Assembly: GCA_947486785.1 (NCBI GenBank)
Contig: CANKUU010000001.1
Span: 62,001-126,000 of the forward strand
DNA from: an uncultured Flavobacteriaceae bacterium
GTDB lineage: Bacteria; Bacteroidota; Bacteroidia; Flavobacteriales; Flavobacteriaceae
Direction of reading: 5' to 3'
DNA length: 64,000 bases
Shown: positions 1 to 64,000 of the stretch, one piece after another
Numbering within the stretch: position 1 is the stretch's first letter
How the letters are laid out: each line of letters starts with the position of its first letter
Program-made: the position numbers and the translations under genes
Notes under the pieces: generated by a model
Seen by the model: the letters and a program-made list of their open reading frames with translations, nothing else
Told to the model about the DNA's origin: nothing
Databases searched by the model: none

Positions 1-345
1 ATTTGCATCAAACGCGGCAGCGTATAATATGGTGTCTTCGGTGCCATAGAAATCTGCAATTTTTTGTTCAAGTTTTTTATGAATGTCTTGGGTGCCGCAG
101 ATAAAGCGAACTGAAGACATCCCAAAACCATGAGTATCCATAGCGTCTTTTGCAGCTTGAATTACTTCAGGATGTGAAGAGAGTCCCAAATAATTATTTG
201 CACAAAAGTTGATAACCTCTTCTCCAGTAGATATTTTGATTACCGCATCTTGTGGAGATGTTATAATACGTTCACTTTTGTAAAGACCATCTTCTTTTAT
301 TTGGTCTAGTTCTGTTTGTAAGTGTTGTTTAATTTTTCCGTACAT
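1..345 (-). CDS. kbl: Glycine C-acetyltransferase (2-amino-3-ketobutyrate CoA ligase), N-terminal part
   Basis: This is the first 115 codons of a gene that runs off the left edge of the window. The enzyme is a PLP-dependent alpha-oxoamine synthase that cleaves 2-amino-3-ketobutyrate with CoA to glycine and acetyl-CoA in threonine catabolism. The visible part carries blocks typical of Kbl: an early KSERIITSPQ segment, VINFCANNYLGL near residues 45-56 and HGFGMSSVRFICGTQ near residues 73-87, which together separate it from the related BioF and HemA. The ATG lies 11 nt downstream of the stop of the helicase-nuclease gene, so the two are probably co-transcribed. The PLP lysine lies in the missing part. 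Confidence 0.9.
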   Translation of the reverse strand, partial: MYGKIKQHLQTELDQIKEDGLYKSERIITSPQDAVIKISTGEEVINFCANNYLGLSSHPEVIQAAKDAMDTHGFGMSSVRFICGTQDIHKKLEQKIADFYGTEDTILYAAAFDAN

Positions 346-356
346 AGTAATTGTTC

Positions 357-3300
357 TTAGATAAATTCTGGTGTTATTTTCTCGTTAATATAAAGTAAGA
401 TTTTATTTTCAACAGTATAGCCTATTTTTTCTAAGGCATCAGCGTACTCATATATTTGTTCTTTAAAAGCGTTATTAGGCTTTCCTGTTTTATAGTCAAT
501 TATGGTTGCTTTATCTTTATTAATCACAACCCTATCAGGACGTATAATTTTACCCGTAGCTGTTATGATAGCTTTTTCATTTTTTACTATGTTTCCATTT
601 GCGAAGTATATTCGTAATTTAGAATGGTTTATTATTTTTAATACTGTACTTAGCATATCTTCTTTTTCATTTTCTTGAAGGATACCTTTACGTAAAGCAA
701 TGTTTAATGCACTTTCTATATCATTATGAGTTTCAATAAAGCTCATAATATAATGAAGTAAATTTCCTTTAACAATCGCATCTTCACGATTGGTGTTCCA
801 AAGTTGAGCTGATTTGGTTAAAATTTTAAAACTAGGTCGGTCTTTATAGGTATAGTGGTAGGTAAGCGGTTTTTGCTCAGGTATTTTTTTTTCTTTGGTA
901 ATTGGTTTTAGTTGACCAAAAGAATAGCTGCTTTTGTTTTCGTTCCAAATATCTTGTTTCTCAATATAATTTGTCAACAAATTAGAATATGATTTTTGTT
1001 CACTTTCTAAAGAAGGTTCATTTGTGGTGATAATGTATGAGGCTTTTGACGCCCGAGTTAACGCAACGTAAAGCACGTTAAAAGCATCTAGTTCTTGTTG
1101 GTTGTTTTCTTCTTCAAATAGTTTAGCTGCCAAATCATTGTAATGAACCACTTCTTTTGTGCCATTAATTAAAACCTCTTCAAAGCCATGGAAGTTGTCG
1201 GAGTTGACACTTAACCATATTTTAGAATCTTTTGTTGAATGTAAATTAGCGTTGGCATAAGGGAAAATAGTGATATCAAACTCTAATCCTTTAGCTTTAT
1301 GAATGGTCATTATTTGCACCTTATTAAGCGAATCAGGTGCGGCTATGCTTAAATTATCTTTTTTCTTGCCCCAATACTCTAGAAAATGCACAATACTTGT
1401 GCCTTCTTTTTGTTCTACATCAAAAACTGTATCCATAAAGAAGTTAATATAGGCATCTGAATTTTCTGTGAGTTTAAATTGCTTTATTGCATATTCCATA
1501 ATGTCAAAAACAGAACGTTGCGATAAATGAAGTACGTTAAACTGATAAAATTCGAGAAAAAATGCGGCAATATTTTTTAAATTTTTAGTGATAAATGCAT
1601 GCCTATTTTCATCATCTTGTGATAGGTAGAAAAGTAGGTTATATGAAAATTCAAGATCATGTGGTTGGATAAGATAATTCAGCAGATTGATTAAAAAGTT
1701 AACCTTAGTACTATTTTTAAGAAGTAAACTATCTGATGAAACCACAGCAATTTGCTCTTGAATTAAATAATCAGCTAATTTGACGCCGTCTTTTTTATTT
1801 CTAACTAGAATACAAATGTCGCCATAGTTATATTTTTTTTCAATAACCTCCTTAATAATGGTTAAAACAGTTTCACCATTTAGTTCATCTAAACTACGTT
1901 CATCATTTTTATTTAAAAAGGTAAGCTGCACTAGACCTTCGATTTCGCTTTTACTTATTTGCTCGTTGCCTGTTTTATAAAGATGTCTATATCTTGTGTT
2001 TTTTAAGTAAGAACTTATAGCGGTAAAAAATAAATTATTAAAATCGACAATTTTCTTGTGGCTACGATAATTGAATTTTAGATTTTCTATGCTTGGCGCT
2101 GCCGAAAATGGATTTTCAGTTTTGTTGACTAATTTTAAGAACTGTTCTGCCTCACCACCCCGCCATCGATATATGGCTTGTTTTGCATCACCAACCAAAA
2201 AGAGCGAACCATGTTCACTTGAAAGCGAATTATCTACTAAAGGAATTAGATTTTTCCATTGTAGTTCAGAGGTATCTTGAAATTCATCAATAAAATAATG
2301 CCGGTATTTTTCACCAAGACGTTCGTAAATAAAAGGAGCGGGCTGATCTCTTATTTCGTTAGATATTATTGAATTAAATTCAGAAATCGGCAATTGATCT
2401 CGTTCGTGTTGAATTGATTTAACTTCTTTTTGAATAGCTCCTAAAACGGTCAAGGGAACACTATTTTTATAAACATTTTTTAAGAAATTTAGATGCTCCC
2501 ATGTTGTTTTTAATGTTTTAAAGTATTCATTAAAATTCGACCTTTGACTGTCTATAGTTTCTTTGATTGCTTCGGGACATTTTTTTGTATAAAGGCTAGT
2601 GTTTTCAAAGTCTTTTTTCCATTTTGCATCAAAATTAATTTTACGCTCTAAATTTTTTAATTGAATTAAAAATTTTGGAAAATAAGAACTGGTGAAATCT
2701 GAAAATTTTAAGTTTTTTTCTTCAATTATTTCAAGGCATTTGTTTGCCATTTTTTTTATTTGTTGATGGCCTAAATTTATTTTGTTTCTAATGCCTTTTT
2801 GCATTTCTAAAAAATCATCAAGCTCTTTGTTTTCGAGTTTTTTTAAATGTGGTTGAGTGTCTTCTTTAAATAATAATTTTCCAATTTCTAATAAATCTAT
2901 AGTAACATCCCAGCTTTTGTTGTCATCTGTTTTTTCGAGTGCAAAGGCTATAAGTATTTTGGTAAGATTTTTGTCGGTCCCCGCTTTGTTTATCAATCTT
3001 GAAACTGCTTCTTGAAGAAGTAATTGAGTATCTAAAACAACTTCAAAGTTCTGAGGTAATTTAAGATCTTTAGCAAACGTTCTTATGAGCCGATGCGTAA
3101 ATTTGTCTATTGTAGAAATATCAAAATAAGCATAATTATGCAAGATTTTTTTGAGTATAAATTTTGCCTTTTGTTGAAGCGATTTGGCATCAAGCTGTAA
3201 CTCTTGACTGAGGGTTACAAACATGGGTGGCGCATTTTTAATAGTTTCAACTTGACTGAAATCATAAAGATTGTTTAAAATACGATCTTTCATTTCGTTT

Positions 3301-3446
3301 ACGGCTTTGTTCGTAAAAGTTATCGCTAAGATTTGACGATACGCGTCGTTCGAAGAAAGTAGTAAACGTAAATATTCTTGGGTAAGGGTATAGGTTTTTC
3401 CAGAACCTGCAGAAGCACTATATATCTTAAACGGATTGTCTTGCAC
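357..3446 (-). CDS. UvrD-family helicase with C-terminal RecB-type nuclease (AddA-like)
   Basis: This 1029-residue protein is a probable DNA double-strand-break end-processing helicase-nuclease of the AddA/RecB type. Superfamily 1 motifs occur in order: Walker A SAGSGKT (residues 12-18), motif Ia AITFTNKA, Walker B DEFQDTS (about 385), GDAKQAIYRWRGG, NYRSHKK, TIHKAKGLEF (about 711) and LYVALTRA (about 792). A PD-(D/E)XK nuclease follows, with LLHYIM (about 895), a PDRV aspartate and DYKTG (about 990). The start is GTG: a stop codon lies directly upstream and the P-loop begins ten residues in, so no other start fits. The AddB-like partner expected for this family is not in the window; kbl follows directly. 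It is divergent from the superoxide dismutase gene. The helicase-nuclease assignment is firm; the AddA name is inferred from architecture. Confidence 0.88.
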   Translation of the reverse strand: MQDNPFKIYSASAGSGKTYTLTQEYLRLLLSSNDAYRQILAITFTNKAVNEMKDRILNNLYDFSQVETIKNAPPMFVTLSQELQLDAKSLQQKAKFILKKILHNYAYFDISTIDKFTHRLIRTFAKDLKLPQNFEVVLDTQLLLQEAVSRLINKAGTDKNLTKILIAFALEKTDDNKSWDVTIDLLEIGKLLFKEDTQPHLKKLENKELDDFLEMQKGIRNKINLGHQQIKKMANKCLEIIEEKNLKFSDFTSSYFPKFLIQLKNLERKINFDAKWKKDFENTSLYTKKCPEAIKETIDSQRSNFNEYFKTLKTTWEHLNFLKNVYKNSVPLTVLGAIQKEVKSIQHERDQLPISEFNSIISNEIRDQPAPFIYERLGEKYRHYFIDEFQDTSELQWKNLIPLVDNSLSSEHGSLFLVGDAKQAIYRWRGGEAEQFLKLVNKTENPFSAAPSIENLKFNYRSHKKIVDFNNLFFTAISSYLKNTRYRHLYKTGNEQISKSEIEGLVQLTFLNKNDERSLDELNGETVLTIIKEVIEKKYNYGDICILVRNKKDGVKLADYLIQEQIAVVSSDSLLLKNSTKVNFLINLLNYLIQPHDLEFSYNLLFYLSQDDENRHAFITKNLKNIAAFFLEFYQFNVLHLSQRSVFDIMEYAIKQFKLTENSDAYINFFMDTVFDVEQKEGTSIVHFLEYWGKKKDNLSIAAPDSLNKVQIMTIHKAKGLEFDITIFPYANANLHSTKDSKIWLSVNSDNFHGFEEVLINGTKEVVHYNDLAAKLFEEENNQQELDAFNVLYVALTRASKASYIITTNEPSLESEQKSYSNLLTNYIEKQDIWNENKSSYSFGQLKPITKEKKIPEQKPLTYHYTYKDRPSFKILTKSAQLWNTNREDAIVKGNLLHYIMSFIETHNDIESALNIALRKGILQENEKEDMLSTVLKIINHSKLRIYFANGNIVKNEKAIITATGKIIRPDRVVINKDKATIIDYKTGKPNNAFKEQIYEYADALEKIGYTVENKILLYINEKITPEFI

Positions 3447-3497
3447 CTATTTTTTTTGCAAAGTACGTAATCTGCGACAGTTCTTAACAAATAATTA

Positions 3498-3529
3498 TTG
3501 CAATATGAATGTTAAAATTTGTAAATTTG
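3498..3529 (+). promoter_or_regulatory. Putative promoter of the superoxide dismutase gene
   Basis: A TTG at 3498-3500 and TAAATTTG at 3522-3529, separated by 21 nt, fit the Bacteroidota sigma-A consensus TTG-N(17-23)-TAnnTTTG. It would give a leader of about 32 nt before the ATG at 3566. Confidence 0.5.
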
Positions 3530-3565
3530 ATGAATTCTTTTTTAAAACCTTAAAACACAAAAACT

Positions 3566-4174
3566 ATGGCTTTTGAATTACCAAAATTACCTTACGCATA
3601 TGATGCTTTGGAGCCACATATTGATGCAAGAACTATGGAGATACACCATACAAAACATCACAATGGTTATACAACAAAGTTAAATTCGGCAATTGCAGGT
3701 ACAGACCTTGAAAATAAATCAATAAACGATATACTTGCGAGTTTAGACATGTCAAATGGCGCAGTAAGAAATAACGGTGGTGGGTTTTTTAATCACTCTT
3801 TGTTTTGGAGTATTATGTCTCCTAACGCCGGCGGAAGTCCATCAGGGGAATTGGCTCAAGCAATTACTGATGCATTTGGTTCGTTTGAAGAGTTTAAAAA
3901 TAAATTTAGTGCCGCAGCAGGCACAAGATTTGGTTCAGGTTGGGCTTGGTTGTGCGTGCACCCAGGAGGTAAGTTAGATATATGCTCTACTCCAAATCAA
4001 GATAATCCACTTATGCCAAATGTAGGTTGTGGGGGTCATCCTATTTTAGGTCTAGATGTTTGGGAGCATGCATACTATTTAAATTATCAAAATAGAAGAC
4101 CTGATTATGTTAATGCATTTTTTAATGTAATTAATTGGGATAAGGTTGCTGAGTTGTATTTAAAAAATAAATAA
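3566..4174 (+). CDS. sodA: Superoxide dismutase, Mn/Fe family
   Basis: This cytoplasmic enzyme of 202 residues, the usual family length, dismutates superoxide to oxygen and hydrogen peroxide. The four metal ligands are visible as H27 (MEIHH), H77 (FFNHSLFW), D164 and H168 (LDVWEHAYY), and [16 protein letters not shown] closes the C-terminal domain. The second-sphere glutamine lies in NQDNPLM at residue 145, the position used by Mn-type enzymes, rather than in the N-terminal half as in Fe-type, so Mn or cambialistic use is more likely than strict Fe. No signal peptide is present. It is a single-gene unit with its own promoter and a strong terminator just after the stop. Confidence 0.95.
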
Positions 4175-4192
4175 ATTTCTTTTGAACATATT

Positions 4193-4233
4193 TAAAAAAA
4201 AAAGCATTCGGTTAACCGAATGCTTTTTTTTTT
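4193..4233. terminator. Bidirectional intrinsic terminator after sodA
   Basis: A perfect 11-bp stem (AGCATTCGGTT paired with AACCGAATGCT, 4203-4224) is flanked by an A-run on the left and a T-run on the right. It can end sodA on the plus strand and also transcripts arriving on the minus strand. Confidence 0.85.
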
Positions 4234-4240
4234 AAATAGA

Positions 4241-4312
4241 AAAGGGCGAAGTAAACTCCACCCTTTTCGTCCCAAATCTTACCATAAACTTAACCTACTT
4301 ATGCTATGGCGG
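4241..4312 (-). ncRNA. Small RNA-like element, copy 1 of 4
   Basis: Read on the minus strand, this element has a conserved core (CCATAGCATAAGTAGGTTAA, then GTTTATGG), a short AAGATTTGGG linker and a terminator hairpin with T-run. The core ends CCATA/TATGG can pair around a conserved loop. The terminator stem GGGTGGAGT/ACTTCGCCC pairs completely only on the minus strand, using two G-U wobbles; on the plus strand these become C-A mismatches. The stem sequence is unrelated to that of copies 2-4, so only structure is conserved there. The 5' end is uncertain, since upstream sequence does not match copies 2 and 3. It may belong to the Flavo-1 RNA class of Flavobacteria, which I cannot confirm from memory. 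Confidence 0.6.
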
Positions 4313-4442
4313 CACTAAATTACTGGTATTGTATTAAATAAAAAAGAAATTTGGCTCTTTTTTAAGATCTTAATTTTTGAATATTTTTCTTAAAAAGTAG
4401 ATAAATTGAGGCTAACTATATCAAATATAGGGGTTTAAAAAT

Positions 4443-4516
4443 AAAAAAGGCAGAGCATTGCTCCGCCTTTTTCCCCAAATCTTACCATGAACTTAACCTA
4501 CTTATGCTATGGTTCC
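4443..4516 (-). ncRNA. Small RNA-like element, copy 2 of 4
   Basis: Minus-strand element with the same core as copy 1 (ACCATAGCATAAGTAGGTTA, then AGTTCATGGTAAG) followed by GGGG and the terminator stem GGCGGAGC/GCTCTGCC around AAT, ending in a T-run. ACCAT and ATGGT can pair around the conserved loop. The stem has one G-U wobble on the minus strand where the plus strand has an A-C mismatch. A TAnnTTTG box lies just upstream at 4518-4525, giving a predicted RNA of about 70 nt. Homology with copy 3 continues for about 80 nt upstream of the core, so the promoter was copied with the element. Confidence 0.65.
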
Positions 4517-4517
4517 T

Positions 4518-4525
4518 CAAAAATA
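4518..4525 (-). promoter_or_regulatory. -7 box of small RNA copy 2
   Basis: TATTTTTG on the minus strand matches TAnnTTTG and lies a few bases before the predicted RNA 5' end. The same box stands at the same place in copy 3 (4901-4908). A TTG about 16 nt upstream in copy 2 is TTA in copy 3, so the -33 element is weak. Confidence 0.4.
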
Positions 4526-4727
4526 TATCATTTTTAGGGCCAAAAATAGGATTTTAGTTGAACTCCTGAAATAAGTGGTTAAAGCACCAAAAAATCGTTT
4601 TTACTTTAATTAGTAGTCAGATTATTCAGTCTAAAAAAGTTTTATTATCTAAATAATTAATTAGAATTAATTACCATAATCGTGTTGAATTTTACTACCA
4701 CATAATTTTTAGCTTAAGTTTCATTAA

Positions 4728-4829
4728 TTAAATGAATTCTTCCGTAAGTATGTTCATTTAGAAGGTGTACTTGTTGGTGCGCATTTTGAAGTAAATGACA
4801 ATTATGATGTTGTTGGTGTTTTTAAATAA
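4728..4829 (+). pseudogene. Coding remnant (C-terminal fragment of an unrecognised protein)
   Basis: Directly left of the copy 3 terminator, a stop-bounded frame of 33 codons without an ATG reads LNEFFRKYVHLEG, then VLVGAHFEVNDNYDVVGVFK and a stop. The composition looks protein-like. A second tract at 5976-6053, next to copy 4, ends in the similar VNNNYGVVVFLK and stop. The two probably descend from one gene end duplicated with the RNA element. I do not recognise the family. Confidence 0.35.
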
Positions 4830-4899
4830 AAAGGCGGAGCATTGCCCCGCCTTTTCCCCAAATCTTACCATGAACTTAACCTACTTATGCTATGGTTCC
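4829..4899 (-). ncRNA. Small RNA-like element, copy 3 of 4
   Basis: Minus-strand element with a core identical to copy 2. The terminator stem GGCGGGGC/GCTCCGCC pairs fully on the minus strand through a G-U wobble at a position different from that in copy 2; the plus strand has an A-C mismatch there. Homology with copy 2 extends upstream through the promoter region, and with copy 4 downstream past the terminator into the coding remnant. Confidence 0.65.
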
Positions 4900-4900
4900 T

Positions 4901-4908
4901 CAAAAATA
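4901..4908 (-). promoter_or_regulatory. -7 box of small RNA copy 3
   Basis: TATTTTTG on the minus strand, in the same relation to the core as in copy 2. No clear TTG is seen at the -33 distance. Confidence 0.4.
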
Positions 4909-5243
4909 TATCATCTTCAGGGTTAAAAATAAAATCTTGGTTGAACTCCTAAAATAGGTAGTTAAAGTGTCCAAAAATCACCTTTAGCATAAAGAGTTTA
5001 AAGAATATGTAATATTTGTAAACTAAAAAACAATCGATTGAAGCCTTTTGATTAAGGTAAGTTCGATGTAAAAAAGTGAGTTTTTCTACAAGAAAAAAAT
5101 CTAAAAATAAATAAAGTATTGTATTTCAATTTTTTTTAGCTTGAATATTTCGCTGTTTTTTTGATAACTGCTGCTTATAATTCGTTCCTTTTTGGCAAAA
5201 TAGCCTAAGCGCTAATGGTAAAATCCACCTTCGAAATTAAAAG

Positions 5244-5900
5244 ATGTCACTTTCCGAAGTGATGGCCATACAGCAACTGTTCCACTTTTCAGGTTATTGG
5301 ATCTCAAAAAATTTAAAACTGTTATTAAATAGGTAAACATTTGGACAAGGAGTTTCTCAGTGCGGTCTTCTATACTCGTATGGAAGACCAATTGTGTATG
5401 CATCAGTTTTATAGATTCTACATGATTTAGGGTTAATAATAGACGAAGGATAAATGAACATTGAATATTTAGCGGGTTTACCCATTGGGGGTACCTTTTC
5501 TTGAGTTGGTTTTGGATTTATATTGCTTTTTTCACAAACCAATTTGGACAACCGCCGTCCATAGCTCTTAAAATCGTTTATCAAAAAATGATAGGTGATG
5601 CTCTTAGGAGACAAAGGGTATGAACCAAAAGAAACTATTCACTAATTCCTTAAGTGGGTTGCACCTGGTAGCCTAACTTCGAATGAACATGAAAACCAAA
5701 CTACGCATGCCAATTGTCGATGCTCGCCAGTTGAGAAAACGAGTAATCATAGAAACCATATTCAATTAGTTCCAACACCTATGTCAAGTGAAACACGCTT
5801 AACGTAGGAGTCAAGCAAACGATTTTAATTCGATATTCTTCGCTTTGAATGCCTACAGATTTAAAGACAAAATACCTTTCTTGAAAAACAAGTTGGTTAC
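5244..5900 (+). pseudogene. Decayed IS982-family transposase
   Basis: Blocks characteristic of IS982-family transposases occur in the right order on the plus strand but in different frames and with stops between them. They are MSLSEVMAIQQLFHFSGYW (from 5244), ISFIDST (5402-5422) with NNRRRINEH after a stop, GDKGYEPKETI (5607 on), NMKTKLRMPIVDARQLRKR (from 5686) with VIIETIFN, then FQHLCQVKHA and RRSQANDFNSIFFALNAYRF. In intact relatives the matching motifs are LSEVMTI..FHLSGY, FIDST, DKGY, NMKNKLM, LLRKR..IETV and QIEHSRHRS. At least five stops and several frameshifts rule out function. The first 60 or so residues and the terminal inverted repeats were not found. It lies between RNA copies 3 and 4. 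Confidence 0.75.
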
Positions 5901-5975
5901 TACCAATCAATTATATTTTTTAGCTCTAGTTATATCGAAATCACCTTAAAATATAAAAAACACTTTCGATTTTGA

Positions 5976-6053
5976 GCTAATTCATTAGATGTTAATGGGG
6001 TTGAGGGTTTTTTGGTAAATAACAATTATGGTGTTGTAGTTTTTTTAAAATAA
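5976..6053 (+). pseudogene. Second coding remnant beside RNA copy 4
   Basis: A stop-bounded frame of 25 codons without an ATG ends in GFLVNNNYGVVVFLK and a stop that touches the copy 4 terminator. It resembles the remnant at 4728-4829 at protein and DNA level; the shared block around GTAAATxACAATTATG is clear. No family is recognised. Confidence 0.3.
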
Positions 6054-6122
6054 AAAGGCGGAGCATTGCTCCGCCTTTTCCCCAAATCTTACCATGAACT
6101 TAACCTACTTATGCTATGGTAG
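6052..6122 (-). ncRNA. Small RNA-like element, copy 4 of 4
   Basis: The core is the same as in copies 2 and 3, and the terminator stem GGCGGAGC/GCTCCGCC is perfect on both strands. Upstream sequence differs from copies 2 and 3 and has no clear TAnnTTTG box. Because it lies about 100 nt downstream of the PurF-like gene on the same strand, it could be released from that mRNA's 3' end and also serve as its terminator. Confidence 0.6.
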
Positions 6123-6224
6123 CGGCTAATGTAGTTGAGTGTTGTATCATTATATTATAAATTCGCTAAATAGCTATATTTCTCGTTAAAAGGTTTAATT
6201 AGTGGTATTTCATCTCCAATAGTG

Positions 6225-8123
6225 TTAATATGCTCTTTGATTTTTACCCTCAAAAAAGTTTATAAATGCTCTATTTACAACCCTATTTCCTCCAGCAGTA
6301 GGGTAATTTCCTGTAAAATACCAATCGCCCAAATTTTTAGGACAGGCTTGATGAAGGTTTTCAATAGTTTGATATATAATTTGAACCTCTGCTTTGATAT
6401 CACTTGAACTAAGAAGTTCACCTGTTTTTGATGATATTTCTTGGGCTGTAAAAGGGGCATAAAATTCTTTTACATAATTAAGGATATCTGTATCTTGCGA
6501 GTTTACTTGTTTTAGGCATTTTTTATAAATATCTTCAACTAAATGCATGGTCTCTCTTTCTTGATGTAAGGCTAGAGCAGCTTTAAAGGCAATAAAATCT
6601 TCTAGTTTTGCCATGTCTATACCATAACAATCTGGATATCTAATCTGTGGTGCTGATGAAACTACAATGATCTTCTTTGGTGAAAGCCGATCTAAAATAC
6701 GTAGGATACTTTTCTTTAAAGTGGTTCCTCTAACGATGCTATCGTCAATAATAACAAGGTTATCTCCTTGTTTAACCGAGCCGTAAGAAATGTCGTAAAC
6801 ATGAGCAACTAAATCGTCTCTACTACTATCTTGAGTAATAAAAGTTCGCAGTTTTGCATCTTTAATAGCTACCTTTTCTATCCTTGGCCTAACTTCTAAA
6901 ATTTTATGAAGTTGTTCTCTAGTGATTGATGAGCCAATTTCGAGTATTTGCTCTTCTTTATTTTTGTTTAAATAGTTTTGCGCTTCTTTTACCATTCCAA
7001 AGAAAGAAGTTTCTGCGGTATTGGGAATATAAGAAAAGACCGTATTTTTTATGTCATTATTTATTGCTTTCAATATCTGGGGAAATAGTAGTTTACCCAG
7101 TTCTTTTCGTTCTTGATATATTTCTTTATCGCTTCCTCTCGAGAAGTAAATTCGTTCAAAAGAACAAGCTTTTCTTTCGGTAGGTTCAAGAACCTCTTTA
7201 ATGGCGGTGGTACCATTTTTTTTGATGATTATGGCGTGGCCAGGATCTAATTCTTTAACCTTATCATATGCTACGTTAAATACCGTTTGTATGGCAGGGC
7301 GTTCTGATGCTACTACAACTATTTCGTCATCTTTATAATAATATGCGGGTCGTATGCCTGCCGGATCTCTTAATACAAAGGCATCTCCGTGCCCTATTAG
7401 GCCAGACATGGCATAGCCACCATCAAAATTTTTCGCAGCCCTTCTTAAAATTTTAGCAACGTTTAAGCGGTCTCCAATTATAGTACTTGCCTCTTGTTTG
7501 GTATAGCCTTCTTTTTTTATTTGTTTGTATAATTTTGCAACCGCATCATCTAAAAAGTGTCCTATTTTTTCCATTACGGTAACCGTGTCCGCCATCTCTT
7601 TAGGATGTTGCCCCAGCTGAACTAAATTATCAAAAAGCTCGTGAACATTTGTCATATTAAAATTACCCGCAACAATTAGATTTCGATGCATCCAATTATT
7701 CTGACGTATAAAAGGGTGCACACTTTCGATACTATTTTTTCCAAATGTACCGTACCGTACATGACCTAGCAGAACTTCGCCAATATAGGGGATATGTTTT
7801 TTTTGTAAGGCAACATCATCGGCATATGAAGGGTTTTCTGTTAATGCGGTATTAATGCGTTCATTAATTTGTGCAAAAATATCTTGAATTGGCTTTTGAG
7901 CATTGGAGCGAACCCTGCTCATATAGCGCTCTCCGGCATTCATATCTAATTTTATACTCGCAAAACCAGCACCATCTTGTCCACGATTGTGCTGTTTTTC
8001 CATCATCAAATACATTTTGTTTACACCGTAAAATGCTGTTCCGTACTTTTCTTTATAATATGCTAATGGTTTTAACAGTCGTATTACAGATATACCACAT
8101 TCATGTTTAATCGCGTCGCTCAT
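6225..8123 (-). CDS. Amidophosphoribosyltransferase-like protein (long PurF form)
   Basis: The protein has 632 residues, against roughly 450-510 for standard PurF. An N-terminal class II glutamine amidotransferase domain carries the Cys nucleophile at residue 9 (HECGIS); a short leader ending in Glu before Cys is what PurF propeptides look like. RGQDGAG and GHVRYGT follow. The C-terminal phosphoribosyltransferase domain has the PRPP loop VIIDDSIVRGTT. PurF makes phosphoribosylamine from PRPP and glutamine, the first step of purine synthesis. Extra length lies in insertions within the amidotransferase half and in a C-terminal extension. Neighbours purN and a PfkB kinase support a purine or nucleoside role. 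Bacteroidota often encode such a long form; whether it is the main PurF or a paralogue cannot be told here. Confidence 0.85.
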   Translation of the reverse strand: MSDAIKHECGISVIRLLKPLAYYKEKYGTAFYGVNKMYLMMEKQHNRGQDGAGFASIKLDMNAGERYMSRVRSNAQKPIQDIFAQINERINTALTENPSYADDVALQKKHIPYIGEVLLGHVRYGTFGKNSIESVHPFIRQNNWMHRNLIVAGNFNMTNVHELFDNLVQLGQHPKEMADTVTVMEKIGHFLDDAVAKLYKQIKKEGYTKQEASTIIGDRLNVAKILRRAAKNFDGGYAMSGLIGHGDAFVLRDPAGIRPAYYYKDDEIVVVASERPAIQTVFNVAYDKVKELDPGHAIIIKKNGTTAIKEVLEPTERKACSFERIYFSRGSDKEIYQERKELGKLLFPQILKAINNDIKNTVFSYIPNTAETSFFGMVKEAQNYLNKNKEEQILEIGSSITREQLHKILEVRPRIEKVAIKDAKLRTFITQDSSRDDLVAHVYDISYGSVKQGDNLVIIDDSIVRGTTLKKSILRILDRLSPKKIIVVSSAPQIRYPDCYGIDMAKLEDFIAFKAALALHQERETMHLVEDIYKKCLKQVNSQDTDILNYVKEFYAPFTAQEISSKTGELLSSSDIKAEVQIIYQTIENLHQACPKNLGDWYFTGNYPTAGGNRVVNRAFINFFEGKNQRAY

Positions 8124-8136
8124 TAGTTTTATGTAT

Positions 8137-8166
8137 TAAAAAAGCCCCGAAATGTCAGGGCGTATT
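8137..8166 (-). terminator. Hairpin between the PfkB kinase and the PurF-like gene
   Basis: On the minus strand GCCC (8161-8158) pairs with GGGC (8147-8144), extended by a T-G pair, and is followed by six Ts. It lies 10 nt after the kinase stop and just before the PurF-like ATG, so it probably terminates or attenuates read-through. Confidence 0.55.
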
Positions 8167-8170
8167 TTTA

Positions 8171-9088
8171 TTAGATGTCGTATTGTGTTAAGGTCTTAAA
8201 TTGGTGCAAGCGTTTATTAACTTCTTCTTTATTTAAGTCAACCATACGTTCGGTTCCAAAACGCTCTACCGAGAATGATGCTAAGTTTGAGCCGTGTATG
8301 ACTGCTTTTTTTAAGTTTTCAAATGAAATAGTACCAGAATCAGCTAAATAACCAGCAAAACCACCAGCAAATGTATCTCCAGCACCAGTTGGGTCAAATA
8401 CCTCTTTAAGAGGTAGTGCGGGGGCAAAGAAAATATTTTCATCATGAAACAATAAAGCCCCGTGTTCTCCTTTCTTGATAACCACAAATTTCGGACCCAT
8501 AGTTTGAATTTTGGCTGCAGCTTTTACCAAAGAATATTCGTTGGTCAGTTGTCGAGCTTCTTCATCATTTATGGTAATTACATCAATATGTTTTATTACC
8601 TTGAGTAAATCATCTAACGCGTTATCCATCCAAAAATTCATAGTATCAAGTATGATTAATTTTGGTCGTTTTTTCATTTGATTAATTACACTCATCTGTA
8701 CCATCGGATGAAGGTTACCGAGCATTACTACATCAGCTTCAACAAATTTTTCAGGTACAATGGGGTTGAAATCAGCGAGTGTATTTAATTCTGTTATTAA
8801 GGTGTCTCTAACATTTAGGTCTTTGTGGTATTTTCCTTTCCAAAAAAAAGTTTTACCTCCTTGTACAATCTCTAAACCAGAAAGGTCAATTTTTTTAGCG
8901 CGTAAAATATCTAAATATTCAGAAGGTAAATCATCACCAATTATAGATACAATACCCGATTCAACATTAAATTGAGAAGCTGCAAGTCCAATAAAAGTTG
9001 CAGCTCCGCCAAGTATTTTGTCGGTTTTTCCAAACGGTGTTTCAATTTCATCAAACGCTACTGTACCTACAATCAAAAGCTTACCCAT
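8171..9088 (-). CDS. PfkB-family sugar/nucleoside kinase
   Basis: This 305-residue ribokinase-fold kinase shows the N-terminal glycine motif GGAATFIGLAAS (about residues 27-38) and the C-terminal PfkB signature DPTGAGDTFAGGF (about 231-243) holding the catalytic Asp and the anion hole. The family phosphorylates sugars or nucleosides with ATP. The substrate cannot be read from sequence; its place directly upstream of a PurF-like gene makes a nucleoside or ribose-type substrate reasonable. It begins at ATG and ends before a terminator hairpin. It differs in sequence from the second PfkB kinase of the window (33897-34841). Confidence 0.85.
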   Translation of the reverse strand: MGKLLIVGTVAFDEIETPFGKTDKILGGAATFIGLAASQFNVESGIVSIIGDDLPSEYLDILRAKKIDLSGLEIVQGGKTFFWKGKYHKDLNVRDTLITELNTLADFNPIVPEKFVEADVVMLGNLHPMVQMSVINQMKKRPKLIILDTMNFWMDNALDDLLKVIKHIDVITINDEEARQLTNEYSLVKAAAKIQTMGPKFVVIKKGEHGALLFHDENIFFAPALPLKEVFDPTGAGDTFAGGFAGYLADSGTISFENLKKAVIHGSNLASFSVERFGTERMVDLNKEEVNKRLHQFKTLTQYDI

Positions 9089-9230
9089 AAAACATGTAAA
9101 ATTTAGGCTGTAAAGATACAGTTTTGTGAAGCTATTTTATAATGGTGTTTAAATCAAATCATAATTTTTTTAAGTGTGTCTTTATGATTTAGAATTTTAA
9201 AACAAATAGCTTTTACCTTTATAGTATGTT

Positions 9231-9866
9231 TTACTTGCGACCAAAATCGGCGGGTATTTCACCCCATGCTTTGGTCTCCCATTTTACGATAGGTGTAGTG
9301 TATTGGTTGTTTTTAAGCCAATCAATAGCACGCCGCACTAAATCAAACAAGTCTTTGTTCTTTGGGGTTTCTGGTAATTTAGTATTGCAGCTTTTTTTTC
9401 TTACCCAGCTCATTGCAGTTCTAGAATCGGTATAAATTATACGATCACTATTACGTTCTTTCAGGTAGGCTAAACCATGTACAAGGGCTAAAAATTCACC
9501 AATATTATTAGTGCCTTGGGCAAAAGGACCTTGATGAAATAGTTTTTTTTGAGTTTTAGTGTCTACGCCTTGATATTCCATAACTCCTGGGTTACCGCTC
9601 GATGCAGCATCCACAGAAATAGAATGGTAATTAGGAAGTCCTATTTTTAATAATTGTTCTTGGGTAAGCGACATTTCGCTTTTTTTCTTTCCTTTATAGT
9701 CGTTGTAACTTGCATTAAACGCTTTTTTTGCAAGCTCAAAAGTTGCAAATGACTTGTATTCGGCTCCTTTGTAACCGTCTATTGCGGCCTTACATTTTAA
9801 CCAATTATCATAAATGCCAGGTCTTTTTCCTTTCCAAACGGTGTAAAATTTTGCTTTTTTACCCAT
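9231..9866 (-). CDS. Ribonuclease HI with N-terminal viroplasmin domain
   Basis: Residues 5-50 form a viroplasmin/caulimovirus-type RNA-DNA hybrid-binding module (FYTVWKGKRPGIYDNW and YKSFATFELAKKAF). After a Lys-rich linker, residues 75-211 form an RNase H domain with catalytic acids in ISVDAASSGNPG, NNIGEFLAL, IYTDSRTA and the C-terminal IPADFGRK. The enzyme degrades RNA in RNA-DNA hybrids and helps remove primers and R-loops. Its ATG overlaps the purN stop by one base (TAATG), so translation is probably coupled. This architecture is common in Bacteroidota. Confidence 0.9.
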   Translation of the reverse strand: MGKKAKFYTVWKGKRPGIYDNWLKCKAAIDGYKGAEYKSFATFELAKKAFNASYNDYKGKKKSEMSLTQEQLLKIGLPNYHSISVDAASSGNPGVMEYQGVDTKTQKKLFHQGPFAQGTNNIGEFLALVHGLAYLKERNSDRIIYTDSRTAMSWVRKKSCNTKLPETPKNKDLFDLVRRAIDWLKNNQYTTPIVKWETKAWGEIPADFGRK

Positions 9867-10435
9867 TAAAATAAAAGTTCGTCAATAATTTTAGGAAAAT
9901 ACTCGTATTCTAATGCGTGTACTTTTAGGGCGATTTCTTCAACGCTATCAGTCGCATAAAGTTCAGTTTTTGCTTGATAAATTATAGCGCCTTCATCATA
10001 ATTTTCATTAACATAATGAATGGTAATACCTGTTTCATTTTCTTGATTTCGCTTTACTGCCTCGTGTACGTGATTGCCAAACATTCCTTTTCCGCCGTAT
10101 TTTGGAAGTAGCGCTGGATGGATATTTATAATTTTATTAGGGTATTTTTCAATTAAATTTTGGGGAATTTTCCATAGAAATCCGGCGAGTATGATAAGGT
10201 CTGGTTGCAGACTTTTTAAGATGTTGAGTACGCAATCGGTATGGTAAAATGCATTTTTATTAAAGTATAGGGCATTTATTTTTAGTTGGTTACATCTGTC
10301 AATGACTTTGGCATCTCTTTTGTTAGTAAGTACACCGGCTACAGTAACGTTTGGCCGATTATTAAAATATCTAACAATGTTTTCAACATTAGATCCAGAG
10401 CCAGAGGCAAAAAGTACAAGTCGTTTGGTTTTCAA
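9866..10435 (-). CDS. purN: Phosphoribosylglycinamide formyltransferase
   Basis: The enzyme transfers a formyl group from 10-formyltetrahydrofolate to GAR in the third step of purine synthesis. It has 189 residues, typical of PurN. The phosphate-binding loop FASGSGSN is at residues 9-16; the catalytic triad appears as N104 and H106 in INIHPALLP and D147 in NYDEGA. The start must be TTG (10433-10435): no in-frame ATG lies upstream before a stop, and the first strand MKTKRLVLF begins right there. It heads a unit with the RNase HI gene. Confidence 0.92.
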   Translation of the reverse strand: MKTKRLVLFASGSGSNVENIVRYFNNRPNVTVAGVLTNKRDAKVIDRCNQLKINALYFNKNAFYHTDCVLNILKSLQPDLIILAGFLWKIPQNLIEKYPNKIINIHPALLPKYGGKGMFGNHVHEAVKRNQENETGITIHYVNENYDEGAIIYQAKTELYATDSVEEIALKVHALEYEYFPKIIDELLF

Positions 10436-10677
10436 AAGAAGTGGATTTATTTAAAGCAAAATACTATTAGTATTTTAATTATTAATATGAGTTTAGAATT
10501 ACCAAAAAGAAAAATACAGAACGCGCACTTAAATAATTCAATAGTCTGTCATCAAAATTCTCTTATATTTCAATGTTATTGAAGAAAAATTTAAAGCTAA
10601 ATTAGCACACTTGAATTTAATTTGATTAAATTCGACTACATTTTAACGTCAAAATGTGTTATTCAAACAAAGTTTTT

Positions 10678-10685
10678 TACTTTTG
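10678..10685 (+). promoter_or_regulatory. Putative -7 box of acpP
   Basis: TACTTTTG matches TAnnTTTG and lies 38 nt before the acpP ATG. No good TTG stands about 20 nt upstream, so only the -7 half is supported. Confidence 0.4.
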
Positions 10686-10723
10686 CCATCAAAATTAAAT
10701 TTAAATTTAAAACAAATATTATT

Positions 10724-10957
10724 ATGTCAGACATTGCATCAAGAGTTAAAGCTATCATCGTTGATAAATTAGGAGTTGATGAAAACGAAGTGGTAACAGA
10801 AGCTAGCTTTACTAACGACCTAGGAGCAGACTCTTTGGATACGGTTGAGTTGATTATGGAATTCGAAAAGGAATTTGATATTCAGATACCAGACGATCAA
10901 GCGGAAAACATCGCTACAGTTGGCCAAGCTATTAGTTATATAGAAGAAGCAAAATAG
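10724..10957 (+). CDS. acpP: Acyl carrier protein
   Basis: This acidic carrier of 77 residues holds growing fatty acyl chains on 4'-phosphopantetheine. The attachment serine is S37 in the GADSLDT motif. The frame is open further upstream, but ACP homology begins at MSDIASRVK, the preceding residues are low-complexity, and the promoter-like box lies between, so the ATG at 10724 is preferred. It is followed by fabF, the usual order, with a hairpin between them. Confidence 0.95.
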
Positions 10958-11002
10958 TCTCTTTAGAAGATTTCTTGAACAAGATTTCTTAATTAAGATT
11001 TT

Positions 11003-11040
11003 AAATTATCCATGCGGTAGATACGTTGCATGGATAATTT
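11003..11040 (+). terminator. Intercistronic hairpin between acpP and fabF
   Basis: A perfect 13-bp stem (AAATTATCCATGC with GCATGGATAATTT) and 12-nt loop are followed by a loose T-rich run (GTTTAATTTG). It may act as a partial terminator or a 3' stabiliser that keeps acpP mRNA above fabF mRNA. It lacks a strict T-run, so full termination is doubtful. Confidence 0.5.
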
Positions 11041-11078
11041 GTTTAATTTGCTTACGAAGTACAAAAAAAATTGGTTCA

Positions 11079-12329
11079 ATGCAGACAAAAAGAGTTGTAG
11101 TTACAGGTTTAGGAGCGCTAACGCCAATTGGCAATAACATTGAAGAATATTGGAATGCACTTGTTGCAGGAAAAAGTGGCTCGGCACCAGTTACCTATTA
11201 TGATACTGAAAAGTTTAAGGTAAAATTTGCTTGCGAGTTAAAAAATTACAATGCCCAAGATTTTTTTGATCGGAAACAAGCGCGCAAGCTAGATAAATTT
11301 GCGCAATATGCCCTAGTAGCTTCAGATGAAGCAATAGAAGATTCTGGTTTAGATTTAGATGCTATTGATAAATTTAGAGTAGGTGTAATTTGGGGTGCAG
11401 GTATTGGAGGTTTAGAGACATTTCAGAACGAAGTTATGAACTTTGCTGAAGGTGATGGTACTCCTCGGTTTAATCCTTTCTTTATTCCTAAAATGATTGC
11501 GGATATTGCCCCAGGTAATATTTCAATCAAACATGGCTTTATGGGGCCTAATTACACAACAGTTTCTGCGTGTGCATCATCTGCAAATGCGATGATTGAT
11601 GCCCTAAACTATATTCGATTAGGATATTGTGACGTTGTTGTTTCTGGTGGAAGTGAAGCGGCTGTTACTATCGCCGGTATGGGTGGTTTTGGCGCAATGC
11701 ATGCACTTTCAACAAGAAATGAAAACCCTGAAACCGCTTCAAGACCTTTTGATGCAACCCGAGATGGTTTTGTCTTAGGTGAAGGAGCCGGAGCATTAAT
11801 CTTAGAAGAATACGAGCACGCTAAGGCGAGAGGAGCTAAAATATACGCAGAACTTGTAGGTGGTGGTCTTTCTAGCGATGCTTACCACATGACAGCACCA
11901 CACCCGGAAGGAATAGGAGTTGTTCAGGTAATGAAAAATTGTTTAAGAGATGCTGGTTTAAAGCCCGAAGATGTTGATGCAATTAACACACACGGTACTT
12001 CAACACCACTTGGTGATGTAGCGGAATTGAAAGCCATATCTGAAGTTTTTGGAGATCATGCACCGAATATTAATATCAATTCTACCAAATCGATGACGGG
12101 TCATTTATTAGGCGCAGCCGGAGCAATCGAAGCGATTGCCTCAATTTTGGCCATGAAACATGGTATTGTACCTCCTACGATAAACCATTCCACGGTTGAT
12201 GAAAATATAGATCCAAAATTAAATTTAACCCTAAACAAAGCTCAAAAAAGAGAGGTTAAAGTAGCCCTAAGTAATACTTTCGGTTTTGGAGGTCATAATG
12301 CGTGTGTAGTTTTTAAGAAATTAGACTAA
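11079..12329 (+). CDS. fabF: Beta-ketoacyl-ACP synthase II
   Basis: This 416-residue condensing enzyme elongates acyl-ACP with malonyl-ACP. The Cys-His-His triad is visible: C165 in VSACASSANA, His near 305 in NTHGTSTPLGD and His near 341 in KSMTGHLLGAAG. The C-terminal NTFGFGGHNA loop is intact. It lies between acpP and rnc, a conserved order in many bacteria; rnc follows after 7 nt. Confidence 0.96.
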   Translation: MQTKRVVVTGLGALTPIGNNIEEYWNALVAGKSGSAPVTYYDTEKFKVKFACELKNYNAQDFFDRKQARKLDKFAQYALVASDEAIEDSGLDLDAIDKFRVGVIWGAGIGGLETFQNEVMNFAEGDGTPRFNPFFIPKMIADIAPGNISIKHGFMGPNYTTVSACASSANAMIDALNYIRLGYCDVVVSGGSEAAVTIAGMGGFGAMHALSTRNENPETASRPFDATRDGFVLGEGAGALILEEYEHAKARGAKIYAELVGGGLSSDAYHMTAPHPEGIGVVQVMKNCLRDAGLKPEDVDAINTHGTSTPLGDVAELKAISEVFGDHAPNININSTKSMTGHLLGAAGAIEAIASILAMKHGIVPPTINHSTVDENIDPKLNLTLNKAQKREVKVALSNTFGFGGHNACVVFKKLD

Positions 12330-12336
12330 CATAAAA

Positions 12337-13074
12337 ATGAATTTTCCTTCTAATTTATTTAATTCCCATTCTAAAGAAGATGGGAATTTTTTTTTGGGAG
12401 TTACTAAAATACTAGGATTTAAGCCTAAAAATCTTAAGATTTATAAGAAAGCTTTTTTACATAGATCGGCAAATAAAAAAGACGAAGACGGTAATCCAAT
12501 GAGTTATGAGCGTTTAGAATTTTTAGGAGACTCTATGTTGGGTACAATAATTTCTAAGCATCTTTACAACGAAGTGCCCTTGGGCGATGAGGGTTATTTA
12601 ACCAAAATGCGTTCTAAAGTCGTAAGCCGAGAGCATCTTAATGAGTTAGGTAAGGACCTAAATTTAATAAAGTTTGTTGAAAGTAGAATTCCAAAATCAC
12701 ATTTTGGCGATAATATTCATGGTAATGTATTTGAAGCAGTTGTTGGTGCTATTTATTTAGATAGGGGTTACAAATATTGCGAGAAGTTTATTTCTAAAAG
12801 AGTTATTGAACCCTATGTTGATATTGAGCAGTTAGAAGGACGTGTAATTAGTTATAAAAGTTTAGTTATTGAGTGGTGTCAAAAACAAAAGAAAACTTTT
12901 GCTTACACGGTTTATGAAGACACCGGTAACGATAGTCTTAAGCATTTTGCAGTAAAGTTGTCTATTAATAAACAAGTTGTAGCCAAGGCTCGAGCTACTT
13001 CTAAAAAAAAGGCAGAAGAATTGGCGTCAAAAAGGGCGTATTTTGCACTACAAGACAAGATTCAAAAATCTTAA
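12337..13074 (+). CDS. rnc: Ribonuclease III
   Basis: This double-strand-specific endoribonuclease processes rRNA precursors and structured RNAs. The signature ERLEFLGDSMLG (residues 58-69) and the second acidic site NVFEAVVGAIYLD (about 129) supply the metal-binding carboxylates. A dsRNA-binding domain covers about residues 168-240 and ends in the Lys/Ala-rich KARATSKKKAEELAS helix. Length (245) is normal. It starts 7 nt after fabF and is likely in the same transcript. Confidence 0.95.
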   Translation: MNFPSNLFNSHSKEDGNFFLGVTKILGFKPKNLKIYKKAFLHRSANKKDEDGNPMSYERLEFLGDSMLGTIISKHLYNEVPLGDEGYLTKMRSKVVSREHLNELGKDLNLIKFVESRIPKSHFGDNIHGNVFEAVVGAIYLDRGYKYCEKFISKRVIEPYVDIEQLEGRVISYKSLVIEWCQKQKKTFAYTVYEDTGNDSLKHFAVKLSINKQVVAKARATSKKKAEELASKRAYFALQDKIQKS

Positions 13075-13182
13075 GTTTAAATAAGTACTACTACACCGTT
13101 ATAGTTTGTTATATAATTATAATCTCATGTTTTGGCTTAGGCTATTTTCGTTTTTAGCTTTATATTTGGTATTCGCATTTAC

Positions 13183-13647
13183 ATGATGGTTACACATAAA
13201 ATCATTGACGATTTTTATGAAGATTCTTTTACGCTTCTGGCTGTGCACAGTAGTATGGAAGATTACGCCTTAGTGTATGCGTTAAATTTATGCCTAAAAA
13301 CAAAATTTAAAAGGGTAGCTAAAGATTTAGATATATCTGACAGTATTTCGTTTCCTATTTTTGAATGGAAAGATGATATTACAGATAGTTATTGGACGCT
13401 CATTGTAAACAAATGTTACCAAGAAGATGATTCGCTAAAAAATGGTCTTTTTGAGAATGTGCCTTCCATTATTGAACATCATTTAGTGCCAGAATATAAA
13501 GAAGCAGATTATTTTTTAAAGATAGAACACGACAATAGTAATCTAGAAAAAGATATATTGAATCTTTTATTAACCATACCAAAAATAATAACTGCTTATA
13601 TTTTAGATGTAGACCAACTAAAATCTAAGAGTAACTTAATTTTTTAA
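13183..13647 (+). CDS. IPExxxVDY family protein
   Basis: This 154-residue protein has no signal peptide or membrane segment. The family motif is present as VPEYKEADYFLKI (about residues 104-116). The family is found in Bacteroidota next to pyruvate kinase, as here, where pyk begins 2 nt after the stop. Function is unknown; the tight spacing suggests co-expression with pyk. The start may be either of two adjacent ATG codons. Confidence 0.8.
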   Translation: MMVTHKIIDDFYEDSFTLLAVHSSMEDYALVYALNLCLKTKFKRVAKDLDISDSISFPIFEWKDDITDSYWTLIVNKCYQEDDSLKNGLFENVPSIIEHHLVPEYKEADYFLKIEHDNSNLEKDILNLLLTIPKIITAYILDVDQLKSKSNLIF

Positions 13648-13649
13648 AA

Positions 13650-15092
13650 ATGCCAAGTAAGAAGAAAACTAAGATCGTTGCAACCCTCGGACCTGCAACT
13701 AGTACGAAAGCGGTATTAAAAAAAATGATTGAGGCAGGCGTAGACGTCTTTCGTATCAATTTTTCTCACGCAGATTATGATGACGTTAAAGAACGCATTC
13801 AAATGATACGTGAGTTAAATGAAGAACTACAAATTTATACTTCAATTTTAGCAGATTTGCAAGGTCCTAAATTAAGAGTAGGTTTAATGGCAGGGGAAGT
13901 TGTGGTGTCGCCTGGTGATGAAATTACTTTTGTGACAGGAAAGCCATTTGAAGGCAATGCAGAAAAAGTGTATATGAACTACACCAATTTTCCTAAAGAT
14001 GTAAATGCAGGCGAGCGAATACTTTTAGATGATGGAAAATTAATGTTCGAGGTAATTTCTACGAATAAAAAAGACGAAGTAAAGGCCAAGGTTATTCAAG
14101 GAGGACCATTAAAATCGAAAAAAGGAGTTAACCTACCCAATACAAATATCTCATTACCTGCACTAACCGAAAAAGATGTAAAAGATGCCATTTTTGCAAT
14201 ATCATTAGATGTAGATTGGATTGCTCTTTCTTTTGTTCGATTTAGTCAAGATTTAATCGACCTACAAACTATTATTAAAGAACATTCAGAGTATAAAATT
14301 CCGATTATTGCAAAAATTGAGAAGCCAGAAGCTGTTGAAAATATTGATAAGATAGTTGCTTATTGCGATGGTCTTATGGTTGCCCGAGGCGATTTAGGAG
14401 TTGAGGTACCAGCGCAAGAAGTTCCTTTAATTCAAAAGCAACTAGTGCTCAGAGCAAAGAAAGCAAGAATACCCGTAATTATAGCGACTCAAATGATGGA
14501 AACTATGATTACAAGTCTTACGCCTACCAGAGCTGAGGTAAATGATGTTGCTAATTCAGTTATGGATGGGGCCGATGCAGTAATGCTCTCTGGAGAAACA
14601 TCGGTAGGTAACTACCCGGTAGAAGTGATTGAAAAAATGTCGAGTATTTTGATGAGTGTAGAAAGTTCTGATTTAATTAACGTTCCACATGATCCTCCAC
14701 ATATTAGAACCAATAGATTTATAACCAAATCGGTGTGTTACCATGCTGCTTTCATGGCAAATGATATTAAAGCAAAAGCCATTTCTACACTCACAAATAG
14801 TGGGTATACTGCCTTTCAAATTTCGGCATGGCGTCCAAGCGCACATATTTTAGTTTTTACATCAAATAGAAGAATTTTAACTCAGCTTAATTTATTATGG
14901 GGGGTAAAGGCTTTTTATTATGATAAGTATGTTTCTACAGATGAAACCATAGAAGATGTTAATAGTATAGCATGTAAAAAAGGCTTTTTAGATGTTGGTG
15001 ATATGTTAATTAGTCTTGCGGCAATGCCTATTAAGAATAAAGGTATGGTAAATACCCTAAGGGTGACAGAAATAACATCTTGTAGCTTTTAA
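13650..15092 (+). CDS. pyk: Pyruvate kinase
   Basis: This 480-residue glycolytic enzyme converts phosphoenolpyruvate and ADP to pyruvate and ATP. N-terminal KIVATLGPAT, substrate-binding IIAKIEKPEAV, MVARGDLGVE and PTRAEVNDVANSV (site region) are all present, followed by a C-terminal domain of about 120 residues. The last gene of the acpP-fabF-rnc run, it is followed by a strong terminator. Confidence 0.96.
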   Translation: MPSKKKTKIVATLGPATSTKAVLKKMIEAGVDVFRINFSHADYDDVKERIQMIRELNEELQIYTSILADLQGPKLRVGLMAGEVVVSPGDEITFVTGKPFEGNAEKVYMNYTNFPKDVNAGERILLDDGKLMFEVISTNKKDEVKAKVIQGGPLKSKKGVNLPNTNISLPALTEKDVKDAIFAISLDVDWIALSFVRFSQDLIDLQTIIKEHSEYKIPIIAKIEKPEAVENIDKIVAYCDGLMVARGDLGVEVPAQEVPLIQKQLVLRAKKARIPVIIATQMMETMITSLTPTRAEVNDVANSVMDGADAVMLSGETSVGNYPVEVIEKMSSILMSVESSDLINVPHDPPHIRTNRFITKSVCYHAAFMANDIKAKAISTLTNSGYTAFQISAWRPSAHILVFTSNRRILTQLNLLWGVKAFYYDKYVSTDETIEDVNSIACKKGFLDVGDMLISLAAMPIKNKGMVNTLRVTEITSCSF

Positions 15093-15109
15093 ATACTAAA
15101 GACTTTTAA

Positions 15110-15152
15110 AAAAATAAAGAGTTTACTGTTGTGGTAAACTCTTTATTTTTTT
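15110..15152. terminator. Bidirectional terminator between pyk and dinB
   Basis: AAATAAAGAGTTTAC (15112-15126) pairs with GTAAACTCTTTATTT (15134-15148), with A-runs on the left and T-runs on the right. It serves the convergent pyk and dinB genes. Confidence 0.85.
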
Positions 15153-15181
15153 GCCCCTTACTAAATGGCATTTTATCACAA

Positions 15182-16282
15182 TTATAAATCAAACTTTAAC
15201 TGTATAAACACTTCTTTGTTTATGTGTTTAATTTGTTTTTTTTCTGTGTTTAAATTGGAAATTGAAATACCCAATAGGCGAACGGAGTTTTCAAGTGCTT
15301 TTTGATAAAGTAGATCTTTAGCAGTTTCAAGAATTAATTTTTCATCTGATGCAAAATAGGGTAAGGTTTTACTTCTAGTTTGCAAACTAAAGTCGCTATA
15401 TTTAATTTTTAGGGTTATGGTTTTACCAGCAATTTTCTTGCTTTTAAGGCGTCGTTCTAGTTCAAAAGCGATTTGTGCTAACCGTTCTAGCATAAATACC
15501 TCACTACTCAGGTTTACATTAAAAGTTCGTTCTGCACCAACAGACTTTGCTATACGATGTGGCTTTACCTCGCTATTGTGAATACCCCGAACAACCTGGT
15601 AATAGAAGCCTCCGCTTTTACCGAAATTTGTGGTTAAAAAATCTAACGATTTTGTTTTTAAATCTTTACCAGTAAAAATGCCTAAGCGATACATTTTTTC
15701 TGTAGTTACTTTGCCAACACCATAGAATTTACGAATATCAAGATGCTCTAAAAATTGTATAACCTCCTCTGGATTTACTGTTTTTTGACCGTTTGGCTTG
15801 TGGTAGTCGCTAGCAATTTTAGCGATAAATTTATTGATGGAGATACCGGCTGAAGCCGTTAGCTTTAACTCATCATATATGCGCTCTCGAATCTCTTTTG
15901 CTAATAATGTAGCAGATGGGTTTCCTTTTTTATTTACAGTAACATCTAAGTAGGCTTCATCTAATGATAGCGGCTCTACAAGGTCTGTATATTCATAAAA
16001 TATGTTGCGAATAGCTTTTGAAATTTCATTATAACGATCAAAACGAGTCTTAACAAAAATTAGATGCGGACAGTTTCTTTTAGCAACAATACTACTCATA
16101 GCGCTTCTAACACCATATTTTCGAGCTTCATAGCTTGCTGCAGATACAACCCCCCTTTCTGAGCTGCCACCAACTGCAATGGGTTTTCCGCGAAGATCGG
16201 GATTATCTAATTGCTCTACTGACGCATAGAAAGCATCCATATCAACATGTATTATTTTTCGTAATGAAGAAACGCCTGACAT
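15182..16282 (-). CDS. dinB: DNA polymerase IV (Y-family)
   Basis: This 366-residue translesion polymerase has catalytic Asp residues in IIHVDMDAFYASVEQ (D14 and D16) and SLDEAYLDV (about 104-112). The SAASYEARKYGVRSAM steric-gate region, the helix-hairpin-helix block KFYGVGKVTTEKM and a little-finger domain (about 240-350) follow. I see no canonical beta-clamp peptide at the very end, though the C-terminus VFIQLKFDL could serve weakly. It is convergent with pyk. No LexA-type operator was recognised upstream. Confidence 0.93.
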   Translation of the reverse strand: MSGVSSLRKIIHVDMDAFYASVEQLDNPDLRGKPIAVGGSSERGVVSAASYEARKYGVRSAMSSIVAKRNCPHLIFVKTRFDRYNEISKAIRNIFYEYTDLVEPLSLDEAYLDVTVNKKGNPSATLLAKEIRERIYDELKLTASAGISINKFIAKIASDYHKPNGQKTVNPEEVIQFLEHLDIRKFYGVGKVTTEKMYRLGIFTGKDLKTKSLDFLTTNFGKSGGFYYQVVRGIHNSEVKPHRIAKSVGAERTFNVNLSSEVFMLERLAQIAFELERRLKSKKIAGKTITLKIKYSDFSLQTRSKTLPYFASDEKLILETAKDLLYQKALENSVRLLGISISNLNTEKKQIKHINKEVFIQLKFDL

Positions 16283-16345
16283 ATGGTAAATTTACTATAA
16301 CTTGTCATATCATAATATACACGTTAATCTAAAACTTTATCTAGT

Positions 16346-16813
16346 TTGATAGAAATAGAAAGGAAATTTTTAGTTATTTCAGATGCATACCAAAAACAGG
16401 CCTTTACAAAAAAACGGATTGTTCAGGGTTTTCTTAATACGCACCCAGAACGTACCATTCGTGTACGTATTAAAGAAAATCATGCATTTTTAACGGTCAA
16501 AGGAAAGTCAAATGCTTCGGGTACTTCTCGTTTTGAATGGGAAAGGGGTATTGATGTAAAAGAAGCGGAGATGCTCTTAGACTTATGTGAAAAAGGTATT
16601 CTTGAAAAAATTAGATATGAAATACAGGTTGGAGATCATACGTATGAGGTAGACGAATTTTGCGGAGAAAACCAGGGTTTAGTGGTTGCCGAAATTGAAT
16701 TAAATGACGAAAATGAAGTTTTTAAAAAGCCAGATTGGTTAGGACGTGAAGTAACTGGTGAGGTTAAATATTATAATTCGCAATTAAGTAAACAACCGTA
16801 TACAAAATGGTAA
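16346..16813 (+). CDS. CYTH domain protein (triphosphate tunnel metalloenzyme family)
   Basis: This 155-residue protein consists of a single CYTH domain. The N-terminal ExExK signature is EIERK (residues 3-7), and the charged barrel strands TIRVRIKENHAFLTVKG, FEWERGID and VVAEIELNDE follow. Members hydrolyse triphosphates such as tripolyphosphate or nucleoside triphosphates. The start codon is TTG (16346): the signature begins at residue 3 and no ATG exists before it. It is divergent from dinB across 63 nt. Confidence 0.85.
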   Translation: MIEIERKFLVISDAYQKQAFTKKRIVQGFLNTHPERTIRVRIKENHAFLTVKGKSNASGTSRFEWERGIDVKEAEMLLDLCEKGILEKIRYEIQVGDHTYEVDEFCGENQGLVVAEIELNDENEVFKKPDWLGREVTGEVKYYNSQLSKQPYTKW

Positions 16814-16843
16814 AAAAGGTTTGTTTCTGCGTTTTTATATTTT

Positions 16844-17239
16844 TTAAAGCGCATAAACGCCCTTTTGTTCTACAATAGGTATTAACACAGCGTTAGTCTC
16901 GCTGATTGTATTTTTTTTAAACAAAAAGCGTTTTTCGTATAAAGCAGAATCTGCATAGTAGGTTACAAAGAATTCATTGTTTAGTGCTAATAGATCTTCT
17001 TGAAGCATTTCAATTTTTTCGAAAGATTTTGCCTCCACTATGCCAATTGCATGCCGCATAATAGAAGTTTTTTGTTCTCCTTCATATCCTTTTGAAACAA
17101 CTATAACCATATCTATAGGAGTGGTTCTGTTATTAACTATGTAGGTGTTCCATTCTTTTGAAAGTTGCTCAGTATTCCACTCAAAAATTGCAGTAACGTA
17201 AACATCTTTAACTATTGGTATTTTGATATCTTTTTTCAC
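16844..17239 (-). CDS. Conserved protein of unknown function downstream of pheS
   Basis: This 131-residue protein has no signal peptide, transmembrane segment or recognised motif. It looks like a compact alpha/beta domain with hydrophobic strands (DVYVTAIFEW, MVIVVSKGYEG) and ends in VLIPIVEQKGVYAL. It starts at GTG 9 nt after the pheS stop and is probably co-transcribed with pheS. I do not assign a function. Confidence 0.6.
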   Translation of the reverse strand: MKKDIKIPIVKDVYVTAIFEWNTEQLSKEWNTYIVNNRTTPIDMVIVVSKGYEGEQKTSIMRHAIGIVEAKSFEKIEMLQEDLLALNNEFFVTYYADSALYEKRFLFKKNTISETNAVLIPIVEQKGVYAL

Positions 17240-17248
17240 TACAAAAAG

Positions 17249-18268
17249 TTATAAGGCTGCCTTAAATTGCTCTAAAAATCGAACGTCATTTTCACTTAAT
17301 AATCGGATATCCGAAATTTGATGAAGTAGTAGAGCAATTCTGTCAATACCCATTCCGAAAGCAAAGCCAGAGTATTCTTCGGGGTCAATACCGCAATTGG
17401 TTAATACATTTGGGTCGACCATACCGCAGCCCATAATTTCGAGCCAACCTGTACCTTTCGTCATTTTATAATCCGTTTCCGTTTCTAAGCCCCAGTATAC
17501 ATCAACTTCTGCACTAGGTTCTGTAAAAGGAAAGTAAGAAGGGCGTAAACGAATTTTTGACTTGCCAAAAAGCTCAGTAGTAAAATACTGTAGGGTTTGT
17601 TTGAGGTCAGCAAAAGAAACATCCTTATCAATATACAAGCCTTCAACTTGATGAAAAAAGCAATGTGATCTTGCTGAAATAGCTTCATTTCGATATACTC
17701 TACCTGGTGATATAGTTCTAATAGGCGGTTTGTTATTCTCCATGTACCTTACCTGTACTGATGAGGTATGGGTACGCAGCAATATGTCAGGGTTAGTTTG
17801 TATAAAGAAAGTGTCTTGCATGTCACGAGCTGGGTGGTATTCGGGTAAATTTAAAGCCGAAAAATTGTGCCAGTCATCTTCAATTTCTGGACCTTCAGAA
17901 ACATTAAATCCAATTCTTGAAAATATGTCTATAATTTGGTTTTTTACAATAGAAATAGGATGCCTTGCGCCTAGTTCAATTGGTGCGCCGGGTCGGGTAA
18001 GATCGTTATAAATACTATTATTTTCAGAAGTATTTTCAAGTGATTCTTTTAGGGTATTTACCTTTTCAGAAGCGATACTTTTTAAGGTATTTATAGCTTG
18101 GCCAAACTCTTTTTTTTGGTCGTTGGCAACGTTTTTAAATTCAGAAAAAAAGTCGTTAAGCAGACCTTTCTTTCCTAAATATTTAATTCTGAATTCTTCT
18201 ACTGCTTCTTTAGACTCGGTAGTAAATTGTTCAACTTCTGAAATATGTTCTTTTATTTTGTCGATCAT
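17249..18268 (-). CDS. pheS: Phenylalanyl-tRNA synthetase, alpha subunit
   Basis: This 339-residue class II aminoacyl-tRNA synthetase subunit charges tRNA-Phe together with PheT, which is not in the window. An N-terminal coiled-coil (about residues 1-85) is followed by the catalytic core: RPGAPIELGARHPI, motif 2 PGRVYRNEAISARSHCFFHQVEG, PSYFPFTEPSAEVDVYW and motif 3 GFAFGMGIDRIALL. All class II motifs are intact. Confidence 0.96.
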   Translation of the reverse strand: MIDKIKEHISEVEQFTTESKEAVEEFRIKYLGKKGLLNDFFSEFKNVANDQKKEFGQAINTLKSIASEKVNTLKESLENTSENNSIYNDLTRPGAPIELGARHPISIVKNQIIDIFSRIGFNVSEGPEIEDDWHNFSALNLPEYHPARDMQDTFFIQTNPDILLRTHTSSVQVRYMENNKPPIRTISPGRVYRNEAISARSHCFFHQVEGLYIDKDVSFADLKQTLQYFTTELFGKSKIRLRPSYFPFTEPSAEVDVYWGLETETDYKMTKGTGWLEIMGCGMVDPNVLTNCGIDPEEYSGFAFGMGIDRIALLLHQISDIRLLSENDVRFLEQFKAAL

Positions 18269-18373
18269 GGTTCTTGAAAATAGGTAACAAATGTAAAAAT
18301 TTTAACCCATTACTAAATCAAAATACGTTTAGAAATAGTTATTTAAGAGTATTCAAGGAAATATTGCTTTGGG

Positions 18374-20239
18374 CTAACTCTTTTCTTTCACATTCTCTTT
18401 TACCCATTGCAGGCAGGCATCAAAGTTTTTAAAGATATGGTCTTCTGGAATAAGATCTGGAATTATATCAACTCGTTCCATCATATAACGAGGTTGTTTA
18501 AGCAAATCAACAAAAAGTACAGTTATGTTAGATTTACTTAAATCTAGCATTACATCTTCTAGTGCGTACAAACCTGATTGATCTATATATTGCATCCGAT
18601 CCATTCTTATTATAACAGTAGATGCGGTTGTAGGAATTTGGTCTGCAAGGGCCTGAAAATCACTAGTGGTACCAAAAAACAAGGGGCCTTTAAGGTGTTT
18701 TATAAAAACCTCTTCTCTTAAATTTTGAGGAAAATCTTTCTCATCAGCCCAAGCTTTCTCTGTTTCTAGTGTTTTTACATCAGAACGTTCTGCGGTAAGG
18801 TCTCCCATTTTTTTCATAAACATCAAAGAAGAAATAATTAGGCCTATACCAACTGCATAAATTAAATCCCAGGTAGAAGATAATATAAGCACGATAAACA
18901 TTATAATTACTTCAGAGCTTAGTTTTAAAGGTCCTAGTGTAATGTCTTTTGGTAAACTAGGTATTGCTTTTAATCCTTTATAATCCATTACGCCTATACC
19001 AACAGTAATAAGTATTCCTGCCAGCACAGCTGCAGGAATTTTAGAGGCTATTGGAGCTAGAGAAAGCATTACAAGTAGTAAAAGTATTCCAGCAATCATA
19101 CCCGATAATTTTGTTTTTCCGCCGGCATTAATATTTACTACGGTTCTAATTGTAGCCCCCGCTCCAGGAATACCACCAAATATTGCTGCAATACTATTTC
19201 CAATGCCTTGGCCAACGAGTTCTTTATTTGGTTTGTGCTTTGTTTTGGTCATGTTATCTGCAACAACAGAGGTGAGCAACGAATCTATCGCACCTAAGAG
19301 TGCAAGGGTAAATGCTGTAAAAATGTATGGGGTTACCGAACCAATTTTAAATTCGGTAAAAATATTCAGATTTGGTTGCGGAAATCCACTAGGTATTTCT
19401 TGTATAGCGATATAAGGTAGATTAAAAAAATAGGCTACAGCAGAAACAACAAGCAGGGCAACAAGTGCACTAGGTATTAGTGTAGTTATTCGTTTAAAAC
19501 CGTAGATAATAATAATGGTGGCTAGGGCTAACATCAGTTCTAACCAATTAATATTTTTTAATACTCTCGGAAAAACTTTTAAGGCACCAAAAACACCAGA
19601 TGCTTCTTTCTTTGCTAAGGTTTGGGCTTCTTTAAGAATATTACTTTCGGTAATACTTTCAGCTCGTTTTATGGTTTCTTTAAAATCTTCTAGTACCAGA
19701 ATTCCTTCACCAGCCTCTTCCTTTAAAATGTTATCCAAAATAATTTCTTCGGCCTTGGGTTTAAATTTGTTTACCAAATCCTCATCCTCTTTCGGATAAT
19801 ACCCTACGGCTGGCAATATTTGAGTAATTAAAATTATAACGCCAATGGCTGTCATAAAACCAGAAACTACGGGGTAAGGAATATATTTAATATACTTGCC
19901 CACACCAATAACACCAAGTGCGATTTGCATTAAACCTGCCATTAAAAAAACAGTGAGTATAGCTGGTAATGCCTTTTCTAAACTACCATCAAAAGTGGCT
20001 ACTATGCCACTAATGGCAACTATGCTTACAGCTGTCATAGGTGCAGTAGGACCAGAAATTTGCGTACTTGTACCGCCAAAAAGGGCGGCAAAAAAACTTA
20101 TAAAAATAGCTCCGTAAAGGCCCGAACTTGGTCCTAAGCCCGAACTTACACCAAATGCTAAAGCTAAAGGAAGTGCCACTATACCCGCGGTTATACCGCC
20201 AAAAAGATCACCTCTAAAGTTTGAAAATAGTTTTTTCAT
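18374..20239 (-). CDS. SulP-family anion (likely bicarbonate) transporter with STAS domain
   Basis: An inner-membrane SLC26/SulP transporter with about ten or more membrane segments and a C-terminal STAS domain (about residues 500-610 of the frame, including IRMDRMQYIDQSGLYALED). The TAGIVALPLALAFGVSSGLGP and SGPTAPMTAV signatures near the N-terminus are typical. The frame can be opened at a TTG (20266), but the ATG at 20239 (MKKLFSNFRGD) fits the family and the leader better. A hydrophilic, charged insertion of about 65 residues (about 158-222 of the longer frame) interrupts the membrane domain and is absent from the two other SulP proteins of the window. The beta-carbonic anhydrase gene just upstream suggests bicarbonate as substrate; sulfate remains possible. 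Confidence 0.85.
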   Translation of the reverse strand: MKKLFSNFRGDLFGGITAGIVALPLALAFGVSSGLGPSSGLYGAIFISFFAALFGGTSTQISGPTAPMTAVSIVAISGIVATFDGSLEKALPAILTVFLMAGLMQIALGVIGVGKYIKYIPYPVVSGFMTAIGVIILITQILPAVGYYPKEDEDLVNKFKPKAEEIILDNILKEEAGEGILVLEDFKETIKRAESITESNILKEAQTLAKKEASGVFGALKVFPRVLKNINWLELMLALATIIIIYGFKRITTLIPSALVALLVVSAVAYFFNLPYIAIQEIPSGFPQPNLNIFTEFKIGSVTPYIFTAFTLALLGAIDSLLTSVVADNMTKTKHKPNKELVGQGIGNSIAAIFGGIPGAGATIRTVVNINAGGKTKLSGMIAGILLLLVMLSLAPIASKIPAAVLAGILITVGIGVMDYKGLKAIPSLPKDITLGPLKLSSEVIIMFIVLILSSTWDLIYAVGIGLIISSLMFMKKMGDLTAERSDVKTLETEKAWADEKDFPQNLREEVFIKHLKGPLFFGTTSDFQALADQIPTTASTVIIRMDRMQYIDQSGLYALEDVMLDLSKSNITVLFVDLLKQPRYMMERVDIIPDLIPEDHIFKNFDACLQWVKENVKEKS

Positions 20240-20280
20240 ATTAAATCGATTGATGTAATTAGACAAATAAGTGCTACTTA

Positions 20281-20320
20281 GAATAAAAAATTAAAGCTAA
20301 TGTACCTACATTAGCTTTAA
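20281..20320 (-). terminator. Terminator after the carbonic anhydrase gene
   Basis: A perfect 14-bp stem (TTAAAGCTAATGTA with TACATTAGCTTTAA, 20291-20320) with a 2-nt loop is followed on the minus strand by six Ts. It separates the carbonic anhydrase from the downstream SulP gene, so that gene may need read-through or its own promoter in the 40 nt left. Confidence 0.75.
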
Positions 20321-20369
20321 TATAAAACTGCTTTTAGCGCCCTATATTAAATAGGGGTCTATTTGATGT

Positions 20370-20996
20370 TTAAAGAAAAGTTACTTTTCCATTTTTTATA
20401 TCATACATTGCTCCAACTATTTTAATTTCTCCTTGTTCTTCCATTTCTTTGAGAACTGGGCTCATTTTTCTTGTGTTTTCAATGGTTAATTGAACATTTT
20501 TAAGAGCTACTTCGTTCACAAAGTCGATATTTTTAGAATTTCTTAAGCTGGCATCACTTGGCGTTGCAACGGCATTTACTGCAGGCTTTATTTTATCTAA
20601 CAGAATACTTAGATTGCCTAATTTGGCATCGTCACAAGCACCTTTAACGGCACCACATGCGGTATGCCCAAGTACAACAAGCACCTTTGTGCCTGCTAAC
20701 TTACATGCGAACTCTATGCTACCTAAAATGTCTTCATTTACAATATTGCCAGCGACTCTTGCGCTAAAAATATCGCCAATACCTTGATCGAAAATTAGCT
20801 CTGCTGATACACGAGAATCAATACAACTTAAAACAGTTGCAAAAGGATATTGACCTGTTGCTGTATCTGATACTTGGTGTAATAAATCGCGTTGTGCCAT
20901 ATTTTTGGCTACAAATCTTAGATTACCCTCTTTTAATAAATTAATGGCAGTATCAGGGGTTAGTGCGGCTTGTGTTTCCTTTGTATGTGCTTTCAT
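20370..20996 (-). CDS. Beta-class carbonic anhydrase
   Basis: This 208-residue enzyme interconverts CO2 and bicarbonate. The zinc ligands and dyad are C58, D60 and R62 in SCIDSR and H111 and C114 in GHTACGAVKGA. No signal peptide is seen, so it is cytoplasmic. It stands between two SulP transporter genes on the same strand, 34 nt after the stop of the upstream one. Together they could import bicarbonate and equilibrate it for carboxylations and pH control, as proposed for marine Flavobacteria carrying SulP-carbonic anhydrase clusters. Confidence 0.93.
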   Translation of the reverse strand: MKAHTKETQAALTPDTAINLLKEGNLRFVAKNMAQRDLLHQVSDTATGQYPFATVLSCIDSRVSAELIFDQGIGDIFSARVAGNIVNEDILGSIEFACKLAGTKVLVVLGHTACGAVKGACDDAKLGNLSILLDKIKPAVNAVATPSDASLRNSKNIDFVNEVALKNVQLTIENTRKMSPVLKEMEEQGEIKIVGAMYDIKNGKVTFL

Positions 20997-21030
20997 AAAT
21001 GTTATTTTAAATTATTTTGATGATATTAAA

Positions 21031-22611
21031 TTAGGCAGATTTAGCTGTTAGTTTAAAAAAATCGACATAGCTTTTTGGGTTTTCTACCTCTCCACGTTCA
21101 GATAATAGTTTAATACTAATATTTCGCCGTTTGGCTTTTTCAGAAAAATCGTCTAGAATTTCGATAATGTCATTATCTAAATATCGTGTTTTTCTAACAT
21201 CTATTTCTAAAAAGGAATCTTCGGGTAATTTATCTAGCTCTTTTAAAATAGCACCTTTATTAAAAAAGGTAACTTCTTCGGCCAGTGTCATTTTCGTTTT
21301 TTGTTTTCCATTACTTTTATCTTCAATATGTAAGAAGTGCGAATTTTGGTAACTCTTTATTAAGATAACTGCAATGCCAACGATAAGCCCTAAGCCAATA
21401 CCAATTAATAAATCGGTAAAAACAATGCCTAAAACAGTAATTATGAACGGAGCAAACTGTTTCCAGCCTTGCTCGTACATTGTTTTAAAAAGTTTGGGTT
21501 TTGCTAACTTAAAACCTACAATAAATAAAATAGCAGCTAGTACAGATAGTGGTATCATATTTAATAAGGTTGGAATGAGCATGACAGAAATTAAAAGTAA
21601 AATGCCATGAATAATAGCTGACATTTTAGTTTTTCCACCAGATTGAATATTGGCAGAGCTTCTTACAATAACTTGTGTTATTGGCAGACCACCGATTAAT
21701 CCTGAAATGATATTACCCGTACCTTGTGCTAATAGCTCTCTGTTCGTTGGTGTTACTCTTTTTTCAGGATCAAGCTTATCTGTTGCTTCAACACACAGTA
21801 GTGTTTCTAAGCTGGCCACTAATGCAATGGTAAAAGCAGTAATCCAAATTTGAGGATTACCAATGGCCCCAAAGTTCGGAAAACTGAACTGAGCTAAAAA
21901 TGATGCTGCGTCTTTAGGTACATCAACACTTACTAAATGATCTGAAGAAATAGCCCATAAACTATTCCCTTTTGTAAGATTAAAAAATATGATACCAGCA
22001 ACTACAGCCACAAGAGGCCCCTGAATAAGCTTGAATATTTTTCCTTTCTTAGATAATATTTTATCCCAAAGAAGCAGAATGCTTAGCGCAATAACGGCAA
22101 TTAATGTTGCCCCTAAGCTAACGTTATTAAAGGTGGCTAATATTTCTGAAAATGTATTTTCACCATCTACTTGAAAAAAAGCAAAATCACCTTCGGGGTC
22201 TGGGTCATAACCAAAAAAGTGGGGAATTTGTTTTAAAATGATTATGATACCAATGCCTGTTAACATTCCTTTGATTACTGAAGAGGGAAAATAATACCCG
22301 ATAATTCCAGCTTTTAAAACGCCAAATACTACTTGAATTATTCCACCCAAAACTACGGCCAGAAGAAAATTTTCGAAACCATCTAGGGTTGCTATAGCCG
22401 TAAGTACAATTGCTGCTAAACCTGCAGCGGGCCCACTTACTCCTATTTGCGAGCCACTTAAGGCACCTACAACAATACCGCCAATAATACCAGCAATTAA
22501 TCCAGAAAATGCAGGCGCTCCACTAGCCAAAGCAATACCAAGACATAAGGGTAGTGCTACAAAAAACACAACGATACTCGCTGGTAAGTCGTTTTTTAAA
22601 TTTTTAAACAT
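21031..22611 (-). CDS. SulP-family anion (likely bicarbonate) transporter with STAS domain
   Basis: This 526-residue inner-membrane transporter opens with NDLPASIVVFFVALPLCLGI and GSQIGVSGPAAGLAAIV, both family blocks. The membrane domain runs to about residue 425 and the STAS domain follows (FLEIDVRKTRYLDNDIIEILDDF, about 470-490). It heads the transporter-anhydrase-transporter run. The STAS phosphorylation-type serine region reads as TRYLDND here, so the usual DxSG motif is replaced. Confidence 0.87.
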   Translation of the reverse strand: MFKNLKNDLPASIVVFFVALPLCLGIALASGAPAFSGLIAGIIGGIVVGALSGSQIGVSGPAAGLAAIVLTAIATLDGFENFLLAVVLGGIIQVVFGVLKAGIIGYYFPSSVIKGMLTGIGIIIILKQIPHFFGYDPDPEGDFAFFQVDGENTFSEILATFNNVSLGATLIAVIALSILLLWDKILSKKGKIFKLIQGPLVAVVAGIIFFNLTKGNSLWAISSDHLVSVDVPKDAASFLAQFSFPNFGAIGNPQIWITAFTIALVASLETLLCVEATDKLDPEKRVTPTNRELLAQGTGNIISGLIGGLPITQVIVRSSANIQSGGKTKMSAIIHGILLLISVMLIPTLLNMIPLSVLAAILFIVGFKLAKPKLFKTMYEQGWKQFAPFIITVLGIVFTDLLIGIGLGLIVGIAVILIKSYQNSHFLHIEDKSNGKQKTKMTLAEEVTFFNKGAILKELDKLPEDSFLEIDVRKTRYLDNDIIEILDDFSEKAKRRNISIKLLSERGEVENPKSYVDFFKLTAKSA

Positions 22612-22684
22612 AATATAAAAGTTAAGTTGCTTTCACGTTTAGAGAGAAAGCCTAATTAATTAAAAATAATAAAATTATCTAAAA

Positions 22685-22993
22685 CTAAAGAGCGTTTTCT
22701 GGAGGGGGAAGAAAAATAGCTAAAGAGGTGGTGTACTCTGATTCAACATTAAAACTAGAAATAGTTGTTTTTGAGCTTTGAAGGTGAAAAAATGCAAATA
22801 AATCGTAATCTAAAAAAAACTCTTTTTCGTTAGACTCTTTTTTTTCTTCCTTTTTTTCTTCTTCGTTAAAGTCTATTATGAAGGCAGTTTTTTCACCTAC
22901 TTTAGACAAGGTAATTAGTGACGGAGCCAAAATGGCTGCGACTAATAGACTTGCTAAAAAGACAAATACCGTTGCTTTCATATTAATTTTCAT
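22685..22993 (-). CDS. Small exported or membrane protein of unknown function
   Basis: This 102-residue protein has an N-terminal hydrophobic segment (about residues 7-28) that could be a signal anchor, then an Asp/Glu/Lys-rich patch (about 44-58) and a C-terminus SLAIFLPPPENAL. It resembles no family I know. It lies between batE and the SulP transporter, on the same strand as both and 41 nt after the batE stop. The initiator could be residue 1 or the Met at residue 5. Confidence 0.5.
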   Translation of the reverse strand: MKINMKATVFVFLASLLVAAILAPSLITLSKVGEKTAFIIDFNEEEKKEEKKESNEKEFFLDYDLFAFFHLQSSKTTISSFNVESEYTTSLAIFLPPPENAL

Positions 22994-23034
22994 GAATTGG
23001 CAGCGAATATACTTATAATTACGACATAAATATG

Positions 23035-23793
23035 TTAAAAATCTTTTAACATTTTAATGCTTTCAGACGAAATCCATCCTGTTTGACCGTCGGCAATTTT
23101 AATTTTTTTATATCCTTTTAATTCTTCAAGAACATTTAGTTTGGTGCCTTCATGGAGCGTAAAAATTGCTTGTCCTCGGGTATTGGGTTCAGTAATTACT
23201 TTAACTTCTTCATCAAATACAATTGCGGGCTTATCCGCTTTAAAATCGTTGTACTGCAGAAAAGCAAATAGGATGGAAAGCAAGGCGAGAAATAAAAAAA
23301 AGAAACTTGCAATAAACGTAAACCTCTTTTGCGTAGCGTATTTTAAGAAATAGAAAGCTAGGTACAGTACTACGAAAAGAAAAACAAAAATTACAGCGAC
23401 AACAGCCCATTGATCAAAAGATAATAACCCTGTAATGTCATTGTAAATCTTTGAAAGTTCGGTTTCAGGCATTTCATCAATAGCATCTAAGGTCATGTTT
23501 TTAGCATAGGCTAAATTGTTGTGTGTTTCAGCATCATTTGGCTGTAGCAAAAGGGCTTTTTCGTAATAGTAAATACTAGGTGCTACTTGATTTAATTTAT
23601 AGTATGAATTGCCTAGGTTAAAATATAGTTCTGCAGAATGTTGACCATTTGCAATAATTTTAAGGTAGTTTTCTATTGCTGTATTGTAGTCGCCCGCATT
23701 ATAAGCATCAGTAGCTTTATCAAAAAAGCGCTCTTGCTGCGATTGGGCACTAATAGAAATAAGAATTAATAAAAATGTTACTAGTCTTTTCAT
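23035..23793 (-). CDS. batE: BatE-like TPR and SH3 protein
   Basis: This 252-residue membrane protein has a signal peptide (about 1-18), TPR repeats (about 21-110, with AIENYLKIIANGQHSAELYF and NLGNSYYKLNQ), two hydrophobic segments (about 130-180) and a C-terminal bacterial SH3 domain (about 190-250, GWISSESIKML). It is the last bat gene. Its start lies 2 nt after the batD stop. Bat proteins are linked to aerotolerance and envelope stress in Bacteroidota, though their biochemistry is poorly known. Confidence 0.82.
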   Translation of the reverse strand: MKRLVTFLLILISISAQSQQERFFDKATDAYNAGDYNTAIENYLKIIANGQHSAELYFNLGNSYYKLNQVAPSIYYYEKALLLQPNDAETHNNLAYAKNMTLDAIDEMPETELSKIYNDITGLLSFDQWAVVAVIFVFLFVVLYLAFYFLKYATQKRFTFIASFFFLFLALLSILFAFLQYNDFKADKPAIVFDEEVKVITEPNTRGQAIFTLHEGTKLNVLEELKGYKKIKIADGQTGWISSESIKMLKDF

Positions 23794-23795
23794 AA

Positions 23796-25571
23796 CTACA
23801 ATTGTTTATCTAAATATGAAATTACTTCGCTAGCTTTGGTGTAATCTTGCTGCATTTGTACTTGTGATAATGGGCTGTATCTCGCCATTTCACAACTTTC
23901 TAGTAAGCCAATAAAAACAGCTGTGGTGTCTTCGTCTACTTCCCTTTTTTGCAATAAGCTTGCGATTTTATCTTTACTAAATTCTGCAGTTTCTATTTTT
24001 AATTTTGCTTTTAAGTAGTTGTGTAAGCCTTTTTCTAAGGCAACATAAAATGCCTCTTTATTACCTAGAGCTTTTTTTGATGCAGATAAGTATTTACGTG
24101 CTAACTTGTTGGCGCGCTTTATTTTGTTACCTGCAACATCACTGGCAATAGCATCCCGTTTTCTTCCAAAGAATATGGCAATGGGTATGAGTAGTAAGGG
24201 TAGAAATAACCATAAATAAAAGCGAGTAGATCTAAAGAAATAGTTTGTGCCTATCGGTATTAACTTAGTTTTCGTTTTTATAAAGTTAAATTGATCGCCT
24301 TGTGAAACCACTGATTTTTTGTTTTGGGTGTTAGGGCTTACACTACCATTGGCGTTGCTTGGCCCTTGTAAAACATTAATCACAATTTCATTTGAACTAA
24401 GTGTGCGATACTGTTCTTTTTTTGGGTCAAAATAGCTAAAGGATATACTTGGTATAGGGTATTTTCCTTTAAAAGATGGCACTATCGTGTAGCTGTTACT
24501 AACTTTACCTTGCATTCCCGATAGGTTTGTTCTAATTTTTTCATCAAATTCTGGTTCATATACTTCTAGTGAACCGGGTAGGTTAGGTTTTGGTAGTTGA
24601 AATAACTTTAAATTTCCTTTTCCACTTACTTCTACTTTCGCTTGTAATGATTCTGAAGCGTTTAAATTTGTTTTACTGGTAGTTACTGAGAACTTAAAAT
24701 TGCCCACAGCACCCCCAAAATCGGCGGGTTTTCCTTCAGACGGAAGTTCTTTTACGTTGATTGTTCTTTTGCCGGCGGAAACGGTTTTATTTGTTTGTGA
24801 GTAAATGATACCCCCAAAAAAATCGCGTTTTTTAGTGGGTACATCAACTGTTACATCAAGTGATAAAGGCTCAATTTCTAATTTACCAGATTTTTGAGGG
24901 TATAAAACAATACGTTTTAATGTAACGTAACGGTATCTTTTGCCTTTGTAGGTGCCATTTTGTGCATTTCTTGCAGTTATGGGTATGTCTTGACTCCAAA
25001 AGTTGTTATACTTCGGATTGTCTAATGGGCGATAATTTGAAACACTAATGGAGGGGCTAACATAAAGTTTATACACCACACTTATCGCTTCATTTAAATA
25101 AGGGTTGGTATTAGAAACCTCTGCAACCAAATGTAGGCTTTCATTAGCAATATCATCTAAGGTCATTTGACCGTTTGGCTTGTCTACAGCAGCCGTTACT
25201 TCTACTTTTTTTGCAACTGTTTTATAGATCTTTCCATCTATATTTATAGAAGCTTGTTTGATGGTAAATTTACCTCTGGCAGTAGGCGCTAAAGTATAGG
25301 AGAAGGTTCTTGAAAAGCCTCGAACCCCGTTTACCCAACTAGATGTTGTCCTTTGCGAAGGCCCCATAACCACCCTAAATCCTTCAAAATCTGGCGGGTT
25401 AAAGTGATCACCGTCTTTATTCATGGTAAAGTCTACGCGAAGACGTTCATTAATGCCTAGCTTTTCTTTGCTAAGCACCACTTCAAAAGTAATTTCCGTA
25501 TCATTTTGCGCTTTTACACAGAGCACACCTAATACTAAAGCAAACAGTAGGATATATCTTTTTAGTATCAT
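23796..25571 (-). CDS. batD: BatD-family membrane protein
   Basis: This 591-residue protein has a signal peptide (cleavage after about residue 21, VKAQ), a long periplasmic region of beta-sandwich repeats typical of BatD (INERLRVDFTMNKDG, ASESLQAKVEVSGKGNLKLF), one membrane helix (about 428-448, FYLWLFLPLLLIPIAIFF) and a cytoplasmic helical tail. The tail contains KIETAEFSKDKIASLLQKR, also usual in the family. It probably scaffolds the BatA/BatB von Willebrand proteins. batC ends 5 nt upstream. Confidence 0.86.
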   Translation of the reverse strand: MILKRYILLFALVLGVLCVKAQNDTEITFEVVLSKEKLGINERLRVDFTMNKDGDHFNPPDFEGFRVVMGPSQRTTSSWVNGVRGFSRTFSYTLAPTARGKFTIKQASINIDGKIYKTVAKKVEVTAAVDKPNGQMTLDDIANESLHLVAEVSNTNPYLNEAISVVYKLYVSPSISVSNYRPLDNPKYNNFWSQDIPITARNAQNGTYKGKRYRYVTLKRIVLYPQKSGKLEIEPLSLDVTVDVPTKKRDFFGGIIYSQTNKTVSAGKRTINVKELPSEGKPADFGGAVGNFKFSVTTSKTNLNASESLQAKVEVSGKGNLKLFQLPKPNLPGSLEVYEPEFDEKIRTNLSGMQGKVSNSYTIVPSFKGKYPIPSISFSYFDPKKEQYRTLSSNEIVINVLQGPSNANGSVSPNTQNKKSVVSQGDQFNFIKTKTKLIPIGTNYFFRSTRFYLWLFLPLLLIPIAIFFGRKRDAIASDVAGNKIKRANKLARKYLSASKKALGNKEAFYVALEKGLHNYLKAKLKIETAEFSKDKIASLLQKREVDEDTTAVFIGLLESCEMARYSPLSQVQMQQDYTKASEVISYLDKQL

Positions 25572-25576
25572 TAATT

Positions 25577-26428
25577 TTACCAGTCTTTTTCGGTTTTAAC
25601 TTTATTGCCTTGAACCTTTTTAGCGTCTATTTTTTCTTTTACTTTTTTCTCCTCATTCTGCATTGCCTCTAGCAGATTTTGAACTTGTTGTTTTGATAAT
25701 TGATTAGGTCTTGGCTGTTTTGGAGAATTTTGATTATTTTCTTGGGGTTTCTTATCATTCTCGTCTTCATCCTTTTTTTTATCTTCTTTACCTTTATCGC
25801 TATCATCTTCTTTTTCATTATTCTTTCCTTCGTCACCTTCTTCTTTTTTGTCGTCTTCGCCTTCTTTTTTATCTTCTTTATCTTTGTTTTCGTCTTTTTT
25901 ATCTTTATCCTCTTCTTTTTTGTCTTGGTCTTGGTCTTCGTTTTTATTTTTATTGTCGTCTTGTTGTTTTTTTAATAATTCTTTAGCTAGCGCTAAATTA
26001 TAGCGCGTTTCTTCGTCAGTTGGGTTGTTTCGTAAAGCTTCTTTATAGGTCTCAACAGCTTTTTCATATTCTTTTCTCTTCATAAAAACATTACCAATAT
26101 TGTGGTAGGCTTTATGCTTGCTTTTTTTATCTGTTGCGTATTCGGCAGCTTCTTTAAACCGCACAAAAGCTTCGTTATAAGTCTCTCGTTGGTAATAAGC
26201 ATTACCTAAATTGAAGGGCGCGGCAATATTTTCGGTACTTTTTGCAATGGCCTTTCTATAGTCAACTTCGGCTTCAATAAATTTATCTTCAGAAAGCATT
26301 TTGTTTGCTTGCCAAGTTAGGTTTTTTGAGGTCTTTAAAGCTTTATTCTTATTCTTTTCCTCGTTATCTTGAGCTAAATTAAAATAACCTATCATTAAAA
26401 AAAGTAATAAGAGGATTGACTTTCTCAT
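25577..26428 (-). CDS. batC: BatC-like TPR protein with Lys/Asp/Glu-rich tail
   Basis: This 283-residue exported protein has an N-terminal signal (about 1-19), three or four TPR units (about 35-155, FNLGNAYYQRETYNEAF and HNIGNVFMKRKEYEKAV) and a charged low-complexity stretch of about 75 residues (about 157-235) made almost only of K, D, E, N and Q. The C-terminal QLSKQQVQNLLEAMQNEEKK helix is typical of BatC. The biased tail produces long open frames on the opposite strand that are not genes. Confidence 0.83.
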   Translation of the reverse strand: MRKSILLLLFLMIGYFNLAQDNEEKNKNKALKTSKNLTWQANKMLSEDKFIEAEVDYRKAIAKSTENIAAPFNLGNAYYQRETYNEAFVRFKEAAEYATDKKSKHKAYHNIGNVFMKRKEYEKAVETYKEALRNNPTDEETRYNLALAKELLKKQQDDNKNKNEDQDQDKKEEDKDKKDENKDKEDKKEGEDDKKEEGDEGKNNEKEDDSDKGKEDKKKDEDENDKKPQENNQNSPKQPRPNQLSKQQVQNLLEAMQNEEKKVKEKIDAKKVQGNKVKTEKDW

Positions 26429-26487
26429 TTTATATATTTTAAAGATTATCTTTTGTTTTATACCAGAGGTAGTATTTTTTACTACAA

Positions 26488-27534
26488 CTAAGTTTGTTGT
26501 TTTTCTTTAAAGAGATCTAATTTTCGCAACCATTTCGTTTTTCTATCAAACACAAAAATATCTAGTAAAAGCAGCAGTAATCCAGCACCTAAAAACCATT
26601 GAAATTGATCTTTATACTCTGCATACTGAGTAGCTTCAAATTCGGTTTTATCCATCTGATCTAATTGCTCTTTTATGAACTTTACGGCTTCTTCTGTTTT
26701 GGAGCCATCAATATATTGGCCGTTACCTTCTTCTGCAATTTCCTTTAAAACTTTTTCATTTAATTTGGTTATAACTACCTCACCTTGATTATCTTTTTTT
26801 AACCTTTCTAAAACGCCTTTTCTTTTAATCGGAATTGGGGCTCCTTTGGCACTTCCAACACCAATAGTATACACTTTAATGCCTGCGTCGGTTGCCTCTT
26901 CTACCACTTTTAAGGTAGCACTTTCAGAATGATCTTCACCATCAGAAATTATAAATAGTACTCTATTAGTTTGGTCTTCATCGTTATAAAAGCTACTTGC
27001 TAATTTTATCGCCTGATCTATAGCCGTACCTTGCGAGCTTAGCATATCTGTATTCATGCTTTGTAAAAACATTTTAGCTGCACCATAATCAGTAGTAATG
27101 GGTAGTTGCGGAAAAGCCTGCCCCGCATAAGCGATAATACCAATACGATCACTTGCTAATTGATTAATGATTTCTGAAACAAGCCTTTTAGCTTTTTCTA
27201 TTCTATTTGGCGCAATATCTTCGGCTAACATACTTTTAGAAACATCAACAGCAAAAACAACATCAACCCCTTCGCGTTTTATGGTTTCTAGTTTTGTTCC
27301 TATTTTAGGATTTACCAATCCAGCAATCAAAAATGCGATACCTAATAGTAAGAGTATTAATTTTAAGCTGGATTTGTAGTCAGATTTGTCGGGTGCAAGG
27401 CGTTTTAATAATGTCAGGTGTGCAAACTTTTTTTGGCTTTTCTTTTTCCATAGTTGTAGTAACACAAACAAAACCACTATGATTGGAATAATGCCAAATA
27501 AATAAAAATATATTTTTTCGTCTAACTGAACCAT
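26488..27534 (-). CDS. batB: BatB, VWA-domain membrane protein
   Basis: This 348-residue protein has two N-terminal membrane helices (about 8-28 and 58-78), a von Willebrand A domain (about 90-290) with intact MIDAS residues (DVSKSM, the TDYGAA region and ISDGEDHSE) and a C-terminal helix (about 312-330). The VWA domain faces the cytoplasm or periplasm depending on topology and probably binds a partner through a divalent metal. It starts 3 nt after batA. Confidence 0.9.
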   Translation of the reverse strand: MVQLDEKIYFYLFGIIPIIVVLFVLLQLWKKKSQKKFAHLTLLKRLAPDKSDYKSSLKLILLLLGIAFLIAGLVNPKIGTKLETIKREGVDVVFAVDVSKSMLAEDIAPNRIEKAKRLVSEIINQLASDRIGIIAYAGQAFPQLPITTDYGAAKMFLQSMNTDMLSSQGTAIDQAIKLASSFYNDEDQTNRVLFIISDGEDHSESATLKVVEEATDAGIKVYTIGVGSAKGAPIPIKRKGVLERLKKDNQGEVVITKLNEKVLKEIAEEGNGQYIDGSKTEEAVKFIKEQLDQMDKTEFEATQYAEYKDQFQWFLGAGLLLLLLDIFVFDRKTKWLRKLDLFKEKQQT

Positions 27535-27537
27535 AAG

Positions 27538-28536
27538 CTATATAAAACTTCTAAATAAAGTATTTCTTAAAATCCATTCAAGCACTAATAGAATTAGGGC
27601 GGCTAAAACCCAAGGTCTAAATTTTTCTTCGAATCGAGTATATTTAAATTCCTCTATTTCTGTTTTTTCAAGTTTGTTTATTTCGTCGTAAATTTTTTCT
27701 AGTTTTTCATTGTCGGTCGCTCTAAAATATTTACCACCAGTATTCGCTGCAATTTCTTTCAATAGTTCTTCATCAATTTCTACTTGACGCATACCAAACC
27801 TAAAAGAACCATCGAGATTATATGCTACTGGCGATAAGGCATTTCCATTGGTTCCTAAGCCAATAGTGTAGGTTTTTATACCATATTCTACCGCAAGATC
27901 AGAGGCGGTTTTTGGTTCTATAAAACCAGAATTATTTACTCCATCGGTGAGTAAGATGATAATTTTACTAATCGCTTTGCTTTCTTTAAGTCGGTTTACA
28001 GCCGTTGCCAGACCCATTCCTATGGCGGTACCATCGTCTAGTTGGCCAAAAGCAATATCTTTTAATGAACGCACTACAATAGATTTATCGCTAGTTATGG
28101 GTGTTTTGGTATATGCTTCACCTGCATATGCTACGAGTCCTATTCGATCACTAGGTCTTTTTTTAATGAAATCGGCAGCAACTTTTTTTAAGGCAGCCAA
28201 TCTATTAGGCTTTAAATCGCGAGCAAGCATACTTGACGAGACATCGATGGCCATTACGATATCAATACCTTCAGTTTTTTTTGTTTTTGTAGATACGTCT
28301 TTTGATTGAGGGCGAGCGATTGCGATTATTATTGCGGCTAAGGCTAAAAGCCTAAGTAGAAATAATAAAGGTTTTAGTCTTGTAAGAATATCAGTTTCAG
28401 AAAATCCTTTTATACTTGAAATTTTAAGTGATGCAGTTTGTTCTTTTCGTTTAAAATAGTACCACAGCGCAGCTAGTGGTAGCAATAAAAGCAACCAAAA
28501 AAAATCTGGATTTGCAAACTGAACATTTGTAAACAT
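27538..28536 (-). CDS. batA: BatA, VWA-domain membrane protein
   Basis: This 332-residue protein has the same layout as BatB: membrane helices at about 10-28 and 55-76, a VWA domain with MIDAS motif DVSSSM and LTDGVNNSG, and a C-terminal membrane helix. The two probably form a hetero-complex. Its ATG overlaps the stop of the upstream 555-residue gene by one base (TAATG). Confidence 0.9.
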   Translation of the reverse strand: MFTNVQFANPDFFWLLLLLPLAALWYYFKRKEQTASLKISSIKGFSETDILTRLKPLLFLLRLLALAAIIIAIARPQSKDVSTKTKKTEGIDIVMAIDVSSSMLARDLKPNRLAALKKVAADFIKKRPSDRIGLVAYAGEAYTKTPITSDKSIVVRSLKDIAFGQLDDGTAIGMGLATAVNRLKESKAISKIIILLTDGVNNSGFIEPKTASDLAVEYGIKTYTIGLGTNGNALSPVAYNLDGSFRFGMRQVEIDEELLKEIAANTGGKYFRATDNEKLEKIYDEINKLEKTEIEEFKYTRFEEKFRPWVLAALILLVLEWILRNTLFRSFI

Positions 28537-30203
28537 TATACTTGATTTTTTACTTCTAAGGTTGCTAAAATACGATCAACAATTTTTTGTGCATAAATAT
28601 CATCTTTTAACCAGGTAAGTAGCAAGGCTTGCTGAAAACCTTTACCTCCAAATAAAATAAAGGTGTATTTGCCTGAGACAAGCTCATTTGATTCTTGATC
28701 TTTAAATTTGCCCGAACCATAGAATTTAATTCCTTTAATACCAGAAAGACTTTTATATTCTTCTTCTTTAGCAATAATATTTTTAGCCCCCATAGCTTGA
28801 AATTGCTGCAATTGCGTTTCTTTTTCTTTTCCAAAATCGGGCTCTTGTTGCGGGTTTGCGAACGTAGTTGATACGGCTGTAATCGTAAACAATTTTTTGG
28901 GGCTGTGGTAGCTAAACTTTTGTAGCTCTTTTATAACTCCTTTTAATTCTGGAGTAAGTTTAATTTCCTCTCGCTTTAATATCTTGGGGGTTTCAATTTT
29001 TATTGGTGGATAACCGTAAGAACTTTGTACCCATTCACTTTCTAAAAGCAATTTGGTTGGGTGTCTTAAAATGGTGTCTTTGGTATATTCAAAGCCAAAA
29101 TAATACGCAGCGCTTATACACGAGATGAGCAGAAAACCAGCCAATAGTGCTAATGAAATTTTTAATCTTTTCTTCTTCTCTTTTATCGCTAAGGCTTCTA
29201 AATATGCCTCTTGTTGTAGTAGTTCTTCTTCGGTAGGCTCTGGTATGGCATTATGTGTTTTAACTACGATATTTTCTATCGCTTTTCGGTCTTGTTCTGC
29301 AACGGATGTTTCTGGTTTTGTTTTTGCAAATTTTACTAAATCTGCAGTTTGTAGTACTCTTTTAAACTGGCTAATGGTATCTTTATCTAACTCTAAATCA
29401 CCAGCATCTGACATAAGCTCTAATTTGGTAATAAGCTGATCGGTAGTGCTTTCTAATGCAGAAACTTGTACATCTTCTTCTAAGTAAGAACGAACGATAT
29501 CGGTAAGTTCTGAATAATATTTTTTGTATTCGTCTTGAATTAGATATCTGGAGTTCTCTAATTGCTTTAGTTCTAATAAAGCTCTATCATATGCAGGTAA
29601 TAAGGCAACTTTTTCTTCTTCCGATAGTGGTTTTTTTCTAGAGAAGAACCAATACAGTAATCCACCAATTATTAAAATACCTAGTAAAACACCTAGCGCT
29701 ATTTTCCACCAATCAGAATTGCTTTCTTCAACAGGTATAATCGGTTTTATATCATACATTTTTTGGTTTAAGGTATCTACCGGAATGTTGGCTACCGATA
29801 TTCTGGTAGAATCGGTAAAAAAACCTTTACCATTAATTTCTATAAGTTGTGGAGGTAATTTGTATGAACCAGAGTCAAACTGTGTAAGCGCGTACGATTT
29901 TATTAAGGTGAGTCGATCTTTTTTTCTGGTGGTATCTGTAGTAAAAGCTTCTACGGTTTCTAAAGGTGAAAATGTTTGTCCTTCAGGAAAAATGACACTA
30001 GAAGTAGAATCCGTATCAACGCTAACTGTCCATATCAGTTGCTCGCCAATTCGAATGGATGTAGTGTCAACCTTGGTTTTAATATTCGGAGATGTTTGGG
30101 CATATCCGAGGAAAGAAAAACAAACAAAAAAGTAAGCGATAAAGTATCGTTTTTTAAGTGCTATTTGTGTTTCTACCTTTAAATATTTGTTTTTAGGCAT
30201 CAT
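28536..30203 (-). CDS. Bat-operon membrane protein with BatD-like N-terminal region
   Basis: This 555-residue protein has a signal peptide (about residues 18-36, ending GYAQ), a short periplasmic beta-domain (IRIGEQLIWTVSVDTDS, about 50-70, the sort seen at the start of BatD), a membrane helix (about 167-187), a cytoplasmic helical region (about 190-330), another helix (about 346-367) and a periplasmic C-terminal domain of about 190 residues. It sits between the DUF58 gene and batA, where Bacteroidota often carry such a protein. The C-terminal domain, with KFSYHSPKKLFTITAVS, is not recognised. Confidence 0.65.
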   Translation of the reverse strand: MMPKNKYLKVETQIALKKRYFIAYFFVCFSFLGYAQTSPNIKTKVDTTSIRIGEQLIWTVSVDTDSTSSVIFPEGQTFSPLETVEAFTTDTTRKKDRLTLIKSYALTQFDSGSYKLPPQLIEINGKGFFTDSTRISVANIPVDTLNQKMYDIKPIIPVEESNSDWWKIALGVLLGILIIGGLLYWFFSRKKPLSEEEKVALLPAYDRALLELKQLENSRYLIQDEYKKYYSELTDIVRSYLEEDVQVSALESTTDQLITKLELMSDAGDLELDKDTISQFKRVLQTADLVKFAKTKPETSVAEQDRKAIENIVVKTHNAIPEPTEEELLQQEAYLEALAIKEKKKRLKISLALLAGFLLISCISAAYYFGFEYTKDTILRHPTKLLLESEWVQSSYGYPPIKIETPKILKREEIKLTPELKGVIKELQKFSYHSPKKLFTITAVSTTFANPQQEPDFGKEKETQLQQFQAMGAKNIIAKEEEYKSLSGIKGIKFYGSGKFKDQESNELVSGKYTFILFGGKGFQQALLLTWLKDDIYAQKIVDRILATLEVKNQV

Positions 30204-31070
30204 TTATCCTCTTCGTTTAAAATACCCTAATAATTTTTTTGTGTAACTCTCATCAACTCTACAATCTAACACGCCACTACCAGATTTGGCAAATGTTTCT
30301 TTAAAATACATAACTCGTTCATTATAGTATTTTTCATAAGCCAAGCGTACTTTTTTTGATTGGGTATTTACTAATTTTGTAACCCCTGTTTCTGCATCTT
30401 TAAGTTGCACCATTCCGATATTAGGAATTGATTCTTCTCTTGGATCATAAACACGAATACCAGTAACATCGTGTTTATTACCGATAATTTTCATGGTACG
30501 CTCATACTCGTCAGCAATGAAATCTGAGAGCACAAAAACGATGGCTTTTTTCTTCATTACATTTGTCAAGTACTTTAAGGCGCCTGCAATATCAGTTTTA
30601 TTGCTTTGAGGTTTAAATTCTAATAATTCTCTTATGATGCGTAATACATGACTTTTTCCTTTTTTAGGAGGGATAAAAAGTTCTACTTGATCAGAAAAAA
30701 GAATTAAACCAGCCTTATCATTGTTTTGCAGCGCCGAAAAAGCAAGTGTAGCTGATATTTCGGTAATTATATCTTTCTTAAACTGATTAGTTGTTCCAAA
30801 GAGTTCAGACCCACTGACATCAACCATTAACATCATAGTGAGCTCACGTTCTTCCTCAAAAACTTTTATAAAAGGTTCGTTGTAGCGTGCTGTTACATTC
30901 CAATCAATACTTCTTACATCATCACCAAATTGATATTGACGAACTTCGCTAAAAGTCATACCTCTACCCTTAAAGGTCGAATGGTATTCCCCACCAAAAA
31001 TATGGTCAGAAAGACGACGCGTCTTTATCTCAATTTTACGAACTTTTTTAAGTAATTCTTTGGTATCCAT
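30204..31070 (-). CDS. DUF58 domain protein
   Basis: This 288-residue soluble protein has the DUF58 block SEVRQYQFGDDVRSIDWNVT (about 41-60) and a VWA-like fold with DVSGSELFG (about 88-96). DUF58 proteins accompany MoxR ATPases and are probably their direct clients or adaptors. It lies between moxR and the 555-residue membrane protein; its stop abuts the next ATG directly. Confidence 0.9.
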   Translation of the reverse strand: MDTKELLKKVRKIEIKTRRLSDHIFGGEYHSTFKGRGMTFSEVRQYQFGDDVRSIDWNVTARYNEPFIKVFEEERELTMMLMVDVSGSELFGTTNQFKKDIITEISATLAFSALQNNDKAGLILFSDQVELFIPPKKGKSHVLRIIRELLEFKPQSNKTDIAGALKYLTNVMKKKAIVFVLSDFIADEYERTMKIIGNKHDVTGIRVYDPREESIPNIGMVQLKDAETGVTKLVNTQSKKVRLAYEKYYNERVMYFKETFAKSGSGVLDCRVDESYTKKLLGYFKRRG

Positions 31071-31156
31071 CTTTTGCTTAGTAAACAGTAGACATTAGTA
31101 GCATTTAGTCACATCAATGTGGTTTTAAAAAACCACCAATTGTAACTGTAAACTTT

Positions 31157-32158
31157 TTAAGGTACTTCTATTTCGTTTACTATCTTTTTGATGATTTCTT
31201 CAGAGGTAATATTTTCAGCTTCAGCTTCATAGGTAATACCAATACGATGCCGTAGTACGTCGTGTACAACCGCGCGAACATCTTCAGGCACTACATACCC
31301 TCTTCGTTTTATAAAGGCATAACATTTAGCTGCAGTTGCTAAATTTATACTTCCACGTGGTGATGCTCCAAAACTGATAAGCGCTTTTAAATCCTCGAGA
31401 TTATATTTTTCAGGATAGCGTGTTGCAAAAACAATATCTAGAATATATTTTTCAATTTTTTCATCCATGTAAACTTCACGAACCGCTTTTTGAGCACTTA
31501 AAATTTGATTTAAGCTTACCACAGGGTTTACCTGATCATAAACTCCACGAAGATTTTGCCTCATAATCAGTTGCTCCTCGTTCATTTTCGGATAATCTAT
31601 TACGGTCTTTAACATAAAACGATCTACCTGAGCTTCGGGCAATGGGTAGGTGCCTTCTTGCTCAACAGGGTTTTGCGTTGCCATAACTAAGAAAGGCTTT
31701 TCTAGTACAAAAGTTTGATCACCAATAGTAACCTGCTTTTCTTGCATTGCTTCTAAAAGGGCCGATTGAACTTTTGCAGGTGCTCTGTTAATTTCATCTG
31801 CTAACACAAAATTGGCGAAAATTGGACCTTTTTTAATCGAAAAATCATTTTCTTTCATGTTAAAAATCATAGTACCTACAACATCGGCAGGTAATAAGTC
31901 TGGTGTGAATTGAATTCGACTAAAATCGCCTTTAACTGCTTTTGATAAGGTGTTAATTGCTAAAGTCTTTGCAAGACCAGGTACCCCCTCCAACAATATA
32001 TGACCCTGTCCTAAAAGTCCAATAAGTAATCTTTCAACCATATGTTTTTGGCCTACAATTACTTTATTCATTTCTAACATAAGAAGATCGATAAAAGCAC
32101 TTTCTTGAGCTATTTTCTCATTTACTGCGCTAATGTCGACGGTAGTATTTTCTTCCAT
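31157..32158 (-). CDS. MoxR-family AAA+ ATPase
   Basis: This 333-residue AAA+ protein has Walker A EGVPGLAKT (about 58-66), Walker B LADEINRAP (about 117-125), sensor 1 ATQNP and arginine-finger region PEAQVDRF, with the C-terminal lid (GASPRGSINLATAAK). MoxR ATPases act as chaperones that insert cofactors or activate VWA-protein complexes; here the partners are the DUF58 and Bat proteins downstream. It is the first gene of the operon. Confidence 0.93.
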   Translation of the reverse strand: MEENTTVDISAVNEKIAQESAFIDLLMLEMNKVIVGQKHMVERLLIGLLGQGHILLEGVPGLAKTLAINTLSKAVKGDFSRIQFTPDLLPADVVGTMIFNMKENDFSIKKGPIFANFVLADEINRAPAKVQSALLEAMQEKQVTIGDQTFVLEKPFLVMATQNPVEQEGTYPLPEAQVDRFMLKTVIDYPKMNEEQLIMRQNLRGVYDQVNPVVSLNQILSAQKAVREVYMDEKIEKYILDIVFATRYPEKYNLEDLKALISFGASPRGSINLATAAKCYAFIKRRGYVVPEDVRAVVHDVLRHRIGITYEAEAENITSEEIIKKIVNEIEVP

Positions 32159-32786
32159 AAAACTTAATAAATTAATTCTTGTGATCTATGTTCGGTTGAT
32201 TTAGTTCTGCAAATTGAAAATTTATTAATTGAGACGCTGTTAACAATTGGTTAAAAATTACTTTAAACGCCTATTTTTATGATGTTTTTAAGTGTTTCTG
32301 CGTATTTAATTTTTAAAAACGTTAATCTTTTTAAATATTGTCTTTCTTAAGTTTTTTATTACGCCCTTAATTTGTTCTCAAAATCACACAAGATGCCCCC
32401 ATAAAGAGAAGGTTTAAAAGTTGTCGGTTAAGAGTTAATTTGATGTTTTTATTTTTTAATTTCACCAAAGCGGTTAGCGTGGTATAACCGTTTCTAAAAT
32501 AGCAACTTATTTGATAAATTTGGGCTAATTTTTTGCTACAACCTACACCGATAAAATAACTTGTTTACTATATTTTAGGGTACATTATTTTGGTATTGGT
32601 TTCAATCGTAGCATATGATGGCAGTTACTTTAAAGAGTTAAATTTGGGCGTTTATTTTAGTACATTTATTTAGATCAAAAACGTTTAACAAAATGATTAT
32701 AATAACAACAAAAATGAAGTTCGCAGGTGTAAATCAGGTATGTGTACTAAGCTAGTAGCTAATAAAAAGTTGTCTAAATAAAAAAT
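32159..32786. other. Gene-free divergent region between moxR and the SDR gene
   Basis: AT-rich, with no frame that looks coding. It should hold the promoters of both flanking units; TCAATTTG (about 32211-32218, minus) is one base off the -7 consensus for moxR. A weak hairpin CGGTTA/TAACCG lies near 32470-32492. Confidence 0.5.
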
Positions 32787-33539
32787 ATGAACAAAACAGC
32801 ATTAATTACAGGCGCCACAAGTGGTATAGGAAAAGCAACAGCACTATTGTTCGCTGAAAATAAGATTAATTTGATTCTTTGTGGTAGACGACAAAAGCGA
32901 TTAATAGAACTAAAAACCGAATTAGAATCAAAGACAAAGGTAGCAACCCTAAATTTTGATGTACGTAATAAAACTGCTGTTGCAGCGGCAATAGCTTCGT
33001 TATCTGACGATTTTTCTAAAATTGATATCTTAATTAATAATGCAGGAAACGCCCATGGAATGGATACTATTGATGAGGGTAGTGTGGATGATTGGGACGC
33101 AATGATAGATATTAACGTAAAGGGATTGCTTTATGTTTCGAAAGCGATTATACCGAAAATGGTGTATCAAAAAAGTGGCCACGTAATAAACATTGGTTCT
33201 ACTGCAGCAAAAGAAGTTTACCCGAGAGGAAATGTATATTGCGCGAGTAAACACGCCGTTGATGCTATAAATCAGGGCATGAGAATAGATTTAAATGCGC
33301 ACGGAATAAGAGTTGGTGCCGTTAACCCTGGACTGGTAGAGACCGAATTTAGTAAGGTGCGCTTTAAAGGTGACGAGTCACGAGCCAAAAATGTGTATAC
33401 TGGTTTTCAGGCTTTAAAAGCAGAAGATATAGCCGATATTATTTATTTTGTAGTCACCCGACCCTATCATGTAAATATAGCCGATTTGGTTGTTATGCCT
33501 ACTGCACAGGCCTCTTCAACCATAATTAATAAATCCTAA
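32787..33539 (+). CDS. Short-chain dehydrogenase/reductase (YdfG-like)
   Basis: This 250-residue classical SDR has the cofactor motif TGATSGIGKA (residues 8-17), NNAGNAHG, and the catalytic Ser-Tyr-Lys in NIGSTAAKEVYPRGNVYCASKH. The basic residues GRRQKR after strand 2 point to NADP(H). The pattern is close to YdfG-type 3-hydroxy acid dehydrogenases acting on serine or malonic semialdehyde, but the substrate is inferred only. It is a single-gene unit. Confidence 0.87.
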   Translation: MNKTALITGATSGIGKATALLFAENKINLILCGRRQKRLIELKTELESKTKVATLNFDVRNKTAVAAAIASLSDDFSKIDILINNAGNAHGMDTIDEGSVDDWDAMIDINVKGLLYVSKAIIPKMVYQKSGHVINIGSTAAKEVYPRGNVYCASKHAVDAINQGMRIDLNAHGIRVGAVNPGLVETEFSKVRFKGDESRAKNVYTGFQALKAEDIADIIYFVVTRPYHVNIADLVVMPTAQASSTIINKS

Positions 33540-33896
33540 ATAATGATAAGGGCTAGCTTGTTTAAGCCACTTAAAAAACTGAAAAGCGGAGTAAAACAAT
33601 AAACTTTTACACTAAATTTTATAAGAAGGGTACTGTTAAATTTGCAGCAAAGGAATATGCACAGCAAATAGCGCACACAATCAATATTAATTTGTTAAAA
33701 GTAATTCAGCTTAAAGATAAAGCCAAATACCTCTTTTGTTTATCTAGATAGCCTTGTTGTTACTCATCTCGCCAAAACTAGGCTTTTTAGATGTTAAATG
33801 TAAGGCGTTACCCGTTACCCAAGCTATACGCCTAGTTTGTAAACGAAAGTATGCTTCGTAATTTATTTGAGAATTAAAATAGAAATAAACAGGTTG
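33540..33896. other. Gene-free stretch with a possible coding remnant
   Basis: No intact gene. On the plus strand a stop-bounded frame without ATG (about 33574-33750) reads NFYTKFYKKGTVKFAAKEYA and on to a stop, with protein-like composition; it may be a remnant of an unknown gene. No terminator is clear. Confidence 0.3.
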
Positions 33897-34841
33897 CTAA
33901 TTAAAGATCATTTCTTTAGTTGGTAGTGCGGGTATAGCACCAAAATTTGTGGTTGTAATTGCCCCAGCTTTATTAGCTTTCTTTACCATTTCTAGTAATA
34001 ATGGCACATTTTCTTGTAGTTCGTTTATATTGTCTAAGGCGGCAATTTGCATTAAAAGACAGCCAATAAAAGCATCACCTGCACCTGTAGTATCTATAGG
34101 ATTAACATTAAAACTAGGGATGGTTTCTTTTAGGGTTGGGGTACTTAAAAAAGTACCTTTAGCACCCAAAGTAATTGTTATAATCTGAGTTCCAACTTTA
34201 TGTAGAAAATCGCATGCCTCGTAAATGTCTTTTTTACCGGAGATCAGTTCTGCTTCTTCAAGACTAAACTTACATAAATGAGATTTTTCAATATAGGGCA
34301 AGCATTTTTTAATAAAATTCACCTCATTTTCTTTCCATAGATCTCCCCTAAAATTCGGATCAAAACTAATAAAAGTGTCTTGTGTTAAGGCATCAAAAAA
34401 ATAACGTCCGTAAGCTTTTTCCAACTCACCTCCTAGTAGTGCGGTGGCAGCGCCTAAATGTAAAATGCTTTTTTTAAAACCTACTTTAACAGAGGGGTCG
34501 TACACTAATTCCTTATCAGCCCCTCGGCTAAAAACAAAATCTCGCTCCCCTTCATCAGCAATTGAAACAAATGCTAATGTTGTAAATGTTTTTGAGCGTT
34601 GGGCTAAAGAAATATCTACCTCGTGTTTTTCTAAAATATCCAATAAAAAATCACCAAACTTGTCATAGCCTACACAACCAATGAATTTAGATTTGCCACC
34701 TAATTTGGCAATTGCACAAGCAACGTTTGCAGGTGCTCCGCCTGCTTTTTTAGTAAATTCGGTTACTTTTGAAAGGTCATTTCCTTGCTTTTCTGCAACG
34801 AAATCAATTAAGAGTTCACCAATACAATAGATGTTTTTCAT
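33897..34841 (-). CDS. PfkB-family sugar kinase (fructokinase-like)
   Basis: This 314-residue kinase has GELLIDFV at the start, the glycine motif KAGGAPANVACAIAKLGG (about 32-49) and the signature DTTGAGDAFIGCLL (about 248-261) with the catalytic Asp. The GGAPANVA pattern and overall length are those of bacterial fructokinases, so fructose to fructose-6-phosphate is the likely reaction. No sugar transporter or glycosidase is adjacent. A good promoter lies about 35 nt upstream. Confidence 0.85.
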   Translation of the reverse strand: MKNIYCIGELLIDFVAEKQGNDLSKVTEFTKKAGGAPANVACAIAKLGGKSKFIGCVGYDKFGDFLLDILEKHEVDISLAQRSKTFTTLAFVSIADEGERDFVFSRGADKELVYDPSVKVGFKKSILHLGAATALLGGELEKAYGRYFFDALTQDTFISFDPNFRGDLWKENEVNFIKKCLPYIEKSHLCKFSLEEAELISGKKDIYEACDFLHKVGTQIITITLGAKGTFLSTPTLKETIPSFNVNPIDTTGAGDAFIGCLLMQIAALDNINELQENVPLLLEMVKKANKAGAITTTNFGAIPALPTKEMIFN

Positions 34842-34875
34842 GCTAAGATAAAATCAACAAAGAGCAAGATAGGTA

Positions 34876-34907
34876 CAAAATTAGGCTTTATCTAAAATTT
34901 TAAACAA
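34876..34907 (-). promoter_or_regulatory. Putative promoter of the fructokinase-like gene
   Basis: On the minus strand TTG (34907-34905), 21 nt and TAATTTTG (34883-34876) match the Bacteroidota consensus. The predicted leader is about 30 nt. Confidence 0.5.
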
Positions 34908-35007
34908 AATATAAGCGAATCTTTCTTAGGTGTTCAATAGAATTTCTTCAAGATTTATTTTTTAATTTTTAAGCGTTACAGTAATGTTTTTAGCTTTAGT
35001 ACTACCG

Positions 35008-35038
35008 TTGTATGATTGTGTATTAATTGTTATCTTTT
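35008..35038 (+). promoter_or_regulatory. Putative promoter of the SPFH gene
   Basis: TTG (35008-35010), 20 nt and TATCTTTT (35031-35038). The -7 box has one mismatch, T for the final G. Confidence 0.35.
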
Positions 35039-35062
35039 AAAAAATTATCTAAATAAAAAAAC

Positions 35063-36193
35063 ATGGGCTTATTTGATGAAATTAAGAAAAAACTTAGTCA
35101 TGAATTTATCGATATTATTGAGTGGCTTGATAGTACTGATAATACGATCGTTCATCGCTTTGAACGTTATCAAAATGAAATAAAAAATAATGCAAAGCTT
35201 ATTGTTCGCGAAGGGCAAGTCGCTGTTTTTGTTAATGAAGGCACTTTGGCAGATGTCTTTAAACCAGGCACTTATGATTTAACAACGAAAAACTTGCCAA
35301 TTTTAACCACTTTAAAAGGTTGGAAATATGGATTTGATAGTCCCTTCAAAGCAGAGGTTTATTTCGTAAACACACGTCTTTTTACAGATGAAAAATGGGG
35401 TACAAAAAACCCTTTTATACTGAGTGATGAACGTTTTGGTTTGGTAGAAATTCGTGCTTTTGGCACCTATAGTTTCAAGATATTAGATGCGGGTAAATTT
35501 GTAGTTGATGTGGTTGGAACTGATGGTAATTTTACAAATTATGAGATAAATGAACATCTTAAAAGTTTAATTGTAACGCGTTTTACTGATACAATGGGTG
35601 AAGCTAATCTGCCTATAGAATTATATGCTGCAAATACTTCAGAATTATCAGAAACCTGCCAAGAGGTTATGCAACCAGAATTTGGTAGCGTAGGTATTAA
35701 ATTAGAAAAATTTTATATCGAAAATGTATCAATACCCGAAGAGCTCAAAAAAGAGATATTTGAATATAGTAGATTAGATAAGCTTGATATGGCCAAATTA
35801 ACCCAATTTAAGGCAGCTAAAGCTATGGAAGCGGCTGCCACAAATGATGGCGGAACAGCAGGTGCTGGCATGGGTATGGGCATGGGTTTTGCTCTGGCTC
35901 AACAAATGGGTAATATGATTAACCCTCAAACTTCTAATCAAGGTTTTGGTGGCGCACAAGGGGCTACACCGCCCCCAATGCCAACACCGACAATGTATTA
36001 TTACGCAGTAAATGGTCAGCAAATGGGTCCAGTATCATTAGATAAATTAAAAGAATTATTTGCAAGTAGAGCGGTAAATAAAGACTCTTTAGTTTGGAAG
36101 CAAGGCATGCAAAATTGGTTAACTTTAAAGGAGATAGAAGAATTAAAATCATTTTTAGGTGGTAATACGCCACCCCCATTGCCAACAGTATAA
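35063..36193 (+). CDS. SPFH-domain protein with C-terminal GYF_2 domain (YdjI-like)
   Basis: This 376-residue protein has an SPFH/band-7 domain (about 25-250) of the YdjI or virion-core-like type (QVAVFVNEGTLADVFKPG, ERFGLVEIRAFGTYSFKI). A Gly/Met/Gln-rich linker (about 265-310) and a GYF_2 domain (about 312-370, YYAVNGQQMGPVSLDKLKEL and DSLVWKQGMQNW) follow. The Pro-rich end TPPPLPTV could be bound by another GYF-like domain. No signal peptide. The next gene, 3 nt on, encodes a zinc-ribbon membrane protein, the pairing seen in Bacillus ydjI/ydjG, where it supports PspA at the membrane. A role in membrane-stress scaffolding is inferred; no pspA gene is in the window. Confidence 0.8.
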   Translation: MGLFDEIKKKLSHEFIDIIEWLDSTDNTIVHRFERYQNEIKNNAKLIVREGQVAVFVNEGTLADVFKPGTYDLTTKNLPILTTLKGWKYGFDSPFKAEVYFVNTRLFTDEKWGTKNPFILSDERFGLVEIRAFGTYSFKILDAGKFVVDVVGTDGNFTNYEINEHLKSLIVTRFTDTMGEANLPIELYAANTSELSETCQEVMQPEFGSVGIKLEKFYIENVSIPEELKKEIFEYSRLDKLDMAKLTQFKAAKAMEAAATNDGGTAGAGMGMGMGFALAQQMGNMINPQTSNQGFGGAQGATPPPMPTPTMYYYAVNGQQMGPVSLDKLKELFASRAVNKDSLVWKQGMQNWLTLKEIEELKSFLGGNTPPPLPTV

Positions 36194-36196
36194 AAA

Positions 36197-37285
36197 ATGC
36201 AAGAAAACTTAGTTCTAAATTCAGAACATAAAAAAGCTTGTGCCAATTGTGGTGCCGAGCTTAAGTTTAAACCTGGTTCACATCAATTAAAATGTGAATA
36301 CTGTGGTTATGAAGAATTTATTGAGCAAACTAAAAGTAGTTTTGAAGAACTTGAATTGCGCCATTATTTAAAAGTAGTTGGCGAAAACGCATATACAGAT
36401 ACTATTGATTTATTAAATTGTAAACATTGTGGTGCCAATCAGCATGTGAAGGAGAATTATAAGTCATTAAGCTGCGTATATTGTGGAGAGCCACTCATAA
36501 GAGAAGATATTGAAAAGGAAGGGTGGATTTTGCCTGGTGCACTAATTCCATTTCAGTTAGATGTTAAACGGGCAAGGGGTATTTTTAAAAACTGGGTTGG
36601 TAGTATCTGGTTTGCTCCAAATGAATTAAAAAAAGCGGCCTTAGCTACTGATGGCTTACGTGGGCTATATGTACCCTATTGGACATTTGATGCAAATTTA
36701 TCTGCTGCTTACCAAGGGCAGCGTGGTGATTATTATTATGAAAAACGAAGTATACGAACTAAGAACGGAACAAAAACGCAACAAGTAAGAAAAACACGTT
36801 GGTCTAGTGCTTCGGGTAGGGTTAAAGGTTTTGTTGATGATATATTAATAAATGCCTCGCAGCAAAAACGGATAGAAATTCCGCATGAAATTACTTTTTG
36901 GAACACGAAAAAATTGACAAACTTTAATTCTAAATACCTTTCTGGTTTTGTGACAGAGAAGTATTCGGTTTCATTAAAACAAGGTCATCACCAATCATTT
37001 AAAGAAGCTAAAAAAATAGCTCATAATTGGATACGTCGAGATATTGGTGGTGATACCCAACGTATTAATCATGCCGATATTGAGTTAGAAAATGAAACTT
37101 TTAAACACGTTTTGTTGCCTGTTTATATTAGTTCTTACCGTTTTAAAGGAAAAGAATATCATTTTTATATCAACGGGCAAACAGGTGCCCTAAGTGGCAC
37201 ACACCCATATTCTTTTTGGAAAATTTTCTTTTTTTGTCTTTTAATCATTGTTGTTATTGCGGTATTTGTCATTTTTGTACAATGA
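36197..37285 (+). CDS. Zinc-ribbon membrane protein (YdjG-like)
   Basis: This 362-residue protein has two zinc ribbons: CANCGAELKF with CEYCGYEEF (about residues 16-43) and CKHCGAN with CVYCGEP (about 74-101). A middle domain with GALIPFQLDVKRA and GLYVPYWTFDANLSAAYQG and a C-terminal membrane helix (about 340-361, IFFFCLLIIVVIAVFVIF) follow. The ribbons resemble those of PriA and are sometimes annotated so, but helicase motifs are absent. It probably pairs with the SPFH protein encoded just upstream. Its stop overlaps the next start (ATGA). Confidence 0.7.
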   Translation: MQENLVLNSEHKKACANCGAELKFKPGSHQLKCEYCGYEEFIEQTKSSFEELELRHYLKVVGENAYTDTIDLLNCKHCGANQHVKENYKSLSCVYCGEPLIREDIEKEGWILPGALIPFQLDVKRARGIFKNWVGSIWFAPNELKKAALATDGLRGLYVPYWTFDANLSAAYQGQRGDYYYEKRSIRTKNGTKTQQVRKTRWSSASGRVKGFVDDILINASQQKRIEIPHEITFWNTKKLTNFNSKYLSGFVTEKYSVSLKQGHHQSFKEAKKIAHNWIRRDIGGDTQRINHADIELENETFKHVLLPVYISSYRFKGKEYHFYINGQTGALSGTHPYSFWKIFFFCLLIIVVIAVFVIFVQ

Positions 37286-38019
37286 AAGAAAAAAGAACTT
37301 TAGTTGTAGGAGATATTCACTCTGGAGTAAGAGCTTTAGAGCAGCTAATTGAACGCGCAGCAGTTACTACTTTTGATAAGTTAATTTTTTTAGGAGATTA
37401 TGTAGATGGCTGGAGTACGGCCGCAGAAACCATTTCATTTTTGCTTAAATTACAAAAGACACATAATTGTATTTTTATAAGAGGCAACCATGATGAATTA
37501 TGTTACAATTGGTTAACTACAAGGCAAGAGAACTCTATATGGTTACAGCATGGTGGTGCAGCAACAAAGGCTTCTTACGAAAAAGAAACAAAGCAAACTA
37601 TTGCTGCACATTTACTCTTTTATGAAAATCTTAAAAATTATTATTTAGATACTAAAAATAGGCTTTTCTTACATGCAGGTTTTACCAACTTAAAGGGGGT
37701 AGCTCACGAACATTTTGATACTACATTTTATTGGGATAGAACGCTTTGGGAGCTTGTACGATCTTTAAACCCTAAATTGTCAATGAATGATGATCATTAC
37801 CCAAGTAGATTAAAGCATTACAAAGAAATTTATATTGGACATACCCCAATATCAAAAAAACACACTAAGGTAGTACCTACAAAGTTTGTTAATGTGTGGA
37901 ATTTAGATACTGGTGCTGCTTTTAAAGGACCCCTATCTATGCTTGATGTTAATAGCAAAGAAATTTGGCAAAGTGACCCAGTAAGCACTTTTTATCCTTA
38001 TGAAAACGGCAGAAACTAA
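37282..38019 (+). CDS. Metallophosphoesterase (serine/threonine phosphatase-like)
   Basis: This 245-residue calcineurin-type phosphoesterase has the metal motifs GDIHSG (about 10-15), FLGDYVDGW (about 36-44), RGNHDE (about 69-74), a late GHTP and the LDTGAAF ending. These match PPP-type bacterial protein or diadenosine phosphatases. The frame is open further left, inside the previous gene, but homology begins at MKEKRTLVVGD and the ATG at 37282 overlaps the upstream TGA by four bases, which sets the start and suggests coupled translation with the zinc-ribbon protein. Confidence 0.85.
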   Translation: MKEKRTLVVGDIHSGVRALEQLIERAAVTTFDKLIFLGDYVDGWSTAAETISFLLKLQKTHNCIFIRGNHDELCYNWLTTRQENSIWLQHGGAATKASYEKETKQTIAAHLLFYENLKNYYLDTKNRLFLHAGFTNLKGVAHEHFDTTFYWDRTLWELVRSLNPKLSMNDDHYPSRLKHYKEIYIGHTPISKKHTKVVPTKFVNVWNLDTGAAFKGPLSMLDVNSKEIWQSDPVSTFYPYENGRN

Positions 38020-38079
38020 AATAGATATTACCTTTGATTAAAGTAAAGAGATTTTTATCGAACTTTATAAAAAAATAAC

Positions 38080-39075
38080 ATGGTTAAAAAAAACATACGT
38101 TTAGAAGTGATGCAGGCTATTGAGCATAAGGTAGAAGATTTTATTGATTCTTTTCTTATACCTATTAATGATATATGGCAGCCTTCAGACTTTTTGCCAG
38201 ATCCACAAAGTGATAATTTTTTAGATGCAGTAGAAACCTTGCGAGGAGAATCTAAAGAATTAGGATATGATTTTTGGGTTACAATGGTTGCTGATACAAT
38301 TACAGAAGAAGCTTTACCTACCTACGAATCTTGGTTAATGGACGTAGAAGGTATTAACCAACACGATGGAAAGAAAAATGGTTGGTCTAAATGGGTGCGT
38401 GCTTGGACAGGTGAAGAAAACCGTCATGGCGATGTGCTAAATAAATACCTATACCTTTCTGGACGTGTAAATATGCGTGAAGTAGAAATAACTACACAAC
38501 ATTTAATATCTGATGGTTTTGATATTGGTACAGATAGAGATCCGTATAAAAATTTCGTTTATACGAGTTTTCAAGAATTGGCTACCAATATATCGCATAA
38601 GCGAGTAGGTCAAATGGCAAAGAAAAAAGGAAATGCTTTATTAGGAAAAATGTGTACGATTATTGCTGGCGACGAAATGCGACACCATTTGGCCTATAGA
38701 GAATTTGTAAAAACCATATTTAGCGAAGATCCATCGGGTATGATGCTAGCATTTACAGACATGATGAAAAAGAAAATAGTTATGCCTGCACATTTTCTAA
38801 GAGAGTCTGGTGGAACTATTGGTGAAGCATTTGAAAATTTTTCAAATTGTGCACAAAGATTAGGGGTTTATACAGCAACTGATTACATTGAGATTTTAGA
38901 GAAATTAAATGCTTATTGGGAGATTGATGCCATTAGAGGCTTGTCTGATGAAGCTGAAAAAGCTAGAGATTATCTAATGAAATTACCCTCAAGGCTGACT
39001 AGAATTTCTGAACGAATGCAATTTCCTCAAGATCAATACCGATTTAAATGGGTAGAAGCTAACGGAATGATTTAA
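38080..39075 (+). CDS. Acyl-ACP desaturase (fatty acid desaturase type 2)
   Basis: This soluble di-iron enzyme of 331 residues introduces a double bond into acyl-ACP. Iron-ligand motifs are visible: a Glu in TITEEALPTYE (about 89-99), EENRHGDV (about 115-122) and DEMRHHLAYRE (about 198-208). Its length fits the plant stearoyl-ACP desaturase family, present in many Flavobacteria and Actinobacteria. It ends at a strong terminator. Confidence 0.9.
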   Translation: MVKKNIRLEVMQAIEHKVEDFIDSFLIPINDIWQPSDFLPDPQSDNFLDAVETLRGESKELGYDFWVTMVADTITEEALPTYESWLMDVEGINQHDGKKNGWSKWVRAWTGEENRHGDVLNKYLYLSGRVNMREVEITTQHLISDGFDIGTDRDPYKNFVYTSFQELATNISHKRVGQMAKKKGNALLGKMCTIIAGDEMRHHLAYREFVKTIFSEDPSGMMLAFTDMMKKKIVMPAHFLRESGGTIGEAFENFSNCAQRLGVYTATDYIEILEKLNAYWEIDAIRGLSDEAEKARDYLMKLPSRLTRISERMQFPQDQYRFKWVEANGMI

Positions 39076-39100
39076 AAACACCTATGTACAAAGCTTTACA

Positions 39101-39138
39101 AAAAAAAGATCCACCTATTTTAGGTGGATCTTTTTTTT
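39101..39138. terminator. Bidirectional terminator after the desaturase gene
   Basis: GATCCACCT (39108-39116) pairs with AGGTGGATC (39122-39130), with A7 before and T8 after. It serves the convergent desaturase and HhH-protein genes. Confidence 0.88.
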
Positions 39139-39157
39139 AATATCACAAAGTAGAGTA

Positions 39158-39706
39158 TTATAATTTACCGTGATCGTGTTCGTCTTGCCATTTTAAGAGT
39201 TCTTCCCACTTGCCCTCATAAGCCATTTTAGATTGCATCGGCCATGAGGCAGGGTTATGAACTTTGTATCGATCACCCCCTGAATTTAAAACTTCTTTAC
39301 ATTTCGCAACAGATGTTTCTGAAAGATCTTTCCAAGTAGAAATACCAGCGTTTATAAACATTTCTGAAATTTTTGGACCGATACCTTCAACTACTTTAAG
39401 GTCGTTGTGTTTAATTGTCTTACCAAAAACTGCTTTAGCTGCGGCAGCATCAAATGGCTTGTCTTCAATCATAGGGGCTACTGCGGCAACGGTTGTTGCG
39501 GCTGCAATACTAGAAGCAGCGGTTAATTTTCCGTTACATGCATCAAGATCAGCTTGAAGTTTAGCATTTTTATTTTGCCATAATTTAAGTTCCGCTGATT
39601 CGTGGTTATTGGTATTAGACCCTTTGCCTAAAAGGTATCCTAAAATACCACAAATTATACCTACTAAAGCTGGAATCAACCAGCACCAAATATTTGAAAA
39701 ATCCAT
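39158..39706 (-). CDS. Membrane-anchored helix-hairpin-helix domain protein
   Basis: This 182-residue protein has one N-terminal membrane helix (about 8-27, LIPALVGIICGILGYLLG), a coiled linker with an Ala-rich patch (about 62-78) and a C-terminal HhH domain (DLKVVEGIGPKISEMFINAG, about 102-121) with STWKDLSET after it. Such domains usually bind DNA or protein; in membrane-linked forms the role is unknown. It lies 20 nt after the OmpA-family gene and is likely co-transcribed with it. Confidence 0.65.
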   Translation of the reverse strand: MDFSNIWCWLIPALVGIICGILGYLLGKGSNTNNHESAELKLWQNKNAKLQADLDACNGKLTAASSIAAATTVAAVAPMIEDKPFDAAAAKAVFGKTIKHNDLKVVEGIGPKISEMFINAGISTWKDLSETSVAKCKEVLNSGGDRYKVHNPASWPMQSKMAYEGKWEELLKWQDEHDHGKL

Positions 39707-39725
39707 AATTATTATATTTTTTAAT

Positions 39726-40634
39726 TTATTTATTTAATGTAACAACAGTTCTTCTATTTTTAGCTTTTCCTTTAGCTGTCTTATTGCTCGCTATTGGTTG
39801 TTTTTCGCCTTTTGAACTTATTTTAATTTTAGAGGCTAAAATTCCATTTTTTATAAGGTAATCTTTTGCAAAATTAGCTCTGTTTTTGCCTAATTTGATA
39901 TTTGTTGCACTTGGCCCAACGTTATCAGTATGCCCAACAACATTACAAGTAGCACCTTCTACCTTATCAAGGTATCTTGAAATATCGGCTACCTTTTGTC
40001 GTTGCATTGCTGAAAGGTTAATTGATGTTTCATTTGTATCAAAATAAAGCACTAGAGGGTCTTTTGTTATCTTTTCATAAAGTGCTCGTAACTCTTCACC
40101 AGCATCTTGGTTTTCACCAGTAATACTAAATTCTAAGGGTCCAAAAAACGTATTATCTTCAGCAACCATGCTATCCATTAATTTACCCATGGTGTTAATT
40201 TGGTTAGAGTGAATACCATTTTCTACAAAATGATTTTTGATAGCGTTGGCTCTGGCTAAACCTAGGTTTGGATAAGCAGAATTATTTTTTTCATCGCTTT
40301 TGTAAAAGCCGGTGATATTAATCACCTTTCCGCTATTTTCAGTTAAGAAATTTTTTAAATTCATTAAGCCATCCATGACTTTGGGCGATATGGGATTTAA
40401 AAATGATGAAGAAGACAAATTAAAATTGTAATTGTCATTCGTTTCATAGGCGTAATCACCATCGCTAAAAGCAAAAGGATAGGCGGTGACTTTGGCTTCT
40501 GGCACTACTACTGTTTCTTTTATGGGTTCTTCTTTTACAATAATCCTGCAAGAGCTGCAATATGTGAAGTAAAAAAAGGTACCCACCAGAATAGTGATAA
40601 GCATCAGCAACAAATAAGATGTTGTTTTTGTCAT
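39726..40634 (-). CDS. OmpA-family protein
   Basis: This 302-residue envelope protein has an N-terminal hydrophobic segment (about 5-25) followed by CSSC. It contains two OmpA-like modules: a degenerate one (about 75-180, INITGFYKSDEKN) and a canonical C-terminal peptidoglycan-binding domain (about 195-300, VVGHTDNVGPSATNIKLGKN and KGEKQPIASNKTAKGKAKNR). It probably sits in the inner membrane with the peptidoglycan-binding part in the periplasm. HhH-protein gene follows. Confidence 0.85.
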   Translation of the reverse strand: MTKTTSYLLLMLITILVGTFFYFTYCSSCRIIVKEEPIKETVVVPEAKVTAYPFAFSDGDYAYETNDNYNFNLSSSSFLNPISPKVMDGLMNLKNFLTENSGKVINITGFYKSDEKNNSAYPNLGLARANAIKNHFVENGIHSNQINTMGKLMDSMVAEDNTFFGPLEFSITGENQDAGEELRALYEKITKDPLVLYFDTNETSINLSAMQRQKVADISRYLDKVEGATCNVVGHTDNVGPSATNIKLGKNRANFAKDYLIKNGILASKIKISSKGEKQPIASNKTAKGKAKNRRTVVTLNK

Positions 40635-41009
40635 AGTTACTATTTATTAAGTGTTTAATTTACAATGTATTAAAAAATATGTAAAATGTTAAATTTCTGT
40701 CAATTAAAGCTTAAAAATCAGACGACTAGTTATTTAAATCGGTCTAAATTATAATGCAGAATAGTTAAAAGTATAAATAGTAGATAACGATGGTTTTTCT
40801 AATTTAATCTTTAAAATAGACCATTTATACATAAAACAGATCCAATGATACAAAGGCAAAATTATTTTTGATCGAAAAAATTATTTTTGGTAGAATTAGA
40901 TAATAAAATATAACTAAAGGTGTAGCTGCTTTAGTTCTGATAGAAAAAAGTTACTTCGTGAAATTTTTGTGATCAGGGCACAATATTTTTTTGGCAGAAG
41001 CGCTAATTA
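40635..41009. other. Gene-free upstream region of the OmpA-family gene
   Basis: AT-rich with no coding frame. It should contain the promoter of the OmpA-family gene on the minus strand, but no exact TAnnTTTG box is seen. Confidence 0.4.
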
Positions 41010-41121
41010 TAAAAAGATAAAACGCCCAATTAAAGGGCGTTTTAATGAGTTTATAAATCCCGTTGTTTACTATGTGCTTCTATTCGGGGGAAATGAAGCA
41101 TTAAAGACAGCGGGTTTTTTT
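41010..41121 (+). ncRNA. Candidate structured RNA with G5 loop and terminator
   Basis: On the plus strand a first hairpin (AAAACGCCC with GGGCGTTTT, 41019-41043) is followed by a compound stem. The outer helix CCCGTTGT (41059-41066) pairs with ACAGCGGG (41107-41114) through one U-G wobble that would be a C-A mismatch on the other strand. The inner helix TGCTTC/GAAGCA (41075-41100) presents the loop TATTCGGGGGAAAT. Seven Ts follow, as in an intrinsic terminator. The first hairpin may instead terminate the ALDH transcript on the minus strand. The 5' end and promoter are not identified. Confidence 0.4.
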
Positions 41122-41152
41122 ATGAACTACTCTAGCTGTGTATTTTCGATTT

Positions 41153-42706
41153 TTACAAATCAAATTTTATACCTTGTGCTAAAGGTAATTCGGTAGTATA
41201 ATTAATGGTATTGGTTTGTCTACGCATATAAACTTTCCAAGCATCTGATCCGCTTTCGCGACCACCACCAGTTTCTTTTTCACCACCAAAAGCACCACCT
41301 ATTTCAGCGCCAGATGTACCTATATTAACATTGGCTATACCACAATCTGAGCCAGCTGCAGATAAGAAAGTTTCTGCTTCTCTAAGATTATTTGTCATTA
41401 TTGCAGAAGACAAACCTTGTGCTACTCCATTTTGAATGGCTAAAGCATTTTCAACACTACCAGAATATTTTAAAAGGTATAATATTGGGGCAAAGGTTTC
41501 GTGCTGTACTATTTCAAACGAATTTTTAGCTTCTGCTATGGCGGGTTTAACATAACAACCACTTTCGTAGCCATCACCGTTTAACACACCACCTTCTACC
41601 ACGATGTTTCCTCCTTCAGAAACTACTTTTTCTAATGCTTTTTGGTACATATTAACAGCATCAGTATCTATAATGGGGCCTACATGGTTCTTTTCATCTA
41701 AAGGATTGCCTATACGCAACTGACCATAAGCAGAAACTACTGCCTTTTTAACGGTATCATAGATATCTTCATGAATAATTAATCTACGTGTTGAGGTACA
41801 CCTTTGGCCTGCTGTGCCAACAGCCCCAAAAACAGCACCGATTACGGTCATTTTAATATCGGCATCAGGGGTAACAATTATAGCATTATTTCCACCTAAC
41901 TCTAACAAAGTTTTTCCTAACCTACCAGCAACTTCTTTAGCAACGATTTTGCCCATTCGGGTTGATCCGGTCGCAGAAACTAATGGAATTCTGGTATCCT
42001 TGGTCATCATTTCACCAACCTTATAATCGCCATTAATTAAACTACAAATACCTTCCGGCAATCCATTTTCTTTAAAAACTTCAGCAGCAATATTTTGACA
42101 AGCTACGCCGCAAATAGGGGTTTTTTCACTTGGTTTCCAAACACAAACATCACCACAAACCCAAGCTAATGCTGTATTCCATGCCCAAACAGCTACAGGA
42201 AAATTGAAAGCAGAAATAATACCTACTACACCAAGTGGATGATATTGCTCATACATTCTATGCCCAGGCCTTTCAGAGTGCATTGTAAGACCATGCAGTT
42301 GTCTTGATAAACCTACTGCAAAGTCGCATATATCTATCATTTCTTGAACTTCTCCAAGACCTTCTTGATAAGATTTGCCCATTTCATAAGAAACTAATTT
42401 ACCTAAGGCTTCTTTTTTTTCTCTTAATTTTTCGCCAAATTGTCTTACTATCTCTCCTCTTAAAGGTGCTGGTTTCATTTTCCATGCTGCAAATGCTTCT
42501 GTTGCTGCACTCATAACTTTTTCATAATCGGCAGAAGTAGTGCTTTTTACTTTACCTATCAGAGCACCATCAACTGGAGAATAAGACTCAATTATTTCAC
42601 CATTAGAAAAATTGGAGCTACCTGTTGAGGTACCATTATTTATTTCTTTTATCCCCAAGGTTTTTAGGGCTTCATCAATACCAAATTGGCTTGCAGTTTT
42701 AGACAT
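41153..42706 (-). CDS. Aldehyde dehydrogenase, ALDH7 type
   Basis: This 517-residue NAD(P)-dependent dehydrogenase has the catalytic Glu in LELGGNNAI (about 268) and the nucleophilic Cys in GTAGQRCTSTRR (about 302). The NFPVAVWAWNTALAWVCGD and GIANVNIGTSGAEIGGAFGGEK blocks are typical of ALDH7 (antiquitin; alpha-aminoadipic or piperideine-6-carboxylate dehydrogenase) involved in lysine degradation. No other lysine catabolic gene is adjacent. A -7-like box TAACTTTG lies at 42751-42744. Confidence 0.87.
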   Translation of the reverse strand: MSKTASQFGIDEALKTLGIKEINNGTSTGSSNFSNGEIIESYSPVDGALIGKVKSTTSADYEKVMSAATEAFAAWKMKPAPLRGEIVRQFGEKLREKKEALGKLVSYEMGKSYQEGLGEVQEMIDICDFAVGLSRQLHGLTMHSERPGHRMYEQYHPLGVVGIISAFNFPVAVWAWNTALAWVCGDVCVWKPSEKTPICGVACQNIAAEVFKENGLPEGICSLINGDYKVGEMMTKDTRIPLVSATGSTRMGKIVAKEVAGRLGKTLLELGGNNAIIVTPDADIKMTVIGAVFGAVGTAGQRCTSTRRLIIHEDIYDTVKKAVVSAYGQLRIGNPLDEKNHVGPIIDTDAVNMYQKALEKVVSEGGNIVVEGGVLNGDGYESGCYVKPAIAEAKNSFEIVQHETFAPILYLLKYSGSVENALAIQNGVAQGLSSAIMTNNLREAETFLSAAGSDCGIANVNIGTSGAEIGGAFGGEKETGGGRESGSDAWKVYMRRQTNTINYTTELPLAQGIKFDL

Positions 42707-43268
42707 TTTATAACTTTTTTCTAGTGATTTGTTAAATATTAAGCAAAGTTACGAAATATATACAGTTGTTAAGTTCATTTAATGAAATCAGCTATATTGA
42801 GTTTTCACTAATTAAAATCTTGGTTTAAGTCGTTTTCCGCTTTTAGGCAACTATTTTTCTTGTAAAGAACAAGCATAAGAAAAATACTGATTCTTGAGAT
42901 TATACGTCTATTATTAACTTTTGTAAATTATGTATACGAACAAACATTATAGATCTAACTTAAACTTGAAAAGAAATGGATGAATAAAAAAATCCGACTT
43001 TTTAGATATTTAGTTTCTATTAAAGTATATCTTATGATTTAGATAATTTTACAGTTAACAATTTAGATGGTAGATACAAGTGACTCGTATTTTTATGAAA
43101 AGAGCAATTATAATCTGAATTAAAAACGGTAGACACCTTTTTTTAGGATAGTTTTACAGTATGGTTACGTTCAAATTCAATTATAGCTGAGAAGTTATAA
43201 TAGATTTTTTAGACTATGAACACTCCATTTTTTGATAATTACACAAGGGTTAAACTAAATAGTCTGCT
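42707..43268. other. Gene-free stretch between histidine kinase and ALDH genes
   Basis: No coding frame or RNA structure is evident beyond the -7-like box TAACTTTG near 42744 on the minus strand, a candidate ALDH promoter without a clear TTG partner. Confidence 0.4.
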
Positions 43269-44906
43269 TTACGTAAGAACAGGAATTTTAAGTTTTCTTT
43301 GTTTAAAACGTAAGCTAAACGCAGTACCAGATTCTGAAGAAGAATATTCATAGGTTGCTTCAAGTTGTCTACAAAGTTTTTTAATAATTGCATAACCTAA
43401 ACCCTCATTTTCGTTAAGATCTCTAGTGGCAGAAATACCTTGACCATTGTCAGAAATTACAATATCTAGTACATCGTTTTTCATTTGCGTTACTAGAATA
43501 TATAGCTGGTTTGTAGCATCATCTTCTACAAAGGCGTGTTTTATAGCATTTACCACAATCTCAGAAGTAATTATAGCTAACGGAACAGCAGTATCAAGAT
43601 CAATGTACACTTCTTTACAATCAATAGTGTAATTTAACGAGGGTAAAATGTTTTTATGACTCAGAACCAAGTTTTCAAGATATTTTTTTAGATCAACAGC
43701 ATTTGCGCCTTCATGCTGATATATTTTTTTATGAATTAGTGCAATTGCATTAATGCGATCTTGACTACTAGATAGGGCGTAAATCGCCTTTTGATCTTGT
43801 AACTTTCGTTTCTGAAGATTCATTAAGCTTGAAGTGATCTGCAGATTATTCTTAACTCTATGGTGTATTTCTCGGAGTAAGTTTTCTTTTTGCTTGTTTG
43901 ATATTTCTAGTTCTTTATTACGTTGTAAAACACGTACTTCTTTTTCTTTGCGGTGGTCTTCTACTCGTTTTAAATTTATAACAATTAATGCTGTGGTAAG
44001 AATGCCAAAAATCAGCACAAAATAAGACGAAAAAATATGAGGAAAGCCTAAATAAGCCTCTTTTGGGTAGTAAGTAATTTCCCAAACTCTGTTAGCAGCT
44101 TTAATACTGGTAGTTCGGTTGTTTTCGGTGTTTTTATAAACCGTTTCATTGTCGTGACTATTAAATAGAAGAGAGTTTTCAACTTCTTGGTCATATATAA
44201 CAAGATCTAAAACATCGATTTCGGTACTTAAAGTTTTTTCTAGAAATTGATCCATCCTATACACTACCGCAACAACCCCTTTTTCAACTATTCCATTAGG
44301 TTCAAATACTGTTTTAACTGCTAAAAATCCGGGCAGATTGTGGTCTTTAACTAAAACTATAGGAGCTGTAAAAGTTAATTTCTTTGATTTACTTGATGTT
44401 AAAATAGCCGATTTTCTGTTCGCTTCTGAATAAAGATCATAGCCAGAAACCCATTTTCTATCTGGTGGATTGACTAAAGCAATAGGATAATAAAGCTCTT
44501 TGTGTTTTGACATTACCAAATCGTTAGCTTCATTTGCTTCTTTAATGGTTGGAATAAAGCTATCAGAAGTAACCTCTTGTTTTAAATTATCTGATTCTAA
44601 AAGTTTTGGAGCCCATTCTAATGCTTTAATACCTTTTAAATCTTCTTTAAAAGGGTCTGTATAGGCTTGAAAAAGACTATCAGAAATAGTAGTCGAATTT
44701 TCAAAAAGAAAAGACATCGATTCAATAACCCGATTTATTTTATGTAACTCAGATTTTATTTTAAATTCTGTTTTGGTGATCGCGTTCTCTACGGTGATTT
44801 TATTTTTCTCAATTATTTTATCATTGATCAGATAAAACAGAAGTAAGGAAATGAAAATACCAACTAGGGAAATAGAGGAATATCTCAGTATAGGGTAGTT
44901 CTTCAT
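43269..44906 (-). CDS. CHASE-domain sensor histidine kinase (HisKA_2 type)
   Basis: This 545-residue membrane kinase has an N-terminal helix (about 9-27), an extracellular CHASE domain (about 55-255, IKALEWAPKLLES and YPIALVNPPDRKWVSGYDLYSE), a second helix (about 285-307) and a coiled linker. The HisKA_2 dimerisation domain with the phosphorylated His in REIHHRVKNNLQITSSLM (about 348) and a HATPase_c domain (NAIKHAF, ISDNGQGI, LGYAIIKKLCRQL) follow. CHASE domains bind small extracellular ligands. No response regulator is adjacent, so the partner is encoded elsewhere. Confidence 0.88.
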   Translation of the reverse strand: MKNYPILRYSSISLVGIFISLLLFYLINDKIIEKNKITVENAITKTEFKIKSELHKINRVIESMSFLFENSTTISDSLFQAYTDPFKEDLKGIKALEWAPKLLESDNLKQEVTSDSFIPTIKEANEANDLVMSKHKELYYPIALVNPPDRKWVSGYDLYSEANRKSAILTSSKSKKLTFTAPIVLVKDHNLPGFLAVKTVFEPNGIVEKGVVAVVYRMDQFLEKTLSTEIDVLDLVIYDQEVENSLLFNSHDNETVYKNTENNRTTSIKAANRVWEITYYPKEAYLGFPHIFSSYFVLIFGILTTALIVINLKRVEDHRKEKEVRVLQRNKELEISNKQKENLLREIHHRVKNNLQITSSLMNLQKRKLQDQKAIYALSSSQDRINAIALIHKKIYQHEGANAVDLKKYLENLVLSHKNILPSLNYTIDCKEVYIDLDTAVPLAIITSEIVVNAIKHAFVEDDATNQLYILVTQMKNDVLDIVISDNGQGISATRDLNENEGLGYAIIKKLCRQLEATYEYSSSESGTAFSLRFKQRKLKIPVLT

Positions 44907-45683
44907 AAGTAGGTCTTATTAAGATAACGTCCTATTGTTTAATTTATTATTTTAAAAGAAAATTCGTTCACTAGTCAAGAATATAGGTCTTTGTTTAGGT
45001 AAGATGCTAAGTCATCCAATTTTAAAAAAGCGGCGACTAGACTATTATGGTATAATTATATTGTTTGGCAATATTTTGTCAGAAAATAGGGGAATAGTAG
45101 TTCTCAATTATTTTAAGGAAGAAGGTCAATGTTTTTACAGCAATTAAATGTTAAAGATAAGTTGAAAGGAAAACCTAGTGAGGGTATATTAGTTTCGTTA
45201 TTACAAATGTAAATTTTAGTTAGTAGGGTTAGGTTTTTTCTTCGAAGACTATTTTTTTGATTTTTGTAGTCGACCTTAAATTCTCAAAAACAATTAAAAT
45301 AAAATTGTATAAATGAGAATTATTTTACGCTAAATAGTACTAATTTTTTTAAAAGTTAATCTAGTCATAAAAAATTGCAGGTACACTAAAAGCTTAGTGT
45401 TCATCTAAATGATGAAGCTACTAAATTTGTTTTATGTGTATTAGCAGATTAAAAATAGTAAGGCTTTTGTTTTGATATGCAGTTCGAAGATTAAAATTTC
45501 ACCAGGTATAGTTAACTAAAGTGTTCATTTAAAACGATCAGCTATTTTAAAATCGCATTAGAAATTGGTCTTCGTTTGAAGCTGTTGTTATAGCAGTAAA
45601 CAAGAAGCTAAAACTACAGCCAAAACAAAATAAACGATACCTTAAAGAAAAGAATTTAAGTGATAAAATAATCAGAGAAAAGA
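44907..45683. other. Gene-free stretch upstream of the histidine kinase
   Basis: AT-rich, no intact gene. A stop-bounded plus-strand frame without ATG at about 45551-45694 (reading FEAVVIAVNKKLKLQ and a Lys-rich end) is too short and unassigned; it may be chance or a remnant. Confidence 0.4.
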
Positions 45684-46169
45684 CTAATCAATAGCTTTAT
45701 AAAAGACTTGTGTAAAGTAGTATTTTCCAGCGTCGTTAGATTTTACACTTATTGCGGTATGTGAGAAATCTCCCTCCATTGTTTTTCTGTGACTAGAACT
45801 ACTTAACCAGCCTCTAAAGGCTTCTTCTGCGTTGTCATAATCTTTGGCAACATTTTCGGCAACGAGCTCAACATTTACTTCTGACGAAATTTTAGAAGCC
45901 CTAGCGGTAAAGTTGTCATGATTAATTGCGCCAATAGAGATCATATAGTCAGTATGCTGATTAGCGGCTCTGTAGGCAATAGCACTAAACTCGAGTGCGG
46001 ATTTACCTAAAGATTGGCGATGGTCATTAACCACATCTAATAATTGATTTTCAACTGCCGTGGCGTTCTCTGCCTCCAAAAATGTTGTGTCTTCCGTTGT
46101 CTCTTTGTCACAAGAGAAAAAAACACACACAAATAAGGCCAGAGCAAAGTAATTTTTTTTCATTTTCAT
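45684..46169 (-). CDS. CAP (SCP/PR-1) domain lipoprotein
   Basis: This 161-residue protein begins with a lipoprotein signal, MKMKKNYFALALFVCVFFSC, with lipidated Cys before DKET. The CAP domain covers about 40-160: VNDHRQSLGKSALEFS, HTDYMISIGAINHDNF, AENVAKDYDNAEEAFRGW and SSSHRKTMEGDFSHTAISV. These have the conserved His and Glu of the CAP cavity. The function of bacterial CAP proteins is mostly unknown. The frame is open further upstream, but the ATG at 46169 gives a proper signal peptide and is preferred. Confidence 0.85.
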   Translation of the reverse strand: MKMKKNYFALALFVCVFFSCDKETTEDTTFLEAENATAVENQLLDVVNDHRQSLGKSALEFSAIAYRAANQHTDYMISIGAINHDNFTARASKISSEVNVELVAENVAKDYDNAEEAFRGWLSSSSHRKTMEGDFSHTAISVKSNDAGKYYFTQVFYKAID

Positions 46170-46436
46170 ACAAGGTTCTAATTTGTAAGTAGGTGCTCTT
46201 AATAAGAATAAGTAGGAAGGGGTAATAAAATTTGACGTTCTCGCGTTCAAGTGTTAACTGGGGTTGTTAACGAGTGTAATGATATGAAAAATATCAACTT
46301 CATCTTTGTTTAATGATCATTTTTCGATGAATTGCACAAGTTTGTGCAGATATCCTTTACGATGTAATTTTTTACTAAAAATCTTGTTTATTTTTTCTTA
46401 CGAGATAGCGCTGAATACTAATTTTGTTTAACCAAA

Positions 46437-46922
46437 CTATTCTTCTTTTAAAACGGCCTTAAAAACAAAAGCTCCAATTTCTTTTACAGGTTCATATAGC
46501 ACAGAATCTTCTAAAGTTTCACCTGTTATAAGGTTAGTAGCACTATTTAACCGCTCAAAAAATACTAAAATAGCACCTACAATAATAGCAACTTTCAAAG
46601 CACCGAAAACTCCGCCTGCAATTTTATTTACAAGACCGAGCATTGCAAAATCAGCAATTTTGGTTAGAAATTTACCAGCAAAATTAACGATTAAAATTAT
46701 GGCAATAAACGTAATTATAAATGCAGATATGTTCGTGTAATGTTTATCCCATTGTAAGTGTTCATGTAAATAATCACCAGTAATATAAGAGAAATGAATA
46801 GCGCCAAAAATGGCAGCTATTAAAGCAATTATAGACGCTATTTCAATAAAAAGTCCATTTTTAAGACCTTTATAAATGCCGTAGCCCAATAAAAGACCTA
46901 AAATTATATCTAGCGTATTCAT
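46437..46922 (-). CDS. CvpA family membrane protein
   Basis: This 161-residue inner-membrane protein has four predicted helices (about 3-22, 25-45, 62-83 and 100-120). The pattern NTLDIILGLLLGYGIYKGLKNGL at the start and GKFLTKIADFAMLGLVNKIAGGVFGALK is characteristic of CvpA, which is linked to envelope integrity and colicin V export. A -7-like box TATATTTG lies at 46946-46939. It is divergent from the unknown gene at 47006. Confidence 0.85.
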   Translation of the reverse strand: MNTLDIILGLLLGYGIYKGLKNGLFIEIASIIALIAAIFGAIHFSYITGDYLHEHLQWDKHYTNISAFIITFIAIILIVNFAGKFLTKIADFAMLGLVNKIAGGVFGALKVAIIVGAILVFFERLNSATNLITGETLEDSVLYEPVKEIGAFVFKAVLKEE

Positions 46923-47005
46923 AACGTCGGTGTTTTAGCAAATATAGAACTTTGATTTGTACCTTTATAGGCGCAATGTAAAGGTAAAGTGCTTAAAAAC
47001 TAAAA

Positions 47006-47362
47006 ATGTCAAGAGATATAAAATTAAAAGAACGCTGGAATGATTTGGTAGAACAGCTTTCTGATCAATTTGCAGATGGTGACCCCCTTGAGATTGATGC
47101 AATAATTTACTTGGTTGGCGTTCAAGAGCTAGGGCAATATCATAAAAAATTTAAGAAGAACGATAAATTAGATTTAATGCATATTGCTATTTGTCGTTTA
47201 TTAGAACCTTATGGTTACTATGAGTTTGATTTTTTTGACGAAGATGGATGGCCGCATTACACAATAAAAGAAGAATTACCACCCTTGAAGGCAGGGGAGC
47301 AGTCTGTTTTAATGAAAGAAGCGATAGTGGGCTATTTTCTCGAGAAAAATTATATTAATTAA
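47006..47362 (+). CDS. Conserved protein of unknown function
   Basis: This 118-residue soluble protein is rich in acidic and aromatic residues (PYGYYEFDFFDEDGWPHYT). It has no signal peptide or membrane segment. No family recognised. It is divergent from cvpA across 83 nt, and its stop is directly followed by the ATG of the disrupted ABM-like gene. Confidence 0.65.
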   Translation: MSRDIKLKERWNDLVEQLSDQFADGDPLEIDAIIYLVGVQELGQYHKKFKKNDKLDLMHIAICRLLEPYGYYEFDFFDEDGWPHYTIKEELPPLKAGEQSVLMKEAIVGYFLEKNYIN

Positions 47363-47695
47363 ATGTAGAGCCTGAAAGATTTTAAGCCGTAATACGCCGT
47401 TATATTTACATCAATTCGCACTAAAGAAGACAAGGGCTATGCTGTTATGGCTCAACAAATGGAAGATTTGGCAAAAAAACAACCAGGCTATTTAGGTTTT
47501 GAAAATGCTAGAGAACAACTAGGAATAGCAATTAGTTACTGGAGCTCTCTAGAAGCGATATCCAATTGGAAAGCAAATGCAGACCATGCAGCCGCACAGC
47601 TCTTTGGAAAAACAGATTGGTATGCCAGTTACAAAATACGAATTTGCAAAGTAGAGCGAGCGTATGAGTTTAATTCTTTAACGACAGAAGACTAA
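47363..47695 (+). pseudogene. ABM-like (antibiotic biosynthesis monooxygenase fold) protein, 5' part disrupted
   Basis: The frame from an ATG at 47363 runs into TAG (47366) and TAA (47390), then continues open from TACGCCGTTATATTTACA to the stop at 47695. Its translation after the second stop, YAVIFTSIRTKEDKGYAVMA and so on, with PGYLGFENARE and ISYWSSLEAISNWKANADHA, matches the small dimeric ABM fold, where the first beta-strand usually begins PYYAVIFTS. The TAA thus replaces a Tyr codon. A product could start at the internal ATG (47447; 82 residues) but would lack the first strand. A pseudogene is more likely than a functional short form. Confidence 0.6.
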
Positions 47696-48293
47696 AGGTT
47701 TGCTTCTTAAAACAAAAATTGTTTTTATAAATATGAAGCCTAGGTTTTATTAGAATTTATTTATTTGATTTACAGTAATTTAAGTAAATAAAAATGTATT
47801 TAAGTTAGTAAAATTACATTGTTGAAACCGCAAAATTTAAGTTTTAAAAAGTATATTTTTAGCACATAATCTTGAGTTTTTTAAAGTCTAAATTTTTCTA
47901 TATATCATAGATTGAAGTTGTTATTTTTCATTAAAAAAATAGTTGAAATGATGTTTTTAACTATCAAATCCTATAATGAGCAGGTCTAAAAAGTACAAAG
48001 TTGAAAGCGTTTAGTTTAGATTTTGCTTTATGTCTTTAGAAAATAATAAATTACTGCCTGTTCTCTAAAATTTAGAGTGTCGGCCTATGTTTTTTATTTA
48101 GGTTAAAGGGTTTTATTTGAGGAATATAATGGTATTAAATTCATCGTGTTTTTTTATCTTGTTGTATCTAAATTGACCATAAAGCTATTTTAGTTAGATG
48201 CTTCAAATCATAACAGCATTAGTTTGCGAGCAAAAAAAGAAGCTAAATTAACATTGGTATCATTTAAAACAACGACCTATAAACACGAATTAA
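47696..48293. other. Gene-free region upstream of glpK
   Basis: AT-rich, no coding frame. It should hold the glpK promoter; TTAGTTTG near 48220-48228 is one base off the -7 consensus, without a clear TTG partner. No known regulator site is recognised. Confidence 0.4.
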
Positions 48294-49781
48294 ATGCAAA
48301 AATCTTATATCATAGCATTAGATCAAGGCACAACAAGTTCTAGAGCTTTATTACTTAATCAAGAAGGAACTATATTGGGTATAGTTCAGAAAGAATTTAA
48401 ACAGATATTTCCAAAATCGGGATGGGTGGAGCATGATCCTGTAGAGATTTTAGAATCGCAATTGGGCGTGTTTTCAAAACTAATAAAAGCGCATAATATT
48501 GCTGCAAAAGAGATAAAGGCTATTGGTATTACTAACCAAAGAGAAACCACTATTGTATGGGACAGGCATACGGGTAAACCAGTATATAACGCCATTGTTT
48601 GGCAAGATAAAAGAACGGCTGATATATGCGAGCATATGACGCAAAGTGGTCTTAAAGAGCATGTAAAAAAAACAACAGGTTTAGTTATTGATTCTTATTT
48701 CTCAGGAACAAAAATTAAATGGATATTAGATCATGTGCAAGGGGCCAAGACAAAAGCTGAAAATGGAGATCTTTTATTTGGAACTGTTGATAGCTGGTTG
48801 GTTTGGAATATGACCAATAGGACTGATCATATAACAGATTACACAAATGCATCTCGAACTTTAATTTATGATATTGTAAATCTTAAGTGGGATGACAAAT
48901 TGTTAAATTTTTTAGGTATTCCAAAAAGTATGTTACCAGAAGTAAAACCTTCGGCATATCATTTTGGCGATTATGAGTTAAATGGAGTAAAAATTCCTAT
49001 AACCGGAATTGCCGGCGACCAACAAGCTGCATTATTTGGTCAAGCTTGTTTTAAGGAAGGTCAAGCAAAAAATACCTACGGAACTGGTTGCTTTATGTTA
49101 ATGAATACAGGAGAAAAACCAACGTTTTCAAAAAATGGCTTATTAACTACAATTGCATTCGGATTAGAAGGAAAAGTAACCTATGCACTTGAGGGTAGTA
49201 TATTTATAGCAGGTGCAGCGGTACAATGGTTAAGAGATGGGTTAGAATTGATAAAAGACGCTAAAGAAACAGAAGCGCTAGCCGATTCTGTTGAAGGCGA
49301 AAACCCCGTTTATGTAGTTCCGGCATTTGCAGGCTTAGGAGCTCCTTATTGGGATATGTATGCTCGAGGTGCTGTTTTTGGGTTAACACGTGATACGGGT
49401 AAAGCGCATTTGGCCAAAGCAACTTTAGAATCGCTTGCCTATCAAACTAAAGACATTCTTAAAGCGATGGAAGATGATTCTGGCATACAATTAGAAAACC
49501 TTCGTGTTGATGGCGGAGCTTGTGCAAATAATCATATAATGCAATTTCAAGCAGATATTTTAGATACAGAAGTTCATCGACCCAAAGTTATTGAGTCAAC
49601 TGCAATGGGCGCAGCCTTTTTAGCAGGTATTCAAATTGGTCTTTGGAAAAAAGAAGACATTGATCAAAATAGACCAATGAACCGTATATTTAAACCATCC
49701 TTTGATAGAGTAAAGCGTAAGCGTTTGTATGGAAAATGGAAGAAGGCTGTAGAAAGAACAAAAGGTTGGGAAGAAATATAG
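48294..49781 (+). CDS. glpK: Glycerol kinase
   Basis: This 495-residue FGGY kinase phosphorylates glycerol to glycerol-3-phosphate. N-terminal [13 protein letters not shown] (residues 7-19), [13 protein letters not shown], the [12 protein letters not shown] block, [13 protein letters not shown] and the C-terminal [18 protein letters not shown] are all intact. glpD follows after 22 nt, so glycerol is carried on to dihydroxyacetone phosphate. No glycerol facilitator (glpF) is found between or around these genes. Confidence 0.96.
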
Positions 49782-49803
49782 TAAGAATGACAAAAGAGTA
49801 GCT

Positions 49804-51471
49804 GTGAAAAATATCAAATTCTCAAATCAAAATAGAGCCAAAACCATCGCTAAATTTTCTAAAGAAGCCTATGACTTAGTCGTAATAGGTGGAGGAATAA
49901 CTGGTGCTGGTATTGCACTTGATGCAGCTTCTCGCGGATTAAAAGTTGCCCTGGTTGAGAAAAATGACTTCGCTTCAGGAACTAGCAGTAAGTCAACCAA
50001 ACTCATACATGGCGGGTTACGCTATTTAAAACAATTTGATTTTTGGTTAGTAAAAGAAGTGGGTTCTGAGCGTGCAATTGTACATAAGCTAGCGCCACAT
50101 TTAGTACTTCCAGAGAAGATGTTATTGCCATTAATCGAAAATGGGTCTTATGGTAAATGGCTAACATCGGTAGGTCTTAAAGTCTACGATATATTAGCAC
50201 AGGTTACGGGTGATGATAAGCGTAAAATGCTAGAAAAAAAAGAAGCATTAAAGCTTGAACCCTTACTTCCAAAGAAAATATTAAAAGGCGCGGGGTATTA
50301 CGCTGAGTATAGAACTGATGATGCTCGGTTGACTATCGAAAATATCAAAACAAGTTTACAATTCGGAGCAGAAGCTTTAAACTATGCATCGGTTGAAGAT
50401 TTTGAATACACAAATGATAAAATAACTGGAGTAAAAGTAAAAGATGTTCTTACTGGAGATGCGTTTACGATTCACTCAAAGTACGTAATTAGCGCTGCGG
50501 GTCCTTGGGTTGATGAATTAAGATCTGTAAATAATTCTAAAAAAGGAAAACGTTTACATTTAACTAAAGGGGTTCATTTAGTGTTTCCGAAAGAGAAACT
50601 TCCGGTGAAGCAATCGGTGTATTTTGATATTCCCGACGGGCGAATGATGTTTGCAATTCCGAGAGGAAAAGTAACCTATGTCGGAACTACAGATACCAAT
50701 TTCAATTTAGATAAAGATAATATTCAAACAGATTTAGCCGATGCCATTTATTTATTGTCTGCTGTAAATAATATGTTTCCAAAGATAAATTTAGAAATGG
50801 AAGACATAGTTTCAAGCTGGGCTGGTCTTCGCCCTTTAATACATGAAGAGGGTAAATCTGCATCTGAACTTTCTAGAAAAGATGAAATTTTTACTTCAGA
50901 TACAGGGTTAATTAGTATTGCGGGCGGAAAATTAACAGGTTATCGCAAGATGGCCGAGCGTGTTGTTGATCGTATTGCTAAAAAAATAGAGGAAGAACAT
51001 AAGGTGAAATTAAAAGAGTGTTATACGGATAAAATTCCTCTTGCCGGCAACATCGATTTTAAAAAGTTTAAACATGTAAAGAAGTACATTTCTGAGATAT
51101 ATAAACGTATTAGTGTAGATGGTTTTACAGCGCATGATGCTTGGTTTTTAGTAACCAACTATGGAAAACAAACAGAGCTTATTTTAGATACCTACGCAAC
51201 ACTTAAAGATGCTAACATTTACGAACGTATGGCAAAAGCTGAATTGCGTTTTGCTATTGATTATGAAATGGTACAAAACCCTATGGATTTTTTTATTCGT
51301 AGAACCGGTCGTTTGTATTTTGATATAAACAGCATACGCTCTTTAATGGATCCTATTTTACAGGAATTTAAAGCTATCTACAAAGTTAATGATGCACAGC
51401 TATTAGATTGGAAAAAAGCCCTTAATCTTGAAATAGAGAAGCATTCAAATTTTTCAATGGATCGGAAATAA
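49804..51471 (+). CDS. glpD: Glycerol-3-phosphate dehydrogenase, FAD-dependent
   Basis: This 555-residue flavoenzyme oxidises glycerol-3-phosphate to dihydroxyacetone phosphate and passes electrons to quinone. The FAD motif VIGGGITGAGIALDAASRG lies at about 28-46 and GTSSKSTKLIHGGLRYL follows; GGKLTGYRKMAERV and a C-terminal helical domain complete it. The start codon is GTG (49804); the first ATG downstream would remove family sequence. It is convergent with gpsA. Confidence 0.95.
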   Translation: MKNIKFSNQNRAKTIAKFSKEAYDLVVIGGGITGAGIALDAASRGLKVALVEKNDFASGTSSKSTKLIHGGLRYLKQFDFWLVKEVGSERAIVHKLAPHLVLPEKMLLPLIENGSYGKWLTSVGLKVYDILAQVTGDDKRKMLEKKEALKLEPLLPKKILKGAGYYAEYRTDDARLTIENIKTSLQFGAEALNYASVEDFEYTNDKITGVKVKDVLTGDAFTIHSKYVISAAGPWVDELRSVNNSKKGKRLHLTKGVHLVFPKEKLPVKQSVYFDIPDGRMMFAIPRGKVTYVGTTDTNFNLDKDNIQTDLADAIYLLSAVNNMFPKINLEMEDIVSSWAGLRPLIHEEGKSASELSRKDEIFTSDTGLISIAGGKLTGYRKMAERVVDRIAKKIEEEHKVKLKECYTDKIPLAGNIDFKKFKHVKKYISEIYKRISVDGFTAHDAWFLVTNYGKQTELILDTYATLKDANIYERMAKAELRFAIDYEMVQNPMDFFIRRTGRLYFDINSIRSLMDPILQEFKAIYKVNDAQLLDWKKALNLEIEKHSNFSMDRK

Positions 51472-51497
51472 ATATTCTCAGAAGAATCACTTTTTTG

Positions 51498-52499
51498 CTA
51501 ATCTAACTTATTGGTTAAAGCCTTAAAAACACGTTTCGCATTTCCATTTAAATATAGCACCGTATAAACTGCATCGATAATTGGAGTTTGTACCTTTTTA
51601 GAAAATTTTGCTTTCTGTTCAAACGCACTTTTTGCGGCGTAATAGCCTTCAGCAACCATTTTCATTTCCATTTGAGCACTTTTTACGGTATACCCTTTGC
51701 CAATCATATTACCAAACATTCGATTACGACTAAAAGTTGAATATCCGGTAACTAATAAATCTCCTAGATAGGCCGAGTTATTTATATTGCGTTTCATTTT
51801 ATGAACACGCTTAATATAGCGTTTCATTTCGCGAATGGCATTGCTCATTAAAACGCTTTGAAAATTATCACCATAGCCTAAACCATGATAAATACCTGCA
51901 GCAAGTGCGTATATGTTTTTAAGCATCGCCGCATATTCGGTACCAATTATGTCATCAGAAATTTTAGTTTTAATATAATTGCTACTAAGATTCTCTGAAA
52001 CTAAACTTGCTTTCTTTTGATCTGCACATGCAATAGTTAAATATGAGAGCCGCTCTAGTGCCACCTCTTCGGCATGGCATGGCCCCGAAATTACACCAAT
52101 ATTTGAATATGGAATACCGTATGTTTTATGAAAATGTGCGCCAACGATCAATCCAGATTCGGGTACAATACCTTTTATAGCTGAAAAGATAATTTTGTCT
52201 TTTAAAGTTGCTGTAACTTTCTTGAGTTCACCAAATAAAAAAGCGGAAGGAATCGCAAAAATAAGAATATCGGCCTCATTTATTACCGTATTAATGTCAT
52301 CAGTAAGGCAAAGTTGTTCAGAGCGAAACTCAATTGCGGTAAGATAATTTGGGTTGTGTTTCTCTTTTTTAATGTAAGAAATTGCATCGGAGTTGCGCAT
52401 ATACCAACCCACTTGTTTTTGGTTTTCAGAGAGCATTTTCACAATAGCTGTTGCCCAACTTCCACCTCCTAATACTGCAAATTTTGTGTTTATTGACAT
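51498..52499 (-). CDS. gpsA: Glycerol-3-phosphate dehydrogenase [NAD(P)+]
   Basis: This 333-residue enzyme reduces dihydroxyacetone phosphate to glycerol-3-phosphate for phospholipid synthesis, opposite to GlpD. VLGGGSWATAIVKML (residues 9-23) binds the cofactor; SGPCHAEEVA and GTEYAAMLKNIYALAAGIYHGLG hold the catalytic lysine. It is convergent with glpD, 26 nt apart. Confidence 0.93.
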   Translation of the reverse strand: MSINTKFAVLGGGSWATAIVKMLSENQKQVGWYMRNSDAISYIKKEKHNPNYLTAIEFRSEQLCLTDDINTVINEADILIFAIPSAFLFGELKKVTATLKDKIIFSAIKGIVPESGLIVGAHFHKTYGIPYSNIGVISGPCHAEEVALERLSYLTIACADQKKASLVSENLSSNYIKTKISDDIIGTEYAAMLKNIYALAAGIYHGLGYGDNFQSVLMSNAIREMKRYIKRVHKMKRNINNSAYLGDLLVTGYSTFSRNRMFGNMIGKGYTVKSAQMEMKMVAEGYYAAKSAFEQKAKFSKKVQTPIIDAVYTVLYLNGNAKRVFKALTNKLD

Positions 52500-52890
52500 T
52501 CGATCGTTTCTATGGTGCTAAAATACATAAATCAATAGCTTTTTAAACAATTGTACTACATTCATTAGTATAACCGCTAAGATAAAAAGCAACTGTAAAA
52601 ACTGTTTTGATGCTATTTTTATTTCTTTAAGAGAAAGAAAAATAGATTTGAAGTGTAAACGATTTAAAAGACAAGTATTTTTAAATGACCATTACTATTT
52701 TAACACTTACAAGAAACGGTTTCATTTTTAGTGCTTTTTGCAAAAGCTAAAGCGAATGCTTCTATGGTGACCCTAAAATATTCGCAGCAAATAACCTACC
52801 ACACAACTTAATTAACTGGTTTACAGGGTTTAATCAGAAATAATAAAGTATAAAAATTTACCAAGTAAACCATAAGGGCTTATAACGGCA
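52500..52890. other. Gene-free stretch with an AT-only inverted repeat
   Basis: No coding frame. An imperfect 16-bp inverted repeat (about 52613-52645, CTATTTTT and its complement at the ends) could be a terminator for the putative peptidase gene or a regulatory hairpin for gpsA. Confidence 0.4.
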
Positions 52891-54387
52891 TTATCTGCTA
52901 AAATTTATCGAATAATTATAAGTTTGATTACCTTCAAATTGCTCGGGTACCGCAGCTATGATAACGAAAAGTTCATTTTCTCCGGGGTTTACAGTAAATG
53001 TTTTAGAACCTGTACTATTAGAACTCATGTCTACTTTAATATATCTGTCACCCGAATTACTCTTTAAAAGTATTCTAGATTCAAAATGAGAAGGAGTACC
53101 CATAGCGCCTTGTTCTGCACCATTTAAAGTAAAATTTAAAGAGCCAGCAGTCACATTACTTACTTTTACTACATTGTATCCCCAATTTCTTGGCAGGAAA
53201 TTTTGATTAGGGGTATGGGTACCTATGATATTTGAACCGTTTAGCTCAATAGCAAAAGGATGCATGTTATCTGGATCTGCATAATCTACTAATTCTTGTT
53301 GAGCTCTTTGCCATTGGGCTGGAGTAATATAGGTGAAACCAGCAGTATTTGCAGCTGCCCAGTCCGCAAAGTGAGATCGCATTTCTGCATGACCAATTTG
53401 TTCAAACAAGTATTGTTGTGGTCTTTGGTTTACCATTTCATAGAAACCATTGGTGAAAATATCTGAAGGCACATTGGCAACCTTATGTAAGTAATATAGC
53501 AAACTGTGCAGTCCATATTGCCGCACTAGGTATAACCAATCTTTAGGATCACCTTCCACTTCATTATTAATACTATGCCATAAGGTTAGCTGAGGGTTAG
53601 AACTAATAGTGCCAACTTCAACAAAAGCTGAGGTATTGTCAGGGTTTCTATCTGCAGAAAACCATTGAGCAGTAGTTTCTGTATACCAAAGAGAATCTCC
53701 TTCATATCTAAAACCTGGAGAGTTTTGACTGTATTGAAAAATGTGTAGCCCTTCATGATATAAATTAGGACGGTTTATATGATAATCAACGGGTAAGGAT
53801 AAATATGGCATTTGATTACTATCGGTTCCAACTCCATTGTTCCAATTATTTGGAAAATTGTCTTCGGCTCCATGATGAATATATACGTTAAAATAAAATC
53901 CAGCTCTGGGGTTTGGAGGGTCTTGCATACCTAAATCTTCAAGGCAATCACGTCGAACCTCGTTTAACATCGTAAACATAGCTTTTGCGTCTTCTTCATG
54001 ATCAAACTTTTTATCCCACCAGATAGCAAAAATTCCTTTAGTTCTAACTTCTAGTGTTTCGGTAGTGCCAAAAACACTACGAATTTCATAGTTAGCTGTG
54101 TCGTCCTCGCCATTGTTCTCATCACCATTGTTTTCATCGTCACCGTTCTCATCGCCATTGTTCTCATCACCATTGTTTTCATTGTCACCGTTCTCATCAC
54201 CACCGTTCTCATCGTCATTGTTCTCATCGTCATTGTTTTCATCACTACTATTCTCATCACTTTCTTCATCTACTCCATTTTCAGTAGTATTAGAATCAGT
54301 AATTAAGGTGTTTGTATCTTTTGAACAAGAAGAAATTACGAGAAAAAGTATCGCTAAAAAGAGGAAGTTACTTCTGAAATTTGTCAT
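52891..54387 (-). CDS. Putative secreted zinc metallopeptidase lipoprotein (DUF6055-like)
   Basis: This 498-residue protein starts with a lipoprotein signal (MTNFRSNFLFLAILFLVISS before Cys). An acidic low-complexity linker of GDENN repeats (about 40-95) follows, then a globular domain (about 105-390) with YHEGLHIFQY, an HExxH zinc motif, and WYTETTAQW about 25 residues later whose Glu could be the third ligand as in gluzincins. A C-terminal beta-sandwich (about 395-498) ends YNYSINFSR. The arrangement resembles DUF6055 proteins of Bacteroidota; peptidase activity is inferred only from the motif. The start is the ATG at 54387, which gives a clean signal; an upstream in-frame start is possible. 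A TATTTTTG box lies at 54424-54417. Confidence 0.65.
   Translation of the reverse strand: MTNFRSNFLFLAILFLVISSCSKDTNTLITDSNTTENGVDEESDENSSDENNDDENNDDENGGDENGDNENNGDENNGDENGDDENNGDENNGEDDTANYEIRSVFGTTETLEVRTKGIFAIWWDKKFDHEEDAKAMFTMLNEVRRDCLEDLGMQDPPNPRAGFYFNVYIHHGAEDNFPNNWNNGVGTDSNQMPYLSLPVDYHINRPNLYHEGLHIFQYSQNSPGFRYEGDSLWYTETTAQWFSADRNPDNTSAFVEVGTISSNPQLTLWHSINNEVEGDPKDWLYLVRQYGLHSLLYYLHKVANVPSDIFTNGFYEMVNQRPQQYLFEQIGHAEMRSHFADWAAANTAGFTYITPAQWQRAQQELVDYADPDNMHPFAIELNGSNIIGTHTPNQNFLPRNWGYNVVKVSNVTAGSLNFTLNGAEQGAMGTPSHFESRILLKSNSGDRYIKVDMSSNSTGSKTFTVNPGENELFVIIAAVPEQFEGNQTYNYSINFSR
54111..54260. repeat. 15-nt minisatellite (about ten copies) in the lipoprotein gene
   Basis: Ten consecutive 15-nt units of the form CATTGTTCTCATCAC, with a few substitutions each, encode about ten five-residue GDENN-type units on the minus strand. 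The number of units is a multiple of three bases, so gain or loss of copies keeps the frame. This is the linker between the lipid anchor and the globular domain. Confidence 0.85.
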
Positions 54388-54637
54388 TTTAGGTTGATTA
54401 AGTGGGTTAAGTTTGTCAAAAATACTTATTTTTTCTAAACGCTCTAAATTAAAAATCAATTAGTTAGATCGAAAATAGGCTATGTATTTCTAAAGATTGC
54501 TTTAATGTCAAAATCTTATTGTTAAGAGTATAAGGATTTTATTTGGCTTGTAAAAAGCATTCTTGGTAATATAATTTACAGCTACTAAATTATGATTATT
54601 GTATTTTCTTAAAATGAGCGCGCAAGAGAAGCACCAT

Positions 54638-54687
54638 AAGCTTCTCCATTTTAAACAAAAGGCAGAATGCAAAATTGAGATACTTTC
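54638..54687 (+). repeat. Diverged 50-nt copy of the third SulP gene's 5' end
   Basis: This stretch matches 55498-55547 at 38 of 50 bases, including uninterrupted ATTTTAAACAAAA and GAGATACTTTC blocks. Translation reads HFKQKAECKIEILS against DFKQKVDYKTEILS of the transporter. It is probably a decayed partial duplication. Confidence 0.5.
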
Positions 54688-55457
54688 TATTGTAACTAAC
54701 ACCTACCATACTCTAGGCAAAGAATATTTTGAGCTATACGCGATTTACAATAGCTCTGTCGAGCGGTACCACCCTTCGAGTATAACCTTGTATGAGTTTA
54801 AAGGAAGGGGATGGTAGCAGGGTATATAATTGCGTAAAGGTTTTTTAAAAAGAATTAAACCTTCTAAGTCTTCTCTTTTAGTAAAAGCGAAGTAGAATAC
54901 TAATAAAATATGTATCGGTTACATGGATGATTCGAAAGGAGATAGCAAATGAAATTTTTTCAATAAAGTTCCAATTTCACTTATTGTATGTCCTACAAAT
55001 ACCAATCTGTTTTTAGATAATTCTTGTTGTTGCTACTAGCTTTTTAATTTAGGATATTTACCTATAAAATACTCTTTATTGGAAGGTTTAATAGGTAAGA
55101 CTTGTTTTCGATAACTTGCGGTAAACGACCGAATAAATTTGAAGGATAAAGATTAAATTGTTCCGTATTTTTGGATGATGCCAACACAACAGATGTTTAA
55201 AAGGTACTACATAATTTTAACGTAAAAAGAAATCATTTATCATAAATAAATGACTATTTCTAGTGAGAAATAAATAACAGTTCTGATTTGCTAAAGCTAG
55301 TATTTCTGTACCGTATGCAGAATAGCAAGAGTTTGTGGCTGGTTTGCGGCCCTATGGTCAGCGGTAGATTATTCGGCAACTTAAGTTTTTGTAAGATTAC
55401 TACATGTCTCTAATAGGGTTTTTGTGCGAATAGATGCTTTTGCAGAACAATAAGCCT

Positions 55458-55465
55458 TATTTTTG
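55458..55465 (+). promoter_or_regulatory. Putative -7 box of the third SulP gene
   Basis: TATTTTTG matches the -7 consensus 20 nt before the ATG. The nearest TTG is only 15 nt upstream, shorter than ideal spacing. Confidence 0.35.
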
Positions 55466-55485
55466 CAAGCTTAATTTAGTAACGC

Positions 55486-57060
55486 ATGAAAAAGTATTTA
55501 AACTTATTCGATTTTAAACAAAAAGTTGACTACAAAACAGAGATACTTTCGGGTTTAACTGTTGCTTTGGCTTTGGTGCCAGAAGCAATAGCTTTTGCTT
55601 TAATTCCGGGTTTTTCTCCATTAACAGGCTTATATGCGGCTTTTGTTTTGGCATTAATTACTTCAATTTTTGGTGGCAGACCTGGTATGATTTCGGGTGC
55701 TACAGGTGCAGTAGCGGTAATCTTTATTGGATTAATCTTAGAACTGAAACGAAATTTTCCAGAGATTGAACCTGAAACTATTTTAAACTACGTTTTCGCT
55801 ACAGTTATTATAGCTGGTTTTTTGCAAATAGGGGCAGGCTTATTGCGTTTAGGTAAATTTATAAGATTGGTGCCACACCCCGTAATGTTCGGTTTTGTAA
55901 ACGGCTTGGCAATTATCATTTTTATGGCACAGTTTCCTAATTTTTACGAAAAAGGTACCGATAGCCTACTTTCTGGTAGTGCAATGTATACCATGTTAGC
56001 ACTTACCTTTTTAACCATGTTTATTATTTGGGGACTTCCAAAATTAACCAAAGCAGTGCCCTCATCTTTAGTCGCAATTGTAGTGGTTTCTGCAATTGTA
56101 ATAGGCTTTGGTGTAGATACCTTAACGGTTGCCGATACTATAAAAGAAGGGGAGTCTATTAAAGGCGGTTTTCCTCCTTTATCAATACCCAATATTCCTT
56201 TAACATTAACTACCTTAAAAATTATCTTTCCTTATGCGGCAATTATAGCAGGAGTTGGTTTGATTGAAAGCTTACTTACCTTAAATATAATTGATGAAAT
56301 TACCGAAACTAGGGGTAGCGGAAATAGAGAATGTGTTGCGCAAGGTACTGCTAACATACTTTCTGGTTTTTTATCGGGTATGGGCGGTTGCGCTATGATT
56401 GGTCAGAGTTTAATTAACACTTCATCTGGTGCTAGAGCAAGACTTTCAGGTATAACCGCAGCAGTTATGCTTTTGGTATTTATTATGTTTGGTTCTAGTT
56501 TAATAGAGCGCTTGCCAATGGCAGCATTAGTTGGCTTGATGTTTATGGTGGCGATTGGAACTTTTGAATGGGCAAGTTTTAAGACCTTTAGAAAAATGCC
56601 AAATTCTGATGTTATTGTAATGGTATTAGTAACACTAATTACAGCAGTAACCCATAATCTTGCAGTAGCGGTATTATTGGGGGTTATTATCTCAGCACTT
56701 GCCTACTCATGGGAAAACGCTAAACGCATACGTGCAAGAAAATATTTAGATGATAATGGTGTAAAGCATTATGAAATTTTCGGTCCGCTTTTCTTTGGTT
56801 CAACTACTGCGTTTACTGAAAAATTTGATATTAAGAACGATCCAGATGAAGTTATAATCGATTTTCAAGAGAGTAGGGTTGCAGATATGTCAGGAATAGA
56901 AGCGTTGAATAAATTAACCGAACGGTACTCAAGTCAAGGTAAAAAGGTACATTTAAGACACTTAAGTAAAGATTGTATTCAGCTACTAGAGAATGCAGAT
57001 GATATAATTGATGTAAACGTATTAGAAGATCCTACCTATAAAGTAGTCATAGATAAATAG
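55486..57060 (+). CDS. SulP-family anion transporter with STAS domain
   Basis: This 524-residue inner-membrane transporter begins with TEILSGLTVALALVPEAIAFA and GGRPGMISGATGAVAVIF, both typical SulP blocks. About ten membrane segments follow, and a C-terminal STAS domain (about 425-520) with VIIDFQESRVADMSGIEALN, which keeps the DxSG-type motif missing in the 526-residue paralogue. It stands alone, far from the SulP-carbonic anhydrase cluster, and lacks the insertion of the first paralogue. Sulfate or bicarbonate could be the substrate. Confidence 0.88.
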   Translation: MKKYLNLFDFKQKVDYKTEILSGLTVALALVPEAIAFALIPGFSPLTGLYAAFVLALITSIFGGRPGMISGATGAVAVIFIGLILELKRNFPEIEPETILNYVFATVIIAGFLQIGAGLLRLGKFIRLVPHPVMFGFVNGLAIIIFMAQFPNFYEKGTDSLLSGSAMYTMLALTFLTMFIIWGLPKLTKAVPSSLVAIVVVSAIVIGFGVDTLTVADTIKEGESIKGGFPPLSIPNIPLTLTTLKIIFPYAAIIAGVGLIESLLTLNIIDEITETRGSGNRECVAQGTANILSGFLSGMGGCAMIGQSLINTSSGARARLSGITAAVMLLVFIMFGSSLIERLPMAALVGLMFMVAIGTFEWASFKTFRKMPNSDVIVMVLVTLITAVTHNLAVAVLLGVIISALAYSWENAKRIRARKYLDDNGVKHYEIFGPLFFGSTTAFTEKFDIKNDPDEVIIDFQESRVADMSGIEALNKLTERYSSQGKKVHLRHLSKDCIQLLENADDIIDVNVLEDPTYKVVIDK

Positions 57061-57172
57061 CTTGGGTCATATACTTTTCTAAAGAGGTGGTTTTATATAA
57101 GTCTGTTTATTGTTTTTTAAAAAAGTGTAATACAGTATTTTAGAGGCTTTTTGTTTAGCTCGATAATAAAAT

Positions 57173-57213
57173 AAAAATGCCATCAACTCTTTAAAAAGTT
57201 GATGGCATTTTTA
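57173..57213. terminator. Bidirectional terminator between SulP and cytochrome c genes
   Basis: ATGCCATCAACT (57177-57188) pairs with AGTTGATGGCAT (57197-57208); A-run before, T-run after. The two flanking genes are convergent. Confidence 0.88.
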
Positions 57214-57226
57214 AGTACTTAAAAAC

Positions 57227-57703
57227 CTATAAGGTTCTTAAATATTCTGCGAGTGCTCTCGTGTCTTCATCCGTTAAATTCTGATTTAACATTATAGCCC
57301 CGTTATATTCTTTAATTAATGCTTTCGCAATAGGGTCTTCTTTTAGCATTTGATCAGGATTACTAATCATGTTCATAACCCAAGCCGGACTTCTACGATC
57401 GTAAACACCTTTAAGCGCAGGGCCAATCATTCGTTGTTCTGCCATGTGGCAGGCAATACAGATACTATTAAATTTAGTCTCACCAGAAGCGGCTAAATCT
57501 GCATTAATTTCTTCAGAAAAAGTAATATTTTTATATTCACCTACACCGTCATTATCCATATCAATGACTACACTTTCAGTGGAAGCTTCCGCCTTTTTTT
57601 CAGTTTTGGTGCGGTTCATTTCAAAACCTTCTTTTTTCTCTTTTTTTTCACCACAACTAACTACTAATAAGCCTATCGTAACTAAACCAATAATTTTTTT
57701 CAT
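57227..57703 (-). CDS. Class I cytochrome c lipoprotein
   Basis: This 158-residue protein has a lipoprotein signal (MKKIIGLVTIGLLVVSC), a Lys/Glu-rich spacer and a monohaem cytochrome c domain (about 65-158). The haem motif is CIACH (82-86) and the distal ligand is probably the Met in GAIMLNQNLTD (about 136). It is anchored in the envelope and likely carries electrons to an oxidase or reductase. A -7-like box TATATTTG lies at 57730-57723. Confidence 0.87.
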   Translation of the reverse strand: MKKIIGLVTIGLLVVSCGEKKEKKEGFEMNRTKTEKKAEASTESVVIDMDNDGVGEYKNITFSEEINADLAASGETKFNSICIACHMAEQRMIGPALKGVYDRRSPAWVMNMISNPDQMLKEDPIAKALIKEYNGAIMLNQNLTDEDTRALAEYLRTL

Positions 57704-57749
57704 GATAAGAATCGTTTAGATGCAAATATAACAATTAGGCAAAATTATA

Positions 57750-58706
57750 CTAATGATTAAAGAAATTAATTGACTGGTTTTCGCTGTAAGTATAGTTGCT
57801 AGAACCATAAAATCCTACGTGACCTCCATATTTAGGTAATTCTAAATACAGGTTTGTGTTCTGTTCTGCTTCTTTTACAGGGTAGCATTCAGGCCCTAAA
57901 AACGAATCGTTTAAAGCGTTTAAAAGTAATGTTGGAATTTTAATCTCAGGTAAAAATTGTAGGCTACTACATTTTTTATAATAATCTAAAGCGTCTTTAA
58001 AGCCATGTGCACGACTGGTATAGATGTCATCAAAGTCTTTTACCGTTTTTATTTGATTAATTTCCTTATCAGATACAAGATTGGGGTAGATAGCTTGCTT
58101 TTGTTTGAGCTTTAAAACCAATTTTTTTTTGAACCTTTGGCTATATAATATGTTATTTGGTTTCAGTAATTCTTTACACGCGCTATACAAATCACAAGGT
58201 ACTGAAACTGCCATTGCTGCAGTTAATTCTGATGGGTAGGTTCTGCCTTCTCCTAAATATTTTAAAATGATATTGCCTCCTAAGCTGAAGCCTTTAAGAT
58301 AAAGCCTGTTATAGCGACGTGTTGCTATAAGATGCTTAATTACCATAGCTAAATCTTCTGATGCCCCTGAATGATAAGATCGAAATAGTCGATTAGTTTC
58401 GCCACTACAACTTCGCAAATTAATGGCACAAACATCAAACCCATTTAGGTTAAAAGCCTTAGCGCTACCCGCAATATAAGCACGTTGAGCATTACCTTCT
58501 AATCCGTGAATAAGAGTGACTAATTTGTTAGTTTTTGAGTTCGCAAAACTCCAATCTAAATCTAAAAAATCGCCATCTGGCAAATCAATTCTTTCTCGTT
58601 TTTGAGTAAAATCAGTTATTTTTCGGATAATTCCAGCATAAATAGTAGAAAAATGACCATTTTTAAAGAAAAAAGGAGGGTTATATTGAGATGAGGTAAT
58701 GGGCAT
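57750..58706 (-). CDS. Alpha/beta hydrolase, YheT-like
   Basis: This 318-residue esterase-fold protein has the nucleophile elbow GFSLGGN (Ser about 139), the catalytic Asp in LNALNDSFLGPE and the His in YGGHVGFYG. TLIHGLEGNAQRAYIAG and the motif near CAINLRSCSGETNR are characteristic of the YheT family of hydrolases. It lies 19 nt after the nitronate monooxygenase-like gene on the same strand and is probably co-transcribed. Confidence 0.87.
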   Translation of the reverse strand: MPITSSQYNPPFFFKNGHFSTIYAGIIRKITDFTQKRERIDLPDGDFLDLDWSFANSKTNKLVTLIHGLEGNAQRAYIAGSAKAFNLNGFDVCAINLRSCSGETNRLFRSYHSGASEDLAMVIKHLIATRRYNRLYLKGFSLGGNIILKYLGEGRTYPSELTAAMAVSVPCDLYSACKELLKPNNILYSQRFKKKLVLKLKQKQAIYPNLVSDKEINQIKTVKDFDDIYTSRAHGFKDALDYYKKCSSLQFLPEIKIPTLLLNALNDSFLGPECYPVKEAEQNTNLYLELPKYGGHVGFYGSSNYTYSENQSINFFNH

Positions 58707-58725
58707 TTAACCAGGGCCTTTTATC

Positions 58726-59700
58726 TTATTTCGGATAGGTTTCAAGAACTTTAATTTGTTCTTCGATCGCAGATTTAAATTCAGACTTTAAAGACTGTAC
58801 AAGCTCACCTACTGGAACCGAGTCTTTAATTAGTGCAGAACCTTGACCAGCGGACCAAATAGTTTTCCAAGCCTTAGCTTCTGTATCTAATTCTTTGCCA
58901 AAATCAATTTTTTTATCTCTTTTTAAGTCTTCCTCTGTAATTCCTGCGGCTTTAAGACTTGGGCCTAAAAAATTGGCATGCACTCCAGAGATAGCTGCTG
59001 TGTAGACAACATCACTAGCACCAGCATCAATTATCATTTTTTTATATTCTTCAGGTGCTTTGGCTTCATTGGTGTTTATAAACCGTGTACCCATATAAGC
59101 CATATCTGCACCCATCTGTAAGGCCGAAGCAATATCACGACCCGTACTTATGCATCCCGAAAGTATGATAGTTTTTTTAAAGAATTTTTTAATTTCTGCA
59201 ACCAAAGGCATCGGGTTTATAGTACCACCATGACCTCCCGCACCAGCGGCAACAAGTATTAATCCATCTACACCAGCTTCAGCGGCTTTTTCAGCATGCC
59301 TTTTTTTAATTACATCATGAAAAACAAGACCCTTGTAGCTATGTATAGCATCAACAACCATTCGCACAGCACCGAGTGAAGTGATAATAATTGGCACTTT
59401 GTGCTTTACACATAATTTGATATCTGCCTCTAGTCTTGGGTTTGTTTGATGTACTATAAGGTTTACACCAAAAGGAGCTGCTTTTTTACCCGTAGTCTCT
59501 TCAAATTCTTTAAGCGCGGTTTTAATTTCAATGATCCATTCTTCAAATCCTTCACTTGTTCGTTGATTAAGGGCAGGAAAAGTGCCAACAATACCATTTT
59601 TACAACATTCAATAACCAATTTGGGCCCTGATATTAAAAATAACGGTGCTGCCATGGCTGGTAAAGAAAGGTCTGAAATAAACGAAGGTTTGTTACTCAT
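58726..59700 (-). CDS. NAD(P)H-dependent flavin oxidoreductase (nitronate monooxygenase family)
   Basis: This 324-residue TIM-barrel flavoenzyme has PAMAAPLFLISGPKLVIECC at the start, LVAAGAGGHGG, LSGCISTGRDIASALQMGAD and MGTRFINTNEA, all typical of the nitronate monooxygenase/2-nitropropane dioxygenase family with FMN. It may oxidise alkyl nitronates or reduce quinones; the subtype cannot be fixed by sequence. A 30-bp palindrome lies 73 bp upstream. Confidence 0.85.
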   Translation of the reverse strand: MSNKPSFISDLSLPAMAAPLFLISGPKLVIECCKNGIVGTFPALNQRTSEGFEEWIIEIKTALKEFEETTGKKAAPFGVNLIVHQTNPRLEADIKLCVKHKVPIIITSLGAVRMVVDAIHSYKGLVFHDVIKKRHAEKAAEAGVDGLILVAAGAGGHGGTINPMPLVAEIKKFFKKTIILSGCISTGRDIASALQMGADMAYMGTRFINTNEAKAPEEYKKMIIDAGASDVVYTAAISGVHANFLGPSLKAAGITEEDLKRDKKIDFGKELDTEAKAWKTIWSAGQGSALIKDSVPVGELVQSLKSEFKSAIEEQIKVLETYPK

Positions 59701-60326
59701 AAATAATGTTTTTAAGCCTAAAAATAGGTGTAAATTATACGGATACTAAAACGAAGGTAAAGTTACTTATTTTTTATTTATTATGCACGCATAATAAATA
59801 AATCAAAGTAGCTTGTTTCTTATTCTCTTACTTTACGGGTGTTTAAGTTTTAAATTATAGCTTAACACCTTAAAAATAGAATCCTTTTGGCAAATCTTTC
59901 ACTACACATGCTATTTTATTTTTATTGAACTGATTATTTATCAATTTCTTTAAATCCGTTGCACAAAATGTTGGTATAGCGACAGATATAAAACGTAATA
60001 AACTACAAAGTTTTTTTGTAATGAAAAAGAGCAGTTTTTAAACACTTATCTTTAATGGATACAACAACTTCGGTTATTTCACCAAAATTTTCAACTCTTA
60101 CTATAGTAAAAATGTTAACCCTAAGCAGATAGGTTAATTTTAGTGCACTATTTTTAGTTTCCGATTATACTCTTTAAATAGGGTAAAGCTGTTTTGGCAG
60201 CAAAATATAAAAGTTCATTCTTTTTAAATTTAATAAAAATGAGATTAAATTTGAGGCAAATAAGTTTTCTTTATTAAGGTTAAGCGGTAGTTCATTCATC
60301 GTATAATTTCTTAAAAAAATTAAATA
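59701..60326. other. Gene-free divergent region between the oxidoreductase and AraC genes
   Basis: No coding frame. It contains a long palindrome (separate entry) and, for the AraC gene, TAAATTTG at 60246-60253 as a possible -7 box, with no clear TTG partner. Confidence 0.45.
59773..59802. promoter_or_regulatory. 30-bp palindrome upstream of the oxidoreductase gene
   Basis: TTTATTTATTATGC and its exact complement flank a 2-bp centre (AC). It is in no gene and 73 bp before the oxidoreductase ATG; no T-run follows on either side. It suits a dimeric regulator's operator better than a terminator. Confidence 0.4.
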
Positions 60327-61163
60327 ATGAGACTAGACTATAGCGGTTTAAAAGACCAAAGTAAATTTACTCTAACCGATTTTGATTGGGCTGATTCAAA
60401 ACAGTTGCTTAATAATGGAGGTCACTACAAAATTATTTGGGCTAAAGAGAGCGACCTTGTTATTTGGGTGGACGGTTATAAAATGAATTTAAACAGAAAT
60501 CAGATAGTGTTTTGTACACCATTAAATATTCTAAAGCTAGATAAGGCTTCTGGAATTATTGCTGCACTTTTTAATAGAGAATTTTATTGTATTAGAGACC
60601 ATGATGAAGAAGTTTCTTGTAATGGATTTTTGTTTTACGGTTCGTCGTTGCCCATGGTACTTGACCTCGATGAAAAAGAGATCAAAAGTTTCGAGCTAAT
60701 GTTTCTTATGTTTCAAGAAGAATTAGAAACAATAGATAGTGTTCAAGGAGAAATGCTTAGAGTGTTATTAAAAAGATTACTAATAAAGGCAACTCGATTG
60801 ATTAAAATGAAATCACCACAAGAGAATTTGCCTAAACCACAATATGATATTGTTCGAAGATATCACTTATTAGTAGAAAAATATTTTAGAAATCTACATT
60901 CTGTAGCAGCCTATGCCGAGTTACTTTTTAAATCGCCTAAAACCCTATCTAATCTCTTTAAAAAGTTGGGTAAAGAATCGCCCTCACAAATTATTAATGA
61001 ACGAATTACTTTAGAAGCTAAACGGTTGCTTTTATTTTCAGATAAAACAGCAGAAGAAATTGGGTATGAGCTAGGTTTTAAAGAAGCTGCTCATTTTTCA
61101 AAATTCTTTAAAAAACAGGTAGGCCTGCCGCCTTTGGTTTTTAAAAAAGAGAATAATACCTAA
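60327..61163 (+). CDS. AraC-family transcriptional regulator
   Basis: This 278-residue protein has an N-terminal cupin-like sensing domain (about 20-140, LVIWVDGYKMNLNRNQIVFC) and a C-terminal AraC DNA-binding domain (about 180-275) with two helix-turn-helix units: HSVAAYAELLFKSPKTLSNL and TAEEIGYELGFKEAAHFSKF. The KQVGLPPLVFKK ending is canonical. It is divergent from the flavin oxidoreductase unit, which it might control, and stands before a candidate minus-strand RNA. Confidence 0.9.
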   Translation: MRLDYSGLKDQSKFTLTDFDWADSKQLLNNGGHYKIIWAKESDLVIWVDGYKMNLNRNQIVFCTPLNILKLDKASGIIAALFNREFYCIRDHDEEVSCNGFLFYGSSLPMVLDLDEKEIKSFELMFLMFQEELETIDSVQGEMLRVLLKRLLIKATRLIKMKSPQENLPKPQYDIVRRYHLLVEKYFRNLHSVAAYAELLFKSPKTLSNLFKKLGKESPSQIINERITLEAKRLLLFSDKTAEEIGYELGFKEAAHFSKFFKKQVGLPPLVFKKENNT

Positions 61164-61260
61164 AAAAAAAGCCCGTCAACGAAGACGAGCTTTATCAGTT
61201 TGGATTTAATCGGGGGAACCAATACTGATTTTCGGGGAAAATTTACGGGGGACATAATAT
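61162..61260 (-). ncRNA. Candidate structured RNA with C-rich loops and terminator
   Basis: On the minus strand a region with three C-tracts (GTCCCCCG, TTTTCCCCG and GTTCCCCCG) contains a hairpin. Its stem ATCAGT-A-TTGG pairs with CCAA-ACTGAT and its loop TTCCCCCGATTAAAT exposes C5. A terminator stem AAGCTCGTC/GACGGGCTT follows, with a U-G wobble that favours the minus strand, and nine Ts. It could be a small RNA or the 3' end of the EamA transcript, whose stop lies about 325 bp upstream on the same strand. The 5' end is not seen. Confidence 0.4.
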
Positions 61261-61519
61261 ATTTTCGATCACCTACAAAATAGGCGTAAATTCATTAGGC
61301 TTTATTTTTATCAACCTTTTTTCCGTTACAAAGATCCGATGAGATACCTCGGTTTTTTGTATACTTTTTTCCTTAGATATTGTACATTATTCCCTTTTTA
61401 GTAATTACAGGTTATGTTTTAACCTTTAAGAACTAAAATATTAGAGCGTAATAGCTTTTCACATACAAGATACTGGTGAGGCTACTAAACTAGATCGGCT
61501 TATTTTTTTATTACAGGTC
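61261..61519. other. Gene-free stretch between the AraC and EamA genes
   Basis: No coding frame. A weak hairpin, CCGATGAG-ATAC-CTCGG followed by TTTTTT, at about 61337-61359 might end AraC transcription on the plus strand. Confidence 0.35.
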
Positions 61520-62416
61520 TTAATTTACTTTTGGTAAAGCTTTTTTACTGGCTAAGTAGACCCCTAAAAGCACTAAACAGGCCGCTACTACTTTAATAGT
61601 GGTAATGGTATCTTTTCCCATAGCAACTGCGTAGGCGATACCAATAAGTGGTTGAACATAAATAAAAGCACTAACGGTGGAAGCTTTCAATTGGGTTAAT
61701 GCAAAAATATTGAATAAATAGGTGCAAAAGGTAGTTCCGAAAATGACAAATGCAATTCTCCATACAGCTTCAAAAGGAAGATCAGACCATTTTACAACTA
61801 ATAATTCTTGATATCCTAAGGGTAAACAAATTAAAATTCCGATAGTAAATAACCATTTCATAAAAGTAAAAGGATGATATTTTGTAATAAGTCCTTTTGC
61901 CATAATCAAATAAGCCCCATATAGCATCGCATTAAGTAATATGTAAAAATTTCCTAGAGATATGTTTGGTGCATCTTGGCGTATTTCTTGCCCAAAAAGT
62001 ATTAAACCAAGAGCGCCAGCAAGGCCAATTGTAATGCCAATTACTTTTCTAGAAGATACTTTTTCTTTGACAAGAAATATGGACAAAATAAGAACAAAAA
62101 TTGGAGTTATAGTGATTATAACAGCGCTATTAATGGGTGTTGTTAAGGCCAAACCTTTAAAAAAGGCAAGCATATTAATGCCCATGCCTAATAAGGCGCA
62201 CAGTAAAATACGACTATAATCTTTTTTTCTAATCTTCTCTTTAGGACCCAATAGAGAAATGCACCAAAATAGTATAGCCGCCCCAATTACACGTAAAGCA
62301 ACAAAACCTGAAGGCTCTATATAATATGGCATAATGCCTTTGGCAATAGTATGGTTTATGCCGTAAACTGTGGTTGCCCCTATAGCAGCTAAGATAGCTA
62401 AGGTGTTTTTATTCAA
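61520..62416 (-). CDS. EamA/DMT-family permease
   Basis: This 298-residue inner-membrane protein has ten predicted helices in two EamA repeats, with the GINHTIAKGIMPYYIEP and PLIGIAYAVAMG blocks. The family exports metabolites or amino acids; the substrate is unknown. The start is TTG (62416), overlapping the TGA of the ArsC-like gene by three bases, so it is translationally coupled. An ATG-start would remove the first helix. Confidence 0.85.
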   Translation of the reverse strand: MNKNTLAILAAIGATTVYGINHTIAKGIMPYYIEPSGFVALRVIGAAILFWCISLLGPKEKIRKKDYSRILLCALLGMGINMLAFFKGLALTTPINSAVIITITPIFVLILSIFLVKEKVSSRKVIGITIGLAGALGLILFGQEIRQDAPNISLGNFYILLNAMLYGAYLIMAKGLITKYHPFTFMKWLFTIGILICLPLGYQELLVVKWSDLPFEAVWRIAFVIFGTTFCTYLFNIFALTQLKASTVSAFIYVQPLIGIAYAVAMGKDTITTIKVVAACLVLLGVYLASKKALPKVN

Positions 62417-62766
62417 GAATGTATAGTTGTTTTTGCAGCCAAAATAACCTTCTTGCTATTACCAATAAAGATTTGATCGTTTACAATAATCACCGGTCGT
62501 TTTAAAAAGGTGTAATGTTCTAAGATCAGTTTTTTGTATTCAGGTTCTGTAAGTTTTTTTTCATGCAAACCCTGTTGGCGAAATAAGCGAGCTCTTTTGC
62601 TAAATAAGGCTTCATAGCTACCGCTTAAGTTTTTCATTTCTTCTAATTGAGAGTCGCTAATCGCTTCTTTTTTAATATCTTGAATCTCGATGTCATTTAA
62701 AGGCTGTAGTTCTTTTAAAATAAGCCTACAGGTATCGCAAGAGCTAAGGTGGTAAATCTTCTTCAT
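62413..62766 (-). CDS. ArsC/Spx-like thioredoxin-fold protein
   Basis: This 117-residue protein has the CxxC-type motif SSCDTCR (Cys10 and Cys13) at the thioredoxin-fold N-terminus and the ArsC-like end FLKRPVIIVNDQIFIGNSKK. Classical arsenate reductases of this family have CxxS/R patterns; two Cys suggest a redox-regulated Spx/YffB-type protein rather than a true arsenate reductase. No other ars genes are adjacent. Confidence 0.8.
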   Translation of the reverse strand: MKKIYHLSSCDTCRLILKELQPLNDIEIQDIKKEAISDSQLEEMKNLSGSYEALFSKRARLFRQQGLHEKKLTEPEYKKLILEHYTFLKRPVIIVNDQIFIGNSKKVILAAKTTIHS

Positions 62767-62826
62767 AATGATCTTTATTGGTACAAAGAAATTAATTTCC
62801 TTTTAAAAAGAACGCTAATGTTGGGG

Positions 62827-63522
62827 TTATTTTGCTAATGCAAAATCGACAGCTTTTTGCGAATGAATTTTAGTTGTGTTAAAAGTAGCAATAGACACGT
62901 CAGTGCTTGAAACTAATAGTGGAATTTCTGTACAACCAAAAATAACTCCTTCTGCCCCCTTTTCTTTTAAGCCATTAATAATGGTAATATAACTTTGCCT
63001 AGATGTTTCTTTGAAAACTCCGAAAATCAGTTCTTCATAGATGATTTGGTGTATCGTATTTCTTTCTTTTTCAGACGGAATACTAATTTCAAGGCCGTAT
63101 ACTTGGTTAAGAATTTTGTGGTAAAAATCTTTCTCCATGGTGTATTTTGTGCCTTATAAGGCAACTTTATGTAATTTTTTAGCTTTTATAGCATCTCCAG
63201 TAGCATGCGCAATATGAAGAAAAGGTACTTTGACAGCATTAGTAATACGATGGCTAACAATATGTATGGTATTGGTGCAAAGTAAAATTATATGAGCACC
63301 TGCTTTTTCTAACTTTAATGCTTCTAGTTCTATAATAGCTCCTATTTTGTTCCAATTACCAACAAAAGATAATTGTTCTATTTCAGCAAAATCTACCGAA
63401 GTCATAATTACTTTTGCTGAATGTGAGCCCCCTAGGCGTTGTTGGGTTATTTGATTAATAAGTTCATAATATACCTTTGATGATTGCCAACTCATTCCTC
63501 CAATTAATCCAATAGTTTTCAT
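62827..63522 (-). pseudogene. Aspartate/glutamate racemase family gene, split by one nonsense codon
   Basis: The gene starts at the ATG at 63522 (MKTIGLIGGMSWQSSKVYY) and reaches a TAA at 63156-63154 (after KLHKVAL). Then, in the same frame, it continues with GTKYTMEKDFYHKILNQVYG, GVIFGCTEIPLLVSS and a stop at 62827. Intact relatives read VALLGTKYTM here, so one Leu codon became TAA by a single base change. The two catalytic Cys remain in LCTNTIH and FGCTE. The fragments (122 and about 103 residues) would each hold half of the active site. Sequencing error is possible; otherwise this is a recent pseudogene. Confidence 0.8.
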
Positions 63523-63609
63523 ATCTATTTTACTCAGCTTTAGTATCTTCGTAAAGCAAATATATTGAATACCTTTGGGTAATAAATAATTGTTATTTAC
63601 AGCGCTAAG

Positions 63610-63626
63610 CCAAACCATAGGTTTGG
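63610..63626. promoter_or_regulatory. Short perfect inverted repeat between divergent genes
   Basis: CCAAACC-ATA-GGTTTGG lies between the racemase pseudogene and the DinB-like gene, 29 bp before the latter's ATG. It could be an operator or part of a 5' leader hairpin. Confidence 0.3.
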
Positions 63627-63654
63627 TTTAGTTTCATTTTTTAAATCTTTTGAC

Positions 63655-64000
63655 ATGATTAAATTACTAAAAACCAATTTAGAAGTGCGCAAAGCCTTTT
63701 ATGCGATTTTAAAAAATACCCCTAAAGAAGACTTACTTAAAATACCAAAGGGATATAACAATAACATTTGGTGGAACATTGCTCATGTAGTGGTAACACA
63801 GCAGTTATTGGTCTACAGATTAAGTGGGCAAGAAACCATAGTTGCTCAAGATTTGATTGATAAGTTTAAAAAAGGAACTACCCCTGACGGTACGGCTACT
63901 GATTTAGAATTTGATTTGGTTAAAAGTTTACTTTTTACAACTATTGAAAAAACAATAGAAGATTACGAAAAAGGTCTTTTTTCTGAGTTTAAAGAATATA
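63655..64000 (+). CDS. DinB-fold (DUF664-like) protein, N-terminal part
   Basis: The first 115 codons of a gene that runs off the right edge. The sequence has the four-helix DinB-family look: LEVRKAFYAILKNTPKEDL, then KGYNNNIWWNIAHVVVTQQL with the WNIxH metal-site pattern, and YRLSGQETIVAQDL. Members of this fold are metal-dependent thiol-transferases or of unknown function. No signal peptide is seen. Confidence 0.7.
   Translation, partial: MIKLLKTNLEVRKAFYAILKNTPKEDLLKIPKGYNNNIWWNIAHVVVTQQLLVYRLSGQETIVAQDLIDKFKKGTTPDGTATDLEFDLVKSLLFTTIEKTIEDYEKGLFSEFKEY

Follow-up and report, generated by a model that had tools for sequence, protein, structure and literature searches.

A probable small RNA family of Flavobacteriaceae, arrayed as sibling genes between purF and superoxide dismutase genes

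Introduction

Described counterparts of the locus reported here are found within the Bacteroidota and beyond. The FopS/GibS RNAs of Bacteroides thetaiotaomicron are presented, in the accessible parts of the account, as multicopy RNAs of about 65-70 nt with a constant 5′ part, housekeeping-type promoters and an end terminator; FopS is encoded by 14 scattered genes, binds the RRM protein RbpB and targets SusC start regions (PMC11697453). Near-identical sibling sRNAs under response regulators, CiaR and LisR, are described in the available text on the csRNAs of streptococci and LhrC of Listeria (PMC4507080, PMC4132741). In the family itself, the accessible sections of the study of Flavobacterium psychrophilum report the Rfp RNAs, some of them conserved in other species, describe Rfp18 with a third stem-loop, and name Flavo-1 (RF01705) as a candidate RNA motif of Flavobacteriaceae (PMC9723704). 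As to regulation, the published excerpts on LytTR-family sites give them as two direct 9-bp repeats, with 11-13 bp between, just upstream of the promoter (PMC6193735, PMC4227749).

Here we analyze a stretch of 64,000 nt from an uncultured Flavobacteriaceae bacterium (referred to below as the window), in which a reading of the letters had proposed a four-copy family of small RNA-like elements on one strand. We compare that array with its relatives across the family and with the systems above.

Results

Four near-identical units between sod and purF

In the window, four minus-strand units of 69-72 nt each occupy the interval that separates a superoxide dismutase gene from one of purF type, and the four copies of the original prediction, placed at 4241-6122 on the minus strand and all pointing one way, are confirmed in position, strand and orientation. 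Unit limits follow from the promoter-like box on one side and the terminator on the other, and the features are as follows.

3566..4174, plus strand: Fe/Mn superoxide dismutase gene (sod), the conserved convergent neighbor, outside the RNA
4189..4238, unstranded: perfect 25-nt inverted repeat in the gap between sod and c1
4239..4310, minus strand: sRNA copy c1, 72 nt, sod-proximal, subtype C: GGGACGAAAAGGG
4315..4322, minus strand: -7-like box of c1, TAATTTAG, 5 nt 5′ of CCATAGC
4443..4513, minus strand: sRNA copy c2, 71 nt, subtype B terminator
4518..4525, minus strand: -7-like box of c2, TATTTTTG
4828..4896, minus strand: sRNA copy c3, 69 nt, subtype B terminator
4901..4908, minus strand: -7-like box of c3, TATTTTTG
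4950..6020, unstranded: repeat-like stretch between c3 and c4, 71-74% identity to other places in the same genome
6052..6120, minus strand: sRNA copy c4, 69 nt, purF-proximal, B-like terminator
6126..6133, minus strand: -7-like box of c4, TACATTAG, 6 nt 5′ of CCATAGC
6225..8123, minus strand: purF-type amidotransferase/phosphoribosyltransferase gene, the conserved upstream neighbor, same strand as the RNA

Over the 40 nt that begin with CCATAGC, c1-c4 differ only at positions 24 and 40, both in c1, so the core is as nearly invariant as had been proposed. The terminator hairpins attributed to each copy are likewise present, a hairpin and T run closing all four, with a hairpin sequence in c1 unlike the other three. 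A TAnnTTTG-like box stands 5-6 nt ahead of CCATAGC in every window copy. Promoter-like sequence had been tied to copies 2 and 3, which do have a common stretch, promoter sequence included, of 157 nt at 82% identity; but c1 and c4 have boxes too. A stretch of 141 nt at 84% is common to c3 and c4, and the similarity of c3 to both c2 and c4 indicates that local duplication or conversion also took place. By BLAST, the full copies in the source genome are c1-c4 only, and 3 further matches are the same terminators on the opposite strand.

The 2-kb gene-free island described earlier owes part of its size to the roughly 1-kb stretch that separates c3 from c4; in relatives, the spacing between neighboring copies is mostly about 200 nt. 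This stretch resembles two other places in the source genome, at the 71-74% identity given above, and its two short ORFs have no Pfam match; it is probably a decayed repeat. The 25-nt inverted repeat next to sod is probably a two-way terminator. A peptide reading was dropped by inspection: the short frame behind it opens with ATG in the core and extends into the terminator, where its length varies among copies.

Membership in Flavo-1, raised as a possibility in the original prediction, did not hold up: the Rfam scan of the window and the neighborhood of the array gave no Flavo-1 match. With cmscan, the entire window yielded zero Rfam families at the gathering cut-off, region 3400-6300 at E<=10 gave 43 weak matches, all under gathering scores and none of them Flavo-1, and ten relative loci at the gathering cut-off gave one tRNA and nothing more. 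On these results Flavo-1 and the other Rfam families were set aside, none of them reaching its cut-off over the RNA.

Start, fold and subtypes

Of 428 deduplicated copies, 246 have an A and 182 a G directly ahead of CCATA; 416 carry a TAnnTT box, which lies 5-7 nt away in 410. The purine before CCATA is, from this arrangement, the expected transcript start. The predicted RNA consists of a weak 5′ hairpin with a near-constant loop AAGUAGGUUAAG, a near-constant linker AGAUUUGGGG, and then the terminator. The entire RNA folds far below shuffled sequences (z -5.0 for c4 and -3.6 for c1); the 5′ part alone gives z -1.0 and -1.1, with 33 and 26 of 200 shuffles equally stable, and its helix is almost invariant, with no covariation, in the alignment used (A2). 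Of 55 distinct 5′ regions, 54 retain pairing of the left arm, versus 40% when the left arm is shuffled, and a terminator of at least 8 bp, variable in sequence, is present in 428 of 431 distinct regions. The left arm varies in 38 more divergent copies, in which UAGGUUAA and UGGU are constant; the search that found them demanded GTAGGTTAA (<=1 error) and TTTGGG, so constancy there is partly selected, and UGGU lies outside that pattern. At one locus (L394), loop and linker are both altered. For 358 copies selected by exact positions 1-23, positions 25-30, outside the selection, agree in at least 356.

Sequence behind the linker divides the 428 copies into subtypes A (172), B (159) and C (92), with 5 others. 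Subtype follows place in the array: C comes last in 91 of 92, B occupies a middle place in 137 of 159, and A is first in 136 of 172, where single copies are scored as first and locus ends may clip arrays. In the window, c1 is a C copy and c2-c4 have B-type terminators. From this pattern, A, B and C look like old paralogs holding their places.

Distribution in the family

Conservation of the core outside this locus, a point on which the original prediction had staked its case, was found far beyond it. With c4 as BLASTN query (E<=0.001), 310 of 396 sampled Flavobacteriaceae genomes, the source genome included, have a match, a few of the weakest of which may be terminator alone; the survey scored two candidates per genome, so that copy numbers from it are lower bounds. 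The exact core 23-mer occurs in at least 117 genomic stretches, some from one same genome, and chance is thereby excluded. The names on these records are, with one exception, what we take to be Flavobacteriaceae genera, or Flavobacteriales or Bacteroidetes MAGs. The exception is a MAG titled Algicola, a gammaproteobacterial name, which we take as a labeling matter. Zobellia uliginosa and Maribacter sedimenticola are among the named relatives that have the core.

A covariance model built from 49 copies was used for the wider search. In 246 genomes of the order it matched 32 in Flavobacteriaceae and one outside, the latter false; in 296 genomes of the phylum, 26 matched, all 26 in Flavobacteriaceae. 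Both searches used stricter filters and name only part of the unmatched genomes, and neither set yielded a convincing copy outside the family. The match outside (G411, E 4e-4) is a plain terminator behind a coding gene. Of 36 family genomes selected for a weak or missing match, 34 give E<=1, only 21 fall below 1e-8, and 15 are without a convincing copy.

None of the 187 copy-bearing loci fetched, several of which overlap or belong to one genome and are not independent, has copies on both strands. A same-strand PurF upstream is seen in 160, a convergent SOD downstream in 154, one or the other in 183, and both in 131. Copy number in these 131 loci is 1 (18 loci), 2 (20), 3 (35), 4 (41), 5 (13) or 6 (4). 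Neither gene is seen in 4 of the 187; one fetched locus (L118) spans just 1.2 kb. Three loci from divergent genomes, L380 and L381 in one genus plus L386, hold a copy next to other genes, and neither SOD nor PurF is matched within their 3 kb; the place between purF and sod is thus conserved but not obligatory.

Direct repeats upstream of the promoter

Upstream of three of the window copies there is a pair of direct repeats:

4557..4583, minus strand: repeat pair of c2, TTTAAC at 4578-4583 and TTCAAC at 4557-4562, 21 nt spacing
4940..4966, minus strand: repeat pair of c3, TTTAAC at 4961-4966 and TTCAAC at 4940-4945, 21 nt spacing
6165..6190, minus strand: repeat pair of c4, TTTAAC at 6185-6190 and TTTAGC at 6165-6170, 20 nt spacing

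The region upstream of c1 lacks such a pair. More generally, paired TTyrnC motifs spaced by 20-22 nt stand near positions -71 and -50 upstream of copies: in 81 of 143 A copies, 132 of 159 B copies, 16 of 28 Flavobacterium-like copies and 0 of 91 C copies, with means of 0.1-0.4 and a maximum of 3 in mononucleotide shuffles. Put by place, the pair precedes most copies in mid-array or next to purF and none of the 91 next to sod. The motif was first spotted in the very sequences counted, so these counts are no blind test; subtype C serves as the internal negative. Flavobacterium-like copies have a second common spacing, 13, in 11 of 28.

The spacing (20-22 nt, center to center) and the place upstream of the promoter match LytTR-family sites. 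A site model made from the array copies gave 65 matches in four-genome samples with the array masked, 18 of them (15 promoters) <=200 nt ahead of a gene; with five altered versions of the model the figures were, as upstream/total, 6/61, 5/62, 2/54, 1/38 and 2/32. Judged by the protein starts, the genes so preceded presumably include one for a response regulator, a fabH-like one and some for exported proteins. The source genome encodes seven LytTR proteins, and the best site score at their own gene loci is 12.0, below the cut-off of 14 applied elsewhere. We consider it fairly probable that an activator binding two half-sites, probably of the LytTR family, drives most A and B copies, the class being a reasoned guess from repeat geometry.

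Search for targets

For the wider tests, start regions came from 864 kb of the source genome and from samples of G395 (0.4 Mb), G531 (0.8 Mb) and G509 (0.4 Mb), the last two from what we guess to be a Flavobacterium-like genus. Genes were called simply (first ATG, >=80 or 120 aa), and every target test is weakened by this. The start regions of sod gave a mean pairing z of -0.33, with 3 of 81 under -2. SusC-type start regions, usable at 22 of 30 loci and with some doubtful start picks, paired no better than 324 background genes (p 0.17-0.87). An 8-mer, CCTACTTA, was enriched post hoc; in fresh stretches it was found in 0 of 298 genes of the source genome and 1 of 320 in a relative, and since it was not replicated the signal is withdrawn. 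A global k-mer test of start regions was not significant, the lowest value being 64 of 1000 shuffles. The complement of the linker, CCCAAATC, occurs 3, 1 and 2 times in sense and 0 times in antisense in three Flavobacterium-like samples, 0 and 0 times in two samples of the source genome and once in G395; we treat the sense-only excess in Flavobacterium-like start regions as a weak lead.

The complement of the core, as a 21-mer with <=3 mismatches, finds in the source genome the four copies and one site in a gene for an epimerase-like protein, taken as chance. The complement of the loop, as an exact 11-mer, finds nothing there beyond the four copies, and in eight genomes of the genus it gives 43 matches, array copies included, versus 55 for the reversed pattern.

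Discussion

Promoter-like boxes, terminators and conservation far beyond the window locus uphold the earlier view of a stand-alone family of small RNA-like genes, and we consider it very likely that the window units and their relatives are transcribed small RNA genes. Our preferred model is that the array represents four sibling genes for one trans-acting small RNA of about 70 nt, each of which, to judge from the sequence, would be transcribed from its own Bacteroidota-type promoter box to its own intrinsic terminator. Copies c2, c3 and c4 would probably be switched on by a response regulator, for which repeat geometry points to the LytTR type as most likely. Copy c1 belongs to a subtype whose promoter region, also conserved, is of another kind and lacks the repeats, and the array could thus sum two inputs. 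We assume that the active part is the near-constant strand, which would most likely pair with a limited number of mRNAs at their start regions and, as with FopS and the csRNAs, block or change their translation; several copies would provide a higher dose and room for different control. We lean slightly toward action mainly in trans through such mRNA pairing.

Two other readings take the near-constant sequence in a different direction. The first, which we offer tentatively as a minority reading, is of a core regulator across Flavobacteriaceae in which copy number sets dose, at least 2 transcriptional inputs converge, and a nearly frozen strand of about 30 nt acts on a single conserved partner, either a protein or a housekeeping RNA, instead of a loosely composed mRNA regulon, much like CsrB or 6S RNA but with a partner that is new. 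The second is that of a decoy. CsrB-type RNAs titrate CsrA, and loop and linker could similarly titrate an RNA-binding protein, with dose set by copy number. A near-constant stretch that is long, unlike a short seed, several copies per locus and the absence of a seed signal in start regions would all suit a decoy, and in the accessible text on Bacteroides, RbpB recognizes a 41-nt FopS motif (PMC11697453). However, a search of the source genome for an RRM_1 protein, the RbpB type of partner, found none at E<=0.001, with Bacteroides ihuae positive as control, and the best precedent in Bacteroidota thus lacks its partner here; we consider a decoy unlikely.

Pairing with one conserved housekeeping RNA, such as rRNA, in place of mRNAs would also account for a sequence that is near-constant across the family. 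Within the loop, AGGUUAAG does complement an 8-nt stretch close to the 3′ end of 23S rRNA of E. coli and one of equal length in 16S, but shuffled queries match as well in 30 of 60 (23S) and 17 of 60 (16S) cases, and 8-nt complementary runs are not above chance in this proxy. No 16S gene was found in the source assembly, which confined the test to E. coli. We regard rRNA or a similar partner, taken alone, as improbable.

The fixed position between purF and sod raises the question of whether the units are cis elements, that is, terminators or regulators of one of these genes and no separate RNAs. In most loci listed, the first copy starts about 80-130 nt past the PurF match, with c1 close to where the convergent sod gene ends. 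Yet every copy has a promoter box and a purine start, arrays reach six repeated copies, some copies lie away from both genes, and the start regions of sod have no pairing signal; we give cis action little credence. Finally, a functionless mobile or repeat element, to which the near-identical tandem copies and the diverged repeat-like stretch inside the window array might point, is highly improbable, given that the 4 copies of the source genome sit at a single locus, that locus and register are the same across the family with terminator pairing kept, and that the exact core 21-mer is absent from the viral contigs searched.

Flavobacteriaceae are major marine polymer degraders, and to our knowledge RNA regulation in the family has been little studied. 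Roughly three of every four family genomes sampled have the array RNA, which usually sits at the one fixed locus and stays below Rfam cut-offs; it is of interest from this perspective. If the operator is a LytTR site, that regulator class would be tied to a core sRNA in Bacteroidota. Start, loop, linker and operator are placed precisely enough for direct deletion and testing.

The string CATAAGTAGGTTAAG was not found in the open-access literature searched, and the accessible portions of that literature on Rfp18, sRNA families of Flavobacteriaceae, sRNAs at sod or purF, and small RNAs in metatranscriptomes gave no recognizable description. This is apparently a real sRNA family of Flavobacteriaceae, uncatalogued by the searches made. 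The array RNA folds with two stem-loops, versus the third described for Rfp18, a comparison by description; it may nonetheless be one of Rfp1-89 of F. psychrophilum, as far as the available text goes (PMC9723704). The array region gives no match to the Flavo-1 model even at E<=10. The array repeats and the LytTR repeats, in the published excerpts, are alike in geometry and only loosely similar in half-site letters. Judged by the accessible account of FopS/GibS, the likeness lies in a short multicopy RNA with a constant 5′ part, its own promoter (by sequence) and a terminator; unlike the scattered FopS genes, the copies here stand in one array, and the usable SusC-type start regions gave no signal, the likeness being one of description. 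With the csRNAs and LhrC, as described in the parts available, the array has in common several near-identical sRNA genes, in a different phylum and with a different sequence; control by a response regulator may be a further likeness. By apparent mode of action, the closest systems seem to be FopS and the sibling sRNAs driven by response regulators, csRNA and LhrC.

Sequences flanking the sRNA copies

The region between sod and purF that holds the four minus-strand sRNA genes (c1, sod-proximal, to c4, purF-proximal) contains two further features:

4189-4238, between sod and c1: inverted repeat, perfect over 25 nt and containing long stretches of A and of T
4950-6020, between c3 and c4: repeat-like stretch, recognized by own-genome similarity

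The inverted repeat is probably a terminator serving both directions. As for the second feature, places 71-74% identical to this ~1-kb stretch occur on contigs C7 and C9 of the same genome, and since no ORF of at least 60 aa spans the C7 place (in locus L263), the stretch and its relatives look, from sequence, like a decayed repeat family.

Complementarity to the sRNA loop

In the window, the start region of a sensor-kinase-like gene (43269-44906, minus strand) carries a 12-nt complement of the near-constant sRNA loop that overlaps the start codon. This match is possibly due to chance, because the post hoc enrichment of an 8-mer in start regions of this genome failed to replicate. The sequence CTTAACCT, complementary to the loop part AGGUUAAG, is present in E. 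coli rrnB (L407:1602 and 5037), once in 16S and once near the 3′ end of 23S rRNA; with rrnB as a stand-in for flavobacterial rRNA, this complementarity is not above chance.

Direct-repeat sites and sRNA copies at other loci

The direct-repeat site found upstream of c2, c3 and c4 (TTyrnC twice, 20-22 nt apart, a LytTR-like geometry) was also found at fetched loci L275:5457 (+), L271:1996 and 5106 (+), L308:11369 (-) and L349:11124 (+). Downstream of these extra sites lie genes for a response regulator and for exported proteins as well as a fabH-like gene, and the sites may perhaps mark a wider regulon under an activator shared with the sRNA copies.

Separately, a weaker site in the window at 10638 (+) scored 14.9 with the first site model; an acyl carrier protein gene begins ~50 nt downstream.

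The sRNA itself has a strong match in sampled genome G024 (C2:1751402-1751475, minus strand; E 3.4e-15), ~1.5 Mb away from that genome's two main copies. A clearly diverged copy, flanked by purF and sod matches, lies at L394:1499-1575 (+); with AAGTGGGTTAAG as its loop and AGATTTGGAAC as its linker, it helps show which letters of the sRNA tolerate change.
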